NCBI GenBank assembly: GCA_905221505.1
Contig: CAJNDL010000005.1
Location: 1-64,000, forward strand
DNA: 64,000 bases
Reading direction: 5' to 3'
Source: a bacterium
GTDB taxonomy: Bacteria; Bacillota; Bacilli; Lactobacillales; Streptococcaceae
Position numbers and translations under genes: made by a program. Below, in pieces: positions 1 to 64,000 of this stretch (its first letter is position 1; every line of letters starts with the position of its first letter). A model generated the notes under the pieces. It did no database searches, was not told where the DNA came from, and saw only the letters and a list, made by a program, of their open reading frames with translations.

Positions 1-162
1 CTACCTGTTCGCTCACAATAAGAGAGAACTTTTTTACGAAAATCTATTGAATATGCCATAAGAAGATTATACCACATTCTGTACTGTTTTTGGTTCATTT
101 TACTATATTTTACCGTTTTTAGAAAGCACTGTCAAAGTTTTTCTCAAGAAAATTTCACAAAA

Positions 163-199
163 TAAAAAAGAAAACCCAATGAGAACAAGGGATTTTCTT
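163..199 (-). terminator. Rho-independent terminator after the MATE gene
   Basis: Inverted arms at 168-177 and 189-199 (AAGAAAACCC against GGGATTTTCTT) are followed, on the minus strand, by a T-rich run. It lies 27 bases beyond the stop of the leftward MATE gene. Bases 1-162 are AT-rich and hold no gene that I can support. Confidence 0.75.
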
Positions 200-225
200 A
201 TCAAGAATATTTTTTCACAAACTTT

Positions 226-1587
226 TCAGCATTTAAATTTTGCTAAAGATTCAAATCTCTTCATAATAACAGTCAAACGCCAACGGTAGAGCGCCCCACT
301 CACAATCAGACTAATAATCAAACCAATCCAGTATGAATAAGCTCCAAAATCTGTTAGGGAATCAAATACCATAGCCACTGGGATTGCTACGCCCCAATAG
401 CCAACCAAACCAAGGTAAAAAGGAATAACTGTATCCTTATAACCCCGTAAAATTCCCTGAAGCGGTGCCGCAAAGGTATCTGCCAACTGGAAGAAGAGAC
501 TGTAAGTCAAAAAATGCGCTGTCAAATCGATAAATTCTGGGTTGTTACCATAAAGACTGGCCACATTTCCTCTAAAAATGTAAAGGAAAGTTAAGGTGAA
601 GGCCGCAAAAATGAGGGCAGTCCATCTTCCTAGACCAATATAGGTCTTCGCATCATCAAATCGCTTGGCTCCCACTTCATAAGACACGACAATGGCCATA
701 GCCGATGAGATACTCATAGGAAAGGCGTACATGAGACTTGAAAAGTTCATAGCTGACTGGTGACTAGCGATAATCAAGGACGAGAACTTCGCCATAATCA
801 AACCAACCACAGAAAAGATAGCCACTTCCGCAAAGACAGTTCCCCCTATAGGAAGACCTAAACGAAGCCCTTCCTTGATTTTATCCATATTAAGCGGAAT
901 GCGTTTCTCAAGATGTAAGGCTTTGAGCTTCTCCTGTTTAAATAAAACCAGAACAGAAATCCCAAGCAAAACCCAATAGGCCAAGGATGTTCCTAAACCA
1001 GCACCAGCCCCTCCCAGCTCTGGAACTCCAAAGGCCCCGTAAATCAAGAGATAGTTAAATCCGCTATTGAGAGGGAGTAACAAAAGCATGAGGTACATGG
1101 ACAGTTTGGTCAACCCCAGCGAATCTAGCAAGGAACGAATGACACTAAAGAGCAACAAGGGGATGATCCCGATAGATAAAGACCAAAGATAGCGAACTGC
1201 TACTGCTGCTACTGGTGCCTCTAGTCCAATATGATTCAAAACAGGTGGTGCCAGGAAAAGTACTAATCCCAGCAAGACCACGGATAGACCCAAGGCAAGA
1301 TAAATGAACTGGTAAAAATCAGATGCAACTTCTTCCTTTTTCCCTCGACCAAGATGGTGACCAATGATGGGCACCAAGGCTGACACAATTCCCGTCAGGA
1401 AGGTAAAGAAAGGATTCCAAATACTGGTTGCCATAGACACACCAGCCAAGTCCATAGTGCTGTATTGACCTGTCATAGTCGTATCAACAAAGGAGGCAGA
1501 ATAATTGGCAAATTGATAAATCAGGATAGGGAAAAATATCTTTAAAAATAAGATAAACTTGTCTTTAAAATGATGGGTTTGGTACAT
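226..1587 (-). CDS. MATE family multidrug/Na+ efflux transporter
   Basis: A 453-residue integral membrane protein of about 12 hydrophobic segments in two similar halves, the size and layout of MATE (NorM/DinF-like) antiporters, which export drugs or toxic metabolites in exchange for Na+ or H+. The N-terminal half has the family pattern of FVDTTMTGQ followed by an S-I-W-NP-FF-G segment, and the second half repeats it around the GTVFAEVAIF region. It is the last gene of a leftward run with ung, mutX and pyrC, 39 bases after pyrC, and a terminator follows. The ATG at 1587 has only a weak AGAGAG site. The substrate cannot be read from sequence. Confidence 0.9.
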   Translation of the reverse strand: MYQTHHFKDKFILFLKIFFPILIYQFANYSASFVDTTMTGQYSTMDLAGVSMATSIWNPFFTFLTGIVSALVPIIGHHLGRGKKEEVASDFYQFIYLALGLSVVLLGLVLFLAPPVLNHIGLEAPVAAVAVRYLWSLSIGIIPLLLFSVIRSLLDSLGLTKLSMYLMLLLLPLNSGFNYLLIYGAFGVPELGGAGAGLGTSLAYWVLLGISVLVLFKQEKLKALHLEKRIPLNMDKIKEGLRLGLPIGGTVFAEVAIFSVVGLIMAKFSSLIIASHQSAMNFSSLMYAFPMSISSAMAIVVSYEVGAKRFDDAKTYIGLGRWTALIFAAFTLTFLYIFRGNVASLYGNNPEFIDLTAHFLTYSLFFQLADTFAAPLQGILRGYKDTVIPFYLGLVGYWGVAIPVAMVFDSLTDFGAYSYWIGLIISLIVSGALYRWRLTVIMKRFESLAKFKC

Positions 1588-1626
1588 ATACTCTCTATTC
1601 TTTTTGTTTACAGAGCAGACTCCTAC

Positions 1627-2895
1627 CTAGTTTTGATAGACGATTTGTCCCTTACAGATGGTATATTTAACCTGCCCTTTTAAGGTTTCACCGATGAATG
1701 GTGAATTAGCTGCTTTCGAAGCAAAATGGGAGTCCACAAGGCGGTCAGCCTTAGCATCAAAAATAGTGATGTCCGCTGGACCATTCTCAGCCAAGTAACC
1801 TGCTTCAAAGTTGTAAAGCTTGGATGGGTTGTATGTCATTTTTTCAAGTAATTCCATCAAGCTTAACTCACCAGCTTCCACTAAATAGGTCAATCCAAGG
1901 GACAGTGATGTTTCTAAACCAGTCATACCAGATGGCGCTTTGGTAATGTCCTCAACGTTTTTCTCATCTGCATGATGAGGCGCATGGTCAGTCGCGATAA
2001 CTGTGATGATACCTGATTTAAGACCTTCGATAACAGCACGACGGTCTGATTCCAAACGAAGCGGAGGATTCATCTTAGCATTGCTACCTTGTGTCAAAAG
2101 GAGCGCTTCGGTCTTAGAAAAATGCTGTGGCGCTACTTCTGCTGTTACTTGCGCTCCCAATCCTTGAGCGAACTCAACTACTTTAACACTTTCTTTCTTA
2201 GACAAATGCTGGATGTGAACATGGGCTTTAGTTGCATAGGCAATCATGACATCACGCGCCATCATAGCGTACTCAGCCACCCCAGTGGCACCGCAGATAT
2301 GGAAATGTTCTTTAGCAATGTTTTCATTAAAGCCAAGAACACCGTTCAAACCTGGATCTTCCTCATGAAGGCTGATAAAGGTATTAAGCTTTTTAGTTTC
2401 CTCCATGGCTTCCTTGACAACTTTACTGCTTTCAAGCGGAATACCGTCATCTGAGAAACCAACCGCACCCACTTCTAAAAGTGCCTGAAAGTCTGTCAAG
2501 TCTTGACCATTAAAGTTCTTCGTGATTGTCGCAACCGTCTTAACATTAATCTTCTCCTTGGCAGCTGACTGGAGAACTTCTTGCAAGGTCTCCACCTCCG
2601 AAATGGTTGGACTAGTATTAGCCATCATGACAACCGTTGTAAAACCACCTGCAGCGGCTGCTAGGGCACCAGTATGAATGTCTTCTTTATGAGTTTGTCC
2701 CGGTTCACGGAAATGAACATGAATATCGACCAATCCAGGAGCAACTACAAGACCACTAGCATCTATGATTTCTGCTCCTTCTTCCTTGATTTCCGGCGCA
2801 ATTTTGATAATTTTCCCATCTTGAACCAAGACATCACACACTTGATCCAAGCCAGACTTGGGATCCATTACACGACCATTTTTGATTAGTAACAT
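1627..2895 (-). CDS. pyrC: Dihydroorotase
   Basis: Class I dihydroorotase, 422 aa, which reversibly cyclises N-carbamoyl-aspartate to dihydroorotate in de novo pyrimidine synthesis. The N-terminal metal motif reads [16 protein letters not shown] near residue 57, and the later metal/catalytic motif ATDHAPHH lies near residue 300, as in the amidohydrolase barrel. The length is normal for the Gram-positive enzyme. An AAAGGAG ribosome site precedes the ATG at 2895. It is 12 bases after mutX and probably shares its transcript; no pyrimidine attenuator is visible upstream. Confidence 0.96.
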
Positions 2896-2907
2896 CTGCT
2901 TTCTCCT

Positions 2908-3372
2908 TTATTCATAGAAATCAACTTGGGTATCCAACAATTTATCCCCATCATAAACAAACTTGGCTGAAAAGAAGGGTTTGTCCTCTAAAAGCCACTC
3001 AACAAAGGTGTGGTCACCTTCCCAAGTTGGCTTGCTCAAAACCTCATCATAGGGAACCCATTCAAGCGTCCCCTCATTGCAGTCAATCAAGTCACCCTCA
3101 AACTCTGTCACCTTAAAAACATAGGTGTACCAGTCTAAATCTGGCGTAAATTCAGGAAAAGTGATAACACCTTTTAGAACTGGCTTAGCTTTGAGCCCTG
3201 TTTCTTCGAGGATTTCACGCGCCGCACATTCCTGAGGGGTCTCCCCTCGCTCTAGCTTACCACCCACTCCAATCCATTTCCCTTCATGAACATCATTAGG
3301 TTTCTTATTACGGTGAAGCATGAGCAGTTCTTTCCCGTTATCAATGTAGCAAATCGTCGCTAACTGAGGCAT
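2908..3372 (-). CDS. mutX: NUDIX hydrolase, 8-oxo-dGTP diphosphatase type
   Basis: A NUDIX protein of 154 aa with a full NUDIX box (G-G-K-L-E-R-G-E-T ... R-E-I-L-E-E-T-G-L, residues about 37-60), including the catalytic REXXEE core. In pneumococcus the equivalent gene is mutX, which removes oxidised dGTP from the nucleotide pool. It sits between ung and pyrC with gaps of about 10 bases, so a base-repair gene and a pool-sanitising gene are co-transcribed. The exact substrate is inferred from the orthologue, not from a residue seen here. Confidence 0.9.
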   Translation of the reverse strand: MPQLATICYIDNGKELLMLHRNKKPNDVHEGKWIGVGGKLERGETPQECAAREILEETGLKAKPVLKGVITFPEFTPDLDWYTYVFKVTEFEGDLIDCNEGTLEWVPYDEVLSKPTWEGDHTFVEWLLEDKPFFSAKFVYDGDKLLDTQVDFYE

Positions 3373-3381
3373 ATTTTCTCC

Positions 3382-4035
3382 TTATCTAAGCCAATCGATT
3401 GGCTCTTGTCCTGTCTCTTTTAAGAATGCATTAGCCTTGGAAAAAGGCTTGGAACCCCAAAATCCTCTGTAAACCGATAAAGGACTGGGATGGGCTGATT
3501 CGATAATCAAGTGCCGAGGATTGGTAACTAAGGCCATCTTCTTGCGTGCATAAGCTCCCCAGAGTACAAAAACGACTGGTCTATCTAGATGATTGACCAC
3601 CTGAATCACAGCATCCGTAAAAGGCTCCCAGATTTGACCAGCATGACCATTGGCCTGTCCAGCAGGAACCGTCAAACAAGCATTAAGAAGCAAGACTCCT
3701 TGCTCAGCCCAAGCCGTCAAATCATGGGATTTCTTAACACCAATGTCATCTGACAATTCCTTCAAGATATTTTGCAGGGATGGCGGAGCTGGGATAGAGT
3801 CAGGAACAGAAAAACTCAAGCCCTGCGCCTGACCTGGACCATGATAAGGATCCTGTCCTAAAATCACCACCTTCACGTCTTCTAGGGGTGTGGACAAGAG
3901 AGCCTGAAAAACCTTTTCCTTGGGTGGATAAATAGTCCCCTGAGCATAGACCTGATTCATAAACTGATTGATTTTCCCGAAATAACCCTCAGGTAATTGC
4001 TCCTTAATCAAAGCATGCCAAGACGAATGTTCCAT
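3382..4035 (-). CDS. ung: Uracil-DNA glycosylase
   Basis: Family 1 UDG, 217 aa, which removes uracil from DNA to start base-excision repair. The catalytic water-activating motif [11 protein letters not shown] lies near residues 60-70. The leucine-loop motif [18 protein letters not shown] lies near residues 182-199, with the conserved His. The length is typical. It is the first gene of the ung-mutX-pyrC-MATE run, directly downstream of an extended -10 promoter. Confidence 0.97.
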
Positions 4036-4063
4036 AGCCGACTCCTTCGTTTTTACTGCCTCT

Positions 4064-4072
4064 ATTATAGCA
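4064..4072 (-). promoter_or_regulatory. Extended -10 promoter for ung-mutX-pyrC-MATE
   Basis: On the minus strand TGCTATAAT (TGnTATAAT) occurs about 30 bases before the ung start. No good -35 is visible, which is usual for extended -10 promoters in streptococci. It abuts the upstream terminator hairpin. Confidence 0.6.
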
Positions 4073-4098
4073 AAAAGTGGCTGTCTAAACCACTTTTT
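4072..4098 (-). terminator. Terminator hairpin between the 4173-4820 gene and ung
   Basis: Perfect 9-bp arms AAAAAGTGG (4072-4080) and CCACTTTTT (4090-4098) end in a T run. It would stop leftward transcripts from the accessory stretch before ung. Confidence 0.7.
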
Positions 4099-4172
4099 AC
4101 AGTTTATCTAAACATTAAATAAATCGACTATATTTACGATTTGAATAAGTGAATGCAGTTTATAAAGAATAA

Positions 4173-4820
4173 CTATTTTTTATAATTACTTTTTAAATCC
4201 TTAAGCATTTGACTACCTCTTTCTAAAATCATCTTTTCTGAAATATTTTTAAACATATTAAAATCCATTTCAGAAAAAGGAGTTTCTTTAGAAACTTGCC
4301 ATATGGTCTTTAAATAGTTCTTTTCTAAAAAGTCGTCGAAATTAGAAAACATTCGAAAATACAATTCATTCTCTTGGTGTAAAATTGCTCTTTTTAAAGG
4401 GTAATACTCTTTAATATTATTAACTTTTTGTTCGTAGGCATATTTTGCTACATGATCTAGGTATATATCAAAAAAGTCATGCGGAAAATCTCCCATACTG
4501 CCATTACGATTCATATTGAGACTATATTTTCGATTAGTAAGATAATTCGGAAATATGTTTCCTATTACTCTAAGATTATCTACTTGAGAATCCCTTCTCC
4601 CAATATAATCCCCTTCTTTGACTAATGATGGAGATTTCCAAGTAAAAATTAAATCGCCAGAGAAATTTTTCTTATCATAAAACTTAAAAAGAGATTGATA
4701 AATACTATTTGCTAATTGACAAGTATCAGATGTAAATTCATAATTAACAGCTTCATTAAAATCAACTTCAGACATTTCAATGTACTCTTCAATAGTAATA
4801 TTAGCTTTTTTTGTAGTCAT
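4173..4820 (-). CDS. Hypothetical protein, possibly DUF6994 family
   Basis: A 215-aa soluble protein with no signal peptide or membrane segment. I do not recognise it with certainty. The pattern of an early YEF-TSDT segment, a central NMNRNGSMGD segment and a later DFFDIYLDHV plus an FDDFLEKNY region recalls the DUF6994 family, whose function is unknown. The start at 4820 has a good AAAGGAGACG ribosome site; an in-frame ATG farther upstream would run into the preceding HAD gene and is rejected. It begins 13 bases after the HAD stop, so the two are probably co-transcribed. Its base composition is visibly more AT-rich than that of ung. It may be part of the accessory stretch that continues to 9007. 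Confidence 0.75.
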   Translation of the reverse strand: MTTKKANITIEEYIEMSEVDFNEAVNYEFTSDTCQLANSIYQSLFKFYDKKNFSGDLIFTWKSPSLVKEGDYIGRRDSQVDNLRVIGNIFPNYLTNRKYSLNMNRNGSMGDFPHDFFDIYLDHVAKYAYEQKVNNIKEYYPLKRAILHQENELYFRMFSNFDDFLEKNYLKTIWQVSKETPFSEMDFNMFKNISEKMILERGSQMLKDLKSNYKK

Positions 4821-4833
4821 TAGCTCGTCTCCT

Positions 4834-5547
4834 TTAAAATGTAATCTTTTCAAGAGTATTTTTATCCAAACAATCCAGCAAATCTTGGTAAGAATGGACT
4901 TCGTAAGTCGGCTGGGCTTGTGTATGATTTTCGAGGTGATGAGGGTTGTACCAAATCGTGTCAATCCCAGCATTATTGCCACCTTGAATGTCGGCGGTTA
5001 GGGAATCTCCAATCATCAGCGTCTTTTCTTTGCTAAAACCTGCAATCTGCTGACCGATTTTTTCGTAAAAAAGTGCATCAGGCTTTTGGGTTTGCAACTG
5101 TTCAGAGATAAAAACTTGATTGAAATAAGGTGCCAGAGCCGATTGAGCCAAACGCCCCGTCTGAATGGCAGTAATGCCATTTGTCGCAGTATACAAGTCA
5201 TAATCACGCTCGATAAGGCTGTCTAAGAGTTCATGAGCGCCTGAAAGAGTTTGTCCCTGCTGGGCGAGGTAAAATTGGTAACGCTGGGCTAGAAAACTAC
5301 CGTCTTTTTCCTGTCCAAAATGAGAAAATAAACGAGAAAAGCGCGTGTTAACCAGCTCTTGTTTACTGATTTTCTTTTGCTCCAAGTCCTTCCAGAGAGC
5401 CTTGTTCATGGGAACATAATAATCTTTATAAGCCTGAATATCCGCAACTCCTTCTTCTTTTAGAAGTTGCGTCAAAGCCACATCCTCAGCAACATCAAAA
5501 TCAAGCAAGGTGTGGTCAAGGTCGAAAAGTAGAAATTTGTAGGACAA
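4834..5547 (-). CDS. HAD-superfamily phosphatase, YjjG-like (probable 5'-nucleotidase)
   Basis: HAD hydrolase of 237 aa. The nucleophile motif FDLDHTLLDFD is at the N-terminus, motif II is near the TATNG segment, and motif IV MIGDSLTADIQGG is near residue 184. YjjG-type enzymes remove phosphate from nucleoside monophosphates, including damaged or non-canonical ones. I place the start at a TTG (5545-5547) because an AGGAAA site sits 8 bases upstream, and the family begins just before the FDLD motif. The ATGs at about 5595 would add 16 unmatched residues. It heads a small unit with the hypothetical gene at 4173-4820. Confidence 0.88.
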   Translation of the reverse strand: MSYKFLLFDLDHTLLDFDVAEDVALTQLLKEEGVADIQAYKDYYVPMNKALWKDLEQKKISKQELVNTRFSRLFSHFGQEKDGSFLAQRYQFYLAQQGQTLSGAHELLDSLIERDYDLYTATNGITAIQTGRLAQSALAPYFNQVFISEQLQTQKPDALFYEKIGQQIAGFSKEKTLMIGDSLTADIQGGNNAGIDTIWYNPHHLENHTQAQPTYEVHSYQDLLDCLDKNTLEKITF

Positions 5548-5595
5548 TTTGAGAGTTTTCCTTTCTAAGGGAGCAAAATTTAACATCATGTTCAA

Positions 5596-5963
5596 ATATG
5601 TTTACATTATACGATAAGAATAGTAGTCACTTCTCTAGCGAATGCTATCATATTTGAATTATATGTAAATCATTAGTCAGCTTGAACTTTACTGAAACGA
5701 ATTGCAAACGGATTATTTCAGCGAGAGCTATCATAAGTTTGAAATAGATTTCTAAAAGTATTCTGCATTAGAGGCACCTTTAACTTTCTTAACAGATAAC
5801 ATTATGCATACCGAGTCTAAATCTATGAAGAACTACTTCAAATTAAATAAAGAAAATGCGTAAGATAATCGTAAGTACTACTTCATCTTTTATGTTGAAT
5901 CCGTGAAAGAAAGTAAGTTGACTAGGAATTACTACTATCAGAAAACTTTGAGAAATCTAAATT
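5596..5963. other. Gene-free AT-rich spacer
   Basis: No ORF worth calling. On the minus strand a TATAAT at 5606-5611 could be the HAD promoter -10; no good -35 is seen. GCTATCATA occurs twice in the same orientation (5644-5652 and 5727-5735), each followed by a TTTGAA-TA-AT stretch. This suggests a decayed short direct duplication. Confidence 0.4.
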
Positions 5964-6089
5964 AAGAGGCTGGGCAAGAAGGTTTTAAAATCAAAAAAAC
6001 GCATAATATCAAGTGTTGAAAACTCTACGTTTTATTGTGGAACAATTTACTTCCTTTTCTTTTGAAATTGAGTTTTTGCCAAGTCTCTT
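5964..6089. repeat. MITE-like or terminator-like element with imperfect inverted ends
   Basis: A segment of about 126 bp is bounded by a 17-base end (5964-5980, AAGAGGCTGGGCAAGAA) and its imperfect reverse complement (6073-6089), matching at 14 of 17 positions. There is no ORF inside. The GGCTGGGCAA-type end resembles ends of small non-coding insertion elements common in streptococci (SPRITE/MITE class). It lies just beyond the stop of the leftward nuclease gene and could also end its transcript. Confidence 0.45.
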
Positions 6090-6092
6090 TTT

Positions 6093-6923
6093 TTACAAAA
6101 AATCACTTAAATCTATCTCAGTTGCAATTCTTTCGTAGATAATCTTTTTAGGAGTATTAGCCACACATCTAAATATCCCCTTAAACACATAATAGGTATT
6201 TCCTAATACATCCTTAAAATGTGCAAACACAATAGAGTTTTTTATATCCTTAACCTCCATATTTCCGTTAGACTTAGTTTGTTCAATAATCGATCCATCA
6301 CTTGAAATAGTATTAATCCAGTCAGCATTAGGATATAATTTAGGAAACCACAACTGAAGGTCTTCTCTCAATAAAAAAGTGGCACGTTGATGACTCTTAA
6401 CTTCTTTTCCAAAAAGTTTCAATACATCTACATGAGTTCTAAATTTAGCAGTATCCATTATATGAATAACACCATTTTCAATCCACTTTTTGACAGAGTA
6501 TTCTTGTCTATAAGAGTACGGAACAAAGGTTTTAGAATTTTGCTTTAGCACCTTAATTTTATTTACTAATTGGTCAATCTGGTGATTAACGCTCTCAAAA
6601 GAAGCATTTTTTGTACAATTAATTCTTTCAAACTTAGTGTTCAATAAATGAATCACTTCTTTTTCTCTGTATTTATCAGCTTCTTCCTGTGACAAATGAT
6701 GAGACTCGTCAATTTCAATAGCCAGTTTGAATTGTGGAAAATAAAGGTCAATCAAATAGCGCCTTCCATCAGGTTTTTTCACAATTTGTTGTGTTGTAAA
6801 CTGAATTTCAAAATCATTTAGCAAATGAATGATGCGTGAAATGACATAAAATTCGTATTTCTTATACTTAATCTTAGTCAACATTTTTGAATAGTATGTC
6901 AATTCATCATAGTTTGTACTCAT
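6093..6923 (-). CDS. PvuRts1I/AbaSI-like modification-dependent (type IV) restriction endonuclease
   Basis: A 276-aa protein. The N-terminal half (about residues 18-115) matches, as I recall it, the Vsr-like nuclease half of PvuRts1I: a YEFYVISRIIHLLNDFEI helix, then PDGRRYLIDLYFPQF with D59, then AIEIDESHH with E70, D72 and nearby His. The C-terminal half has WFPKLYPNADW, SSDGSIIEQ and a VFAHFKDVLGNTYYVFKG strand, as in the SRA-like base-flipping domain that reads 5-hydroxymethyl- or glucosyl-hydroxymethylcytosine. Total length also fits (about 280-310). Such enzymes cut phage DNA carrying modified cytosine and need no methylase; none is encoded nearby. The family call is from remembered sequence patterns. 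The gene lies directly downstream of another predicted type IV enzyme. Confidence 0.8.
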   Translation of the reverse strand: MSTNYDELTYYSKMLTKIKYKKYEFYVISRIIHLLNDFEIQFTTQQIVKKPDGRRYLIDLYFPQFKLAIEIDESHHLSQEEADKYREKEVIHLLNTKFERINCTKNASFESVNHQIDQLVNKIKVLKQNSKTFVPYSYRQEYSVKKWIENGVIHIMDTAKFRTHVDVLKLFGKEVKSHQRATFLLREDLQLWFPKLYPNADWINTISSDGSIIEQTKSNGNMEVKDIKNSIVFAHFKDVLGNTYYVFKGIFRCVANTPKKIIYERIATEIDLSDFL

Positions 6924-7067
6924 AATATTTCTCTCTTTTATAAACTGATTATTATTTCACACTTAGCTTAAATATTTATTTTACTACATAGAAATCATAA
7001 ATGACATCCTACGATTGTCATGATACTTACATTCCAACAAATAACATCTTAATGACTTTGTTAAAAT

Positions 7068-7202
7068 TTATAAAGAAGTTCTTAAAGTTAAACTGCGGTC
7101 TGATGTATTTCTGATTATTGAACCATTACGTTTATAAATTCCAGAATCTAAACCTTTCTGAATATTTAATGGAATTTCTATAGTAACTTGATTTAATGAC
7201 AT
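7068..7202 (-). CDS. Small ORF of 44 aa, possibly a truncated gene
   Basis: ATG at 7202 to TAA at 7068, beginning 35 bases after the GmrSD-like stop. The peptide opens with MSLNQVTIEIPLNIQ and has KGLDSGIYKR and GSIIRNTS, a regular beta-rich pattern with balanced charge that looks like real coding sequence. It lacks a strong ribosome site (only AGAGA). It may be the surviving N-terminus of a longer small protein or a true micro-protein of the restriction locus. I cannot name a function. Confidence 0.45.
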   Translation of the reverse strand: MSLNQVTIEIPLNIQKGLDSGIYKRNGSIIRNTSDRSLTLRTSL

Positions 7203-7237
7203 AATTATAACTTATCTCTTAATTCTATCGTTCTAGT

Positions 7238-9007
7238 TTATTCAAAAATAAAATCAGCAATTCGTTTAGCAGATTTTTCTGTTGCCAGTTCAATGTCAGT
7301 TTTAGTCCAGGTGTCATTTACATAATTAACAAGAGATTTAGCTATTGGAAACTTACTACCTATATAGCCATGACCACTTGTGATTGTATTCTCTCTTTTT
7401 GTTCTAAACCAAGCATCTCCAATTCCACGATTAATTTCGGATTCAAGGAGAATCTTATTACCAAGCTTCTCAGCATAATCTTTAAATTCTTCCTGGCTTT
7501 CTAGTCCAGCATCTGACAAAATATTTTCTCTATTCAAACCACTTTGCGGCATAATGTGTTCAATATCAATATTTCCATTTAAATTAAAGTCCATACCTTT
7601 TTCCAATGAAAATAGGAATTCATTTACATAAAGAATAGAATTTGAAACACCACTTTCAGTCAAAGTTTGTTTAACGTCTTCATAAACAAAATTAGTATGA
7701 ATATGGTTCTTTATTTTTGAAATAAGTTCGTCGATTGAAATTGAATCGACTTGACTGTACATCAGATTAATTTCTTCTAGGAAGCCTTTAAAAAGTTTAT
7801 GGCTATATGAGAGTTCAGATAATTCAATCAAAACTCCAAGTCTAAGTAGGTATTCCAGATATGTGTTGTCTTGTCTGAAAAATAAATAACTACTAACAAA
7901 AGGTCGTAAATTACCGTTTAATTTGTTTATCAATTGACCATTGATAGTATCAGATACTCGTTCAAAATTGTTTATGATTGTATTTAGTTCAGCAGTAAAC
8001 AGAACATCTTCATTCAATAGATGTTTATTTTTTGAGAAAAAGGCTCTTATACCAGGATTTCTTCGATCAGCACCGTTTTGTTCTGAGAGTTTTACGAAAA
8101 TATAGTGAGTAATTAACGCATTTAAGTCTAATCTAGATGAATCTGTACGTTTTACAATCTCTTGCCAATTTTTTTCGAAGTTTTTCCTATCTGATGCGTT
8201 TGCGGTGGTCTTAGATACGATTACTTCAATTGGGGTCAATGGAACACCAGTCCCATTTAAAGAATTGAAAATATTTATAGCCTGATCAGTATTATAACTT
8301 GTAATAGTAATCACTTGGCAATTATCAATAAAGTGGTTAGCAAAATTGATAAGAGTAAAAACATTCAATTCGTTACACATATTGTAAAAATATCTAAAGT
8401 TTTTATAGTAGTTAGTATAGCGGTTGTCTTTCTGACGACGATAGATTTGGTGAACTCTATCTTTAATAGATATAAAATCTTTACCTAGCAAGATAGTAGT
8501 CATCTCACTAGCATATTTTTCTGAAATCGAATGATTTAGATACTTTATTCTATCATCGCCAGGATAATACAGTCCATCAACGAAATCATCTTTTTCGTCA
8601 TCTGAAACATTGAAAAGCATTGTTACAATCTGCTCTTTAAGACCATTAAGACGTTTCACTAATCTGCGTGCATCAATATCTAGAGTCGGTTGAAGTTCAA
8701 GCTCATTATCAATCTTCAATAAGATTGCCTTAAGAAGTAACATAAATGTCGTTGTTCTTTGCTGGCCATCAATCAAGGTTACTTCATGCTCTTCTCCAGA
8801 TTCTTGAGCAATGAGAACAGCTCCAAAGAAATAATTGTCTTGGGAACTATCATCGAAATTTTCCATATGAAGATTAATATCTTCAATGAGTTGTTCACAT
8901 TGTGGTACTTGCCAAGCATAGGGTCTCTGATAGGTAGGAATATAAAATTCTGATTTTTCAAAATAAGATTTTACTTTTTGTAAGGCCGGTTTAATATCGT
9001 TTCTCAT
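7238..9007 (-). CDS. GmrSD-like type IV restriction protein (DUF262 + DUF1524/HNH)
   Basis: A 589-aa protein. DUF262 (GmrS/ParB-like NTPase) motifs are at the N-terminus: IPTYQRPYAW at 23-32 and IDGQQRTTTF at 79-88, the latter the DGQQR nucleotide-site motif. The C-terminus carries the DUF1524 His-Me nuclease: IEHIMPQ with E483-H484, then LGNKILLESEIN. Fused GmrSD proteins (Eco94GmrSD, BrxU, SspE relatives) cut DNA with glucosylated hydroxymethylcytosine or other modifications using NTP. Both catalytic motifs look intact. It has its own promoter and no methylase partner. Which modification it senses is unknown. DUF262 proteins are diverse, so a role other than type IV restriction is possible but less likely. 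Confidence 0.85.
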   Translation of the reverse strand: MRNDIKPALQKVKSYFEKSEFYIPTYQRPYAWQVPQCEQLIEDINLHMENFDDSSQDNYFFGAVLIAQESGEEHEVTLIDGQQRTTTFMLLLKAILLKIDNELELQPTLDIDARRLVKRLNGLKEQIVTMLFNVSDDEKDDFVDGLYYPGDDRIKYLNHSISEKYASEMTTILLGKDFISIKDRVHQIYRRQKDNRYTNYYKNFRYFYNMCNELNVFTLINFANHFIDNCQVITITSYNTDQAINIFNSLNGTGVPLTPIEVIVSKTTANASDRKNFEKNWQEIVKRTDSSRLDLNALITHYIFVKLSEQNGADRRNPGIRAFFSKNKHLLNEDVLFTAELNTIINNFERVSDTINGQLINKLNGNLRPFVSSYLFFRQDNTYLEYLLRLGVLIELSELSYSHKLFKGFLEEINLMYSQVDSISIDELISKIKNHIHTNFVYEDVKQTLTESGVSNSILYVNEFLFSLEKGMDFNLNGNIDIEHIMPQSGLNRENILSDAGLESQEEFKDYAEKLGNKILLESEINRGIGDAWFRTKRENTITSGHGYIGSKFPIAKSLVNYVNDTWTKTDIELATEKSAKRIADFIFE

Positions 9008-9037
9008 TCAAATTCTCCAATAATCTTTTCTGATGAT

Positions 9038-9066
9038 ATTATACCACTAAAACGCTAACAATTAAA
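9038..9066 (-). promoter_or_regulatory. Promoter of the GmrSD-like gene
   Basis: Minus strand: TTTAAT (9061-9066), 17 bases, then TATAAT (9038-9043) preceded by TGG, giving an extended -10. It lies about 30 bases before the start codon at 9007. Confidence 0.6.
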
Positions 9067-9545
9067 CACTAACTATGTCCGAACTATCTAACGATTTAAT
9101 TCCCTTTTAACGATTACATCTTTGGAATCTTAACAAGTTATACCATTATAATTTGAAATCTATCTACACCCCTAAATAATACCAAAAAGCCTTCAAATTT
9201 TTAAGTTTCAAGGTTTTTACTGCATTAAATTGTAATATCTAACTTCTACTGTTTTCGAAGAGTATAATTTAATAACTTGAAAAAAATTCGAATACTCTCC
9301 TATACAACTGACAGCCCAAATCTTTCAGAATAGAACAATTCTAACTATCGAATAACTCAACTTCATAAATATCTATGTAATTCTAGACCTAGAATTCCTA
9401 TAAACAAAATGTTTTCGCACTATTCTAAGCCATTGATTGCCTTAAGTTTTAATTTTTGAAGGATTCTAAAGCTAGAATAGTCCCATCACAATCTGTTTTG
9501 AATGATTCACAATTTAGAAACGCTATGATTCTACTCCTTTTACAT
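9067..9545. other. AT-rich spacer without genes
   Basis: I see no coding region here. At 9252-9267 the 16 bases TTTTCGAAGAGTATAA are identical to the boxC end of the BOX element at 29197-29303, so this may be the stump of a deleted BOX repeat. Short palindromes such as ATTCTA-AAGC-TAGAAT occur near 9466-9481. Confidence 0.45.
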
Positions 9546-9546
9546 T

Positions 9547-9574
9547 AAAAAGGAACTGCTCAAGCAATCCCTTT
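9547..9574 (-). terminator. Terminator of dhaKLM
   Basis: On the minus strand a hairpin with arms AAAGGGATTGCT and AGCAGTTCCTTT and a 2-base loop is followed by further T residues. It lies about 80 bases beyond the dhaM stop. Confidence 0.65.
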
Positions 9575-9656
9575 CTGATTCTGTAATAATCTACTTAAAA
9601 TTTGATAGTTGAGATAATCAATAGCCCACCTATAAAAAGAGTTATAGCAAAATTCC

Positions 9657-10031
9657 TTATTTATTGATTTCAAGCTCCGCCAACTGTGTTTGAATAACTG
9701 ACAGTTCTGCCCCAGCCTGAAGAAGAGCAGCTGCAGTATAGGCACCTTCTACAATTGGAACACTGTTGATGATGATACTCTTATCACTGAAATCAGCCAC
9801 CATTTCTAAATTCATTTTAGCAGAACCTAGGTCAAAAAAGGCAAGTAAAGTATCTGCTGGATTTTCGGAAACAACCCTATCTACTTGATCAAAACTAGTT
9901 CCAATTCCTCCGTCCTCGGTTCCTCCTACATAAGTAATCGGAACATCTTTAGCCACTTCACTAATCAGTTCAACAAGACCTTGTGCAATGTGTTTGGAAT
10001 GTGAAACGATAACAAGACCAATACTTCCCAT
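9657..10031 (-). CDS. dhaM: Dihydroxyacetone kinase phosphotransfer subunit (EIIA-like DhaM)
   Basis: A 124-aa mannose-type EIIA domain protein. In PTS-linked dihydroxyacetone kinases, DhaM takes phosphate from HPr and passes it to the ADP cofactor bound in DhaL. The N-terminal IGLVIVSHS segment places the phospho-accepting His near residue 10, and GTSFDQVD plus FFDLGSAKMN motifs follow. It has only the EIIA domain, like other Firmicutes, without the HPr/EI fusions of E. coli DhaM. Its start overlaps the dhaL stop by one base. Confidence 0.93.
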   Translation of the reverse strand: MGSIGLVIVSHSKHIAQGLVELISEVAKDVPITYVGGTEDGGIGTSFDQVDRVVSENPADTLLAFFDLGSAKMNLEMVADFSDKSIIINSVPIVEGAYTAAALLQAGAELSVIQTQLAELEINK

Positions 10032-10606
10032 TAAACCACCCCAGTTTCTAAAAGAGCAGTAAAGAGTAATCCTGATGAAAATGATCCAGGGTCAATATGT
10101 CCGAGAGATCGCTCTCCTACATAAGATGCTCTTCCTTTAGTTGCAAGTAAATCTTTGGTAGCATTCACTACCTGATCAATAACCTCTTGAGTCAACTGGC
10201 CATCAGACAAGGCAGCAATAACAGGAGTCCAAACATCAACCATTGTCTTTTCTCCAACTTCTGCTTTCCCACGTTTGACAATCATATCCAAACCGCTTTG
10301 TAAGATTTCTTCTAATTTCGAATTTGAATCAGCCTTGGCCATGCCCATAAAAGCAGAGCCATACAGAGGACCAGAAGCACCGCCTACCTTACTCAGTAGT
10401 TGCATTGAGACAAGTTTAAAAACATCACTGCTTGTCTCAAATTGCTTTCCTTCTAAGTTTTCCATAACTGCAGCCATGCCACGCGCCATATTTCCACCGT
10501 GGTCTCCATCTCCTATAGGAGTGTCTAGCTCACTAAGGTAATCTTTCTGTTCTTGAATCTTTTCATTAAAAAGCTTCATCCATTCAAGAGCTTGTTCAGC
10601 ATTCAT
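10031..10606 (-). CDS. dhaL: Dihydroxyacetone kinase ADP-binding subunit DhaL
   Basis: A 191-aa helical-barrel subunit holding ADP/Mg, which is rephosphorylated by DhaM and phosphorylates the dihydroxyacetone bound on DhaK. The metal-binding motif DTPIGDGDHGGNMARGM lies near residues 29-45, and the nucleotide-cap segment VGGASGPLYGSAF lies near residue 75. The order dhaK-dhaL-dhaM with short gaps is the standard operon. Confidence 0.95.
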   Translation of the reverse strand: MNAEQALEWMKLFNEKIQEQKDYLSELDTPIGDGDHGGNMARGMAAVMENLEGKQFETSSDVFKLVSMQLLSKVGGASGPLYGSAFMGMAKADSNSKLEEILQSGLDMIVKRGKAEVGEKTMVDVWTPVIAALSDGQLTQEVIDQVVNATKDLLATKGRASYVGERSLGHIDPGSFSSGLLFTALLETGVV

Positions 10607-10627
10607 TTGACATTTCCTCCTAAAGTT

Positions 10628-11617
10628 TTACCAAGCTGGTGTAGTAACAGGTGCATTTAGAGCATCCAACCACTCATCATCTGCCAATCGTATCAATGTT
10701 AATGACAATCCAGCCATATCAATTGAGGTCATATAGTTCCCAATTTTCTTAAATGCCAACTGAACACCTTTTTCATGGAGTAATTTTGCCACATCATTTG
10801 CAAATACATATTGTTCCATAAGAGGCGTGCTTCCTAAACCATTGATGAGAAGGCCATAGCGTTCACCAGCTTTAAGTTGGAAACCTTCAGATAATTTTTC
10901 AACCAATTCTGAAGCCAATTGTGCTGAAGGTTGCATTTTCTCTTTTTTATACCCTGGCTCACCGTGAATACCAACTCCATATTCAAATTCATCGTCTTCT
11001 AGAACAAATCCTGGTTTGCCAACTTCAGGAACGGTTGCACCAGACAAGGCCAGCCCAATTGTTTTAATTTCTAACACAATTTTATCTGCCAAATCCTTCA
11101 TTTCAGCTAATGATTTACCAGAACGAGCCGCAGCACCCAAAATTTTATGAACTAAAATAGTACCTGCAACACCTCGACGACCTTGGGTATAGAGACTATT
11201 TTCAACAGCGATATCATCATCAACCACAACACTTGCTACATCAATACCTTCCATTTCAGCAAGTTCTTGTGCAATTTCAAAGTTCATGATATCACCAGAA
11301 TAGTTCTTGATAACCATGAAAACCCCAGCACCTTCATCAGCTACCTTAATAGCCTCTAAAATTTGGTCTGGAGTAGGTGAGGTAAAGACTGCGCCACAAA
11401 TGGCAGCAGACAGCATTCCTTCTCCTACAAATCCAGCATGACTTGGTTCATGTCCTGAACCTCCACCTGAAATGAGTCCAACTTTTCCTGTCTTTTCTGC
11501 CTTTCTAACGATGACATCAAAACCATCTAAACGTTCTACCAAGTCATCATGCATGAATGATAACCCCTGCAACATTTCATCAACAACTTGTGTCGGTTCA
11601 TTTATAATTTTTTTCAT
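10628..11617 (-). CDS. dhaK: Dihydroxyacetone kinase substrate-binding subunit DhaK
   Basis: A 329-aa subunit that binds dihydroxyacetone covalently as a hemiaminal on an active-site His. The GGGSGHEPSHAGFVGEGML loop near residue 51 and the GVGIHGEPGYKKE segment near residue 214, with the covalent His, are both intact. Glycerol-derived or aldol-derived dihydroxyacetone is turned into DHAP for glycolysis. It is first in the dhaKLM transcript, with a GAAAGGAG ribosome site and a promoter flanked by the DhaS operator and a cre-like site. Confidence 0.95.
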   Translation of the reverse strand: MKKIINEPTQVVDEMLQGLSFMHDDLVERLDGFDVIVRKAEKTGKVGLISGGGSGHEPSHAGFVGEGMLSAAICGAVFTSPTPDQILEAIKVADEGAGVFMVIKNYSGDIMNFEIAQELAEMEGIDVASVVVDDDIAVENSLYTQGRRGVAGTILVHKILGAAARSGKSLAEMKDLADKIVLEIKTIGLALSGATVPEVGKPGFVLEDDEFEYGVGIHGEPGYKKEKMQPSAQLASELVEKLSEGFQLKAGERYGLLINGLGSTPLMEQYVFANDVAKLLHEKGVQLAFKKIGNYMTSIDMAGLSLTLIRLADDEWLDALNAPVTTPAW

Positions 11618-11643
11618 GAGAAACTCCTTTCGGCATCTACCTT

Positions 11644-11657
11644 TGTTTTCGCTTTCA
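11644..11657 (-). promoter_or_regulatory. Candidate cre (CcpA) site at the dhaK promoter
   Basis: On the minus strand TGAAAGCGAAAACA matches the cre pattern TGWAANCGNTNWCA at all but one position. It sits at the expected transcription start, where bound CcpA would block RNA polymerase. Confidence 0.5.
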
Positions 11658-11685
11658 TTATATATTTTTTATTGCTGGCTGATAA
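11657..11685 (-). promoter_or_regulatory. dhaKLM promoter
   Basis: Minus strand: TTATCA (11680-11685), 17 bases, TATAAT (11657-11662). The weak -35 directly adjoins the DhaS operator, as expected for an activator-dependent promoter. Confidence 0.65.
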
Positions 11686-11709
11686 GGGACAGATTCTATT
11701 ATTTGTCCC
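11686..11709. promoter_or_regulatory. DhaS operator
   Basis: The palindrome GGGACA-G-AT-N6-AT-T-TGTCCC matches the DhaS operator described in Lactococcus lactis (GGACACAT-N6-ATTTGTCC) at every position of the arms but one. It lies between the divergent dhaK and dhaS genes, immediately upstream of the dhaK -35. Confidence 0.8.
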
Positions 11710-11770
11710 CTTTTAAACCCGTTTCAAGCATTTTTTTGGTAAAATGAAGGAAGTAAAAGAAAGGTTTCCT

Positions 11771-12301
11771 ATGGCATCATCACTCATTACAAAAAAACGG
11801 ATTGCCAAGGCATTTAGAGACCTATTAGCTACTAGAGAATTTGATAAAATCTCTATTGTAGAGATCATGGAATCAGCTGGCATTCGTAGACAGACCTTTT
11901 ATAATCACTTTCTTGACAAATATGAACTGCTAGACTGGATATTTGAAAATGACCTAACTGAGTATATCACCAATAACTTGGACTTCATTTCAGGCCAAAA
12001 ACTATTACAAGAATTATTTTTTTATTTCGAACAAGAGCGTGACTTTTATATTCAACTTTTTGATATTCAAGGGCAAAATAACTTCTATGACCACTTTATC
12101 AGCTACTGTCGCTTGCTTGTATCAAAAATTTTAAGAGAATATGGTCAGATTGATATCGATTCATCTGCTTATACTTGTTTTTTGTTAGACTATCATTCAC
12201 ATGCTCTAGCAGAAATCGTGAAGGCTTACGTCAATAAAAAAAGTCCAGTTCCACAACCAGACTTTCTAATCATGACAATTATTGGAAAGAGACCACAATG
12301 A
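11771..12301 (+). CDS. dhaS: TetR-family activator of dihydroxyacetone kinase genes
   Basis: A 176-aa regulator with an N-terminal TetR helix-turn-helix (residues about 10-50, ending in RRQTFYNHF). In L. lactis, DhaS with dihydroxyacetone-loaded DhaQ activates dhaKLM. I start it at the ATG 11771, which has an AAAGG site. The in-frame ATG at 11744 overlaps a TAAAAT that may be the gene's own -10 and has no ribosome site. It is divergent from dhaK across a matching operator and overlaps dhaQ by four bases. Confidence 0.88.
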   Translation: MASSLITKKRIAKAFRDLLATREFDKISIVEIMESAGIRRQTFYNHFLDKYELLDWIFENDLTEYITNNLDFISGQKLLQELFFYFEQERDFYIQLFDIQGQNNFYDHFISYCRLLVSKILREYGQIDIDSSAYTCFLLDYHSHALAEIVKAYVNKKSPVPQPDFLIMTIIGKRPQ

Positions 12302-13287
12302 CATTTATTTCAAATCATAAACAGAAAATTATTTCAAGTTACATTTCGGCAACTGTCAGCAGTCATCCTGAATTAGAAAAACACCCTACCTTGCCATTAG
12401 TCTATCAAAAAAATCGCAATCCTCTTCAGGTTCCAATATTGTCGGGTGGAGGTTCAGGTCACGAACCTGCTCATATTGGATATGTGGGAGAAGGAATGCT
12501 TACTGCTGCTATCTATGGCCAATTATTTACTCCACCTACCAGAACTGAAATCTTAGAGTCCATTCGTTTTTTAAACAATGGTCACGGTGTCTTCATCATT
12601 GTAAAAAATTTCGAAGCAGACATCAAAGAATTTAGCTCTGCCATTAACACTGCTAGAAAAGAAGGAATTAAAGTCGGCTATAGTCTAGCACACGACGATA
12701 TTTCAATTGAACCTCACAATAGATTTCAAATTAGAGGAAGAGGGCTTGCAGGGACAATTTTACTGCATAAAATTCTAGGATTTGCAGCTCAAAATGGTGC
12801 CGACATAGAACAACTAACCGATTTAGGTCATCAACTTGCTCCCGAAATCGCAACGATTGGCTTTGCAAGGAAATCCGCTAGTCTACCCCAAACCACCCTT
12901 CCACTATTTAACTTGGAAGAAGGAAATATTTCCTATGGTATTGGGATACATGGCGAAGAAGGATATCGTATCGTCCCATTTCAATCTTCGGAAATCCTTG
13001 CAAATGAAATTATAAGTAAATTAAGATTACACTATCATTGGAAAAAGAGGGATCAATTTATATTGCTTGTAAATAATCTAGGTACTACTAGCAACCTAGA
13101 AATGGGCATCTTTACCAATGATCTCCTTCAACTCTTAGAAATTGAAGGAGTCACTATTACATTTATAAAATCAGGAACATTTATGACCAGTCTAGATATG
13201 GCAGGTATATCCGTAACTCTTTGCCCTGCGAAAAATAAACAATGGTTAGAAGCACTTAATGCTCCAACAACAGCTTTTGCATGGTAA
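12298..13287 (+). CDS. dhaQ: DhaK-like co-activator DhaQ
   Basis: A 329-aa DhaK paralogue, clearly diverged from the kinase subunit at 10628-11617 but keeping GGGSGHEPAHIGYVGEGM and the GIGIHGEEGYRI segment with the substrate-binding His. In L. lactis, DhaQ binds dihydroxyacetone covalently and then partners DhaS to turn on dhaKLM; it is not a kinase. ATGA overlap with dhaS implies translational coupling and supports the regulatory reading over a second kinase. Confidence 0.88.
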   Translation: MTFISNHKQKIISSYISATVSSHPELEKHPTLPLVYQKNRNPLQVPILSGGGSGHEPAHIGYVGEGMLTAAIYGQLFTPPTRTEILESIRFLNNGHGVFIIVKNFEADIKEFSSAINTARKEGIKVGYSLAHDDISIEPHNRFQIRGRGLAGTILLHKILGFAAQNGADIEQLTDLGHQLAPEIATIGFARKSASLPQTTLPLFNLEEGNISYGIGIHGEEGYRIVPFQSSEILANEIISKLRLHYHWKKRDQFILLVNNLGTTSNLEMGIFTNDLLQLLEIEGVTITFIKSGTFMTSLDMAGISVTLCPAKNKQWLEALNAPTTAFAW

Positions 13288-13303
13288 TTTGCTTGTATAA
13301 CTC

Positions 13304-13333
13304 AAAAGGGCTACATAACTTGGTAGCCCTTTT
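13304..13333 (+). terminator. Terminator of dhaS-dhaQ
   Basis: Perfect arms AAAAGGGCTAC (13304-13314) and GTAGCCCTTTT (13323-13333) with an 8-base loop, 17 bases beyond the dhaQ stop. Confidence 0.85.
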
Positions 13334-13348
13334 AAACTTATATAACGT

Positions 13349-13426
13349 TTAGATGAAACGGTTGAACTTCTCATAGTTTTCCTTAGAGGCTAGCACCAGC
13401 TCCTCTTTTGTTTTTGGTCTAGGCAC
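13349..13426 (-). pseudogene. N-terminal remnant of a ClbS/DfsB-family (DUF1706) gene
   Basis: A GTG-started 25-codon ORF with a GGGAG site reads VPRPKTKEELVLASKENYE and then ends FNRFI-stop. This is the conserved opening of ClbS/DfsB four-helix proteins (usually M-x-R-P-x-T-K-E-E-L-L ... ENYEKL), which run to about 165 residues. The rest is missing: the reading frame stops just before the dhaQ terminator. The remnant probably marks an old deletion. Confidence 0.6.
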
Positions 13427-13483
13427 AGGAGTACTCCCTTCACATTGCTAGTTATCATTAGAAATCTTTTATCCTTTAAATCT

Positions 13484-13978
13484 CTACAACTTATCCTTTA
13501 ATTTCTCAACAAAGAGATAGGCTGCTGGACAGGTCAAGGTGTTCTTAATCGTTAGATGGTTGATTTGATGGATCTTTTTGCGGTCAGTATGGGGAAATTC
13601 ACGACAGGCTTTTGGACGAACTTCATAGATGGAACAGAGGTTATCTCCCCCTAAAAATGGGCAGGGCATGGATTTGAAAACCTTGTCTCCATCTTCATCT
13701 ACCTGCAGAAACTCCGCTTCAAAAGCAGGTAATTTCATCTTAAAATACTTGGCAATACGGGTGATGTCTGCCTCTTTGAAGTCGGGTCCCAAAGTCTTAC
13801 AACAGTTAGCACAGGCAGTACAATCAATCTCCGCAAAGACTTCTTGATGAATCTGCTGGGCTATCTTGTCTAAGTTTTTTGGTGGCTTTTTCTTTAGATT
13901 GGCTAAAACTTTACGATGTTCCTTCTGCTTTTGTAAGGCTAGCTGGTGGTAATACTCAATATCAATTTCTTTAGACAT
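13484..13978 (-). CDS. YkgJ-family cysteine-cluster protein
   Basis: A 164-aa protein of the YkgJ / zinc- or iron-chelating Cys-cluster family (UPF0153-like). The cysteines are in the usual order: CTACANCCKTLGP near residues 54-66, CPFLGGDNLCSIYEVRPKACREFPH near residues 105-129, and a late CPAAY. Eight or so cysteines probably bind an Fe-S cluster or zinc; the biological role is unknown. It is monocistronic, with a spacer to the ptsI terminator. Confidence 0.85.
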   Translation of the reverse strand: MSKEIDIEYYHQLALQKQKEHRKVLANLKKKPPKNLDKIAQQIHQEVFAEIDCTACANCCKTLGPDFKEADITRIAKYFKMKLPAFEAEFLQVDEDGDKVFKSMPCPFLGGDNLCSIYEVRPKACREFPHTDRKKIHQINHLTIKNTLTCPAAYLFVEKLKDKL

Positions 13979-14075
13979 GATTTCTCTCTTATTCTATTTA
14001 CTTCCCCCTATTATACCATGCCTCTGCACCATTGAAAAGTGGACTATATTAGACTATACTTTTCCAAAACACGTC

Positions 14076-14106
14076 AAAAAAAACCTTGCAACTAGGTTAC
14101 AAGGTT
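14076..14106 (-). terminator. Terminator of ptsHI
   Basis: On the minus strand arms AACCTTGTAAC and GTTGCAAGGTT around a 3-base loop are followed by eight T residues, just after the ptsI stop. Confidence 0.85.
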
Positions 14107-14113
14107 AATGACA

Positions 14114-15847
14114 TTAATCGAAGTTAACGTATTCTTTTTGAAGTTCAAGAACTTCTTCCATTGTTGAACACTCTGTAAGGGCACGGTTAGCGTACTCTTC
14201 CATCTTAGCAGTATCCAATTTTTTCATCAAGCTACGTGTACGAAGTACAGATGTTGCTGACATAGAGAACTCATCCAAGCCCATTCCGACAAGAAGTGGA
14301 ACAGCTTTTTGGTCACCAGCCATCTCACCACACATACCAGCCCATTTACCTTCAGCGTGAGCTGCCTTGATAACGTTGTTGATCAAGCGAAGGATTGATG
14401 GGTTATATGGTTGGTAAAGGTATGAAACTTGTTCGTTCATACGGTCTGCTGCCATTGTGTATTGGATCAAGTCATTTGTACCAATTGAGAAGAAGTCTAC
14501 TTCTTTTGCAAATTGGTCTGCAAGCATCGCTGCTGCAGGGATTTCAATCATAATACCAACTTGGATATCATCCGCAACTGCAACACCTTCAGCAAGAAGA
14601 TTTGCTTTTTCTTCATCAAAGACTGCTTTGGCTGCACGGAATTCTTTCAAGAGGGCAACCATTGGGAACATGATACGCAATTGACCATGAACAGAAGCAC
14701 GAAGAAGGGCACGGATTTGTGTACGGAACATTGCATCTCCAGTTTCAGAAATAGAGATACGAAGGGCACGGAATCCAAGGAATGGGTTCATTTCGTGTGG
14801 CATATCGAAGTAAGGAAGTTCCTTATCTCCACCGATATCCATTGTACGAACAACCACTGGTTTACCATTCATTCCCTCAAGAACAGCCTTGTATGCTTCA
14901 TACTGCTCATCCTCAGTTGGGAAGTCTTGAGAATCCATGTACAAGAACTCTGTACGGTAAAGTCCAACAGCTTCTGCACCGTTGTTGTTAACACCTTCAA
15001 CGTCTTTTGGAGTACCGATGTTAGCAGCCAACTCGAAGTGTTTACCGTCAGCAGTCACTGTCTGAGCATCTTTCAAAAGTGCCCATTCAGCTTTTTGTTT
15101 AGCATAAGCTTCACCAGCTGCTTTAAATTCTGCCGCTTGTTCATCCGTTGGGTTGATAATCACTTCACCAGTAATTCCGTTCACGGCAAGGATATCGCCG
15201 TCTTTCACTACTTCAGTGATGTTATTTGTTCCCAATACAGCTGCAATTTCAAGTGTACGTGCCATGATAGCTGAGTGGCTTGTACGTCCACCGATGTTAG
15301 TTACAAAAGCTTTTACAAAGTTTTTGTCCAATTGAGCTGTATCAGATGGTGTCAAGTCATGTGCAATCACGATTACTTCTTCGTTGATTGAAGCTGGGTT
15401 TGGCAATTTCTTACCAAGAAGGTTTGCCAATACACGTTTTGTCACGTCTCGGATATCCGCTGCACGTTCTTGCATGTATGGGTTGTCTTCCATGCCTTCA
15501 AAGATAGTGATGAACATGTCAGTCACTTCTTTAAGACCTGCTTCTGCATTGACTTTCTTAGCACGGATTGTTTCTTTAATCTGACCAATCAATTCTGGGT
15601 CAGCAAGAACCATCAAATGAGCGTCAAAAACTTGAGCCGCTTCTTCACCAAGCGTACCTACAGCTTTCTCACGGATAAGAGAAAGCTCGTTTTGAGAAGC
15701 TTCAAGAGCTACATCTAAACGAGCCTCTTCTGCGTTTGTATCTTCGACTGAAATAGTCTCGAATGACAAATCCGGTTGAACGAGTAGATATGCTTTTGCA
15801 ACTGCAACACCGTCAGATGCTGCGATTCCTTTAAGCATTTCTGTCAT
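14114..15847 (-). CDS. ptsI: PTS enzyme I (phosphoenolpyruvate-protein phosphotransferase)
   Basis: A 577-aa enzyme I, which takes phosphate from PEP onto an active-site His and passes it to HPr to drive all PTS sugar uptake. [13 protein letters not shown] near residue 185 contains the phospho-His. The PEP-binding barrel motifs [23 protein letters not shown] and MCGEMAGD are in order. It is 5 bases downstream of ptsH in the usual ptsHI operon. It would feed the lac PTS, the galactitol-type PTS and DhaM encoded in this window. Confidence 0.97.
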
Positions 15848-15852
15848 TTTCC

Positions 15853-16116
15853 TTATGCCAATCCTTCTTTTTCCATTGTTTCTGAGATTGCAGCGATAGC
15901 GTCATCTGCATCTGCACCTTCAGCTGAGATAGTTACGTCAGCACCTTGGCCAACACCAAGACTCATAACACCCATGATTGATTTAAGGTTAACTGATTTA
16001 CCTTTGTACTCAAGAGTGATATCTGAAGCAAATTTGCTAGCAGTTTGTACCAACAATGTTGCTGGACGTGCGTGAATACCTGTTTCTGCCACTACGTGGA
16101 AATCTTTAGAAGCCAT
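15853..16116 (-). CDS. ptsH: HPr phosphocarrier protein
   Basis: An 87-aa HPr. His15 in TGIHARPAT is phosphorylated by enzyme I for sugar transport. Ser46 in NLKSIMGVM is the HPr kinase site, and HPr-Ser46-P is the co-repressor of CcpA. The cre-like sites found here at dhaK, lacT, the galactitol-type PTS and ldh are therefore probably controlled by this protein. It has an AAAGGAG ribosome site and a near-consensus promoter. Confidence 0.98.
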
Positions 16117-16178
16117 AGTTTGACTCTCCTTTTGTTCTTTCTTTTTTGAGTTATAAGTGATAACCCTTACAATTTGGT

Positions 16179-16207
16179 ATTATATCATCTTCTAGGATTT
16201 TTTTCAA
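16179..16207 (-). promoter_or_regulatory. ptsHI promoter
   Basis: Minus strand: TTGAAA (16202-16207), exactly 17 bases, TATAAT (16179-16184), about 60 bases before the ptsH start. It is close to the sigma-70 consensus. Confidence 0.8.
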
Positions 16208-16338
16208 GCATTTTATGGGATTTATTCTATTTCCTTTCAGATAACTTGCTGAAAATCTTCTATTCTAGATAACAAAACACAGGATATAGTTTTTTAAAAA
16301 ACAACTTATAGGATAATTATCATCATTTTACAAAACAA

Positions 16339-16396
16339 ACACTACATATTGTGTTTTGTTTAGCTATGTATAAAAACAGACCACTATATTTAGTTC
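16339..16396 (+). promoter_or_regulatory. Pair of NrdR boxes upstream of nrdH
   Basis: ACACTACATATTGTGT (16339-16354) differs from the NrdR box consensus ACACWATATATWGTGT at one position. A weaker second box, CCACTATATTTAGTTC, is at 16381-16396. The two starts are 42 bp apart, about four helical turns, so both can bind the same face. NrdR represses ribonucleotide reductase genes when ATP/dATP signals sufficiency. Confidence 0.75.
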
Positions 16397-16403
16397 TAAA
16401 TTA

Positions 16404-16431
16404 TTGACAAAATTTTAATTTCTGATATACT
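16404..16431 (+). promoter_or_regulatory. nrdH-nrdE promoter
   Basis: TTGACA (16404-16409), 16 bases, TATACT (16426-16431). It lies just downstream of the NrdR boxes and about 35 bases before the nrdH start. Confidence 0.75.
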
Positions 16432-16466
16432 AAGAAAGTAATCTATTTTGAAAAAGGAGTTACATA

Positions 16467-16685
16467 ATGGTAACCGTTTATTCTAAAAACAACTGTGTCC
16501 AATGTAAGATGACCAAACGTTTCTTGGACAGTAATAACGTTGAATATAAAGAAATCAATCTCGATGAGCAACCTGAGTACATCGATCAAGTTAAAGAGCT
16601 CGGTTTCAGCGCAGCTCCTGTTATCCAAACACCAACTGAAGTCTTTTCAGGTTTCCAACCAGGAAAACTGAAACAATTAGCATAA
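16467..16685 (+). CDS. nrdH: Glutaredoxin-like NrdH-redoxin
   Basis: A 72-aa thioredoxin-fold redoxin with the CVQC active site at residues 10-13 and the SAAPVIQT cis-proline segment. It hands electrons from thioredoxin reductase to the class Ib ribonucleotide reductase NrdE. An AAAGGAG site precedes the ATG. It is followed by nrdE after 80 bases on the same strand. nrdI, needed for the manganese cofactor of NrdF, is not in this window. Confidence 0.95.
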   Translation: MVTVYSKNNCVQCKMTKRFLDSNNVEYKEINLDEQPEYIDQVKELGFSAAPVIQTPTEVFSGFQPGKLKQLA

Positions 16686-16765
16686 TCTTAGTACATCATC
16701 CAGAAGAAACTGCTTCTAGGGCTAACTTAGAGGCCTTTCTTTTGTAATTAGATAAGGGAAATTTT

Positions 16766-18925
16766 ATGGGATTAAAACATCTTGAGGACGTGACTTACTT
16801 CCGTCTCAATAACGAAATCAACCGTCCTGTTAATGGACAAATCATGCTTCATAAAGATAAAGAAGCCTTGGATGCCTTCTTTAAAGAAAATGTAGTTCCA
16901 AACACTATGGTTTTTGATTCAATCAAAGCTAAAATCAACTACCTCATTGAACACAACTACATCGAAACAGCCTTTATCAAGAAATACCGTCCAGAATTTT
17001 TGGAAGAGTTGGCTCAATTTATCAAAGAACAAAACTTCCAATTCAAGTCTTTCATGGCTGCCTATAAATTTTATAATCAATATGCTTTGAAAACCAACGA
17101 CGGTGAATATTATCTTGAAAGTATGGAAGACCGTGTCTTCTTTAACGCCCTTTATTTTGCTGACGGTGATGAGGCGATTGCAATCGATATTGCCAATGAA
17201 ATCATCCACCAACGCTACCAACCAGCTACTCCTTCCTTCTTGAATGCTGGACGTGCTCGTCGTGGAGAGTTGGTATCTTGTTTCTTGATTCAGGTCACAG
17301 ATGATATGAACTCTATCGGACGATCTATCAACTCTGCCCTTCAACTTTCACGTATCGGTGGTGGTGTGGGCATTACCCTCAGCAACCTTCGTGAAGCTGG
17401 TGCACCTATCAAGGGCTATGAAGGTGCTGCTTCTGGAGTCGTACCTGTTATGAAACTCTTCGAAGACAGCTTCTCTTACTCCAACCAACTCGGACAACGT
17501 CAAGGTGCCGGTGTTGTTTACCTCAATGTCTTTCACCCAGATATCATCGCCTTCCTTTCCACTAAGAAAGAAAACGCCGATGAAAAAGTTCGTGTTAAGA
17601 CCCTTTCACTTGGTGTTGTGGTGCCCGATAAATTCTACGAATTAGCACGTAAAAATGAAGAAATGTACCTCTTCAGTCCTTACTCTGTAGAACTTGAATA
17701 TGGTGTACCATTCAACTATATCGACATCACTGAAAAATACGATGAATTGGTCGCAAATCCAAATATCCGCAAGACAAAAATCAAGGCCCGTGATTTGGAA
17801 ACTGAAATTTCTAAATTGCAACAAGAATCTGGCTACCCTTATGTAGTCAACATTGATACGGCTAACCGTGCAAACCCAGTTGATGGTAAGATTATTATGA
17901 GTAACTTGTGTTCTGAGATTCTTCAAGTTCAAGAACCAAGCTTGATCAACGATGCTCAAGAATTCCTTCAAATGGGAACGGACGTTTCATGTAACCTTGG
18001 TTCAACCAACGTAGTTAACATGATGACTTCACCTGACTTTGGTCGTTCTATCCGTGCTATGGTTCGTGCCCTTACTTTCGTTACAGATAGTTCGCACATC
18101 GTAGCTGTTCCTACCATCGACCACGGAAATAGCCAAGCTCATACCTTTGGTCTTGGTGCAATGGGACTTCACAGCTACCTTGCCCAACAATTGATTGAAT
18201 ATGGATCGCCTGAGTCTGTTGAATTTACAAGCATCTACTTCATGCTCATGAACTACTGGACCTTGGTTGAGTCAAACAATATTGCGCGTGAACGTGGTAT
18301 CACCTTCCACAACTTTGAAAAATCAGACTATGCTAACGGAAGTTACTTCGACAAGTATGTAACTGGCGAATTTATTCCAAAATCAGACCGTGTTAAAGAA
18401 CTCTTCAAAGATGTCTTTATCCCAAGTGCTGCTGACTGGGCTGAACTTCGTGACAAGGTTCAAGCAGATGGACTTTACCACCAAAACCGCCTTGCTGTAG
18501 CGCCAAATGGTTCTATCAGTTACATCAACGACGTTTCTGCTTCTATCCACCCGATTACGCAACGTATCGAAGAACGTCAAGAAAAGAAAATCGGGAAAAT
18601 CTACTACCCTGCTGCTGGCTTGTCAACAGATACTATTCCTTACTACACTTCTGCCTACGACATGGATATGCGTAAGGTGATTGATGTTTACGCTGCTGCG
18701 ACTGAGCACGTGGACCAAGGACTTTCACTCACTCTCTTCATGCGTAGTGACATTCCAAAAGGGCTTTACGAATGGAAGAAAGAAAACAAACAAACGACAC
18801 GTGACTTGTCTATCCTTCGTAACTATGCCTTTAACAAGGGAATCAAGTCTATCTACTACGTCCGTACCTTTACAGATGATGGTGGAGAAGTCGGTGCCAA
18901 CCAATGTGAAAGCTGTGTGATTTAA
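16766..18925 (+). CDS. nrdE: Class Ib ribonucleoside-diphosphate reductase, alpha subunit
   Basis: A 719-aa catalytic subunit reducing ribonucleoside diphosphates to deoxyribonucleotides under aerobic conditions. It starts directly with the NrdE N-terminal domain and lacks the ATP-cone of class Ia. The first redox Cys is in RRGELVSCFLIQ, the catalytic N-x-C-x-E motif is NLCSEI near residue 380, and the C-terminal redox pair is CESC in the last seven residues. It belongs to the nrdHE transcript; the partner nrdF follows after its own promoter. Confidence 0.97.
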   Translation: MGLKHLEDVTYFRLNNEINRPVNGQIMLHKDKEALDAFFKENVVPNTMVFDSIKAKINYLIEHNYIETAFIKKYRPEFLEELAQFIKEQNFQFKSFMAAYKFYNQYALKTNDGEYYLESMEDRVFFNALYFADGDEAIAIDIANEIIHQRYQPATPSFLNAGRARRGELVSCFLIQVTDDMNSIGRSINSALQLSRIGGGVGITLSNLREAGAPIKGYEGAASGVVPVMKLFEDSFSYSNQLGQRQGAGVVYLNVFHPDIIAFLSTKKENADEKVRVKTLSLGVVVPDKFYELARKNEEMYLFSPYSVELEYGVPFNYIDITEKYDELVANPNIRKTKIKARDLETEISKLQQESGYPYVVNIDTANRANPVDGKIIMSNLCSEILQVQEPSLINDAQEFLQMGTDVSCNLGSTNVVNMMTSPDFGRSIRAMVRALTFVTDSSHIVAVPTIDHGNSQAHTFGLGAMGLHSYLAQQLIEYGSPESVEFTSIYFMLMNYWTLVESNNIARERGITFHNFEKSDYANGSYFDKYVTGEFIPKSDRVKELFKDVFIPSAADWAELRDKVQADGLYHQNRLAVAPNGSISYINDVSASIHPITQRIEERQEKKIGKIYYPAAGLSTDTIPYYTSAYDMDMRKVIDVYAAATEHVDQGLSLTLFMRSDIPKGLYEWKKENKQTTRDLSILRNYAFNKGIKSIYYVRTFTDDGGEVGANQCESCVI

Positions 18926-19012
18926 TCCTTGCTTGAGGAAACTACATTTTCTCAGATTAGCAATTCATTTATCAGACTAAACTGGAATAAGCATCTATAC
19001 TATGAAAAAACC

Positions 19013-19036
19013 AAAAAGTCGGGCTTCCGACTTTTT
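19013..19036 (+). terminator. Terminator of nrdHE
   Basis: Perfect arms AAAAAGTCGG (19013-19022) and CCGACTTTTT (19027-19036) with loop GCTT, about 90 bases after the nrdE stop. Confidence 0.85.
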
Positions 19037-19062
19037 GTGCGATACTCCTCTGGAATTATGAT
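19034..19062 (+). promoter_or_regulatory. nrdF promoter
   Basis: TTTGTG (19034-19039), 17 bases, TATGAT (19057-19062), running out of the nrdHE terminator. It explains how nrdF is expressed after a terminator. I see no NrdR box as good as those before nrdH. Confidence 0.5.
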
Positions 19063-19114
19063 AAAATAGAAATAATTGTGAGTTCGCAATATTAAACACA
19101 GAAAGAGATTTCAA

Positions 19115-20077
19115 ATGGAAACTTACTACAAAGCCATTAACTGGAATGCCATCGAAGATGTCATCGACAAATCAACTTGGGAAAAGCTGACCGAGCAATT
19201 TTGGCTCGATACACGTATTCCCTTGTCAAATGACTTGGATGACTGGAGAAAGCTATCAAATGTAGAAAAAGACTTAGTTGGAAAAGTCTTTGGTGGTTTA
19301 ACCCTTCTCGACACTATGCAATCTGAAACTGGGGTTCAAGCCCTTCGCGCAGACATCCGTACACCACATGAGGAAGCTGTTTTCAATAACATCCAATTTA
19401 TGGAATCTGTCCATGCTAAATCTTACTCATCAATCTTCTCTACCCTGAATACCAAAGCTGAGATTGAAGAAATTTTTGAATGGACCAATACCAATCCTTA
19501 TCTGCAAAAGAAGGCTGAGATTGTCAACGAAATCTACCTAAACGGTAGCCCACTTGAAAAGAAAGTTGCCAGTGTCTTCCTCGAAACCTTCCTCTTCTAC
19601 TCTGGTTTCTTCACTCCCCTCTATTATCTTGGGAACAACAAACTAGCCAACGTTGCAGAAATTATTAAATTGATTATTCGTGACGAATCTGTTCACGGAA
19701 CCTACATCGGATATAAATTCCAACTTGGTTTTAATGAATTACCTGAAGAAGAGCAAGAAAAGCTAAAAGAATGGATGTACGACCTGCTCTACACTCTTTA
19801 TGAAAATGAAGAAGGCTACACAGAAAGCCTCTATGACGGTGTTGGTTGGACGGAAGAAGTTAAAACCTTCCTTCGCTACAATGCTAACAAGGCACTCATG
19901 AACCTGGGACAAGATCCACTCTTCCCAGACTCAGCAGATGATGTCAACCCAATCGTCATGAACGGTATTTCAACAGGAACATCTAACCACGACTTCTTCT
20001 CTCAAGTCGGAAATGGTTACCTTCTTGGCGAAGTTGAAGCCATGCAAGACGATGACTACAACTACGGTTTGGACTAA
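19115..20077 (+). CDS. nrdF: Class Ib ribonucleotide reductase, beta subunit
   Basis: A 320-aa radical-generating subunit. Metal-ligand segments are visible in order: an early LDTMQSETGVQ with Glu, NIQFMESVHAKSYSS with Glu and His, then ETFLFYSGFF and RDESVHGTYIG. The length is normal for NrdF. It works with NrdE and NrdH; the di-metal/tyrosyl cofactor is normally manganese loaded with NrdI. It is transcribed separately from nrdHE. Confidence 0.97.
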   Translation: METYYKAINWNAIEDVIDKSTWEKLTEQFWLDTRIPLSNDLDDWRKLSNVEKDLVGKVFGGLTLLDTMQSETGVQALRADIRTPHEEAVFNNIQFMESVHAKSYSSIFSTLNTKAEIEEIFEWTNTNPYLQKKAEIVNEIYLNGSPLEKKVASVFLETFLFYSGFFTPLYYLGNNKLANVAEIIKLIIRDESVHGTYIGYKFQLGFNELPEEEQEKLKEWMYDLLYTLYENEEGYTESLYDGVGWTEEVKTFLRYNANKALMNLGQDPLFPDSADDVNPIVMNGISTGTSNHDFFSQVGNGYLLGEVEAMQDDDYNYGLD

Positions 20078-20101
20078 GTCATCTATTTTATGAGTGATAA
20101 C

Positions 20102-20139
20102 AAATATCATGGTTTGTTTAAAACAACCATGATATTTTT
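20102..20139 (+). terminator. Terminator of nrdF
   Basis: Arms AAATATCATGGTT (20102-20114) and AACCATGATATTT (20125-20137), 13 bp, then more T residues. Confidence 0.85.
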
Positions 20140-20165
20140 GTTTTTGTTTTCTTTTGTTTTTTAAA

Positions 20166-20194
20166 TTGATTGATTGAATACTTTATGATAAAAT
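20166..20194 (+). promoter_or_regulatory. lacR promoter
   Basis: TTGATT (20166-20171), 17 bases, TAAAAT (20189-20194), about 25 bases before the lacR start. Confidence 0.6.
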
Positions 20195-20219
20195 AGTAAT
20201 AGAAATAGAGGTGATAACG

Positions 20220-20987
20220 ATGCTAAAGCAGGAAAAACTAGATAATATTCTAGAAACAGTAAATACAAAGGGAACAATTACTGTAAAAGAAATCATGACT
20301 CGCCTGGATGTATCAGATATGACTGCTAGACGCTACTTGCAAGAGTTGGCAGACAAGGATCTACTTGTTCGTGTGCACGGTGGAGCTGAGAAAATTCGTA
20401 CAGGTTCTATTTTAAACAATGAACGTTCCAATATTGAAAAACAAAGCTTACAAATCGCAGAAAAACAAGAAATCAGCCGTTTTGCAGGCCATTTAATCGA
20501 TGAAGGAGAAACCATTTTTATCGGCCCAGGTACAACCTTGGAATCTTTTGCCCGTGAACTTCCAATCGATAATATTCGTGTTGTAACAAACAGTTTACCA
20601 GTTTTTCTCATCCTAAACGAACGAAAACTAACAGATTTGATTTTAATTGGTGGAAACTATCGCTCTATCACTGGAGCCTTTGTGGGAACACTAACCTTGC
20701 AAAACTTGGCCAATCTTCAATTTTCTAAAGCTTTCGTTAGCTGTAATGGTATTCAGGACAATGCGATTGCGACCTTTAGTGAAGAGGAAGGCGAATCTCA
20801 ACGCATCGCCCTCAATAATTCCAATAAAAAATACTTACTAGCTGACCATAGTAAGTTCAATAAATTTGATTTCTATACCTTCTACAATATCTCTGATATT
20901 GATACCATCGTTTCAGATTCTAAACTGAGCAAAGAAACCTTTGAACAACTTTCAAAACAAACAAAAATTATTCTTTCTAAACCATAA
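20220..20987 (+). CDS. lacR: Lactose phosphotransferase system repressor (DeoR family)
   Basis: A 255-aa DeoR-family repressor. The N-terminal winged helix-turn-helix has VKEIMTRLDVSDMTARRYLQEL, and the C-terminal sugar-phosphate sensor has an FIGPGTTLESFA loop and a VTNSLPVF strand. In streptococci and staphylococci LacR is released by tagatose-6-phosphate. The start at 20220 is chosen because AGAGGTG lies 8 bases upstream; a GTG at 20211 falls inside that site. It converges with lacG and lies next to the operon it should control. Confidence 0.9.
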   Translation: MLKQEKLDNILETVNTKGTITVKEIMTRLDVSDMTARRYLQELADKDLLVRVHGGAEKIRTGSILNNERSNIEKQSLQIAEKQEISRFAGHLIDEGETIFIGPGTTLESFARELPIDNIRVVTNSLPVFLILNERKLTDLILIGGNYRSITGAFVGTLTLQNLANLQFSKAFVSCNGIQDNAIATFSEEEGESQRIALNNSNKKYLLADHSKFNKFDFYTFYNISDIDTIVSDSKLSKETFEQLSKQTKIILSKP

Positions 20988-21008
20988 AACTGAGGATTGA
21001 TAAAATAT

Positions 21009-21057
21009 AAAATGCGTCACATCAAGAAAATAAGAATCTTGATATGACGCATTTTTT
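21009..21057 (+). terminator. Terminator of lacR (possibly bidirectional)
   Basis: A long hairpin opens with AAAATGCGTCA (21009-21019) and closes with TGACGCATTTTTT (21045-21057); an inner ATCAAGA pairs with TCTTGAT. A/T runs on both sides let it serve the leftward 85-aa gene too. Confidence 0.8.
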
Positions 21058-21087
21058 GATGAAGATTTTTACAAAGAGTTTCCTACT

Positions 21088-21345
21088 TTATGATTGTTGA
21101 AACGGCATAAAATCTGAATCAAAGGAGATATTATCCCGTTCTTCAGGACTGATAAAATTTAAAAAGATATTTTTAAATTCTTCCAGCTCATAATCTGAAT
21201 GGCAAATCCATTCTTTACCAGTCGAGACATACCATTTTCCGAGACTTTTCAATTCTTCATTCGTCAAATGCGGTATTTGAGAACATTTTTCGAAATTTAT
21301 AATATAAACTTTTTCATAAATAGATTGGATAAAATCTTTGAACAT
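21088..21345 (-). CDS. Hypothetical protein of 85 aa after lacG
   Basis: A small acidic, aromatic-rich protein with no membrane segment and no motif that I recognise; it contains GKWYVSTGKEWICHSDYELEEF. It starts 42 bases after the lacG stop with a GAGGCAGAAAG ribosome site and is the last gene of the leftward lac transcript. A hypothetical gene stands at the same place in pneumococcus as I recall it. No function can be assigned. Confidence 0.65.
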   Translation of the reverse strand: MFKDFIQSIYEKVYIINFEKCSQIPHLTNEELKSLGKWYVSTGKEWICHSDYELEEFKNIFLNFISPEERDNISFDSDFMPFQQS

Positions 21346-21387
21346 CTTTCTGCCTCACTAGAATTCTATATCTAATTACTAATTCTA

Positions 21388-22803
<1,416 letters not shown>

Positions 22804-22896
22804 CTATTTCTTGATTTAAAATAAAGTAAAAGTGAGAGGAGAGGAGTCAGTGAGCCATCCTTCTCCATCTCACTTCTTGTACCAAGTCACCTAATT

Positions 22897-23020
22897 GTGA
22901 CATGAGAAGATAAAAACAATATCTTTTTACCGACGAATTAATAAGGCGATTAGGAAATTCGCCATAGCGATTTCCGTAACGAGAGGAAACTATTTCATAG
23001 TCTCTATTATTAATCGAATT
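22897..23020 (-). repeat. Copy A of a 124-bp tandem repeat in the lacE-lacG spacer
   Basis: Matches the adjacent 23021-23144 unit along its whole length without a gap, with scattered substitutions. It contains a hairpin GGAAATTCGC-CATA-GCGATTTCC at 22953-22975. It even repeats the last codons and stop of lacE, so it arose by duplication from the lacE end. This copy has diverged more in the outer hairpin. Confidence 0.85.
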
Positions 23021-23144
23021 GTGACATGAGGAGGTAAAAACGATATCTTTTTACCGACGAATTAACAAGGCGATTAGGAAATTCGCCATAGCGATTTCCG
23101 TAACGATAGGAGACTATTTTATAGTCCCTATCGTTAATCGAATT
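23021..23144 (-). repeat. Copy B of the 124-bp tandem repeat, overlapping the lacE stop
   Basis: Same period as copy A (124 bp). It holds three hairpins: GGTAAAAA-N7-TTTTTACC (23033-23055), GGAAATTCGC-CATA-GCGATTTCC (23077-23099), and a long one at 23102-23135 starting at the lacE stop codon. None is followed by a T run, so it looks like an mRNA processing or stability structure and not a terminator. Confidence 0.85.
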
Positions 23145-24825
23145 GAGCTTGTACGAATGCAAGAGCACCTTTTCCATCACGAGTTAATTTGATGTATTGA
23201 GCCCCTTCTGTCTTGGCAAGTTTAATACCAAGTTTATCTGTTTCTGCTTTCATATCTTCAAAGTTTGAAGCAACTTGAGGAGCAAGGATAACAAGATCAA
23301 ACTCTGGCAACATTTCACGGTGAGCACCATAGCCACCTGCTGCTGCTTTCACAGGAACATTGTACTCTGCAGCTGCCTTGTTCAAAGCATTTGCAAGAAG
23401 TCCACTTGTCCCTCCACCAGCACAAAGAACAAGGACATTTGTTTCTTTAGTAATTGTATTTTGAGCTGCTTCTACACCTGCTTTTTCAAGAATAGCATCT
23501 GCTTTTGCAGTGTTGAAGTTTGCAGCAACTTTTTCTTTCAATTCATCATTAGACTTACCTGAACGTTCTTCTTCAAGAATTTGTTCATCATAAACTTTAA
23601 GGAATGGATAGTAAATGACAACGTCAACCACAATTAGAAGGGCGGCAAGAATGAATGATAGCACTTGGAAATTCGTACCAAGAACTAGACCTAGTGGAGC
23701 TGGAGTTGTCCATGGTAGATTAGCAGTAAATGAGTTCATTCCAAGTGTTTCAATAAAGAATTTGAAGATCCATACGTTTGCGATTGGAGCAAAGATAAAT
23801 GGAATGAAGAAGATTGGGTTTAATACAAGCGGTGCACCAAACAAGATTGGTTCGTTTACACCAAAGAAGGTTGGAACTACTGAAGCACGACCGATTGCAC
23901 GGTTACGTTTTGATTTTGTTAACCACATGAACATGAATGGAACAACCAGTGTCGCACCAGTACCACCCATGGTAACGATAAACATTTGTGTACCAGAAGT
24001 AAGAATCTTGTCTGCATGCATCCCTTGTTGGAGAAGGTTCAAGTTGACTTCAGCATTTGCATAGGTAATAGCTGCGATAGCAGGCTCAACGATAGATGGA
24101 CCATGGATACCAACAAACCAGAAGAAGGCAAAGGCACCAAAGATAATGGTAATACCTAGATAACCATCAGCAGCAGAGAATAATGGTGCAAAGAATTTAC
24201 CGATTGATTCTGCTACACTAGCACCAACAAAATGACGAGCTAGTAAATCAAGAGCATAAAGAGAAACAACTGATAGAGTGAATGGAATCACATCTTTAAA
24301 GACTTGTGAGATATTTGGTGGAACTTCGTCAGGCATACGAATAGTGACGTTGTTCTTAACACAAACCTTATAGATGGCTACGGTAACAAAGGCAGCAAGG
24401 AAGGCTGAAAGCAAACCTTTTGTCCCCAAGAATCCAGTAGCTAGGCCATTTTCGATAGGATCAGCTGCCAACATCAACAAACCAACAATTGCTGCCAACA
24501 ATGTTGACATATAATTGATTTGATTGGTTTTCTCCATGCTACGGTTTACTGAGTCGGTCAATGACTTAGCTGTTGTACCAGCTACCAAGAGAGCCAGAAT
24601 ACCCATTGAATAGCTGTAAGGTTTCATAAGAAAGGCTACAACTTCATCAGACCATTTAAAGCCCCATGAGTTTGGTACAAAAGCAATCAAGATAAAGATA
24701 CTTGAGAAGAGAATAACAGGCATACCTGCAATGAAACCATCACGAATGGCACGAAGGTAGATATTACGAGATAGCTTCTCAAAGAAAGGCTTTCCTCTCT
24801 CGATAAATGCAATTAATTTATTCAT
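23134..24825 (-). CDS. lacE: Lactose-specific PTS EIICB component
   Basis: A 563-aa membrane transporter that imports lactose and phosphorylates it to lactose-6-P. The N-terminal EIIC domain has about ten membrane segments with [10 protein letters not shown] and a [10 protein letters not shown] motif. A charged linker follows (around residues 435-465), then the cytosolic EIIB domain with [14 protein letters not shown], whose Cys carries the phosphate. The start overlaps the lacF stop by one base. The 3' end was the source of the tandem repeat that follows. Confidence 0.96.
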
Positions 24826-25142
24826 TATTTAACTCCTCTCTTGTAGAGTTCAATTAAGTGGTGCATCAAATCTTTTAATAAGATGGTGGTCATCAAGTGG
24901 TCTTGGCCATGCATCATGGTTACACTATAAGCTAAATCTTCACCAGCTGCTTCCTTAGTCAATAGACTTGTTTGCGCGTGGTGAGCTTCAGCAATGCAAG
25001 AACCAGCTTCCTCAACTAGGCTATCCGCTTTTGCAAAATCACCAGCTTCAGCAGCCTTCAAGGCTTCCAATAGTTTTGAACGAGCATCTCCAGCATAGGC
25101 TACGATTTCAAAACCTAACAATGTTACTTCTTCTCTATTCAT
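24825..25142 (-). CDS. lacF: Lactose-specific PTS EIIA component
   Basis: A 105-aa three-helix EIIA of the lactose/cellobiose family. It carries phosphate from HPr to LacE on the His in the [12 protein letters not shown] segment near residue 78. The AHHAQTSLL helix is typical. It is translated between lacT and lacE in the lacTFEG transcript. Confidence 0.96.
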
Positions 25143-25177
25143 GATAGAATTCTCCTTATATAGTTTTAAATAAATTT

Positions 25178-26014
25178 TTATGACAATAAACGTTGGATAT
25201 GTAGAACTAGATAAACTCGTTCACTCTTATACAAATCAAGACCTGTATGTTGCGTAATCACATCATAGATCTTGGAACCAATCTCGAAGGCTTTTGGATA
25301 GGATTGTTTGATATGGTCTTCCATATCCAGAAGTGATTGGTTATCATCTCTAGAGCGGTCTAAATAATCCAAGAAATAATTCAAATGGATCATAAAGCGA
25401 TCATAGAAATGGTTATTCTCTTTGGTTCGTTGAATTGCATAGTCCTTTAGCACTTCTTCAACATTTCTGAGAATTTCTTTCCTCTTATCAATCGATTCAA
25501 CTATTTGGACTTCATTCTCACCCTCAGCATTGATGAAATGATAGGCAATCCGAATAATTTCGTCCTCAGGGAAATGATCTGCTAGCTTCTGACGGTAAAT
25601 TTCAAAAGCTTCATTTGCGATTTGAAAAGCGACAGGATACTTGGCAGAAATATCTGGCAGATTGCTATCCTTGTACCTTCCTTGTGCTAGAGCTTGGTAA
25701 GAACAGTAAATATGATCTGTCAAGGTTACATAGAGATACTCTTGAATCGGATAATGATATTTCTTTGATAGCTTATCAATGATTTCATAAGTCACTGTGA
25801 TAAAATCAAGCGGAACATCTTTGAGGAGAGCCATAAAGTTTTCTCTTGACTCTTCGGTCTTCATCCGAAAGATTTTCTCAACCTGATGTTCAGCAATCAA
25901 ATCCCCCTTCTTTTTCCCAAATGCAATCCCCTTACCAATCACAATCACTTCTTCTCCTTTATCATTTCTGACAAGCGAGACATTGTGATTCATTGGATTT
26001 AGAATTCGATACAT
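25178..26014 (-). CDS. lacT: BglG-family transcription antiterminator LacT
   Basis: A 278-aa antiterminator with an RNA-binding CAT domain (about residues 1-55, opening [15 protein letters not shown] with the [12 protein letters not shown] loop) and two PTS regulation domains carrying histidines (around [11 protein letters not shown] and [13 protein letters not shown]). Dephosphorylated by active lactose PTS flux, it binds its RNA target and stops the leader terminator from forming. It has a strong AAAGGAGG ribosome site. An antiterminator target, a terminator and a promoter lie directly upstream. Confidence 0.93.
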
Positions 26015-26051
26015 GTCAACCTCCTTTTATATTTTAAAGGTATATGAGTAT

Positions 26052-26107
26052 AAAAAATGACCACAAATGAACTAGAAAATCAGCCGATTTCTAATTCACC
26101 TGTGATC
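26052..26107 (-). terminator. Leader terminator controlled by LacT
   Basis: On the minus strand a long hairpin opens with GATCACAGGTGAA, closes with TTCATTTGTGGTC and is followed by ATTTTTT. It lies between the promoter and lacT and its first bases are shared with the antiterminator target. Confidence 0.8.
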
Positions 26108-26134
26108 ATGCCTAATATTACTTAGTAACACTCA
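26104..26134 (-). promoter_or_regulatory. LacT ribonucleic antiterminator (RAT) target
   Basis: On the minus strand GTGTTACT, then 10 bases, then AGGCATGATC. This is the TGTTACT...AGGCA core of BglG/SacY-family RAT hairpins, overlapping the foot of the leader terminator as the mechanism requires. Confidence 0.75.
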
Positions 26135-26156
26135 CCTTGTATTAACTTGTGATTTA

Positions 26157-26193
26157 AGTATAGCACAAGTAAGTTATTTTGTAAACCTTTACA
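26157..26193 (-). promoter_or_regulatory. lacTFEG promoter with overlapping cre-like site
   Basis: Minus strand: TTTACA (26180-26185), 17 bases, TATACT (26157-26162). TGTAAAGGTTTACA (26180-26193) covers the -35; it is nearly palindromic and fits cre except for GG in place of CG at the centre. Confidence 0.7.
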
Positions 26194-26247
26194 TGCAACT
26201 TTTTTAAAAATTTTTTAGATTCATGTTCCTAACCTAGGAGGACTTTC

Positions 26248-27228
26248 TTACACGCGTTCTTTCCATGAAGTCGCTGTTGTTTGAAGAACTTTGTTGAGTT
26301 CATCAATATTTTCAAAACCTGTTGTGCGTAGCCATTCGCGAGCTGCTGCTTCACCATCTTTGATGTAAGCTTCAACTGATCCAGCCCATGTTGCACGTCC
26401 ACAAAGAACTCCGTTGAAGTTTGCACCTGATTCATGGGCAAATACAAGAGTATCTTGGAAGAGTTTAGCTGATACACCAGCACTCAAGTAGATGTATGGC
26501 AAGTTAGTTGCTTCATCTTGTGCTTTGAAGAAGGCTGCTGCTTCTTCACGAGTATAAACTACTTCACCTTCAGCGAAACCTTCAACATATTTAATGTTAA
26601 CAGGGACTTCCACTTTCAAGACATCAATGTTAAAGCGTGGGTCTGAGAAGACTTTCATAGCACCAATAACTTTGTGTGGTTTTACTTTCGCGTATTCTAC
26701 AGAACCTGCGTCCGCAATTTTTTCATCGTAAGCAAGGATTTCAAGGAAAAATGGGATATCTTCAGCCACACACTCTGAGCCGATACGTTCGATGTAAGCT
26801 TGTTTTTCTTGGTTAAGTTCGTCTGAGCTATCTACATCATAGTAAAGCAAGAATTTAACTGCATCTGCACCTTCTTCTTTGATACGTTTTGCAGACCAAA
26901 CATCCAAGCAGTCTGGCAAACGTTTTGTACTTGTTGTATCATAACCTGTTTTTTCATAAGCAAGGAGAAGACCAGCTTTTTCATCAAGAGCTTTAGTTGC
27001 TGGAAGTCCATACTCAGGGTCAAGAAGCATTGATGAAGCGTATTTAGTCAATTCATCTGCTACCAAAACTTTAAGTTCTTCCATTTGAGCTACAGTTGGT
27101 TCTTCTGTTTGGTGTTGAGCCATGAGGCGTTTCAAAGCACCACGTTGGTCAAATGCAAGAGCTGAGATGATTCCATTTTCATCAGAAAGTTTTTCTAAGC
27201 GTGCACGTTTTTGTTCTGTTAAAGCCAT
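26248..27228 (-). CDS. lacD: Tagatose 1,6-diphosphate aldolase
   Basis: A 326-aa class I (Schiff-base) aldolase splitting tagatose-1,6-bisphosphate into DHAP and glyceraldehyde-3-P. The N-terminal [16 protein letters not shown] segment is characteristic of LacD. The Schiff-base Lys is expected in the VLKVEVPVN strand near residue 205. It is the last gene of lacABCD, two bases after lacC. Confidence 0.95.
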
Positions 27229-27229
27229 T

Positions 27230-28159
27230 TTATACCTCTTTTACTATTAATTGATCATATAGAGCTTGATAGTTGGCCATGTTGACATGACCAGTCATTT
27301 TTTCTTGAGCATTGAGCATACCAAGGACATTTGCCTTGATGAGTAATTCTGCATCCGATTCTTTATGAAGTAGTCCTGAAGAAATCCCTGCTACAGTAGA
27401 GTCTCCAGATCCAACAGGATTTACCACCTGAATTCTAGGAATATCTACCTTGTAGAAGGTGTCACCATGTTTGGCAAAGGCACCATTAGCACCAAGTGAA
27501 ACGATAATCCATTCAATTCCTGCAAACAAAGGTTCTTGAAGGACTTCTTTTAATTCATCCAAATCCTCAGAAACTTCTCTTCCTAGAAGCTGAGATAATT
27601 CCTCATTATTTGGTTTGATGACTGTTGGTTTATGTGGTGATTCAAGAACCGCCTGAAGAGCTGCACCAGAGCAGTCCAAAACAACAGGCTTGCCAGCTTG
27701 ATTAGCAAGTTCTACCAAGCTCGCATAGTAATCAACTGGAAGGCCAGCTGGGAGACTACCTGAGATAGCTACTACTTCAACTGACTCCAGGAGATTTTTG
27801 AAATGTTCCAAAAAGTCTTGACCTTCCTGTTCTAAAACTACAGGACCTTTTTCAAGAACTTCTGTTTGGTTGTCTCCATGGAGAATAGCGATACAGTTAC
27901 GAGTTTCTCCCTGAATAGAGAAGAAATCTTTCTTAACGTTATCATCGATATGTTCAACCAAAAACTCACCAAGTTTACCACCTACTAAACCAGTAGCAAG
28001 AACAGAATCACCAAATTCTGAAAGCACTCGTGTAACATTGAGGCCCTTACCACCAGCCGTTTTGGTTACATCCACCACACGATTGACAGTATCAATCTTC
28101 AACTCATCCAAGGGATAGGAAATATCGATGGATGGGTTCATTGTGACTGTTAAAATCAT
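27230..28159 (-). CDS. lacC: Tagatose-6-phosphate kinase
   Basis: A 309-aa PfkB-family sugar kinase. The N-terminal [13 protein letters not shown] substrate motif and the C-terminal [20 protein letters not shown]/anion-hole motif with the catalytic Asp are present. It phosphorylates tagatose-6-P with ATP in the galactose-6-P branch. It sits between lacB and lacD. Confidence 0.94.
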
Positions 28160-28169
28160 AGGTCACCTC

Positions 28170-28685
28170 TTAGTCGTGGTATTCTCCGCGATCCCATTTT
28201 TCAAGGAATTCAGTGAAGAAGTTTGCGTCTGTTTGTTGAGCATTGTGACTTTCAACGTGTTCAATTTTCGCAATCAATTTTTTGTTTTCTTCAGATGGTT
28301 TGTATTCAGCATGGATGAAAGCTTCGATGATGTCACACATGAGCAATTCACCAGTAATCTTACCACCAAAACCGATAACATTAGCGTTCAATTGTTCTTT
28401 AGCATAAAGGGCTGTTGTCATATCACGAACCAAGGCAGAACGGACACCTGGAACTTTATTTACAGCGTTGTTGATACCAACACCTGTACCACAGATACAT
28501 ACTCCAAGATCAGCTTGACCGCTAGTTACAGCTTCCCCTACTTTTTTACCAAAGATTGGGTAGTGAGTACGTGTATGGTCATATGTACCAAAGTCAATGA
28601 CTTCATATCCTTTTGATTTCAAAAATTCTGAAACCGCCATTTTTTCATCTGTTACGATGTGGTCACATCCAATTGCAATTCTCAT
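28170..28685 (-). CDS. lacB: Galactose-6-phosphate isomerase subunit LacB
   Basis: A 171-aa RpiB/LacAB-family subunit. [11 protein letters not shown] at the N-terminus and [15 protein letters not shown] near residue 69 form the substrate site. It acts as a heteromer with LacA to convert galactose-6-P to tagatose-6-P. Confidence 0.96.
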
Positions 28686-28714
28686 TTTAACTTACCTTTC
28701 TTACTCTAATCTAA

Positions 28715-29140
28715 TTAGCACATTTTGTTCAACATATCGACACGAATTTGGTGACGTCCACCGTCGTATTTACCGTTAACAAATCCTTTAGCAATATTTT
28801 TAGCCAATTCATCACCAACAAGTTGTGCACCCATAGTGATCATACGTGAGTTGTTGTGACCACGAGTCATATAAGCTGAACGTTCGTCAGATACTTCTGC
28901 AGCAACCATTCCTTTGATTTTTGTTGCGACCATAAATGGACCAGCACCGTAAGCATCAATCACAATACCAAGGTTTTGTTCTTCTTTGTTTACTTCTGCA
29001 GCAACAGCAAGAGTCACATCAACAAAGTCTTGACCTTCAGCTGTAACATCCACAACGTGGAAGTTTTCTTTTTCCAAGAAGTCTTTCACAACTTCTTTCA
29101 ATCTCAAACCTGCAGCATCTGCACCGATAACAATAGACAT
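28715..29140 (-). CDS. lacA: Galactose-6-phosphate isomerase subunit LacA
   Basis: A 141-aa partner of LacB with the same fold: [14 protein letters not shown] at the start, [17 protein letters not shown] in place of LacB's CGTG loop, and a later [16 protein letters not shown] segment. It is the first gene of lacABCD, with a promoter and LacR-like sites about 330-360 bases upstream and a BOX element in the leader. Confidence 0.95.
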
Positions 29141-29196
29141 ATTGTATACTCCTTTTTATTTTTCTAGGCTAATAAAACCTTTTATAGTTAGCAGTT

Positions 29197-29303
29197 TATA
29201 CTCTTCGAAAATCAAATTCAAACCGCGTCAACGTCGCCTTGCCGTACTCAAGTACAGCCTGCGGCTAGTTTCCTAGTTTGCTCTTTAATTTTCATTGAGT
29301 ATT
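29197..29303 (-). repeat. BOX element (boxA-boxC, no boxB)
   Basis: Read on the minus strand it begins with the boxA opening ATACTCAATGAAAAT, passes through GCAAACTAGGAAACTAGCCGCAGG, and ends with boxC GATTTTCGAAGAGTAT. BOX repeats are typical of S. pneumoniae and close relatives. It lies in the 5' leader between the lac promoter and lacA. No separate feature is seen at 29304-29434. Confidence 0.85.
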
Positions 29304-29434
29304 ACCTACAAAAAGCTTTCTAGCAGTTTATTGATAAATTGGATTGAATGAGATGAATTACACACCCTATTCAAGTTTAGGAAATCAAGTTCCTAGAATA
29401 ATCTCTCCTTCAAAGAGAATATAACAAGTGATTA

Positions 29435-29472
29435 TTTGTTTGTTACAAACATCATTTGTTGCTTACAAACAT
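29435..29472. promoter_or_regulatory. LacR-like operator repeats at the lacA promoter
   Basis: On the minus strand ATGTTTGTAA occurs twice with a 20-bp period (plus-strand TTACAAACAT at 29443 and 29463), directly downstream of the -10. A related TAATGTTTGTTT lies upstream at about 29506. The TGTTTG-type repeats match the style of streptococcal LacR operators. Confidence 0.6.
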
Positions 29473-29501
29473 AATATACTCCTATTTCTAGAAAAAGTCA
29501 A
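29473..29501 (-). promoter_or_regulatory. lacABCD promoter
   Basis: Minus strand: TTGACT (29496-29501), 17 bases, TATATT (29473-29478). The operator repeats begin at its -10. Confidence 0.75.
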
Positions 29502-29530
29502 CAGTTAATGTTTGTTTTTGTGGTTTTTAT

Positions 29531-30427
29531 CTAAAAGATTTCGATATCAAAACCAATTTGATCCACTTGTCCTGTCTCTAAGAGACGAACATTCTTCTTA
29601 TCTTCTAGATGATCTCCTTCTTCAAGGGATGTTGACAAACCAGACCATGGTTCAAAAGCAATGAAAGGACCTTTATTCAAAGTTGACCAGATAATAAGAT
29701 TTGGAAACTCTGCAAAGTGCACTTTCAACCCTTTATCATGTTTACGAGAACGAAGGGCAATTGTTCTAGATTGCATTTCATCTAAAGTAACTGCATCTGT
29801 GCTAAACAAATCATAGCTGAGGTCTACTTCTTTTTGACCTTCTAGCCATGGACTTCTATCTTGGAAATCCAACATACCTGTTTCTGGGAAAGGACGTGGA
29901 ACAGAGCAAGTCTCTTCTTTCTCAAACTCTAGATAATAATCTTCATAGACTTCATCATCAAGCAGAGGACAATTAAATCCTGGATGTCCACCAATAAAGT
30001 AAGGCAGGACCTTGCTAGTTTCTTTATTGAAAATCTTGTATTGAGTTCGTACTGTCTTGCCAGTAAGGATATAAGTGATTTCTAGTCGGAAATGATAAGG
30101 ATAGTTTTGATAGCTATTCTCATCGTCTTCAATTGCAAAAGTGACGCTATTATCTGTCTGTCCAACTAATTCAAATTCTTTCTTGCGAACCAAACCATGA
30201 CGAGGAATCTTTCCTTTACTTTCTTGTCCATTCTCATCTATATAGAAGGCTGTATCCTCTCTCAATGAACCACAAATGGGAAAGAGAACAGGAGCTTGTC
30301 CGCTCCAATAAGTAGCATCTCCTTGCCACAAATACTCAAGACCTTCAGCATCTTTTATAGAAGAAAGAGCCCCACCAAAACTGTTAAATTGAACTCTTAA
30401 TTGTTCTGATTTTAATTCAATTACCAT
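29531..30427 (-). CDS. lacX: Aldose 1-epimerase family protein (LacX-like)
   Basis: A 298-aa galactose-mutarotase superfamily protein. The family's substrate His segments are visible as KIPRHGLVRKKEF near residue 89 and FIGGHPGFNCPL near residue 165, and the late WSTLNKGPFIAFEPW region is present. LacX is the homologue found at the end of the L. lactis lac operon; it may equilibrate sugar or sugar-phosphate anomers. Here it lies just upstream of the lacABCD promoter and downstream of the galactitol-type PTS, from which a terminator partly separates it. Confidence 0.85.
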   Translation of the reverse strand: MVIELKSEQLRVQFNSFGGALSSIKDAEGLEYLWQGDATYWSGQAPVLFPICGSLREDTAFYIDENGQESKGKIPRHGLVRKKEFELVGQTDNSVTFAIEDDENSYQNYPYHFRLEITYILTGKTVRTQYKIFNKETSKVLPYFIGGHPGFNCPLLDDEVYEDYYLEFEKEETCSVPRPFPETGMLDFQDRSPWLEGQKEVDLSYDLFSTDAVTLDEMQSRTIALRSRKHDKGLKVHFAEFPNLIIWSTLNKGPFIAFEPWSGLSTSLEEGDHLEDKKNVRLLETGQVDQIGFDIEIF

Positions 30428-30454
30428 TATTTTCTCCGATTTCTTGATCGTTTA

Positions 30455-30498
30455 TAAAAAACTAGGCTGTCACTCCTAATGGATGTCGACAACCTAGC
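30455..30498 (-). terminator. Terminator between the PTS EIIC gene and lacX
   Basis: On the minus strand CTAGGTTGTC pairs with GACAGCCTAG across an 18-base loop and is followed by six T residues. lacX would then depend on read-through or an unrecognised promoter. Confidence 0.75.
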
Positions 30499-30527
30499 TT
30501 TAACAATTTACATTTTATAGGAGCGCA

Positions 30528-32003
30528 TTATTTTGCTTTTGCTGCGTACTCTTCGTTACGTTTGATCATTTGTTTTCTGTACCAAGCAAAGATACCGATA
30601 TAGAATACAAGGAAGACTACAGCACCAAGGATTGCTTTGATATCACCTGTTGTAGTGTTACCAATTGTCCAACCAAGAAGTTTTTCGATTGGTCCTTCAA
30701 GAGTTGAGTGAGTGATCAATTGAGTTTCGCTCACACCTGCTGGGAAGGCACCTACACCTTTAGCAAGTTCTGTTGCAAATGGTGCGATAAGTGTACCTGA
30801 AAGAAGGAAGAGTGGCAACAAGAGTGTTCCGAAGATGATCATACGGAGCAATTTACCACGAGTTACCACCAAGAGAGCTGGTGTAACACCCATAGCGATG
30901 ATACCAGCAAGTGGTAAGATACCATTTCCGACTTTTGAAAGAAGCACTGCTTCAATCAACATGATTGGTGCAAGTACGTTGGCACAAGCCCAGATTTCAG
31001 CACGACCAGCGATGAATGGCCAGTCAAGACCGATATTGAATTTACGTCCTTGAAGACGTTTAGTAGCAACGTTTGTAATACCTTGTGAAAGTGGTTCTAC
31101 GGCAGCGATGAACCATGAACCAATAAGTGAGAAGAGTTCCAAAGATACACCAGCAGTCAAACCAAGAGACAACCAACCTTTGATAACGAGACGCCATTTA
31201 TCTGCATCGACAACACCTTCAATTGGATGTGGAGTTCCCATAATACCGATAACGATACCAAGAATGAAACCGATGAAGAATTTAGATCCCCAGAAACCGA
31301 TTTTCTTGTTCAATTTAGCAGCATCAAAGTCATATTTATCAAGACCTGGGAAGAATTTTTCAAAAATCTTATCCAAAACCATGATAACTGGGTTCATCAT
31401 GTAGTTCATGTGAGTTGAAGTCATTGGAGATGAACTTGGTGCATTAAGAAGGTCATCAAATGTAGGTTTCATCAAGTCAGAGTTGATGATTTTAAGGACC
31501 CCAACAAGTACAATAGCTGCTGTAGCAATCAATAGTGAAACCCCTTGGCTCACACCGTTGTTGTCTGCATACCATTTAATCAAAAGACCTGTGATAGACA
31601 AGTGCCAGATATCGAAGATATCAACGTCAAGTGTATCTGTTTTCTTCATAGCAAGCATCACTATGTTGACAATCAACATGATGAGCAAGAAGTAAAGTGT
31701 CCAAGCAGAACCCCAAGTGATTGTAGCAAGTGGTGCCCAACCAACGTCGGTAATACTCAATTGAATACCAGTATTTTCAACAAATTTTGCTAGCGACGCT
31801 GAGAAAGCAGTGTTTAGCATACCGATGATAGCACCGATACCAGTAAGGGCGATGGCAAGTTTGATACCACCTTCAAGCGCTTTGGAGAATTTCACTCCAA
31901 AAAGTAGAGCCAATATTGTCAAAATGATCAACATGATGACAGGACCACCCATATCTAAGACGGGTGTAAAGACCTTTTTGATTAGGTCAAAGATTGCATC
32001 CAT
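30528..32003 (-). CDS. PTS galactitol-type EIIC permease
   Basis: A 491-aa membrane protein with about ten to twelve hydrophobic segments and the GatC pattern: GGPVIMLIILTILALLFGVKF near the start, and a central GVVDADKWRLVIKGW loop. GatC-type EIIC proteins translocate galactitol or related hexoses. Its place next to lacX and the lac genes, and the shared TGTTTG repeats, suggest a galactose-related substrate, as suspected in pneumococcus. The exact sugar cannot be read from sequence. Confidence 0.9.
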   Translation of the reverse strand: MDAIFDLIKKVFTPVLDMGGPVIMLIILTILALLFGVKFSKALEGGIKLAIALTGIGAIIGMLNTAFSASLAKFVENTGIQLSITDVGWAPLATITWGSAWTLYFLLIMLIVNIVMLAMKKTDTLDVDIFDIWHLSITGLLIKWYADNNGVSQGVSLLIATAAIVLVGVLKIINSDLMKPTFDDLLNAPSSSPMTSTHMNYMMNPVIMVLDKIFEKFFPGLDKYDFDAAKLNKKIGFWGSKFFIGFILGIVIGIMGTPHPIEGVVDADKWRLVIKGWLSLGLTAGVSLELFSLIGSWFIAAVEPLSQGITNVATKRLQGRKFNIGLDWPFIAGRAEIWACANVLAPIMLIEAVLLSKVGNGILPLAGIIAMGVTPALLVVTRGKLLRMIIFGTLLLPLFLLSGTLIAPFATELAKGVGAFPAGVSETQLITHSTLEGPIEKLLGWTIGNTTTGDIKAILGAVVFLVFYIGIFAWYRKQMIKRNEEYAAKAK

Positions 32004-32048
32004 AACAGTTCCTCCCTTTTTTATTTATGAATGTTAACAAATTGATAA

Positions 32049-32354
32049 TTAGCTTAATCCGTGTTCTTTAATAGCTGTTTCAATATTGTCAAATACTGGA
32101 GCACTCATAGCTGGGATACGGAATAAGATTGGTCCAGCTTCGATAACTGGAATACCTGGGTCAAAACCAAGGTCTGTCGCAGCAATTGGTGTAAAGATGT
32201 CATAACCTTTGATAAGGTCTTCGTTGACGTCCTTGACCATAACTGCATCACAGTGAACATCGTAACCACGGTTTGAAAGTTCTTCTTCAAGAGCACTTTT
32301 AATTTGGTGGCTTGAGTTAACACCTGCACCGCAGGCGGCAAGAATTTTAATCAT
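32049..32354 (-). CDS. PTS galactitol-type EIIB component
   Basis: A 101-aa EIIB. The phosphocysteine is Cys8 in ILAACGAGVNSS, the P-loop-like active site. I start it at 32354 because GGAGGAAATCCAT directly precedes that ATG; the longer reading from 32390 has no ribosome site. It transfers phosphate from the EIIA encoded upstream to the sugar entering through EIIC. Confidence 0.9.
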   Translation of the reverse strand: MIKILAACGAGVNSSHQIKSALEEELSNRGYDVHCDAVMVKDVNEDLIKGYDIFTPIAATDLGFDPGIPVIEAGPILFRIPAMSAPVFDNIETAIKEHGLS

Positions 32355-32392
32355 ATGGATTTCCTCCGATTTAATATTTTTAATAGACAAGA

Positions 32393-32869
32393 TTAAGCGA
32401 TTGCTTCAGCGATATAAGCATAAAGGGCTTCTGGTTCAGAAATCTTTGATAGGTTTTCAAGATGACCATTTCCAGTAAAGAAGTCCATCAACTGAGCAAG
32501 AATGTTTGTTTGACTTGAACTTGAGTTATTAATGATAAAGAAGAGCAGGGATACTTCTACTTCCTTATCCGGTGCAATCATATTGTGGAAAGTCACTGGT
32601 TTATCTAATCGAACGACCACAACTTTTTCAGCTAGATTATGAACAATATCTGTATGAGGAATAGCCACATTCGGCAAATCCTTACCCAAAAATTCCATAT
32701 CTAAGCCAGTTGGAAATGACTTTTCACGCGTGATCAAGGCTTCACGATAGGTTGGAGTTACGATTTCTCGTTCTTCCAATAAAGTTGCAACCTGATCAAA
32801 GAGATGTTCTTGATTATCCGCTTCTAAGCAAAACACAAGGTTTTTGTCAAAGAAATGATCTAATCCCAT
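32393..32869 (-). CDS. PTS EIIA component (fructose/galactitol type)
   Basis: A 158-aa EIIA of the mannitol/fructose/NtrA fold. The motif REKSFPTGLDME leads to the active-site His in VAIPHTD near residue 70. The start at 32869 has AAGGGAAAA upstream; the ATG at 32890 precedes it without a site. It is the first gene of the EIIA-EIIB-EIIC operon, under a near-consensus promoter overlapped by a cre-like site. Confidence 0.88.
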   Translation of the reverse strand: MGLDHFFDKNLVFCLEADNQEHLFDQVATLLEEREIVTPTYREALITREKSFPTGLDMEFLGKDLPNVAIPHTDIVHNLAEKVVVVRLDKPVTFHNMIAPDKEVEVSLLFFIINNSSSSQTNILAQLMDFFTGNGHLENLSKISEPEALYAYIAEAIA

Positions 32870-32905
32870 AAGGTTTTCCCTTCTTTCCATTAACTTTATG
32901 CTATA

Positions 32906-32934
32906 AGTATAACACTATATGAAATCGTTGTCAA
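32906..32934 (-). promoter_or_regulatory. Promoter of the galactitol-type PTS operon with cre site
   Basis: Minus strand: perfect TTGACA (32929-32934), 17 bases, TATACT (32906-32911). TGACAACGATTTCA (32920-32933) overlaps the -35 and matches the cre pattern at 13 of 14 positions, so CcpA repression is likely. Confidence 0.8.
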
Positions 32935-33000
32935 TGTTTTTCTGTTGTTTTTTGTCTCTTTTTTTATATTTTTGTTGTTTTTGTAGTTCATTATATAAAA

Positions 33001-33019
33001 ACAAACAAATAAACAAACA
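33001..33019. promoter_or_regulatory. LacR-like TGTTTG repeats upstream of the PTS promoter
   Basis: On the minus strand TGTTTGTTTATTTGTTTG precedes the promoter by about 70 bases and resembles the TGTTTG repeats at the lacA promoter. It could place this PTS in the LacR regulon. Confidence 0.4.
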
Positions 33020-33048
33020 CTTCGAACATTTTTTCTGTTCTAGAAACT

Positions 33049-33077
33049 AAAAAAGCAGACCATTTAAGCCTGCTTTA
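33049..33077 (-). terminator. Terminator of lepA
   Basis: On the minus strand AAAGCAG pairs with CTGCTTT and is followed by a T run, 53 bases after the lepA stop. Confidence 0.7.
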
Positions 33078-33129
33078 CTATTGATTCTTATATAAATTTC
33101 CTATTAACAAGAAAAACAATTCTGATAAC

Positions 33130-34953
33130 TTATTCTTCATCCATACTCAAGACGCTTAAGAAGGCTTCTTGCGGAACTTCTACTGATCCGATAGCTTTCA
33201 TGCGTTTCTTACCAGCTTTTTGTTTTTCAAGCAGTTTACGTTTACGAGAAACGTCACCACCATAACACTTGGCAAGTACGTTCTTACGAAGGGCCTTGAT
33301 ATCTGTACGAGCAACAATCTTGTGTCCAATTGCTGCTTGAATCGGAACTTCAAATTGTTGACGAGGTATGATTTTCTTGAGCTTATCAACGATGAGTTTC
33401 CCACGTTCGTAGGCAAAGTCCTTGTGAACGATAAAGCTGAGGGCATCCACCTTGTCTCCATTGAGAAGGATATCCATTTTGACTAGCTTAGATGGGCGAT
33501 ACTCTGACAATTCATAGTCAAAGCTGGCATAACCACGTGTCGAAGACTTAAGTTTATCAAAGAAGTCAAAGACGATTTCAGCAAGAGGAATTTGATAGAT
33601 AATATTAACACGATTGTCATCAATATAATCCATGGTCACAAAATCCCCACGCTTACGTTGAGCCAATTCCATCACTGCTCCTACAAACTCCTGCGGTACC
33701 ATGATTTGAGCTTTAACATAAGGTTCCTCAATGGTAGCAATTTTGGTTGGGTCTGGAAACTCAGACGGGTTTGACACATCCATTGATTCACCGTCAGTCA
33801 AATTAACTTTGTAAATAACAGACGGAGCTGTCATGATGAGGTCAATGTTAAACTCACGCTCTAAACGCTCTTGGATAACATCCATATGGAGAAGTCCAAG
33901 GAATCCACAACGGAAACCAAATCCAAGTGCCTGAGATGTTTCTGGTTCAAACTGCAAGCTGGCATCATTCAGTTGCAATTTTTCAAGCGCTTCACGGAGG
34001 TCATTGTACTTGTTTGATTCGATTGGATAGAGACCCGCAAAAACCATAGGATTCATCTGCTTGTAGCCATGTAATGGCTCTGCCGCAGGATTGGTTGCCA
34101 AGGTAACGGTATCCCCGACACGAGTGTCCTGAACCGTCTTGATAGAAGCCGCAATATAACCAACGTCACCAGTCGCAAGGAAATCACGACCAACTGCTTT
34201 GGGTGTAAAAATACCGACTTCGGTAACATCAAAGGTCTTGCCATTGCTCATGAGCTGAATCTTATCGCCTGGTTTGACCACTCCGTCCATGACGCGAACT
34301 TGGAGGATAACCCCACGGTAAGCATCGTAAACAGAGTCGAAAATCAAGGCCTTAAGCGGCGCCGTCACATCACCTGTTGGCGCTGGCACTTTTTCTACGA
34401 TTTGCTCGAGAATTTCTTCGATACCAATACCAGCTTTAGCTGATGCTAGTACTGCTTCGCTAGCATCCAAACCAATGACATCCTCAATTTCTGTACGCAC
34501 GCGCTCTGGATCTGCAGCTGGCAGGTCAATTTTATTAATGACTGGCATGATTTCCAAATCATTGTCCAAGGCTAGATAAACGTTGGCAAGGGTTTGAGCC
34601 TCAATCCCTTGAGCAGCATCGACCACCAAAATAGCCCCCTCACAGGCAGCTAGCGAACGCGAAACTTCATAGGTAAAGTCTACGTGCCCCGGCGTATCTA
34701 TCAAGTGGAAAATATAAGTTTCCCCATCTTTAGCAGTATAATTCAGCTCGATGGCATTGAGTTTAATGGTAATCCCACGCTCCCGCTCTAGATCCATGCT
34801 GTCCAAAAGCTGGGCCTGCATTTCACGACTAGAAACCGTCTCAGTCTTTTCCAAAATGCGGTCTGCAAGAGTCGACTTTCCGTGGTCAATATGGGCGATA
34901 ATAGAGAAGTTACGGATCTTCTCCTGTCGTTTTTTCAATTCTTCTAAGTTCAT
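33130..34953 (-). CDS. lepA: Elongation factor 4 (LepA)
   Basis: A 607-aa translational GTPase that back-translocates or remodels stalled ribosomes. The G1 motif is in [12 protein letters not shown] near residue 17, the switch II region is DTPGHVDF, the base motif is [12 protein letters not shown], and the LepA-specific C-terminal domain ends with [18 protein letters not shown] start at 34953 (AAGGAAG upstream), giving the normal LepA length; a 21-codon upstream extension has no family match. Confidence 0.97.
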
Positions 34954-35031
34954 GATTCTCTTCCTTTCAGGGTATCTATTTATTATAAATTGTTTTTGAT
35001 ATTTTGACAAGACCATACCCTGCTAGGAGTA

Positions 35032-35760
35032 CTAATCTTCAGCAACAAAGCCGTCATTTTCGATAAAGTGGTGTTCTGTCATTCCTTGGTCAGTAAAGAC
35101 AATCCCATGAAGGACACCACCATAAACAGCTCCTCCGTCCATGCCAATCTTGCCATCTTCTGTAGTCCAAAGTTCAGCTGTACCTCGGTCTTGCTTCAAC
35201 AAACCATAAACTGGTGTATGACCAAAGACAATGGTTTTTCCAGTATGATTTTCGGCTTCGTGGAATGGTTTTCTAAGCCAGACTTTTTTATAATCTGTGG
35301 TTTCATGCCAATCATCCAAGGTTAAATCAATACCTGCATGAACAAAGATATACTTGTCTGTCTCTACCACAAACGGCATTTGACGAATAAATTCGACCAA
35401 ATCTGCCGCTTCAGTAGCAACACGCTTGGCATCTTCTACTCCATCAACTGGTGCATCCAAGGGACGACCTAGAATAGAGTTAATGGTTGTATCTCCACCA
35501 TTGCGACGATAGTGGTCATAACTTTCTTCTGGGTCATCGAGCCAAGTCAAAAACATATACTCGTGATTTCCTGACAAACAGATTGCCCCTTGATTGTCCA
35601 CCAAGTCCTTAACCATCTCTAGAACACGACGACTATCCTCACCGCGGTCAATCAAATCACCCAAAAAGAGCAACTGGGTCTGACCATCCCATGTTTTGAG
35701 AAGGTCTTCTAGCATCCCAGCTTTTCCGTGAACATCTCCAATTACATAATAGTCTGTCAT
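35032..35760 (-). CDS. Calcineurin-like metallophosphoesterase
   Basis: A 242-aa PPP-type phosphoesterase. All metal and catalytic motifs are in order: GDVHG (8-12), GDLIDRG (34-40), GNHEY (64-68), HAG (about 142) and GHTP (about 180). It resembles bacterial serine/threonine protein phosphatases and diadenosine tetraphosphatases; which of these is its substrate is not decided by sequence. It begins one base after the recN stop, so it is co-transcribed with recN. Confidence 0.9.
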   Translation of the reverse strand: MTDYYVIGDVHGKAGMLEDLLKTWDGQTQLLFLGDLIDRGEDSRRVLEMVKDLVDNQGAICLSGNHEYMFLTWLDDPEESYDHYRRNGGDTTINSILGRPLDAPVDGVEDAKRVATEAADLVEFIRQMPFVVETDKYIFVHAGIDLTLDDWHETTDYKKVWLRKPFHEAENHTGKTIVFGHTPVYGLLKQDRGTAELWTTEDGKIGMDGGAVYGGVLHGIVFTDQGMTEHHFIENDGFVAED

Positions 35761-35761
35761 C

Positions 35762-37429
35762 TTATTTCTCCCTGTTTCTCAACAATTCTCTGGCTTGCGT
35801 CAGGGCTGCTTCCGTCACATCATCACCAGCCAACATCTTGGCAACTTCCTCAACTCGCTCTTCAACCGTCAAAAGACGAACAGTCGAAATCGTTGAATGC
35901 TCATTGCTAATCTTCTCAATAAAGAATTGATAATCCGCAATCGCAATCACTTGTGGCAAATGGGAAATAGCCAAAACCTGACCATGCTGGCCAATCTTGT
36001 GAATTTTCTGCGCAATAGCCTGAGCTACACGACCTGAAACTCCCGTATCCACTTCATCAAAGACGATGCTGGTCTTGCCTTCTTTACGTGAAAAGGCAGA
36101 TTTAATAGCTAGCATGAGACGGGATAATTCCCCACCAGATGCAACCTTAACCAAGGGTTTAAAGTCTTCGCCAGGGTTGGTTGAAATGTAAAACTCAACT
36201 GTTTCATTGCCCTCACGGCTGAATTTGCCCTTGCTAAAACGAACCTGAAACTGGGCTTTTTCCATATAAAGGTCTTGAAGTTCTTGTTTAATCTCAGCTT
36301 CGAGCTGCTGAGCCAAATCATGACGAGCAGATGCAAGCTGACCTGCCAAATCGACAAGATTAACTTCCAACTTCTTAAGCTCTGCTTCCATGTCCTCAGA
36401 AGAAAGGTTATTACCTGTCAAAAGATTGTATTCTTCTGTAATTTTGGCAAAATACAGCAAGACATCATCCACAGTTCCACCATACTTACGAGTAATGGTA
36501 TGAAGAAGGTCCAAACGATTCTCGACTTGCATGAGACGATTGCCGTCAAAATCAAGGTCCTCAATGATAGCTTCCAGACGCTTGCTAATATCTTCTAAGA
36601 CATAGTAGGTCTCAGACAGAGAACTTGAAATTTCACGGTAGTCAGGGTCATATTCTTCGACACTTTCCATGTCATTCATGGCTAAACGAACATTAGCTAG
36701 ACTTGAAAACTCTTCATTGTCTAACATGCTGTAGGCATTGGTTAGGGTATCTGCAATATTTTTATGGTTGAGGAGTTTATCTCGCTCTTGGTTGAGATCC
36801 AAGTCTTCCCCTGCTTGCAAATTAGCCGCCTCAATCTCTGCCATTTGAAATTCCAACATTTCAATACGAGCCTTATGTTCCTGTTGGTTTTTCTTGACTT
36901 CCAGAACCTGCTTGCGCATTTTTCGATAGGCATCAAAACTAGTCTGGTAGGTTTCTTTTAAGTCCCAAAAAGCTACATCGCCAAATTCATCCAACATCTG
37001 GATGTGTAGTTGAGGACGCATTAACTCCTCTTGGTCATGCTGGCCATGAATATCCACCAGATGTTGCCCAATGGCACGCAAGACAGATAGATTGACCATC
37101 TGGCCATTTACACGGCTAATACTACGACCATTTTGCAGAATTTCTCGACGGATGATAATCTCATCCCCCAATTCCAAACCTTGCTCATCAAAAATTTCCT
37201 GTAAAAGGCGACTATTCTCAACTGAGAAAAGCCCCTCAATCTCTGCCTTTGGTGCACCATGACGAATAACATCTGTCGTTGCACGAGCTCCCAACATCAT
37301 ATTCATGGCATCAATGATAATCGACTTCCCTGCACCTGTCTCACCAGTCAGGACAGTCATTCCCTTCTCAAAATTGAGGGAAATAGCCTCAATAATGGCA
37401 AAGTTTTTTATCGAAATTTCAAGTAACAT
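35762..37429 (-). CDS. recN: DNA repair protein RecN
   Basis: A 555-aa SMC-like ATPase for double-strand break repair and, in streptococci, transformation-linked recombination. The Walker A is TGETGAGKS near residue 33. Central coiled coils run from about 155 to 365. The ABC signature lies in VASGGELSRLMLAIK and Walker B in TSIVFDEVDTGVSG. The length is normal. It lies 6 bases after ahrC. Confidence 0.97.
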   Translation of the reverse strand: MLLEISIKNFAIIEAISLNFEKGMTVLTGETGAGKSIIIDAMNMMLGARATTDVIRHGAPKAEIEGLFSVENSRLLQEIFDEQGLELGDEIIIRREILQNGRSISRVNGQMVNLSVLRAIGQHLVDIHGQHDQEELMRPQLHIQMLDEFGDVAFWDLKETYQTSFDAYRKMRKQVLEVKKNQQEHKARIEMLEFQMAEIEAANLQAGEDLDLNQERDKLLNHKNIADTLTNAYSMLDNEEFSSLANVRLAMNDMESVEEYDPDYREISSSLSETYYVLEDISKRLEAIIEDLDFDGNRLMQVENRLDLLHTITRKYGGTVDDVLLYFAKITEEYNLLTGNNLSSEDMEAELKKLEVNLVDLAGQLASARHDLAQQLEAEIKQELQDLYMEKAQFQVRFSKGKFSREGNETVEFYISTNPGEDFKPLVKVASGGELSRLMLAIKSAFSRKEGKTSIVFDEVDTGVSGRVAQAIAQKIHKIGQHGQVLAISHLPQVIAIADYQFFIEKISNEHSTISTVRLLTVEERVEEVAKMLAGDDVTEAALTQARELLRNREK

Positions 37430-37435
37430 ATAGAC

Positions 37436-37867
37436 CTACCAATTTTTTACTTGTTCAAAGATTTCCTCAGCTAGACTTTCACTTCTGGCAATGACTAAAA
37501 TCGAGCTATCATCAGCTAAACAGCTAAAAATCTTGTTCGCAAAAGTCTCGATTAACTGAGCTTTTACAAAAGCCGTATTTCCTGGGATAACTTGTAGATT
37601 GATCATCTTGTCCATCAATTCGGCTGACTCAATATTGTCTTCAGCCAGTTGCAAACTTTTTACGATTGATTTTGGCAATTCATAGACATAGGTGTTGTCT
37701 CTCAAAGGAATTTTGACAATACCTAGCTCTTTGATATCTCGGGATACCGTCGCCTGAGTGGCAGTGATGCCTGCTTCTTTCAAATGTTCTACGATTTCTT
37801 CTTGCGTACCGATTTGATAATCTGTCACAAATCGTCTAATTTTTTCAAGTCTCTCTTTTTTATTCAT
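37436..37867 (-). CDS. ahrC: Arginine repressor family regulator (AhrC/ArgR)
   Basis: A 143-aa ArgR-family protein. The N-terminal winged helix has ATQATVSRDIKELGI, and the C-terminal hexamerisation/arginine-binding domain has VIPGNTAFVKAQL and LADDSSILVIAR. The ahrC-recN linkage is conserved in Firmicutes. In pneumococcus AhrC works with a second ArgR. A second ArgR-family gene starts at 63751 in this window. It overlaps the tlyA-like gene by 8 bases. Confidence 0.93.
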   Translation of the reverse strand: MNKKERLEKIRRFVTDYQIGTQEEIVEHLKEAGITATQATVSRDIKELGIVKIPLRDNTYVYELPKSIVKSLQLAEDNIESAELMDKMINLQVIPGNTAFVKAQLIETFANKIFSCLADDSSILVIARSESLAEEIFEQVKNW

Positions 37868-38675
37868 TTTTAAATTGACTATGCGCCCTCTCTACTACTT
37901 CTTCAATCTCAGCAAGAACCTGATTGCTTGCTGACTCTTCTTTTTTCAAATACGCTAAAAACTCAATATTTCCATGTCCACCTTGGATGGGAGAAAAGTC
38001 CAAACCAAGGACTGAAAAGCCTTCCTCTACTGCCATAGCTGTGACAGATTCAAGGACATTTTGATGAACCTTGGCATCTCGAATAATTCCATTTTTCCCA
38101 ATCTGCTCACGTCCTGCCTCAAACTGAGGCTTAACCAGAGCCACAACCTGACCTTGATCAGCTAACACTCGGTGCAAGGCTGGCAAAATCAGACTGAGGG
38201 AAATGAAACTCACATCAATACTGGCAAAGCTCGGTTCCTTTTCAAAGTCAGTCTTTTCAGCATAGCGGAAATTGAACTGCTCCATGCTGACAACACGTGG
38301 GTCTTGGCGTAGTTTCCAAGCCAACTGATTGGTACCAACATCAACTGCAAAGACTAACTCAGCACCATTTTGCAACATGACGTCGGTAAAGCCTCCAGTA
38401 GAAGCCCCGATATCAATCGTGGTCACTCCATCAACTGACAAATCAAAGACCTGCAAGGCTTTTTCCAATTTCAAGCCACCACGGCTAACATACTTGAGTT
38501 TTTCACCCTTGAGTTTTAGCTCGGTGGCGTCTGGGATTTTCTCCCCTGGTTTATCAAACCGTTCTCCATTCAGGACTGCTACGACTAGTCCAGCCATGAC
38601 ACCGCGCTTGGCCTGTTCTCGCGTTTCAAACAAGCCCTGTTTATAAGCTAGTACATCTACTCTTTCCTTAGCCAT
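37860..38675 (-). CDS. TlyA-family rRNA methyltransferase
   Basis: A 271-aa protein. An S4 RNA-binding domain (residues about 1-65, [29 protein letters not shown]) precedes a Rossmann methyltransferase (about 80-240) with the SAM motif TIDIGASTGGFTDVML and the catalytic-region KPQFE segment. TlyA proteins 2'-O-methylate rRNA; the old name hemolysin A is misleading. It overlaps ispA and ahrC in a tightly coupled operon. Confidence 0.9.
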   Translation of the reverse strand: MAKERVDVLAYKQGLFETREQAKRGVMAGLVVAVLNGERFDKPGEKIPDATELKLKGEKLKYVSRGGLKLEKALQVFDLSVDGVTTIDIGASTGGFTDVMLQNGAELVFAVDVGTNQLAWKLRQDPRVVSMEQFNFRYAEKTDFEKEPSFASIDVSFISLSLILPALHRVLADQGQVVALVKPQFEAGREQIGKNGIIRDAKVHQNVLESVTAMAVEEGFSVLGLDFSPIQGGHGNIEFLAYLKKEESASNQVLAEIEEVVERAHSQFKNE

Positions 38676-39543
38676 TGATTCTCAAACTTTCTACTACACT
38701 TACAATTGATTCTATCTCAAAGGGAACTTGCTGGGCAATTTCTTCTAATTTGGCATTAGCTTGATCTAGGGTTTGGTTACAAAAGGCAATGGCCTCTTCC
38801 AAGCCCAACAAGGCAGGATAGGTTGACTTTTCTGCCTGCAAATCCTTTTGAGGAGTCTTGCCGATTTCCTCAAAACTAGCTGTCACATCTAGCACATCGT
38901 CTCTAACTTGAAAGGCAAGTCCAATCAATTCACCTACAGTTTTAAGTTTTGCTTGCATTTCAGGTGCCAATTCAGCTATAATAGCAGCCGCTTGGAAGGG
39001 ATAGGCTAGTAGCTTCCCAGTCTTATTGGCATGAATGGTCTGAAGTTCTTTCAAGGACAAATGCTGGTGTTCGCCTTCCATGTCCAAAACCTGCCCTGCT
39101 ACCATACCTAGACTTCCTGAAGCAAGGGATAAGTTGGCAATCAAGTCCACCTTGATCTGACTTGGCAAATCTGCCTGCGCTATCAAGGCATAAGGATCCA
39201 GGAATAAAGCATCTCCTGCCAAAATGGCCATCGCTTCACCGAATTTCTTATGATTGGTCAAACGCCCTCGACGATAATCATCATCATCCATAGCAGGAAG
39301 ATCATCGTGAATCAAGCTCCCTGTATGAATCATTTCCAAGGCAGCGGCCACCTGCGCGTGAGCAGGTTTGATGGCAATATGCAAGGCTTCCAGAACTTCT
39401 AACAAGAGAAAAGGTCGAATACGCTTGCCACCAGCATGAATGGAATAGAGCACAGACTCACGCAAACTAGAGGCAAACTGCTGGTCTCCATAAAAGTCTT
39501 CCAAAGCCGACTCAACAAGAGCTAATTTTTCTTGCTTCTTCAT
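38668..39543 (-). CDS. ispA: Farnesyl/geranyl diphosphate synthase
   Basis: A 291-aa short-chain polyprenyl diphosphate synthase. The first Asp-rich motif is [14 protein letters not shown] (about 79-92) and the second is QVRDDVLDV (about 214-222). It makes the C15 prenyl primer for undecaprenyl-P in wall synthesis. The gene overlaps xseB by four bases; the xseA-xseB-ispA-tlyA order is common in Firmicutes. Confidence 0.95.
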
Positions 39544-39752
39544 TCAAAATCACTTTCTGTTCCGTCTTCTTGCATGACCTTAACCAAGGTCTTTTCAGCC
39601 TTGTCCAGCGTCGCTTGGAGCTCTTTTGACAAGACCATGCCCTTTTGAAAGGCCGCAATCGCATCTTCCAAAGCAATCTCTCCATTTTCCAAACTTTGGA
39701 CAATGGTCTCCAGTTCTGCTAGATTTTCCTCAAATTTCTTTTGTTTTGACAT
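39540..39752 (-). CDS. xseB: Exodeoxyribonuclease VII small subunit
   Basis: A 70-aa helical subunit with the family signature [29 protein letters not shown], shown here as [12 protein letters not shown] then [11 protein letters not shown]. It binds XseA in the single-strand exonuclease. It overlaps xseA by 23 bases and ispA by four. Confidence 0.96.
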
Positions 39753-41070
39753 CTTTAACCTCTAATTCTACTTGACCATCTCGCATCAAAAGCGTTACTT
39801 GGTCTTTTTTCTTCAAAGTTTCAACTGAATCCACAACTGACTCTTCTTTTTTGACAATAGCGTAGCCACGCGCCACGATACGACTGGTATCCAACATGAG
39901 CAAGGCTTCTGAAAGTCGCTTGACTTCAGCAACCTTGGCATCATAAACCAGCGCCATTTGGCTACGTAGGAGCTTATCCAACTGACCTAGGCGGTCTTGA
40001 TAACGCTGGATTTTTGTAACAGGTGATAATTGCACCAGTTGATGTGTCCTTGCTTGTACTAATTGGTTGCTATCAGAAATCCGTGTTCGCAAACTTTGTT
40101 TTAATCGCAGTTGCAGTTGGTCCAATCGTTGCAAATAACCATCATACAAGCGCTCTGGCTGTCTAAAGATGACTGACTGACTGCATTTTTTCAAAGATTC
40201 TTGTTTCTTAGATAGGACATTTCGGACTGCCGTTGCCATCCGTTTTTCCTGATTTTGCAAATGAGCTAATAGATCCAACTTGGTCACAGGTGTTGCTAGT
40301 TCAGCAGCAGCTGTTGGTGTCGCAGCGCGACGATCTGCCACAAAATCCGCTAAAGTCACATCCGTCTCATGCCCCACACTAGAGATAACTGGTAAACGAG
40401 ATTCAAAAATCGCTCGTACCACAATTTCTTCGTTAAAGGCCCAGAGATCCTCGATAGAACCCCCACCACGACCAATAATCAGCAAATCCAAATCGTCCCG
40501 TTGATTAGCACGCGCAATATTTCGAGCAATTTCCTCTGCAGCCCCTTCACCTTGAACCTTGGTCGGATAGAGAAGAATATCGACACCTGGAAATCGCCTG
40601 CTGACGGTCGTGATAATATCTCGAATAACGGCTCCACTACGACTTGTCACCACACCAATTCTCTTAGAAAATTGGGGAAGAGGTTGCTTGAAGCGTTCTT
40701 GAAACAGGCCTTCTTCTGTCAATTTTTTCTTGAGTTGTTCAAACTGAATCGCAAGCGCCCCAACCCCATCAGGATCAGCCTTTTCAATGATGATCGAGTA
40801 GCTACCGCTTGGTTCATAGACCTGTACACGCCCAATCACATTGATTTTCATTCCTTCTTCCAGGTCGAAGCCTAATTTCTGATAAATCCCAGACCAGATG
40901 GTCGCTTGAATGACCGCATGGTCGTCTTTCAGGGAGAAATATTGGTGAGTAGGCCGTTTACGAAAGTTGGAAACTTGACCAGTTAAATAGACCCGTTCCA
41001 AGTAAGGGTCTTTATCGAATTTCATTTTCAAATACTTGGTCAAAGTTGTTACCGATAAATACTTTTCCAT
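39730..41070 (-). CDS. xseA: Exodeoxyribonuclease VII large subunit
   Basis: A 446-aa catalytic subunit. It has an N-terminal OB fold ([23 protein letters not shown]), then the nuclease domain with [13 protein letters not shown] and [18 protein letters not shown], then a long coiled coil that holds XseB. ATG 41070 matches the usual start. An in-frame GTG at 41076 has the better-spaced AAGGAAA site and cannot be excluded. Confidence 0.95.
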
Positions 41071-41170
41071 CTCCACCTACTATTCATTTCCTTGCTCTTT
41101 CATGGGTATTATTATACCAAAAATATGCCTAAAAATCTTCATTTATATACCATTATGAGGAGAAAATAGA

Positions 41171-41189
41171 AAAAGGAGGCAAGGCCTCC
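41171..41189 (-). terminator. Terminator of udk
   Basis: On the minus strand GGAGGC-CTT-GCCTCC is followed by TTTTT, just after the udk stop. Confidence 0.75.
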
Positions 41190-41197
41190 ACATCTGT

Positions 41198-41836
41198 TTA
41201 TTTGCTGTTTCGAGCTTCTTCCAAAATCTTTGCAATCTTGGTCGTCAACAGATCGATAGCAACTGTATTGCTAACCCCTTCAGGAATAACGATATCAGCA
41301 TATCGCTTGGTTGGCTCAATAAACTGGTGATACATAGGTTTAACCACACCTAAGTACTGGTCAATAACGCTATCAAGGCTACGTCCACGTTCTTCCATAT
41401 CACGCTTGATACGACGAATAATGCGTACATCATCATCCGTATCTACAAAAATCTTGATATCCATCAAATCACGCAGACGCTTGTCCTCCAAGACCAAAAT
41501 CCCCTCAACGATAAAGACATCTTGAGGCTCTTGACGATAAGTCTTGCTACTCCGTGTATGCTCTGTATAGTCATAAGTCGGAATGTCCACCGGACGCCCT
41601 GCCAACAATTCCTTAATCTGCTCGATCATCAAGTCTGTATCAAAGGCAAAAGGATGGTCATAGTTAGTTTTGACACGCTCTTCAAAGGTCAAATGAGACT
41701 GATCCTTGTAGTATGAATCATGCTCAATCATGGAAATCTTTTCATCAGGGAAATGCGATAAAATGGCTCTTGAAACACTGGTTTTTCCTCCACCAGAACC
41801 ACCTGTCACTCCGATAATGATTGGTCTATTTTGCAT
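41198..41836 (-). CDS. udk: Uridine/cytidine kinase
   Basis: A 212-aa P-loop kinase of pyrimidine salvage that phosphorylates uridine and cytidine. The P-loop is [12 protein letters not shown] (about 9-20). The nucleoside pocket is seen in HDSYYKDQ and [10 protein letters not shown], and the lid is [13 protein letters not shown]. The length is normal. Confidence 0.96.
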
Positions 41837-41947
41837 GCTATCCTCCGTTTTTTTATCCGTCGTCTATTCTATCACATTTTTTGTAAAATTTATAGTCTGA
41901 TTTGGATAGTCTATGAAAAGAATTCTAATCCCTACACCCCAGTTAGA

Positions 41948-42826
41948 TTAGCTAAAAACCTTTCTTGGCTTATAGAGATTGTCCCGTTTTTCTAGAATGG
42001 CTAGCAATTTATCGCCTTCAAAAGCAGCCAATTCTTGGTCTGTTTGGTCGAGCTCGATAAAACGACCAAAGCGCACTTCTGTAGCCTCTTCTGGACTTAG
42101 GAAAACTTTGACGAGGTCCCCTGTCCCAATCTCTAGAGGATGGAGAAAGTCTAATTGCCCAGCCTCCACTTTTGTAGCAATTTCTTCCAAGGTAAGAGCA
42201 TCCTCCAGTTGTAAACCTGCCGCACTAGTCCGTGTCAGATGTGACATATGGGCTGCATAACCAAGCTTCTCTCCCAAGTCAACTGACAAAGTACGGATAT
42301 AAGTTCCCTTACTGCATTTCACACGAAAAGTAAAGCGTGCAAGTTCTCCGTCATAAGAAATCGGACTTGTTCGTTCAAATTGATAAATGGTCACCTGACG
42401 TTCTGGACGTTCCACTTCCTGACCAGCACGCGCATACTCATAAAGCTTACGACCATTGACCTTGACAGCCGAGTACATAGGCGGAATCTGGGTAATAGAC
42501 CCAGTCAAATTGGCTATCGCTTCATCAACAAGATTTTCATCCAAGGGCGACAAAACAGGGGCCTCTTCGACCACTTCCCCACTAGCATCCTCTGTCGTCG
42601 TTGAATAGCCGAGAGTAATCTCCCCCACATAGACCTTACCCTCATCCTGCATGAACTCGACCATGCGTGTCGCCTTGCCAACCGCAATCGGCAAAACACC
42701 CACTACATCCGGATCCAAGGTCCCACCATGACCAATTTTCTTAGTTCCCAAAATCTTACGCAGTTTAAAAACCGCATCATGCGAGGTCATCCCCGCTTCT
42801 TTTTTTAAGTTGATAATACCGTTCAT
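41948..42826 (-). CDS. truB: tRNA pseudouridine-55 synthase
   Basis: A 292-aa TruB that makes pseudouridine 55 in the T-loop of tRNA. It begins [17 protein letters not shown]. The catalytic Asp is in [16 protein letters not shown] near residue 39, and later [14 protein letters not shown] is conserved. It begins 19 bases after the AAA+ gene, so the accessory cassette upstream is probably transcribed into truB. Confidence 0.96.
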
Positions 42827-42845
42827 TTTTGCTTTCTAATTTCAT

Positions 42846-43931
42846 TCATAAAATATCTTCTTCAAGAATTGTAATGTAATTATCTTTTGTAACAAAAGAT
42901 AGTGTGGCTAATCTTATTGCTTGGTTCATAATTATCCTGTCAAATACATTTCTTACAAATCGCCCATTTGCATTTTTATTTTCAGGATTGCAACTATGTA
43001 ATTCTAAATATTTTTTTAATTTTTCTTTTGCAGAATCATGCAAAATGTACTCTTCAATTTTGCAATATGAAAGAAAAATATCAAACATTTGGTCCACAGT
43101 ATAATCTTCAAACGTAATAAAATAATTAAATCTTGATTTTAACCCAGGATTAGATTCAAAAAATTTTTTCATTAATTCATCATATCCAGCAACAATAACC
43201 ACCAAATCATCACGATAATCTTCTAATGCTTTTGTTAACTCAGTTAAACACTCTCGACCATAACTATCACTTTTATCGTTTTCAGTAATACTATATGCTT
43301 CATCAATAAACAATACACCACCTTTGGCTTTTTGTATCAATCTCTTCACTTTCGAAGCCGTCTGTCCTTGATATTCTGCTATTAAGTCTGTTCTACTTGC
43401 CTCTATAAAGTGACCTTTACTTAGTATTCCTAGAGAACGATACATATTACCAACAATTCTAGCAACTGTTGTCTTACCAGTACCTGGATTACCTAAAAAC
43501 GCCATATGCATAGTTCTATTTGTTTTTTTAAGACCGATTTTTTCTCTACTTTGTTGAACTTTATTAAATGCGACTAGATCTTCAATCTCTTTCTTCACAT
43601 TTTCTAAACCTATTAATGACTTTAAATCATTTGCTAGTGCTTCAAATGATTTATTATTTGTTTCTTTCAAAATCAAATAATTTGTATCAATAACTCTAGA
43701 GCCAAGATATTTATATAATAATTCCAATATGCTAGTTTGCTTATCTTTGATTTTAGAGAATGTCTCTTTAGTAGTTAAGTTTCCTAATAGTTTTATAAAC
43801 TCTAAGTCAGCATTTTTAACATTATTAACAATATCTTGAAGAATTACTTCTAATTCATAAGTACTATTTGTTAAATCATCCAGTTTTTTCACTTCCGATT
43901 TTAACAATTTTAAATAAGTTTCACTAATCAT
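42846..43931 (-). CDS. SpoVK/CbbX-type AAA+ ATPase of an HNH/coiled-coil cassette
   Basis: A 361-aa protein. A helical N-terminal region (1-100) leads into an AAA+ module. Walker A is GNPGTGKT at 147-154, the pore loop is EYQGQTASKV, Walker B is VLFIDEA at 206-212, the Arg finger is in NPGLKSRF near 267, and sensor 2 is in NGRFVRNVF. This is the SpoVK/CbbX/EccA clade, whose members remodel partner proteins; there are no membrane segments. It begins immediately after the stop of the tail-anchored gene, with AAAGGA inside that gene's last codons, so translation is coupled. I infer that it acts on the two membrane partners. It is visibly more AT-rich than truB. Confidence 0.88.
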   Translation of the reverse strand: MISETYLKLLKSEVKKLDDLTNSTYELEVILQDIVNNVKNADLEFIKLLGNLTTKETFSKIKDKQTSILELLYKYLGSRVIDTNYLILKETNNKSFEALANDLKSLIGLENVKKEIEDLVAFNKVQQSREKIGLKKTNRTMHMAFLGNPGTGKTTVARIVGNMYRSLGILSKGHFIEASRTDLIAEYQGQTASKVKRLIQKAKGGVLFIDEAYSITENDKSDSYGRECLTELTKALEDYRDDLVVIVAGYDELMKKFFESNPGLKSRFNYFITFEDYTVDQMFDIFLSYCKIEEYILHDSAKEKLKKYLELHSCNPENKNANGRFVRNVFDRIIMNQAIRLATLSFVTKDNYITILEEDIL

Positions 43932-44732
43932 CTACATTCCTTTAAACAATAGAAATAATACTATTATAACAACAGCGACTCCAAGAGTATAGAATCCTTT
44001 TCTAAGGAAACTAATCTCTTTTTGTTTTTCCTCTAGTTCAGTTTGAAATTTCTCGACAATTAAAGTAAGATTTTTACCTTCCTCTATTAATCGAACATTC
44101 ATCTTGTCTACATCGTTTTTAAGATTATTTTGTGTTTCTTCAACTTGTAAATGCAAATCGTTAAAACTATTTTCTATTTTCACTAATGATTTTAGCTTCG
44201 CTTTTAAACTATCAATTTCAATTTGAATTTCACTTTGCTTATCTTCAAGTTGTTCTAACTCTTCTAGCTTGTTATGATGTTTCTTCAATATATCAATTAA
44301 ATCTTTATTCTGTTTAAAAACATCATCTAATAATTTTTTATTACCAGTTTGATATTCTTCTATTTCGTGCAATCCCTGTATAGCTTTATTATTTGCCTCT
44401 TTGGCTGCAATCAAAGATTTTGAAATACTTTGAATATACTCATCATCCAATATTTGGAAAGTTTCGTAAATAGTATTAAATTCTTGAATAATCTTTTTTA
44501 TGTGAATATTTTGTTCAATCATTCTATTTTGAACAGCATCAGTAAGAGCGTTCAAATCTTTACCCTTAACATCATATTCCATTCCAATAAATCCTAACAT
44601 AGGATCATCTGTTGGAACTGTTGGTAAATCTGACTGTTCAGGGATCTCTTCACTAAAGGCTTTTAGCTCTTGTTTTTTTTCATTAAATCTTTCAGAATTT
44701 GCTAAAACTTGAATCTCTAATTCTTCTGACAT
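43932..44732 (-). CDS. Tail-anchored coiled-coil protein
   Basis: A 266-aa protein. An acidic N-terminus has a Pro/Asp patch LPTVPTDDPMLGF at about 36-48. Long heptad-rich coiled coils run from about 75 to 245. A single C-terminal membrane helix at about 247-263 is followed by only three residues, the layout of a tail-anchored protein facing the cytosol. I recognise no named family. It lies between the HNH/membrane gene (9 bases away) and the AAA+ gene (0 bases), so it is likely a structural bridge of that cassette at the membrane. Confidence 0.8.
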   Translation of the reverse strand: MSEELEIQVLANSERFNEKKQELKAFSEEIPEQSDLPTVPTDDPMLGFIGMEYDVKGKDLNALTDAVQNRMIEQNIHIKKIIQEFNTIYETFQILDDEYIQSISKSLIAAKEANNKAIQGLHEIEEYQTGNKKLLDDVFKQNKDLIDILKKHHNKLEELEQLEDKQSEIQIEIDSLKAKLKSLVKIENSFNDLHLQVEETQNNLKNDVDKMNVRLIEEGKNLTLIVEKFQTELEEKQKEISFLRKGFYTLGVAVVIIVLFLLFKGM

Positions 44733-44741
44733 AACATTCTC

Positions 44742-46412
44742 CTATAATAAATCGTTTAATGCATTTTGCATTTCTTCAAGTTCACTTTGCTTTTCATCAA
44801 AGTAAATTTCATTAGCTAATAATCGCTGTTTGAAATCAATCTTTAAATTAGAAAACTCTTCATCAACATTGCCAAGTAGTTCTCTTAGTTTTTGATGGTT
44901 CTTAGCCATCTTACTGAAGATATCATTTCGCTTAACAGCAACATTTTGCTCGGCAACAAAAATTTGAACATCCTGAATTCTTAGCAATTCGTTCTTCTTA
45001 TTAGCTTGTTTCTTTTGATTTTCCTCAATTAACTTTCTGGAAATAAATTGATCAATTCCATTAATAATTATTGCTCCCAAAATTCCGGTTAGTAAACTAG
45101 CTAAAAACATTCCTAGAATATTTGCAATTTTTCCTAAATATTTAATTTCTTTATTGAAGGCTTTTATTTTTTTAAAATAATTTTCAAAATACTCTCCTAA
45201 AAACATTGCTCCTACACCTACTAATGCAGAAATAATGATTTTTGAAATATGGGCAATTTTAATCTCAGTAGAATGAGACTGGTTTTCAGGGTTTGATAAA
45301 TAAGAAATACTTTCTCTTATTGAGCCAAATATTTGTTTAACTACGTTTGTGATTTTTTGAAGTTTTTGATTGATTGCTCCAATAATTTCCCCCACTATAC
45401 TTCCAACAAAACTGTCTACACCCACTTTAATAAAATCTCTAATTTTACCAAAGAAGGAATGAAGTGCATTTTTCATTTCATCTAAGAATGTATCAAACGA
45501 TCGTTTTTTAGATTTAAAAAAACGAACCAAAGCATTCATTATTTCTTTCAACATCCCAAATAACGCTGCAACAAACATAGCTTTAACTGCGTCTTTACCT
45601 GCCTTGTTCGCCATTCTAACCGCAGCTTTCTTTGCTATTGGTTTATACATAGCTTTCTTTGCACTTTTTTCAGCTTTAATCATCTTATCTGAATCAGCAG
45701 CCAATTTATCATTTAATTTTTTATTATTTTCAGCCTTAAGATTTCGCTTTTCGGCATCCGAGATATTCATCTTATCAATTTTTTTATTAGCTCTTTCAAC
45801 TTGTTCTTTTAGATTTTTTTCTCTCGCTTCTCTATTCTTTATATAGTCACTATTTGATGTTGCTCCTTTACTTTTATTCAGCGATTCATTAGTTGCTGCA
45901 AAATTTTCCTTTTTATTTGCTAAATCAGCAGTTTCAATATCTGCAATTTTCCTCCATGTGTTTTCAAAAATCTGTTTTCTTGGTATGACGTGATCCAAAT
46001 TAGCTTTTTCGTTAATTTTTATTGTTTTTCCAGTATATTCATCCTTTAAATTTCCATTTTTTTGCCTTTCTTTCATAGCATTATTTGCATCAGTATACCT
46101 TTTATCTTTCATTATTTTAGCACCCTCTTCTTTTGTATAACCATTAGGATTTTTATCGTTATACTGCTTAAGAAGCGTGTCGCTTGTCATATCTAAACCA
46201 ATTTGGTTCGCAAATTGACTCCAAATTTCATCTAAAATGACATCTCCTAATTTATCCGGTAAACTAATTTCTTTACATTCTAGTTCTAATTTCTCAAGAT
46301 TAGAGAACTCCATTGTAAATTGCTGTTCCAATAGTTCTTCTAACTCATCATAGTTTAAATTTTCAGACTCATTTACTTCTTCAGTATTCAATACTAATAA
46401 TTCATTTTCCAC
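44742..46412 (-). CDS. HNH endonuclease domain fused to a membrane region
   Basis: A 556-aa protein. Residues 124-182 form an HNH-type nuclease: DEYTGK, then LDHVIPRK with D140-H141, then ENFAATNESLNKSKG with N170/N179 and K182. The zinc cysteines often seen are absent. A Lys/Glu-rich stretch follows (190-275), then amphipathic and hydrophobic segments near 278-297 and 330-347 and two clear membrane spans near 390-408 and 430-453. The C-terminus (455-556) is coiled coil. A nuclease tied to the membrane suggests attack on incoming DNA or an effector that also perturbs the membrane. It starts 7 bases after the DUF2130 stop. I do not recognise the full architecture. Confidence 0.82.
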   Translation of the reverse strand: MENELLVLNTEEVNESENLNYDELEELLEQQFTMEFSNLEKLELECKEISLPDKLGDVILDEIWSQFANQIGLDMTSDTLLKQYNDKNPNGYTKEEGAKIMKDKRYTDANNAMKERQKNGNLKDEYTGKTIKINEKANLDHVIPRKQIFENTWRKIADIETADLANKKENFAATNESLNKSKGATSNSDYIKNREAREKNLKEQVERANKKIDKMNISDAEKRNLKAENNKKLNDKLAADSDKMIKAEKSAKKAMYKPIAKKAAVRMANKAGKDAVKAMFVAALFGMLKEIMNALVRFFKSKKRSFDTFLDEMKNALHSFFGKIRDFIKVGVDSFVGSIVGEIIGAINQKLQKITNVVKQIFGSIRESISYLSNPENQSHSTEIKIAHISKIIISALVGVGAMFLGEYFENYFKKIKAFNKEIKYLGKIANILGMFLASLLTGILGAIIINGIDQFISRKLIEENQKKQANKKNELLRIQDVQIFVAEQNVAVKRNDIFSKMAKNHQKLRELLGNVDEEFSNLKIDFKQRLLANEIYFDEKQSELEEMQNALNDLL

Positions 46413-46419
46413 TGCTTCC

Positions 46420-47694
46420 TCATTCCCCCTTCAGTGCTTCAAATTTCGCTTTCATAGTTGGATTTTTCCGAGTTAATTTTTTGACGGAGACATCTTCCAG
46501 TTTGTTGTTTGCAAGACGGAGTTGGTTTTCGGATGTGGTTAGGAACTTCTTAACCTCTTCCATGCGTTTGATAGCCTTGTCGATTTCATCGATAGCTTTG
46601 CCAAAGTTGGTCGAAGCTGAATTGTAGTTCTTAGCAAAAGCTAGTTTAAAGGCATCCAAGTCTTCTTCAAAATGTGTAATATCAATGTTTTGTTCACGCA
46701 CCAAGGCCAGCTCCTGCTTGTATTTAAGAGAATTAAGCGCCGCATTACGCAAGAGACCAATCAGCTGGATAAAGAACTGAGGACGAACCACATACATCTT
46801 TTCATACTCGTGACTAACGTCAACAATCCCTGTGTTAAAGTAGTCGTTATCTGCCTCAAGCATGGTCACCAACACGGCATACTCACAGTTCTTTTCACGA
46901 CGGTCCTTATCCAATTCCTTATAGAAATCTGCATTCTTGTGCTTCTTCTCTGTGCCGTCCGCTTCATTTTTCATCTCAAACATGATGGAAATGATTTCCA
47001 CCCCATTTTCATCACTCTCACGGAAGATAAAGTCCCCTTTAGACCCACGCGCAGAAACCTTGTTATCCTTCTCAAAGTAAGCATTTGGAAAGGCAAAACT
47101 GCGGATCTTGTTAAACTCACTTTCTGCATACTGTTCCAGACTTTCCCCAATCGCTTTTGTGGATTGTTGAGCCTTGAAATTCTTGTAAAATTCGACTTGT
47201 TCACTGGCTGCTTTAAGCTGGACTTCATAGTTTTGTTTAACAGAAGCCAAAGACAACTCATTTTCCTTTTCTTGTAATAGCAACTGATTTTTGACCTGAT
47301 CTCGTTCTTTTTCAAGGTCAGAAAGGGTCTTTTGCAGTTGATTTTCATGCTCTAAACGCAAGGTGGCCAATTGGTTTTCCAAGGCCTGCACTTCCTTGTC
47401 CTTTGCTAATAAGGCCTCATGACTTGTCTGTTCAACTTCTTTCTTGGCCAATTCTTTTTCTGTACCAAAGTTTTGGATTTGACTCTGCAATTGAGCAATT
47501 TCTTGGTCTTTTTGAGCCAGTTTAATCTGTTGTTCATTCATAGCCTTTTGCTCAGCCAAGGCCAGTTCCTGCTTCATGCGGTCGTGTAATTCCTTATCAA
47601 ACTCTGCCGTTCTCACTTGGGACAAGAGTTCGGCATACTGGCTTTCATTTACTGTAAAGACTTCCCCACAGTTAGGGCATTTGATTTCGTTCAT
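46420..47694 (-). CDS. DUF2130 protein (zinc ribbon, coiled coil, nuclease-like core)
   Basis: A 424-aa protein. The N-terminal CPNCGEVF is half of a zinc ribbon. A Gln/Glu-rich coiled coil spans about 25-175. The DUF2130 core (about 185-340) has GDFIFRE, IMFEMKNEADGTEKK and KDRREKNCEYAVLVTML, resembling PD-(D/E)XK-type cores such as RmuC. The function is unproven. A DUF2130 gene is, as I recall, at this place in pneumococcus, so it is probably a resident gene with the three-gene cassette added behind it. It has its own extended -10 promoter. Confidence 0.85.
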   Translation of the reverse strand: MNEIKCPNCGEVFTVNESQYAELLSQVRTAEFDKELHDRMKQELALAEQKAMNEQQIKLAQKDQEIAQLQSQIQNFGTEKELAKKEVEQTSHEALLAKDKEVQALENQLATLRLEHENQLQKTLSDLEKERDQVKNQLLLQEKENELSLASVKQNYEVQLKAASEQVEFYKNFKAQQSTKAIGESLEQYAESEFNKIRSFAFPNAYFEKDNKVSARGSKGDFIFRESDENGVEIISIMFEMKNEADGTEKKHKNADFYKELDKDRREKNCEYAVLVTMLEADNDYFNTGIVDVSHEYEKMYVVRPQFFIQLIGLLRNAALNSLKYKQELALVREQNIDITHFEEDLDAFKLAFAKNYNSASTNFGKAIDEIDKAIKRMEEVKKFLTTSENQLRLANNKLEDVSVKKLTRKNPTMKAKFEALKGE

Positions 47695-47723
47695 ATCGTT
47701 CCTCTTTCTAGGCTTCTGTAACC

Positions 47724-47752
47724 ATTATATCATGCCTAAGGGAAAATCAAAA
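47724..47752 (-). promoter_or_regulatory. Promoter for DUF2130 and probably the downstream cassette
   Basis: Minus strand: TTTTGA (47747-47752), 17 bases, TATAAT (47724-47729) preceded by TGA, an extended -10. I saw no terminator between DUF2130 and truB. Confidence 0.6.
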
Positions 47753-47776
47753 ACAGCGAGTCGAAACCCACTGTTT
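47749..47776 (-). terminator. Terminator of the sulfhydrylase gene
   Basis: On the minus strand AAACAG...CTGTTTTT forms an imperfect hairpin with a T run, just after the stop of the leftward gene at 47790. Confidence 0.55.
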
Positions 47777-47789
47777 ATCTTCTTTTTCT

Positions 47790-49114
<1,325 letters not shown>

Positions 49115-49180
49115 CTATCTTGACTAATACCTCTTTTCTATATTTTGATATAAGGAGCGACTATTACTTCTTACAAAACA

Positions 49181-49203
49181 AAAAAGCACGAATCAATCGT
49201 GCT
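49181..49203 (-). terminator. Terminator of the FNT transporter gene
   Basis: On the minus strand AGCACGAT-TG-ATTCGTGCT is followed by six T residues, just after the stop at 49211. Confidence 0.85.
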
Positions 49204-49210
49204 CATTTTC

Positions 49211-50008
49211 TTAATCTACATAAGTATCTTCGTTTTTATTGAGGAAGGCATATGGAAGACCCATCAAGAGGCCTCCTCCGATAAAGTTTCCGATGAAGGT
49301 TACTCCCCAGTGACGAAGCATATTTCCAACACCGAAGTTAGCAATTGAATCAGCAGCAACACTGAATTTCACAATCGCGAAAGAAGCAAAGTTCGCCGCA
49401 ATGTGCTCATTTGTTAAGAATACAAACATGTAAATTGCTGACAACACAAGCCAAAGTTTGGCACCACCATCTTTGACCAAAACAAATGAAAGAATGGCAA
49501 TGTTTACAAAGATATTGGCTAAAATACCTTCAAGTAAGACTAGCTCATTTGAACGGCCTAACTTCATCTCAACAACCCCTGAAATAAAGCTATCGTGAGT
49601 CAGATTTGCATAGGCTGCCGAGTGAGCGAAGCCCCAACCTGCTATCAATGCTCCGATAAGATTGAACAAGGTACAGTATAGTAAAATCTCTGCTGTTTTT
49701 CTCCAAGAGATTTTTTTCAAGAAACTACCAGCAGTCAAGAACATCATGTTTGATGTTACCAACTCGGCATTCAAGAAAACAATGTAGGCCAATCCCCAAG
49801 CAAAGACAAAGGGGAAGAGAAAGCGTCCACTACCTGGTGCGATTTTATTAATCAAGTCAGCTCCAACTGCACCAGCAGCTGTACTGAAGGTTAAAAATGC
49901 ACCTGCGAACATAGAACGAATTGCATACTTAAATTTGCTTTGGCTATAAAGACTTTCTTTCTTCTTGCAAGCAAATTCAATCTTTGAGATAAATTCTGAA
50001 GAAACCAT
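49211..50008 (-). CDS. Formate/nitrite transporter family channel
   Basis: A 265-aa FNT protein with six membrane helices. The family patterns are FAGAFLTFSTAAGAVGAD in helix 1, a central NLIGALIAGW segment, and NFIGGGLLMGLPY at the end. FocA-type channels move formate, nitrite or lactate across the membrane; mixed-acid formate export would fit a streptococcus. It is monocistronic, with an extended -10 promoter and a terminator on both sides. Confidence 0.92.
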   Translation of the reverse strand: MVSSEFISKIEFACKKKESLYSQSKFKYAIRSMFAGAFLTFSTAAGAVGADLINKIAPGSGRFLFPFVFAWGLAYIVFLNAELVTSNMMFLTAGSFLKKISWRKTAEILLYCTLFNLIGALIAGWGFAHSAAYANLTHDSFISGVVEMKLGRSNELVLLEGILANIFVNIAILSFVLVKDGGAKLWLVLSAIYMFVFLTNEHIAANFASFAIVKFSVAADSIANFGVGNMLRHWGVTFIGNFIGGGLLMGLPYAFLNKNEDTYVD

Positions 50009-50038
50009 AATAAACTCCTAAAAATTTTTTACCTGATA

Positions 50039-50047
50039 ATTATATCA
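50039..50047 (-). promoter_or_regulatory. Extended -10 promoter of the FNT gene
   Basis: On the minus strand TGATATAAT (TGnTATAAT) lies about 30 bases before the start. AGAAAACGTTTCC some 20-30 bases upstream is a weak cre-like palindrome. Confidence 0.5.
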
Positions 50048-50110
50048 CAAACTTTCGATTTTAGGAAACGTTTTCTGTATTTCATAACAGTTTATTTTTA
50101 TGAAAATCTT

Positions 50111-50144
50111 AAAAAATCAGTGAAATCCAGGATTTCACTGATTT
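50111..50144 (-). terminator. Terminator of gyrA-srtA
   Basis: On the minus strand AATCAGTGAAATC-CTG-GATTTCACTGATT is a perfect 13-bp hairpin followed by T residues, 4 bases after the srtA stop. Confidence 0.9.
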
Positions 50145-50147
50145 GTA

Positions 50148-50891
50148 TTAATAAAATTGTTTATATGGCTGATTGAAAGCTGTTAGGATTTCATCAGATG
50201 TTTGTGAATAATCTTTTGTTTCTTTCAAATCGCCTTTTACAATAATACGTTCTGTAGCGGCAAGGTCTTCACAGGTTACTAATGTAATCTCATTTACCCC
50301 ATCTCTATCATCAACTTCATCAACACGATCCGGTGTAACCCGTTTGACTTCACGTATTTCATAAGTATAAACTTTATTTTTATCGGTTAGATAAATCTTC
50401 ATACCATTTTTAGCGTTATCTAAAGGAGAAAATAACATTTTATTAGCATTATTGACACCAAAAATATGATGACTAGCTAGACTATAATTTCCTTTCCCCA
50501 TCACTTGATCGCGTTTCATGGTACCAGCACCATAGAAGAGATTGACATTATCAAGCCCTTTAAAAATTGGCAGATTCATTTCTAATTCAGGAACTGCAAT
50601 TCCGCCGATAACTGGTAATTTTTGAGCATCCCATTGAGAAGCTAGAACAGCTTCCGAAGAGATAGCATTGACAGAATCAAAATCAAAATTTCCTTCTGTA
50701 TCCTGATTTTCTTCTATTTTTTCTTTTGATACCTGACTAACTTGGTATTTATTGGTATTCCAAACTATGAAAATATCACGAATTTTAGCATTAAAAATCA
50801 AAGCAATTGATAGTAGTATCAGAAATCCTGCTAGGATATTTGTCAGCAGATTTTTTCGTTTATTTTTCTTCTTATTATTTTTTTGAGACAT
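50148..50891 (-). CDS. srtA: Class A sortase
   Basis: A 247-aa sortase that joins LPxTG surface proteins to the peptidoglycan precursor. A Lys-rich N-terminus and a signal anchor at about 14-34 hold it in the membrane. The catalytic triad is visible: His141 in LASHHIFG, Cys207 in ITLVTCEDL and Arg215 in ATERIIVKG. The start codon shares one base with the gyrA stop, a gyrA-srtA linkage known from streptococci. Confidence 0.96.
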   Translation of the reverse strand: MSQKNNKKKNKRKNLLTNILAGFLILLSIALIFNAKIRDIFIVWNTNKYQVSQVSKEKIEENQDTEGNFDFDSVNAISSEAVLASQWDAQKLPVIGGIAVPELEMNLPIFKGLDNVNLFYGAGTMKRDQVMGKGNYSLASHHIFGVNNANKMLFSPLDNAKNGMKIYLTDKNKVYTYEIREVKRVTPDRVDEVDDRDGVNEITLVTCEDLAATERIIVKGDLKETKDYSQTSDEILTAFNQPYKQFY

Positions 50892-53359
50892 TATGCTTCA
50901 CCTTCTGTTTCGTTTTCTGTCCCAACTTCTTCTTTTTCTGCCGCTGCAACCGTAGTAAAGGTCACAATTTTAGCATCTTGATCCAGACGCATTACTTTAA
51001 CTCCCATAGTTGAGCGTCCTGTTTGTGAAATATTGGCAACATTGGTTCGAATCATGACACCTGTATCAGTGATAATCATCAAGTCTTCATCACCTTTCAC
51101 AGTCAAGAGACCTGATAGAGGACCATTTTTCTCAGCCACATTTGCCGTCTTCATCCCTTTACCACCACGACCTTTTGTTGGATATTCAGTCGCGACTGTA
51201 CGCTTACCATATCCTTTTTCAGTAATGATAAGAACCTCGTCTTGATCTGTAATCACACTAGCTCCAACAACTGTGTCTCCGTCACGAAGGTTAACACCTT
51301 TTACACCAGTGGCGATACGGCTCATGCCACGAACGGCCGATTGATTAAATCGAACTGCATAACCAAACTTGGTACCAATGATAATATCCGTATCTTCTTC
51401 CGTCAACAAGACATTAATCAACTCATCTTCATCCTTGAGGTTCAAAGCCTTGAGACCATTCTGGCGAATGTTAGCAAATTCCTTGACGCTGGTTCGCTTC
51501 ACAATACCATGACGGGTTGTGAAGAAGAGGTAAGCATCATCACTGCGTTCAGACTCAACATTGATGATGGTTTGAATACTTTCGCCTTCATCCAATTTCA
51601 AAAGATTGACTACTGGTAGCCCTTTGGCCGTCCGACCATACTCAGGAATTTCATAACCTTTCAGACGATAGACACGTCCTTTATTTGTGAAGAAGAGCAG
51701 GTGATCATGGGTGCTAGTTGACACTAACTCTCGGACAAAATCGTCATCCTTAACACCTGTTCCTTGAACACCGCGGCCACCACGTTTTTGAGCAGTAAAC
51801 TCAGCTTGGTCCAGACGTTTAATGTAGCCTTTGTTAGAAAGCGTAATTAAAACATCCGATTCTTCAATCAAATCTTCATCTTCAAGACTCAAAACTTCAC
51901 CAACCATCAACTCTGTACGACGTTCGTCTCCAAACTTACGCTTGACTTCGTCTAATTCATCTTTGATGATTTGAGAAACACGTTCCGGCTTAGCAAGAAT
52001 ATCTGCCAAATCCGCAATCAGAGCCAAAAGGTCATCATACTCAGACTGAATCTTATCACGTTCCAAACCTGTCAAACGACGAAGACGCATATCAAGGATA
52101 GCCTGACTTTGGCGTTCAGAAAGCTTGAACTTGCTCATCAACTCAGCTTGTGCTTCCGCATCCGTTTCACTAGCACGGATGATACGAATCACTTCATCGA
52201 TATGGTCTAGTGCTATTAAGAGACCTTCTAAGATATGCGCACGCGCTTCAGCTTTTTCCTTATCAAAACGTGTCCGACGAACAACCACTTCTTTTTGGTG
52301 CTCAATATAAGCATCCAAAATCTGACGAAGGGACAAGATTTTCGGTACACCATTTTGGATAGCCAGCATATTGAAACCAAAGTTGGTTTGCATCTGAGTC
52401 ATCTTGAAGAGATTATTGAGAATAACATTTGCTGAGGCATCACGCTTAACTTCGATAACAAATCGAACACCTTCACGGTTTGACTCATCACGTACTGCTG
52501 TAATCCCCTCAATGCGTTTTTCCTGAACCAAGCGAACAATATGCTCATGCACCTTGGTTTTATTGACCATATAAGGAAATTCTGTTACAACAATGCGCTC
52601 ACGGCCAGTCTTAGTTTCTTCGATTTCAGTACGAGAACGAAGGACAATAGAACCTTTACCTGTTTCATAAGCCTTATGAATGCCTGATTTCCCCATAACA
52701 AGGGCACCAGTTGGAAAATCTGGACCAGGTAAGACTTCCATCAAGTCCTTGGTAGTCACTTCAGGATTGTCCATGACCAACTTCACTGCATCAACGGTTT
52801 CTCCCAAGTTGTGAGGGGGAATGTTGGTAGCCATCCCAACGGCAATACCAGTTGCTCCATTGACCAAAAGGTTTGGAAAACGAGCTGGCAAGACCAAGGG
52901 TTCACGCTCATTGGCATCATAATTATCAACGAAATCAACCGTATTCTTATTGATATCACGAAGCATTTCCAGAGCAATCTTGCTCATACGTGCCTCAGTA
53001 TAACGCTGGGCGGCAGCACCATCACCATCCATGGAACCAAAGTTTCCATGTCCATCAACAAGCATGTAACGGTAGCTCCACCATTGAGCCATACGAACCA
53101 TGGCTTCATAGATAGAGGAATCACCGTGTGGGTGATATTTACCCATGACATCCCCTGTAATACGAGCAGATTTTTTATGAGGTTTGTCTGGAGTAACACC
53201 CAATTCATTCATTCCATAGAGAATCCGACGGTGAACAGGTTTCAAGCCATCTCGAACATCAGGAAGAGCCCGCGCTACGATAACACTCATGGCGTAATCG
53301 ATAAAGCTCGTCTTCATCTCCTTTGTCAGATTGACATTCACTAAATTTCTATCCTGCAT
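50891..53359 (-). CDS. gyrA: DNA gyrase subunit A
   Basis: An 822-aa subunit. The active-site Tyr region is [12 protein letters not shown], and six beta-propeller blades form the C-terminal DNA-wrapping domain, including the GyrA box QRGGRGVQG near residue 530. The quinolone-resistance region reads [12 protein letters not shown] with Ser81 and Glu85, the susceptible residues in pneumococcal numbering. I start at 53359, giving the standard length; TGAGG lies 9 bases upstream. An ATG five codons earlier overlaps that site. Confidence 0.97.
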
Positions 53360-53396
53360 TAATAAATGCCTCATTTCACTATTAGTAATTAATAAT

Positions 53397-53425
53397 ATTA
53401 TACCATAATGTCCGCCATATTTCAG
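53397..53425 (-). promoter_or_regulatory. gyrA-srtA promoter
   Basis: Minus strand: CTGAAA (53420-53425), 17 bases, TATAAT (53397-53402) with TGG before it, so an extended -10. Confidence 0.7.
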
Positions 53426-53438
53426 GTATCCAAATTAG

Positions 53439-53452
53439 CTAAAACGTTTACA
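53439..53452 (+). promoter_or_regulatory. cre-like site between gyrA and ldh
   Basis: CTAAAACGTTTACA matches TGWAANCGNTNWCA at 12 of 14 positions and lies 22 bases upstream of the ldh -35. Upstream of -35, CcpA could activate ldh, as reported for glycolytic genes in lactic acid bacteria. Confidence 0.55.
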
Positions 53453-53474
53453 TCAAGAACTCCAAGGCATATTC

Positions 53475-53503
53475 GTGACAAAGCTTTTTAAAAGTGATAG
53501 AAT
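53475..53503 (+). promoter_or_regulatory. ldh promoter
   Basis: GTGACA (53475-53480), 17 bases, TAGAAT (53498-53503), about 50 bases before the ldh start. Confidence 0.65.
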
Positions 53504-53511
53504 TAAAATAA

Positions 53512-54540
<1,029 letters not shown>

Positions 54541-54551
54541 TTTAACTATAG

Positions 54552-54583
54552 ACAACTCCTTGAATCATCAAGGAGTTGTTTTT
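54552..54583 (+). terminator. Terminator of ldh
   Basis: Arms ACAACTCCTTGA (54552-54563) and TCAAGGAGTTGT (54568-54579) plus a T run. Confidence 0.9.
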
Positions 54584-54598
54584 ATCTGTATTTACATT

Positions 54599-54775
54599 TA
54601 CACTCAATATCTTATTAGTTTGCTTGTAAAAAGCAATATTCCTCTTCACACCATCATGTCGCGTGTAGGCCATAAAGACGCTAAGACGACCAATCAAATT
54701 TATACTCACATCACAAAAAGTATGGAACAAGCAACGATTTACTCTTTAGCTACCGTTGCATTAAATCAAAAGTAG
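54599..54775 (+). pseudogene. C-terminal remnant of a phage/ICE tyrosine integrase
   Basis: In the frame ending at 54775 about 58 codons read TQYLISLLVKSNIPL, then HTIMSRVGHKDAKTTNQIYTH. This is the end of Int-family recombinases: the HxxR region worn away, GH intact, and the nucleophile Tyr in YTHIT. No start or N-terminal half is present. It lies right behind the ldh terminator, at the junction where gene order departs from the pneumococcal map as I recall it. Confidence 0.75.
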
Positions 54776-54793
54776 TAAACTTTTCCCATATAC

Positions 54794-54841
54794 GAAAAAG
54801 CCCATCATACAGGCTATAAAAGCTTGATATGATAGGCTATT
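54794..54841 (-). terminator. Terminator of pfkA-pyk
   Basis: On the minus strand AGCCTATCATA pairs with TATGATGGGCT across a long loop and is followed by TTTTT. Confidence 0.75.
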
Positions 54842-54850
54842 TTCTATTAA

Positions 54851-56356
54851 TTAACGTACTGTACGGATACGCATTGTATTTGTACGAACAGCTTCTCCAA
54901 GTGGTACACCAGCTACGATAACGATATCGTCACCAGATTGTACAAGACCTGCTTCAACTGCTTTACGTTCAGCAATTTCGAACATATCGTCAGTTGATGA
55001 TGGAGCATCTGTCAACATTGGGATAACACCCCAGTTCAACATCAATCCACGTTCTGTCAATTCGTCGAATGTCAATGCCAAGATGTCAGCATTTGGACGG
55101 TATTTAGAGATCAAACGTGCAGTGTGACCTGTCTTAGTAAGAGTTACAACCAATTTAATGTCCATTGAGTTAGTAGCATCTTTAACAGCTGAAGCCATTA
55201 CTTCTGTCTTAGAGTTACGTTCGAATGAATCTGAGTTCAAACGTCCGTATTCGTTAAGAAGAGTTTGAGCGTTCTTATCGATTGTAGCCATTGTAGTTAC
55301 TGACTCAAGTGGGTACTTACCGTTTGCAGACTCACCTGAAAGCATTGTTGCGTCAGTTCCGTCGATAACAGCGTTAAATACGTCTGATACTTCTGAACGA
55401 GTTGCACGTGGTTTTTCAGTCATTGTTTCAAGCATGTTTGTTGCAGTGATAACAACTTTACCTGCAGCATTGACTTTAGTGATAATCATTTTTTGGTAAA
55501 CTGGAACCATTTCGAATGGTACTTCGATACCCATGTCACCACGAGCAATCATGATACCATCAGCAGCTTCGATGATTTCATCCAAGTTATCGATACCTTG
55601 TTGGTTTTCGATTTTAGCGAACAATTGAACGTGTCCATTTCCAGTTTCTTCACAGATTGCACGAACTTCGTTCACATCTTTTGCAGTACGTACGAATGAA
55701 ATCGCGATGAAGTTGATACCTTGTTCAAGACCGAAACGGATATCGTCGTTATCGCGTTCAGCAAGAGCTGGGAAAGGAATTTTAGTGTTAGGAATGTTCA
55801 CACCTTTTTGTTTAGCAATGATACCATCGTTTTCAACTTCAACTTCAAATTCACGAGTTGCATCATCTTTAGCAACCACACGAAGACCAAGTTTACCATC
55901 GTCAACCAACACTTGACGACCAACTTCAACATCATCATAGATATCAAGAGCACCAGCAACGTTCAATGCAATCACTTCACGAGTTGATTTGATTCCTTGT
56001 TTAGTTGCAACACGGATTTTCTCACCAGTTTTGTATGAATACTCTTTAGCTTCACCTTCGAACAATTCTGTACGGATTTCTGGTCCTTTTGTATCAAGAA
56101 GGAAACCAACCTTTTTACCTGCAAGTTTTTCAGCAAGTTTAACAGTTGCCATACGCTCACCTTGTTCTTGGTGGTCACCGTGTGAGAAGTTGAAACGGAA
56201 TGTGTTAGCGCCAGCTTCAATCAATTTAGCAATGTTTTTAGCTGAAGCTTCAACATCAAGTTTTTCACCCCAGTATCCATCATCACCAAATTTTTTACCA
56301 CCACGGATTTCTACCGCAGGACCCAAAGTTGCAACGATTTTTACACGTTTATTCAT
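54851..56356 (-). CDS. pyk: Pyruvate kinase
   Basis: A 501-aa glycolytic enzyme making pyruvate and ATP from PEP. The N-terminal KIVATLGPAVE is followed by a longer insert (GGKKFGDDGYWGEKLDVE) typical of streptococcal enzymes. The metal and catalytic motifs LLDTKGPEIRTELFEG, ISFVRTAKDV, MIARGDMGIEVP and ATNMLETM are in order. The codons are strongly biased. It follows pfkA by 58 bases on one transcript. Confidence 0.97.
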   Translation of the reverse strand: MNKRVKIVATLGPAVEIRGGKKFGDDGYWGEKLDVEASAKNIAKLIEAGANTFRFNFSHGDHQEQGERMATVKLAEKLAGKKVGFLLDTKGPEIRTELFEGEAKEYSYKTGEKIRVATKQGIKSTREVIALNVAGALDIYDDVEVGRQVLVDDGKLGLRVVAKDDATREFEVEVENDGIIAKQKGVNIPNTKIPFPALAERDNDDIRFGLEQGINFIAISFVRTAKDVNEVRAICEETGNGHVQLFAKIENQQGIDNLDEIIEAADGIMIARGDMGIEVPFEMVPVYQKMIITKVNAAGKVVITATNMLETMTEKPRATRSEVSDVFNAVIDGTDATMLSGESANGKYPLESVTTMATIDKNAQTLLNEYGRLNSDSFERNSKTEVMASAVKDATNSMDIKLVVTLTKTGHTARLISKYRPNADILALTFDELTERGLMLNWGVIPMLTDAPSSTDDMFEIAERKAVEAGLVQSGDDIVIVAGVPLGEAVRTNTMRIRTVR

Positions 56357-56414
56357 GATTTTTGTGACTCCTTTATATATATGACCTTTTTGGTCTTATT
56401 AACTAAATTGTAAA

Positions 56415-57428
<1,014 letters not shown>

Positions 57429-57460
57429 TTATGCTCCTTTTTCTTTTAACATTCTTATTA

Positions 57461-57469
57461 ATTATACCA
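57461..57469 (-). promoter_or_regulatory. Extended -10 promoter of pfkA-pyk
   Basis: On the minus strand TGGTATAAT (TGnTATAAT) about 40 bases before the pfkA start; the -35 is poor. Confidence 0.55.
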
Positions 57470-57504
57470 CATTTGATTTTAAAATTCTTCTATTTTCCGT
57501 ATTT

Positions 57505-60500
57505 TTAGCGATAAATCGTTTTCATAACCATTTCATTCAATTTCGCTTCTAATTCATTGGATTTAGCTACAAAATGATGGGGAGAAACGATTGTTTTCTG
57601 TTCCTCTTCATACCTGATGATGACTGGGATTGGGCCTTTATACTGGTCTAAAATACGTGAAATTTCTTGATCCGATTCATGATTTTTCACCTGTATCCAA
57701 AAGCGTTCAGCAACTGCTTCTCTTATTTCTTGTGCAATCATTTGCAGACGGCCATCACGTGACTGGATTTTTCCTTTTATATAGTAGAAGGCTCCCTCTT
57801 TTATTTCCTGTCCAACCTGACGATATAAGTCTGAAAAGAGAGTGACATCCAATTTTTTCTTACTGTCATCCACCTGTAAGAAAGCCATGTTTTCGCCCTT
57901 TTTGGTACGAATTACTTTTATTTTCTGAACTTCAACCAAAATAATAGCGTAGCTATTTTCTGATAAATTACTAATAGGAGTAATTGGGTAAATAGCCTTA
58001 CTTGCGATAGTTTGTAGAGGATGTTTGCTAACACCTATTCCTAAAAGCTCTTGTTCCATATAGAATTTTTCTTGCTCCGTCCAGTCCTCCGAATCTTGCC
58101 AACTATAGATGGTCTCACCAAACAAGCTTCCTAACTCTTTCACAAATTCAAATAGATTAGCTAAATTATTGAATACTTTTTGACGATTTTTTTCAAATGA
58201 ATCGAAAAGACCAACTTTTACCAAAGGTTCTAGCAAGGGAAGTTTCAGATAATTCTCAGGTAATTTAGCTATAAAATCTTCAATGTTAGAATAAGGTCTA
58301 TTTTCAAGAATCCATAGAGCCAAATCCTTGCTGACTCCCTTAATCGATTTCAATCCTAGATAGATGGCCTTGTTTGCAATTTTATCGTGATAGGGAATGG
58401 TGTTGATGGACAGAGGCGCTACTTCAAAGCCTGCTTCTAGGGCATCTGTTAAGTAATCACTGTTGGCAGAATTTAACATGACCTGATAAAAAATGGCTGG
58501 ATAATGCGTTTTGAAATAAGCCAACTGGAAGGCCAAGGCTGAGTAGGCATAGGCGTGAGATCGGTTAAACCCATAACCTGCAAACTTCTCCATGACATCA
58601 AAGACCTGCTCTGCCTTTTCCACGGTATGTCCAGCTTCTAATGAACCTTGGATAAAGGAAGCCCTCATCTCATGCATAGCAGAGGCATCCTTTTTCCCCA
58701 TAGCTCGACGCAAAATGTCGGCTTTCCCAAGACTAAATCCGCCAAAACGCTGGGCAACTTGCATAACCTGCTCCTGATAGAGCATAATGCCGTAGGTTGG
58801 AGCCAAAATATCCTCCAGTACTGGATCCAGAACAGTCACTTCTTCCTGCCCATGCTTTCTTGCCACAAAATTATTGATATAGTCACTAGCACCTGGTCGA
58901 TTTAGGGAAGTAGTTGCTACAACATCTTCAAAACAGACTGGTTGAACACGCTTAAGCAGGCGAATGGCACCAGGTTGTTCAAATTGAAAGATACCTTTTG
59001 TATTACCAGCAGCAAAAAGAGCTAACGTTTCTTTGTCTTCTAAATTGATTTCTTCTATTTTCAGATGAATCCCTTCTGTTTCAGCAAGCAACTCTTGCAT
59101 TTTCTGGACAAAGGCCAAATTTCGTAGTCCCAGAAAGTCCATCTTCAAAAGCCCGCTAGCCTCAACACCATGAGCATCATACTGAGTCAGTGGAATTTCA
59201 TCACCATGCTTTAGAGGAATGTAGTCCGTCAAATCTTGGTCGCTGATCACAACACCAGCCGCATGGACAGAGGTTTGTCTTGGATAGCCCTCTATCTTGC
59301 AAGCAATCTCAAAGGCTTTTTGGTATTCTAACTTACTATTGATTTGCTGACGAAACTGGAGATTCCCCTCATAGGCTGACTTGAGATTGTCACGAAAACT
59401 GATTTTCTTGGTAATTGCGGATAATTCATACTCTGGAACACCAAAGCGTTTTAAGACATCTCGTAGAGCTTGCTTGGCTCCAAAGGTTGAAAAAGTAACG
59501 ATTTGTGCAGCATGTTTACTACCATATTTATTGCCAACATATCTGATAAAATCTGGACGATAAATATCAGGAATATCGATATCAATATCAGGCATGGTAT
59601 AGCGTTCACGATTGAGAAAGCGTTCAAAAATCAGATTTTTCTCTACTGGGTCAATCCCTGTGATATCCAAGGCATAGGAAACCAAGCTACCAACTGCAGA
59701 ACCCCGTCCCATTCCCATATAGTAGCCATTCGAACGTCCGAAACGCAGCAAATCCCAAACGACCAAGAAATAATCATCAAAGCCCATATCATGAATAACA
59801 GCCAATTCTTGGTCAAGACGATCTTGATATTCTTTACTAGACAATCCCTTCTGAGCAAGCCCCAGTTCAGCACGTTCTCTCAACTCTTCTACGGCTGGTC
59901 TAGCTGGGTTAAAACGAGGCAATTTCAAACTCGTATCCAAATCATAAGAAATACCTGAAATAAGTTTTTCTAAATTGTCCAAGGCTTGCGGAAAACGCTC
60001 TTGGAATAATTTCTCTAAAGAACTTGCCGATATAAAGACATCTTGTCGTGAACGCAAGGGAACTTCTCTAAGCGGTAGATTTTCTTTGATTGCTGTTAAG
60101 ACTTGCAGGACTTCTCTATCCCTGCTTTCAAAGGCATTGACCCGATAAAGGGGCAAAATAGGATAATGAAATTCGCTTGCTACCGTTTCTGTATAAACAC
60201 CAATATAATAATTACGGCCTAGCTCTAATGACTCCAATCCATCAAAATAAGGCACAATTACCGCAATATCCTCTAGGTACTGAGATAGAACTGACCAATT
60301 TTTCTCCCCCTGCATCTTGGCTGTTGAAAGCTTCATCAACTGCTGATAGCCCACACTAGATAGAGCTAAAAAGCGTAAATTCACTTCCTGAGCATCCACA
60401 AATACAGTCATTTCAAGCCCTAATAAAGGATGAATGCCATATTTTTTTGTAACCTCTAGAAAGTCGAAAGCCCCATAAAGATTGTCAATATCCATCATAG

Positions 60501-60606
60501 CCAGATGAGTGTATCCATAGTCTTTTGCTACTCTCACATACTTGGTGATTGAAATGACACTCTCCATAAAACTATAGACTGTTTTTGTATCTAGTTGTGC
60601 GATCAA
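57505..60606 (-). CDS. dnaE: DNA polymerase III subunit alpha (DnaE type)
   Basis: A 1033-aa DnaE. In Firmicutes it extends primers and works beside PolC. The N-terminal PHP domain opens IAQLDTKTVYSFMESV. The palm Asp residues lie in GRGSAVGSLVSYAL and in YTMPDIDIDIPD near residue 345. A C-terminal OB fold ends the protein. I start at the TTG 60606 because GAGGAG lies 9 bases upstream and the length matches the family. The GTG at 60633 coincides with the expected transcription start. Confidence 0.95.
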   Translation of the reverse strand: MIAQLDTKTVYSFMESVISITKYVRVAKDYGYTHLAMMDIDNLYGAFDFLEVTKKYGIHPLLGLEMTVFVDAQEVNLRFLALSSVGYQQLMKLSTAKMQGEKNWSVLSQYLEDIAVIVPYFDGLESLELGRNYYIGVYTETVASEFHYPILPLYRVNAFESRDREVLQVLTAIKENLPLREVPLRSRQDVFISASSLEKLFQERFPQALDNLEKLISGISYDLDTSLKLPRFNPARPAVEELRERAELGLAQKGLSSKEYQDRLDQELAVIHDMGFDDYFLVVWDLLRFGRSNGYYMGMGRGSAVGSLVSYALDITGIDPVEKNLIFERFLNRERYTMPDIDIDIPDIYRPDFIRYVGNKYGSKHAAQIVTFSTFGAKQALRDVLKRFGVPEYELSAITKKISFRDNLKSAYEGNLQFRQQINSKLEYQKAFEIACKIEGYPRQTSVHAAGVVISDQDLTDYIPLKHGDEIPLTQYDAHGVEASGLLKMDFLGLRNLAFVQKMQELLAETEGIHLKIEEINLEDKETLALFAAGNTKGIFQFEQPGAIRLLKRVQPVCFEDVVATTSLNRPGASDYINNFVARKHGQEEVTVLDPVLEDILAPTYGIMLYQEQVMQVAQRFGGFSLGKADILRRAMGKKDASAMHEMRASFIQGSLEAGHTVEKAEQVFDVMEKFAGYGFNRSHAYAYSALAFQLAYFKTHYPAIFYQVMLNSANSDYLTDALEAGFEVAPLSINTIPYHDKIANKAIYLGLKSIKGVSKDLALWILENRPYSNIEDFIAKLPENYLKLPLLEPLVKVGLFDSFEKNRQKVFNNLANLFEFVKELGSLFGETIYSWQDSEDWTEQEKFYMEQELLGIGVSKHPLQTIASKAIYPITPISNLSENSYAIILVEVQKIKVIRTKKGENMAFLQVDDSKKKLDVTLFSDLYRQVGQEIKEGAFYYIKGKIQSRDGRLQMIAQEIREAVAERFWIQVKNHESDQEISRILDQYKGPIPVIIRYEEEQKTIVSPHHFVAKSNELEAKLNEMVMKTIYR

Positions 60607-60636
60607 TTTACACTTCTCCTCTATCCTTCTCACTAT

Positions 60637-60666
60637 ATTATACCATTTTCAAAAAGAGAAAGACAA
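60637..60666 (-). promoter_or_regulatory. dnaE promoter
   Basis: Minus strand: TTGTCT (60661-60666), 18 bases, TATAAT (60637-60642) with TGG before it. Confidence 0.65.
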
Positions 60667-60992
60667 AAGCAATAACTCCTATTTCTATTTTATATTTTAA
60701 ATAAGGCATTTTGGATGAAAAAATAACAAATATATTTGCAGTAAAAATGTTTCTGTAAACTATTTTGAACTTTTTATCCTAATAAATGGATATCTCCTTT
60801 AAAGAAGTGAGATAAATTCATTCAAAATTCTTGTTAGATATCGTTTAATTTATGAATGCTATAGAATATCACATATTATTTCATATAAATTGTATTCATT
60901 ATTCTTTAATTAATTTCTTTCTCACTTAATAATTCCCTTTCTCCTATTTTTTTGATATAATAACCTTAATTATTATTTTACAAGGAGGTTTT
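60667..60992. other. AT-rich spacer dnaE-pepX with the pepX promoter
   Basis: No gene. An extended -10 TGATATAAT ends at 60961, about 30 bases before pepX; its -35 is poor. Nothing else is recognised in this stretch. Confidence 0.5.
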
Positions 60993-63275
60993 ATGCGCTT
61001 TAATCAATTCAGCTATTTATCACTTCCAAGAGATACTATTTTATATGAATTAAAAAAGTATGGATTTGATTTTCCATCTGAGTCAACAAATAAAAAGATG
61101 TTGGAATCTTTTCTAAGTTGTTTCTTTTTCACTTATCAAGACACCAACTACCCACTTTCCATCCTAGCAGCTGATAAAAAAACAGACATGCTGACATTTT
61201 TTCAATCAGAAGATGAACTGACAGCAGATATTTTTTATACTGTTGCTTTTCAACTTTTAGGCTTTTCTTATTTGGTTGACTTCGAAGATAGTGACGTTTT
61301 TCGTAAAGAAACTGGATTTCCCATTATATATGGTGACTTGATTGAAAATCTTTATCAGTTACTCAATACTCGCACCAAAAAGGGAAATACTCTTATCGAC
61401 CAACTTGTTAGTGATGGTCTTATTCCGGAGGATAATGACTACCACTACTTTAACGGCAAGAGTTTGGCTACTTTTTCTAGCCATGATGTCATTCGTGAAG
61501 TGGTCTACGTTGAGTCTCGTGTCGATACTGACCAAAAAGGGCTACCAGACCTAGTCAAGGTCAGCATTATTCGTCCACGTTATGAGGGGCAAATCCCTGC
61601 CATCATGACAGCCAGTCCCTATCATCAAGGAACCAATGACAAAGCCAGCGACAAAGCTCTTTACAAGATGGAGGGCGATCTCGAGGTTAAGTCTGCTCAC
61701 AAGATCGAGTTAGAGGAACCTCAACTCAATCTCGTCCAACCCCAAGGTCAAGCTGATCTTGTGGCTGAAGCTGAGGAAAAGCTAAGTCACATCAACTCTA
61801 GCTATACACTCAACGACTACTTCCTCCCACGAGGTTTTGCCAATCTCTATGTTTCAGGTGTTGGTACCAAAGACTCTACTGGTTTCATGACTAATGGCGA
61901 CTACCAGCAAATCGAGGCTTATAAAAATGTCATTGATTGGCTTAATGGTCGTTGCCGTGCCTTTACCGACCACACGCGCCAGCGTCAAATCAAGGCTGAC
62001 TGGTCAAACGGAAAAGTTGCCACAACTGGACTTTCTTATCTAGGTACCATGTCAAACGGCCTTGCCACTACAGGCGTCGATGGTTTAGAGGTTATCATTG
62101 CCGAGGCAGGAATTTCATCATGGTACAACTACTATCGTGAAAACGGTCTGGTGACCAGCCCAGGTGGCTATCCAGGTGAAGACTTTGACTCCCTTGCTGA
62201 GTTAACCTATTCTCGTAATCTTTTAGCTGGTGACTATATTCGTAGTAACGAGGCTCACCAAGCTGACTTAGAAAAAGTAAAAGAGCAACTGGATCGCAAA
62301 ACTGGTGACTATAACCAGTTTTGGCATGACCGCAACTATCTGCTCAATGCCCATAAGGTAACAGCAGAGGTTGTCTTTACTCATGGTTCTCAGGATTGGA
62401 ATGTCAAACCACTTCATGTTTATCAGATGTTCCATGCTCTTCCTGCTCATATAAATAAGCACTTCTTTTTCCATAATGGCGCTCATGTGTATATGAACAA
62501 CTGGCAGTCCATTGACTTCCGTGAGTCCATGAATGCCTTATTGACTAAGAAATTACTGGGACAGGAAACAGATTTCCAACTTCCTACTGTTATCTGGCAG
62601 GACAATACAGCTCCTCAGACTTGGTTATCACTTGGTAACTTCGGTCGGCAAGAAAACTTTGAAACCTTCTCACTTGGTCAAGAAGAGCAAGTCATTCAAA
62701 ACCAGTACCCAGATAAGGATTTTGAACACTATGGCAAAACCTACCAGACCTTCAATACGGAACTTTATCAAGGAAAAGCCAATCAGATTACAATTGACCT
62801 TCCTGTGACTAAGGATCTTCACTTGAACGGTCGCGCTCAACTCAATCTTCGTATCAAATCCAGTACAAACAAGGGGCTTTTATCTGCTCAACTACTGGAA
62901 CTTGGTCAAAAGAAATACCTACAACCTTATCCAGCTATTTTAAGTGCTAAAACCATTGATAATGGACGCTACCACATGTTGGAAAATCTCTGTGAATTGC
63001 CATTTAGACCAGAGGCACAACGAGTCGTGACAAAAGGTTACCTTAATTTACAGAATAGAAACGATTTACTGTTAGTAGAGGATATTACTGCAGATGAATG
63101 GATGGATGTGCAATTTGAACTGCAACCAACTATTTACAAGCTAAAAGAAGGAGATACTCTTCGTTTAGCCCTTTATACTACTGACTTTGAAATCACTATA
63201 CGTGACAATACCGACTACCACTTAACTGTTGATCTTGAACAGTCTACTCTTATCCTACCTTGTCAGAAGGTATAA
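60993..63275 (+). CDS. pepX: X-prolyl dipeptidyl aminopeptidase
   Basis: A 760-aa serine peptidase (S15) releasing X-Pro dipeptides in the cytosol. An N-terminal helical domain (about 1-145) precedes the alpha/beta-hydrolase core. The nucleophile Ser is in [13 protein letters not shown] near residue 349, the Asp is in [10 protein letters not shown] near residue 469, and the His is in [10 protein letters not shown] near residue 499. A beta-rich C-terminal domain follows. It has an AAGGAGG ribosome site. A decayed duplicate of its last fifth lies directly downstream. Confidence 0.96.
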
Positions 63276-63299
63276 TGTAACAGACATTCAGTATGGAAA

Positions 63300-63735
63300 A
63301 ATTTCCACTTGAATAGTCTAACAAAACATAAACTTGGTATCAAATCCACTCTCAAAGAGGGACTTATGATAAGCCCATAACTGGAGTTTGGACAAAAGAT
63401 ACTAATCCCCCCTAACCAACATGTGTAACCCTCTATCATACACGCTACCACACCACATGTTGGACAATCACTGTGAATTATATTTATAGAAAATTCACAA
63501 TAAGCCGTGACAAAATGCTACCATAATTAAATGATTCACTGTCAATAAAGAACATCAAAGTAAATGAACTAATTGACCTCCAATTCATCCACACTTAACT
63601 AGTGACAAGTTAAAAGAAGGAGATTTTCTCCGTATCGTTCTTTAGGCTACTGACATTGAAACCATTATACGTGACAATACCGCTTACCACTCGACTGACA
63701 ATTTCGATCAGTCCACGCTTTCTGTACTTTGTACA
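63300..63735 (+). pseudogene. Decayed duplicate of the pepX 3' end
   Basis: Aligns by eye to pepX 62816-63271 in the same order. The shared blocks include GGTATCAAATCCA/CGTATCAAATCCA, CGCTACCACACCACATGTTGGA against CGCTACCACATGTTGGA, AAGTTAAAAGAAGGAGAT against AAGCTAAAAGAAGGAGAT, and ATACGTGACAATACCG near 63667. Indels and stops break every frame. It is a tandem partial duplication that is no longer coding. Confidence 0.8.
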
Positions 63736-63750
63736 AGGAGTTAAATTATT

Positions 63751-64000
63751 ATGAACAAATCTGAACACCGACACCAACTCATACGCGCTCTTGTTGCAAA
63801 AAACAAGATTCATACACAGGCTGAGTTGCAAGCCCTTCTTGCTGATAACGACATTCAAGTTACCCAGGCAACTCTCTCACGCGACATAAAAAATATGAAC
63901 CTCTCAAAAGTACGTGAAGAAGACAACTCTTACTACGTACTCAATACAGGTTCTATCTCAAAATGGGAGAAACGTCTCGAAATCTATATGGAAGATGCTC
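63751..64000 (+). CDS. argR: ArgR-family regulator, cut by the window end
   Basis: The first 83 codons of an arginine repressor homologue are present. The N-terminal winged helix reads HRHQLIRALVAKN and VTQATLSRDIKNMNLSKVRE, and the start of the C-terminal domain follows. AAGGAG lies 10 bases before the ATG. A repressor of this family also follows pepX in pneumococcus as I recall it. It is distinct from the ahrC at 37436 (for example ATLSRDIKNMN against ATVSRDIKELG). The 3' end is outside the window. Confidence 0.88.
   Translation, partial: MNKSEHRHQLIRALVAKNKIHTQAELQALLADNDIQVTQATLSRDIKNMNLSKVREEDNSYYVLNTGSISKWEKRLEIYMEDA

Follow-up and report, generated by a model that had tools for sequence, protein, structure and literature searches.

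A three-gene cassette of a putative HNH membrane nuclease, a tail-anchored coiled-coil protein and a CbbX/SpoVK-type AAA+ ATPase recurs in Streptococcus and beyond

What kind of system is encoded by three closely packed genes, one of them for a putative nuclease with membrane spans, between two ordinary chromosomal genes of a streptococcal genome? The locus occupies positions 42846-46412 on the minus strand of our window, the whole stretch of 64,000 nucleotides analysed, between a DUF2130 gene and truB. The sequence-only reading had proposed three same-strand genes of a membrane-anchored sensor/effector complex, and all three open reading frames (ORFs) were found with the coordinates and lengths claimed:

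46420..47694, minus strand: DUF2130 gene, upstream flank, outside the system (Pfam PF09903, E 8e-82)
44742..46412, minus strand: HNH nuclease-membrane protein, candidate effector (ORF of 556 aa, GTG start; homologue of PDC-M40B; conserved DH, N, N, N, K)
43932..44732, minus strand: coiled-coil protein with a C-terminal membrane anchor, candidate adaptor or sensor (ORF of 266 aa; relatives adjoin the HNH gene)
42846..43931, minus strand: AAA+ ATPase of the SpoVK/CbbX/EccA clade, candidate controller (ORF of 361 aa; Pfam AAA and AAA_lid_6; NCBIfam; CbbX as nearest solved chain)
41948..42826, minus strand: truB, downstream flank, outside the system (ORF; name assigned at first reading; relatives in 26/26 genomes)

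The gaps along this order are 7, 9 and 0 bases, as first read, and 19 bases from the AAA+ gene to truB. The GC content of the HNH, coiled-coil and AAA+ genes (0.296, 0.280 and 0.277) is far below that of the DUF2130 gene (0.413) and truB (0.463), in agreement with the described AT-richness. A search for a promoter of the trio's own gave 20 candidate sites against a shuffle mean of 19.0, which is no excess over shuffles.

The check on co-occurrence in other species that had been proposed with the first reading was run, and the trio is a real unit that extends beyond this lineage. Eleven of 197 sampled Streptococcus genomes carry the tail-anchored gene, the HNH gene adjoins it in the same order in all 11, and the trio-type AAA gene is found, among the matches listed, in the same 11 genomes. 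These copies are spread over five chromosomal sites. The same gene order recurs in Bacillota, Bacteroidota and Spirochaetota and on a Lactococcus plasmid (NZ_CP065734), and an AAA gene is present in 23 of the 27 named loci that hold a relative of the HNH gene. The sets of 197 and 398 genomes behind these counts are samples, and the L and G series of loci overlap (L077, L092 and L098 appear to correspond to G066, G094 and G093). The arrangement is more than chance because each of the three genes shows purifying selection (dN/dS 0.09-0.20) and because it recurs in three phyla. Some trio copies are 80% and 88% identical to copies in other genera, yet 23-28% identical to the window, in a comparison of 23 trios that includes some near-copies and also L099, where the second gene shows no recognisable relationship to the others. 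Departures from the full set also occur: locus L090 has the HNH and tail-anchored genes without AAA, and remnants of the nuclease domain persist without the AAA or the tail-anchored gene. Such remnants may simply go unexpressed.

Relative to G001, the window trio is inserted between intact flanks, and the ends of the insert show no clear terminal repeats, only short ones that may be chance. We compared 60 truB-DUF2130 junctions, mostly from near kin, selected by us among the genomes that gave a DUF2130 match (188 of 197); 21 were empty (<60 bp), 2 held 60-400 bp and 37 held at least 400 bp of mixed content, and the trio was absent from all 60. Among ten representative proteins of the alternative inserts, one matched PADLOC, and these inserts are not defence genes. 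A defence hotspot at truB-DUF2130 was considered and found unsupported, given the mixed contents and this single match; the site is a generic variable one, not defence-specific. On the other hand, the neighbours of 17 loci include mobile-element genes and genes of known or candidate defence systems. This emerged from an uncontrolled scan of 147 of 148 neighbouring ORFs (one of more than 1100 aa was dropped), which considered, for PADLOC, the best 25 of 41 and the best 25 of 84 families and, for Pfam, the best 25 of 71 and the best 25 of 72. The suggested link to defence islands accordingly survives in part, as defence genes near some of the 17 loci, taken without a control, and fails for the window's own site.

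The HNH protein carries the following parts:

45843..46052, minus strand: HNH (Tox-DHNNK-like) region, residues ~121-190, with D140, H141, N166, N170, N179 and K182 (alignment of 24 sequences; motif per PMC3482391)
45063..45257, minus strand: main membrane module, residues 386-450, glycine-rich (hydropathy; conservation)

The ORF, the DH pair at residues 140-141 and the hydropathy spans bear out the description of an HNH nuclease fused to membrane spans; the strong spans are 386-404 and 432-450, and the weaker ones 278-296 and 327-345. When conservation of the HNH residues was examined, as had been advised, each of the six was kept in at least 23 of the 24 aligned relatives. The copy at L085 deviates at H141 and N166, and that of G038, which stands outside the alignment of 24, departs at D140, N179 and K182. 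The membrane module after the nuclease is retained in 24 family members, and G427, G434, G443, G446 and A447 are invariant in 24/24 aligned sequences. The Pfam HNH_4 match (17.2 bits) lies below its cut-off of 22 bits, and a search for PDB relatives of the family returned none; for the plasmid set, a single de novo protein matched at E 0.19. Two AlphaFold2 models made for the trio (mean pLDDT 54 and 66) were too weak to use.

The nuclease residues fit a published toxin clade, Tox-DHNNK, defined among polymorphic-toxin nucleases by its DH, N, N, N and K residues and listed with SUKH immunity proteins (PMC3482391). The trio's predicted domain shares these residues and differs in lying near the N-terminus, followed by a membrane module. 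The profile libraries used gave no match to a Tox-DHNNK profile. A related system is PDC-M40, a PADLOC phage-defence candidate made up of an SMI1/KNR4 protein, an HNH-membrane protein and a coiled-coil protein. Our HNH protein matches PDC-M40B at E 1.8e-8 over residues 95-514, and profile comparison with hhalign gave 99.9% over 381 columns, with identical DH...N...N..K spacing; databases therefore already list a relative of the candidate effector. The earlier claim that no described system has this trio holds for the set as a whole, which neither the open-licence PubMed Central full texts searched describe as a system nor PADLOC, Pfam, NCBIfam or PHROGs list as a family, but not for its HNH protein, a PDC-M40B homologue.

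The partners differ. A PADLOC search found no match to PDC-M40A (SMI1/KNR4) in the trio or the DUF2130 protein, and unlike the trio, the plasmid PDC-M40 loci examined showed no AAA match among the ORFs listed around the genes; the analysis covered five of the 60 plasmid records. In the Klebsiella PDC-M40 locus, the SMI1/KNR4 gene adjoins the nuclease gene; a DNA search of E. coli genomes with the Klebsiella B gene found no relatives. These results suggest that one membrane-nuclease family has alternative partners, AAA+ in the trio and SMI1/KNR4 in the Klebsiella locus. Like our coiled-coil protein, the two PDC-M40C proteins examined have a hydrophobic span at the C-terminus, of moderate strength (1.5-1.6). 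No recognisable homology of our protein to PDC-M40C emerged: neither it nor its relatives L044, L046, L078, L088, L090 and L112 matched, and hhalign gave a probability of 0.3%, with two sequences only on one side. Two other PDC candidates, tested elsewhere, were inactive (PMC12409345), and the open-licence PubMed Central literature searched held no report of a tested function for PDC-M40 or the trio.

The other two proteins contribute the following features:

43938..43994, minus strand: tail anchor, residues 247-265 of 266 (hydropathy 2.3)
43467..43493, minus strand: Walker A, residues 147-155 of the AAA+ protein (alignment of 10)
43296..43316, minus strand: Walker B, residues 206-212 of the AAA+ protein (alignment of 10)

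The anchor at the last ~20 residues was seen again as a single hydrophobic span, and a C-terminal span is present in 20 of 23 coiled-coil relatives, the window copy counted. Across an alignment of ten AAA sequences, the window copy among them, Walker A varies only at G152 (A in one), and Walker B and R267 in the arginine-finger region show no variation, which upholds the assignment to SpoVK/CbbX-class AAA+ proteins with intact Walker motifs and arginine finger. The NCBIfam scores for SpoVK, CbbX and EccA (284, 235 and 220 bits) are all under the curated cut-offs, so that the protein is not an equivalog of SpoVK (284 vs 423 bits) or CbbX (235 vs 459 bits). The closest solved chain is CbbX 3zuh (E 4e-59, residues 99-360). 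What it shares with these ATPases is the AAA and AAA_lid_6 domains, whereas an extra N-terminal ~98 residues and other partners set it apart. A weak IetA AAA match (32 bits) covers residues 105-217 only, no IetS match came from the four proteins scanned against PADLOC, and no IetS-like protease was seen among the trio and its two flanks, which places the trio outside Iet. The type III-A extension of CoCoNuT joins a SpoVK-type AAA+ to a protein of nuclease-related fold with a bacteriocin-like glycine zipper, in a predicted defence setting (PMC11090510). This likeness is an analogy, not a tested homology; the ATPase there is tandem CDC48-like, the nuclease fold is an inactivated PD-(D/E)xK, and VWA and McrBC-like genes lie around (PMC11090510).

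Our preferred reading, which we hold at about even confidence, is that the three genes form a nuclease system that is tethered to the membrane, spreads horizontally and is most probably directed against phages or other incoming DNA. Its mobility is read from the five Streptococcus sites, the plasmid copy and the similar copies in other genera. The constant gene order, the kept nuclease residues, the PDC-M40B homology and the defence and mobile-element genes among the neighbours also speak for this reading. The sensor/effector idea fits the predicted anatomy, and we infer a physical complex, a membrane location in the cell, a DNA substrate and an anti-invader role. The effector would be the Tox-DHNNK-like nuclease in the N-terminal third with its glycine-rich membrane module, the adaptor or sensor would be the coiled-coil protein, anchored through its final ~20 residues, and the cytosolic ATPase would pull on or reshape one membrane partner and thereby turn a restrained nuclease active. 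Within this reading, it is possible, at clearly less than even confidence, that the ATPase is an activator rather than an antidote; an obligatory antidote role is disfavoured because nuclease remnants, L090 and PDC-M40 occur without AAA. The most specific version, in which a CbbX-type AAA+ ring, by pulling on the nuclease or on the tail-anchored protein, makes a membrane-parked, toxin-derived enzyme cut or block entering DNA, is rather unlikely to be right; if true, it would define a class of defence in which an AAA+ remodeller, instead of an immunity protein or signal nucleotide, gates a membrane-embedded DNase. The defence-poor inserts at the window's site, the G038 and L085 departures, the inactivity of two other PDC candidates and the single relative among viral contigs count against the main reading.

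That relative came from 285 pattern matches and is indistinguishable from Lachnoclostridium locus L087 in ORF coordinates and scores. A prophage structural module was also considered and rejected, since PHROG tape-measure matches were weak (E 6e-4) and the viral contigs gave this one relative. A distant relative occurs in six phage records from Aeromonas, which cover three phages entered twice; in one of the six, phage LAh10, no AAA match was found among the ORFs listed.

The set is compact, keeps the catalytic residues of both nuclease and ATPase, occurs in three phyla and is directly testable. If the preferred reading is true, it would tie polymorphic-toxin nucleases to intracellular immunity via a CbbX-like remodeller and give PDC-M40 a mechanism to test.

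Four other explanations were weighed. It is unlikely, more so than the specific mechanism above, that the trio is an addiction module resembling toxin-antitoxin pairs, in which AAA+ (SMI1/KNR4 in PDC-M40) keeps the HNH toxin harmless and loss is costly. The nuclease's fit to a clade listed with SUKH immunity proteins, the adjoining SMI1/KNR4 gene in Klebsiella and the plasmid copies agree with it, but L090 and the HNH-domain remnants persist without AAA, and chromosomal loss and decay are frequent. Still less probable is interbacterial antagonism, in which the nuclease would be delivered to neighbours with an EccA-like AAA+ as secretion helper. The motif and the EccA score point that way, as does an Rhs-like ORF in another streptococcus, which contains a related HNH domain (E 2e-7); however, polymorphic toxins carry their nuclease at the C-terminus, whereas ours lies at ~121-190 of 556 with no match to a secretion leader family in Pfam or NCBIfam, and the membrane module behind it is kept in 24 members.

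CbbX-type AAA+ proteins are general remodellers, which, together with purifying selection on all three genes, would suit a non-immune quality-control or stress module whose AAA+ remodels membrane proteins and whose HNH domain serves in repair or as a scaffold. This has a similarly slim chance, as sporadic presence (11/197), decay, repeated relocation and the conserved nuclease residues speak against it. Finally, a selfish homing element, whose HNH nuclease promotes insertion of the cassette at the truB junction and elsewhere, would explain the HNH family membership and the intact flanks relative to G001, but is hardly credible given the lack of clear terminal repeats, five unrelated Streptococcus sites, and a membrane module and conserved AAA+ partner that homing would not need.

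The three genes make up a real, conserved and mobile set, and the trio as such is undescribed in the literature and databases searchable here (open-licence PubMed Central; PADLOC, Pfam, NCBIfam and PHROGs). The sequence-only reading had placed the three ORFs correctly, at the same positions on the minus strand.

42846-46412, minus strand: trio of HNH nuclease-membrane protein (556 aa), tail-anchored (TA) coiled-coil protein (266 aa) and AAA+ ATPase (361 aa)
47790-49066: two overlapping ORFs (340 and 88 aa)

Transcription runs from the DUF2130 gene through the HNH, coiled-coil and AAA+ genes to truB, with gaps of 7, 9, 0 and 19 bases. GC content is 0.30, 0.28 and 0.28 in the trio genes and 0.41 and 0.46 in their two neighbours, which bears out the earlier remark that the trio genes are more AT-rich than truB. 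In the nearest genome examined (G001), both flanks match the window and DUF2130 lies 9 bases from truB; the trio is an accessory insertion. In G066 and G162, a single ORF of 434-469 aa (99% identity in the part they have in common) corresponds to the two overlapping ORFs, and the split looks like a frameshift.

The DUF2130-truB junction is a generic variable site: among 60 compared, 21 were empty, two held 60-400 bp and 37 at least 400 bp, and none carried the trio. Of ten inserted proteins taken as representatives, one, a helicase, had a PADLOC match; an abhydrolase, an acetyltransferase and a pyridine-nucleotide oxidoreductase were among the ten. At L148, L153, L154, L160, L161 and other loci, the same junction holds AT-rich tandem arrays encoding proteins of 265-283 aa, which have TPR-like parts and membrane segments predicted at the N-terminus. 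One similarity cluster takes in 34 junction-inserted ORFs, and among the members listed several have near-identical C-terminal ends (~60 residues) behind differing N-terminal parts.

Within 197 Streptococcus genomes, the HNH protein was matched in 14, the TA protein in 11 and, among the matches listed, a trio-type AAA (at least 298 bits) in 11. The TA-positive and AAA-positive genomes are the same 11, and in each the three genes are adjacent in constant order, though the HNH and AAA genes are broken in G064 and the TA gene is apparently split in G182. The next-best AAA matches among those listed reach at most 251 bits, and those above 130 bits fall within ORFs of 437-1006 aa. The three remaining HNH matches are deletion remnants in G162 and G078 and a related HNH domain inside an Rhs-like ORF in G105; in G162, HNH residues 1-243, nuclease residues retained, are joined to the AAA lid and followed by foreign DNA. 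G073 has a truncated trio-type AAA alone. This remnant (L209, around 2988-8288) is 93-94% identical to the G182 AAA and has an Rhs-like and an SMI1/KNR4-like ORF, both named by eye, within a few kb.

Outside the Streptococcus sample, one genome per species was scanned, and an HNH relative was found at 27 loci. AAA is present at 23 of them; L082 is at a contig end, L101 and L102 are HNH fragments, and L090 (Bacteroidales) has HNH and TA genes followed by a WYL-domain gene in place of AAA. The TA profile matched 23 of the 27 loci, tblastn added L079, and L099 has an unrelated-looking ORF in the TA slot. Co-occurrence outside the lineage had been set beforehand as a test, and hosts found with the full order include Bacillota (Streptococcus, with one S. 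pneumoniae record, Lachnospiraceae, Clostridium, Eubacterium, Bacillaceae and Paenibacillus), Bacteroidota (Paramuribaculum) and Spirochaetota (Treponema). Pairwise distances among 23 trios, a set including near-copies and L099 with its not recognisably related second gene, were correlated for HNH-AAA (rho 0.78), HNH-TA (0.56) and TA-AAA (0.58), and 0, 1 and 0 of 2000 permutations were as high, respectively. The trio is also carried by a Lactococcus lactis plasmid, where, as at several Bacillota loci, a small additional gene separates the HNH and TA genes. Such an ORF of ~130-155 aa is seen at L078, L083, L085, L087, L100 and L112; three of these ORFs (L085, L087 and L112) show weak similarity to the HNH-protein profile (E 1e-4 to 5e-8), perhaps as a duplicated C-terminal coiled coil. 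Five of 398 sampled genomes of the phylum match the HNH profile, one (G222) with a complete trio and four in the nuclease region only. L211 (G278, 6507-10046) is arranged differently and has no trio: the nuclease region stands alone in an ORF of 499 aa, and after it come an ORF of 521 aa, hydrophobic at its N-terminus, and one of 134 aa.

The Pfam HNH_4 match of the 556-aa protein is sub-threshold (17.2 bits). Conservation of the nuclease residues was likewise a test set beforehand, and D140, N170, N179 and K182 are conserved in 24/24 aligned HNH proteins and H141 and N166 in 23/24; the G038 copy, outside this alignment, departs at three positions (E at 140, R at both 179 and 182). The HNH domain of Cas9 has equal residue spacing. 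The conserved residues agree with those given for Tox-DHNNK ('DH, N, N, N, K'), an HNH/EndoVII clade which passages of PMC3482391 describe as largely restricted to polymorphic toxins and list together with Imm-SUKH immunity proteins. Hydropathy predicts membrane spans at residues 386-404 and 432-450 and weaker ones at 278-296 and 327-345; G427, G434, G443, G446 and A447 are invariant in the 24 proteins.

The 266-aa protein was modelled as all-helical with low confidence, and its C-terminal end is a predicted membrane span, found in 20 of 23 TA-slot relatives, window included (exceptions L043, L044, where a short ORF precedes a second one, and L099). The 361-aa protein is an AAA+ with an AAA_lid_6 domain, nearest to SpoVK, CbbX and EccA under each family's cut-off, and its closest solved chain is CbbX.

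The sequence-only reading knew no described system with this trio, which held for the whole set and not for its HNH protein, a homologue of PDC-M40B from a PADLOC phage-defence candidate (E 1.8e-8). The profile of the trio HNH family aligned with one from five relatives on plasmids or phages at 99.9% probability over 381 columns. On an E. coli plasmid, a gene pair has matches to PDC-M40B and PDC-M40C, and a Klebsiella HNH relative is flanked by matches to PDC-M40A (annotated SMI1/KNR4) and PDC-M40C. PDC-M40C proteins end in a hydrophobic stretch as the TA protein does, but are not recognisably homologous to it, and no AAA match was found among the three ORFs before and five after the plasmid PDC-M40-type genes. 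The trio is thus related to PDC-M40 but matches one of its three components and not the other two. In a Duffyella plasmid and Aeromonas phage LAh10, a distant nuclease relative is paired with another listed partner, PDC-M09A. The putative effector of the trio belongs to a listed candidate defence family. No paper naming PDC-M40 was found in open-licence PubMed Central full text; two other PDC candidates showed no activity according to a part of PMC12409345. In the CoCoNuT extensions described in section 10 of PMC11090510, a glycine-zipper protein accompanies an ATPase of SpoVK type, which is an analogy to the trio, not membership.

From family knowledge, we infer DNA as substrate, a membrane location and an anti-invader purpose. 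The three proteins may assemble into a complex at the membrane: the coiled-coil protein would anchor the nuclease and set its position, and the AAA+ ring would reshape one of these two when an invader is sensed, so that the nuclease is released or applied. That the ATPase is instead an obligatory antidote of the nuclease is argued against by nuclease-domain remnants persisting without AAA, by L090 and by PDC-M40, which shows no AAA, though each has an escape such as absent expression or another regulator.

The trio or its remnant occupies five chromosomal sites in Streptococcus. The HNH proteins of G182 and G139 share 28% and 23% identity with that of the window, against 80% with Lachnoclostridium for G182 and 88% with the Lactococcus plasmid for G139. 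The tree sets the window and its S. mitis relative apart on a long branch of their own; with 10 of 25 inner branches open, it is not in itself proof of transfer between phyla. For the window, G066 and G047, dN/dS was 0.13-0.15 (HNH), 0.10-0.20 (TA) and 0.09-0.12 (AAA). The trio genes are kept functional where present, and loss or breakage is frequent. Among the matches listed for 147 neighbour ORFs around 17 other loci, mostly non-Streptococcus, defence-type families are present, without implying enrichment (AbiEi/ii, mad2/mad3, type I RM, type II methyltransferase, GajB-like and WYL), as are recombinase or transposase domains.
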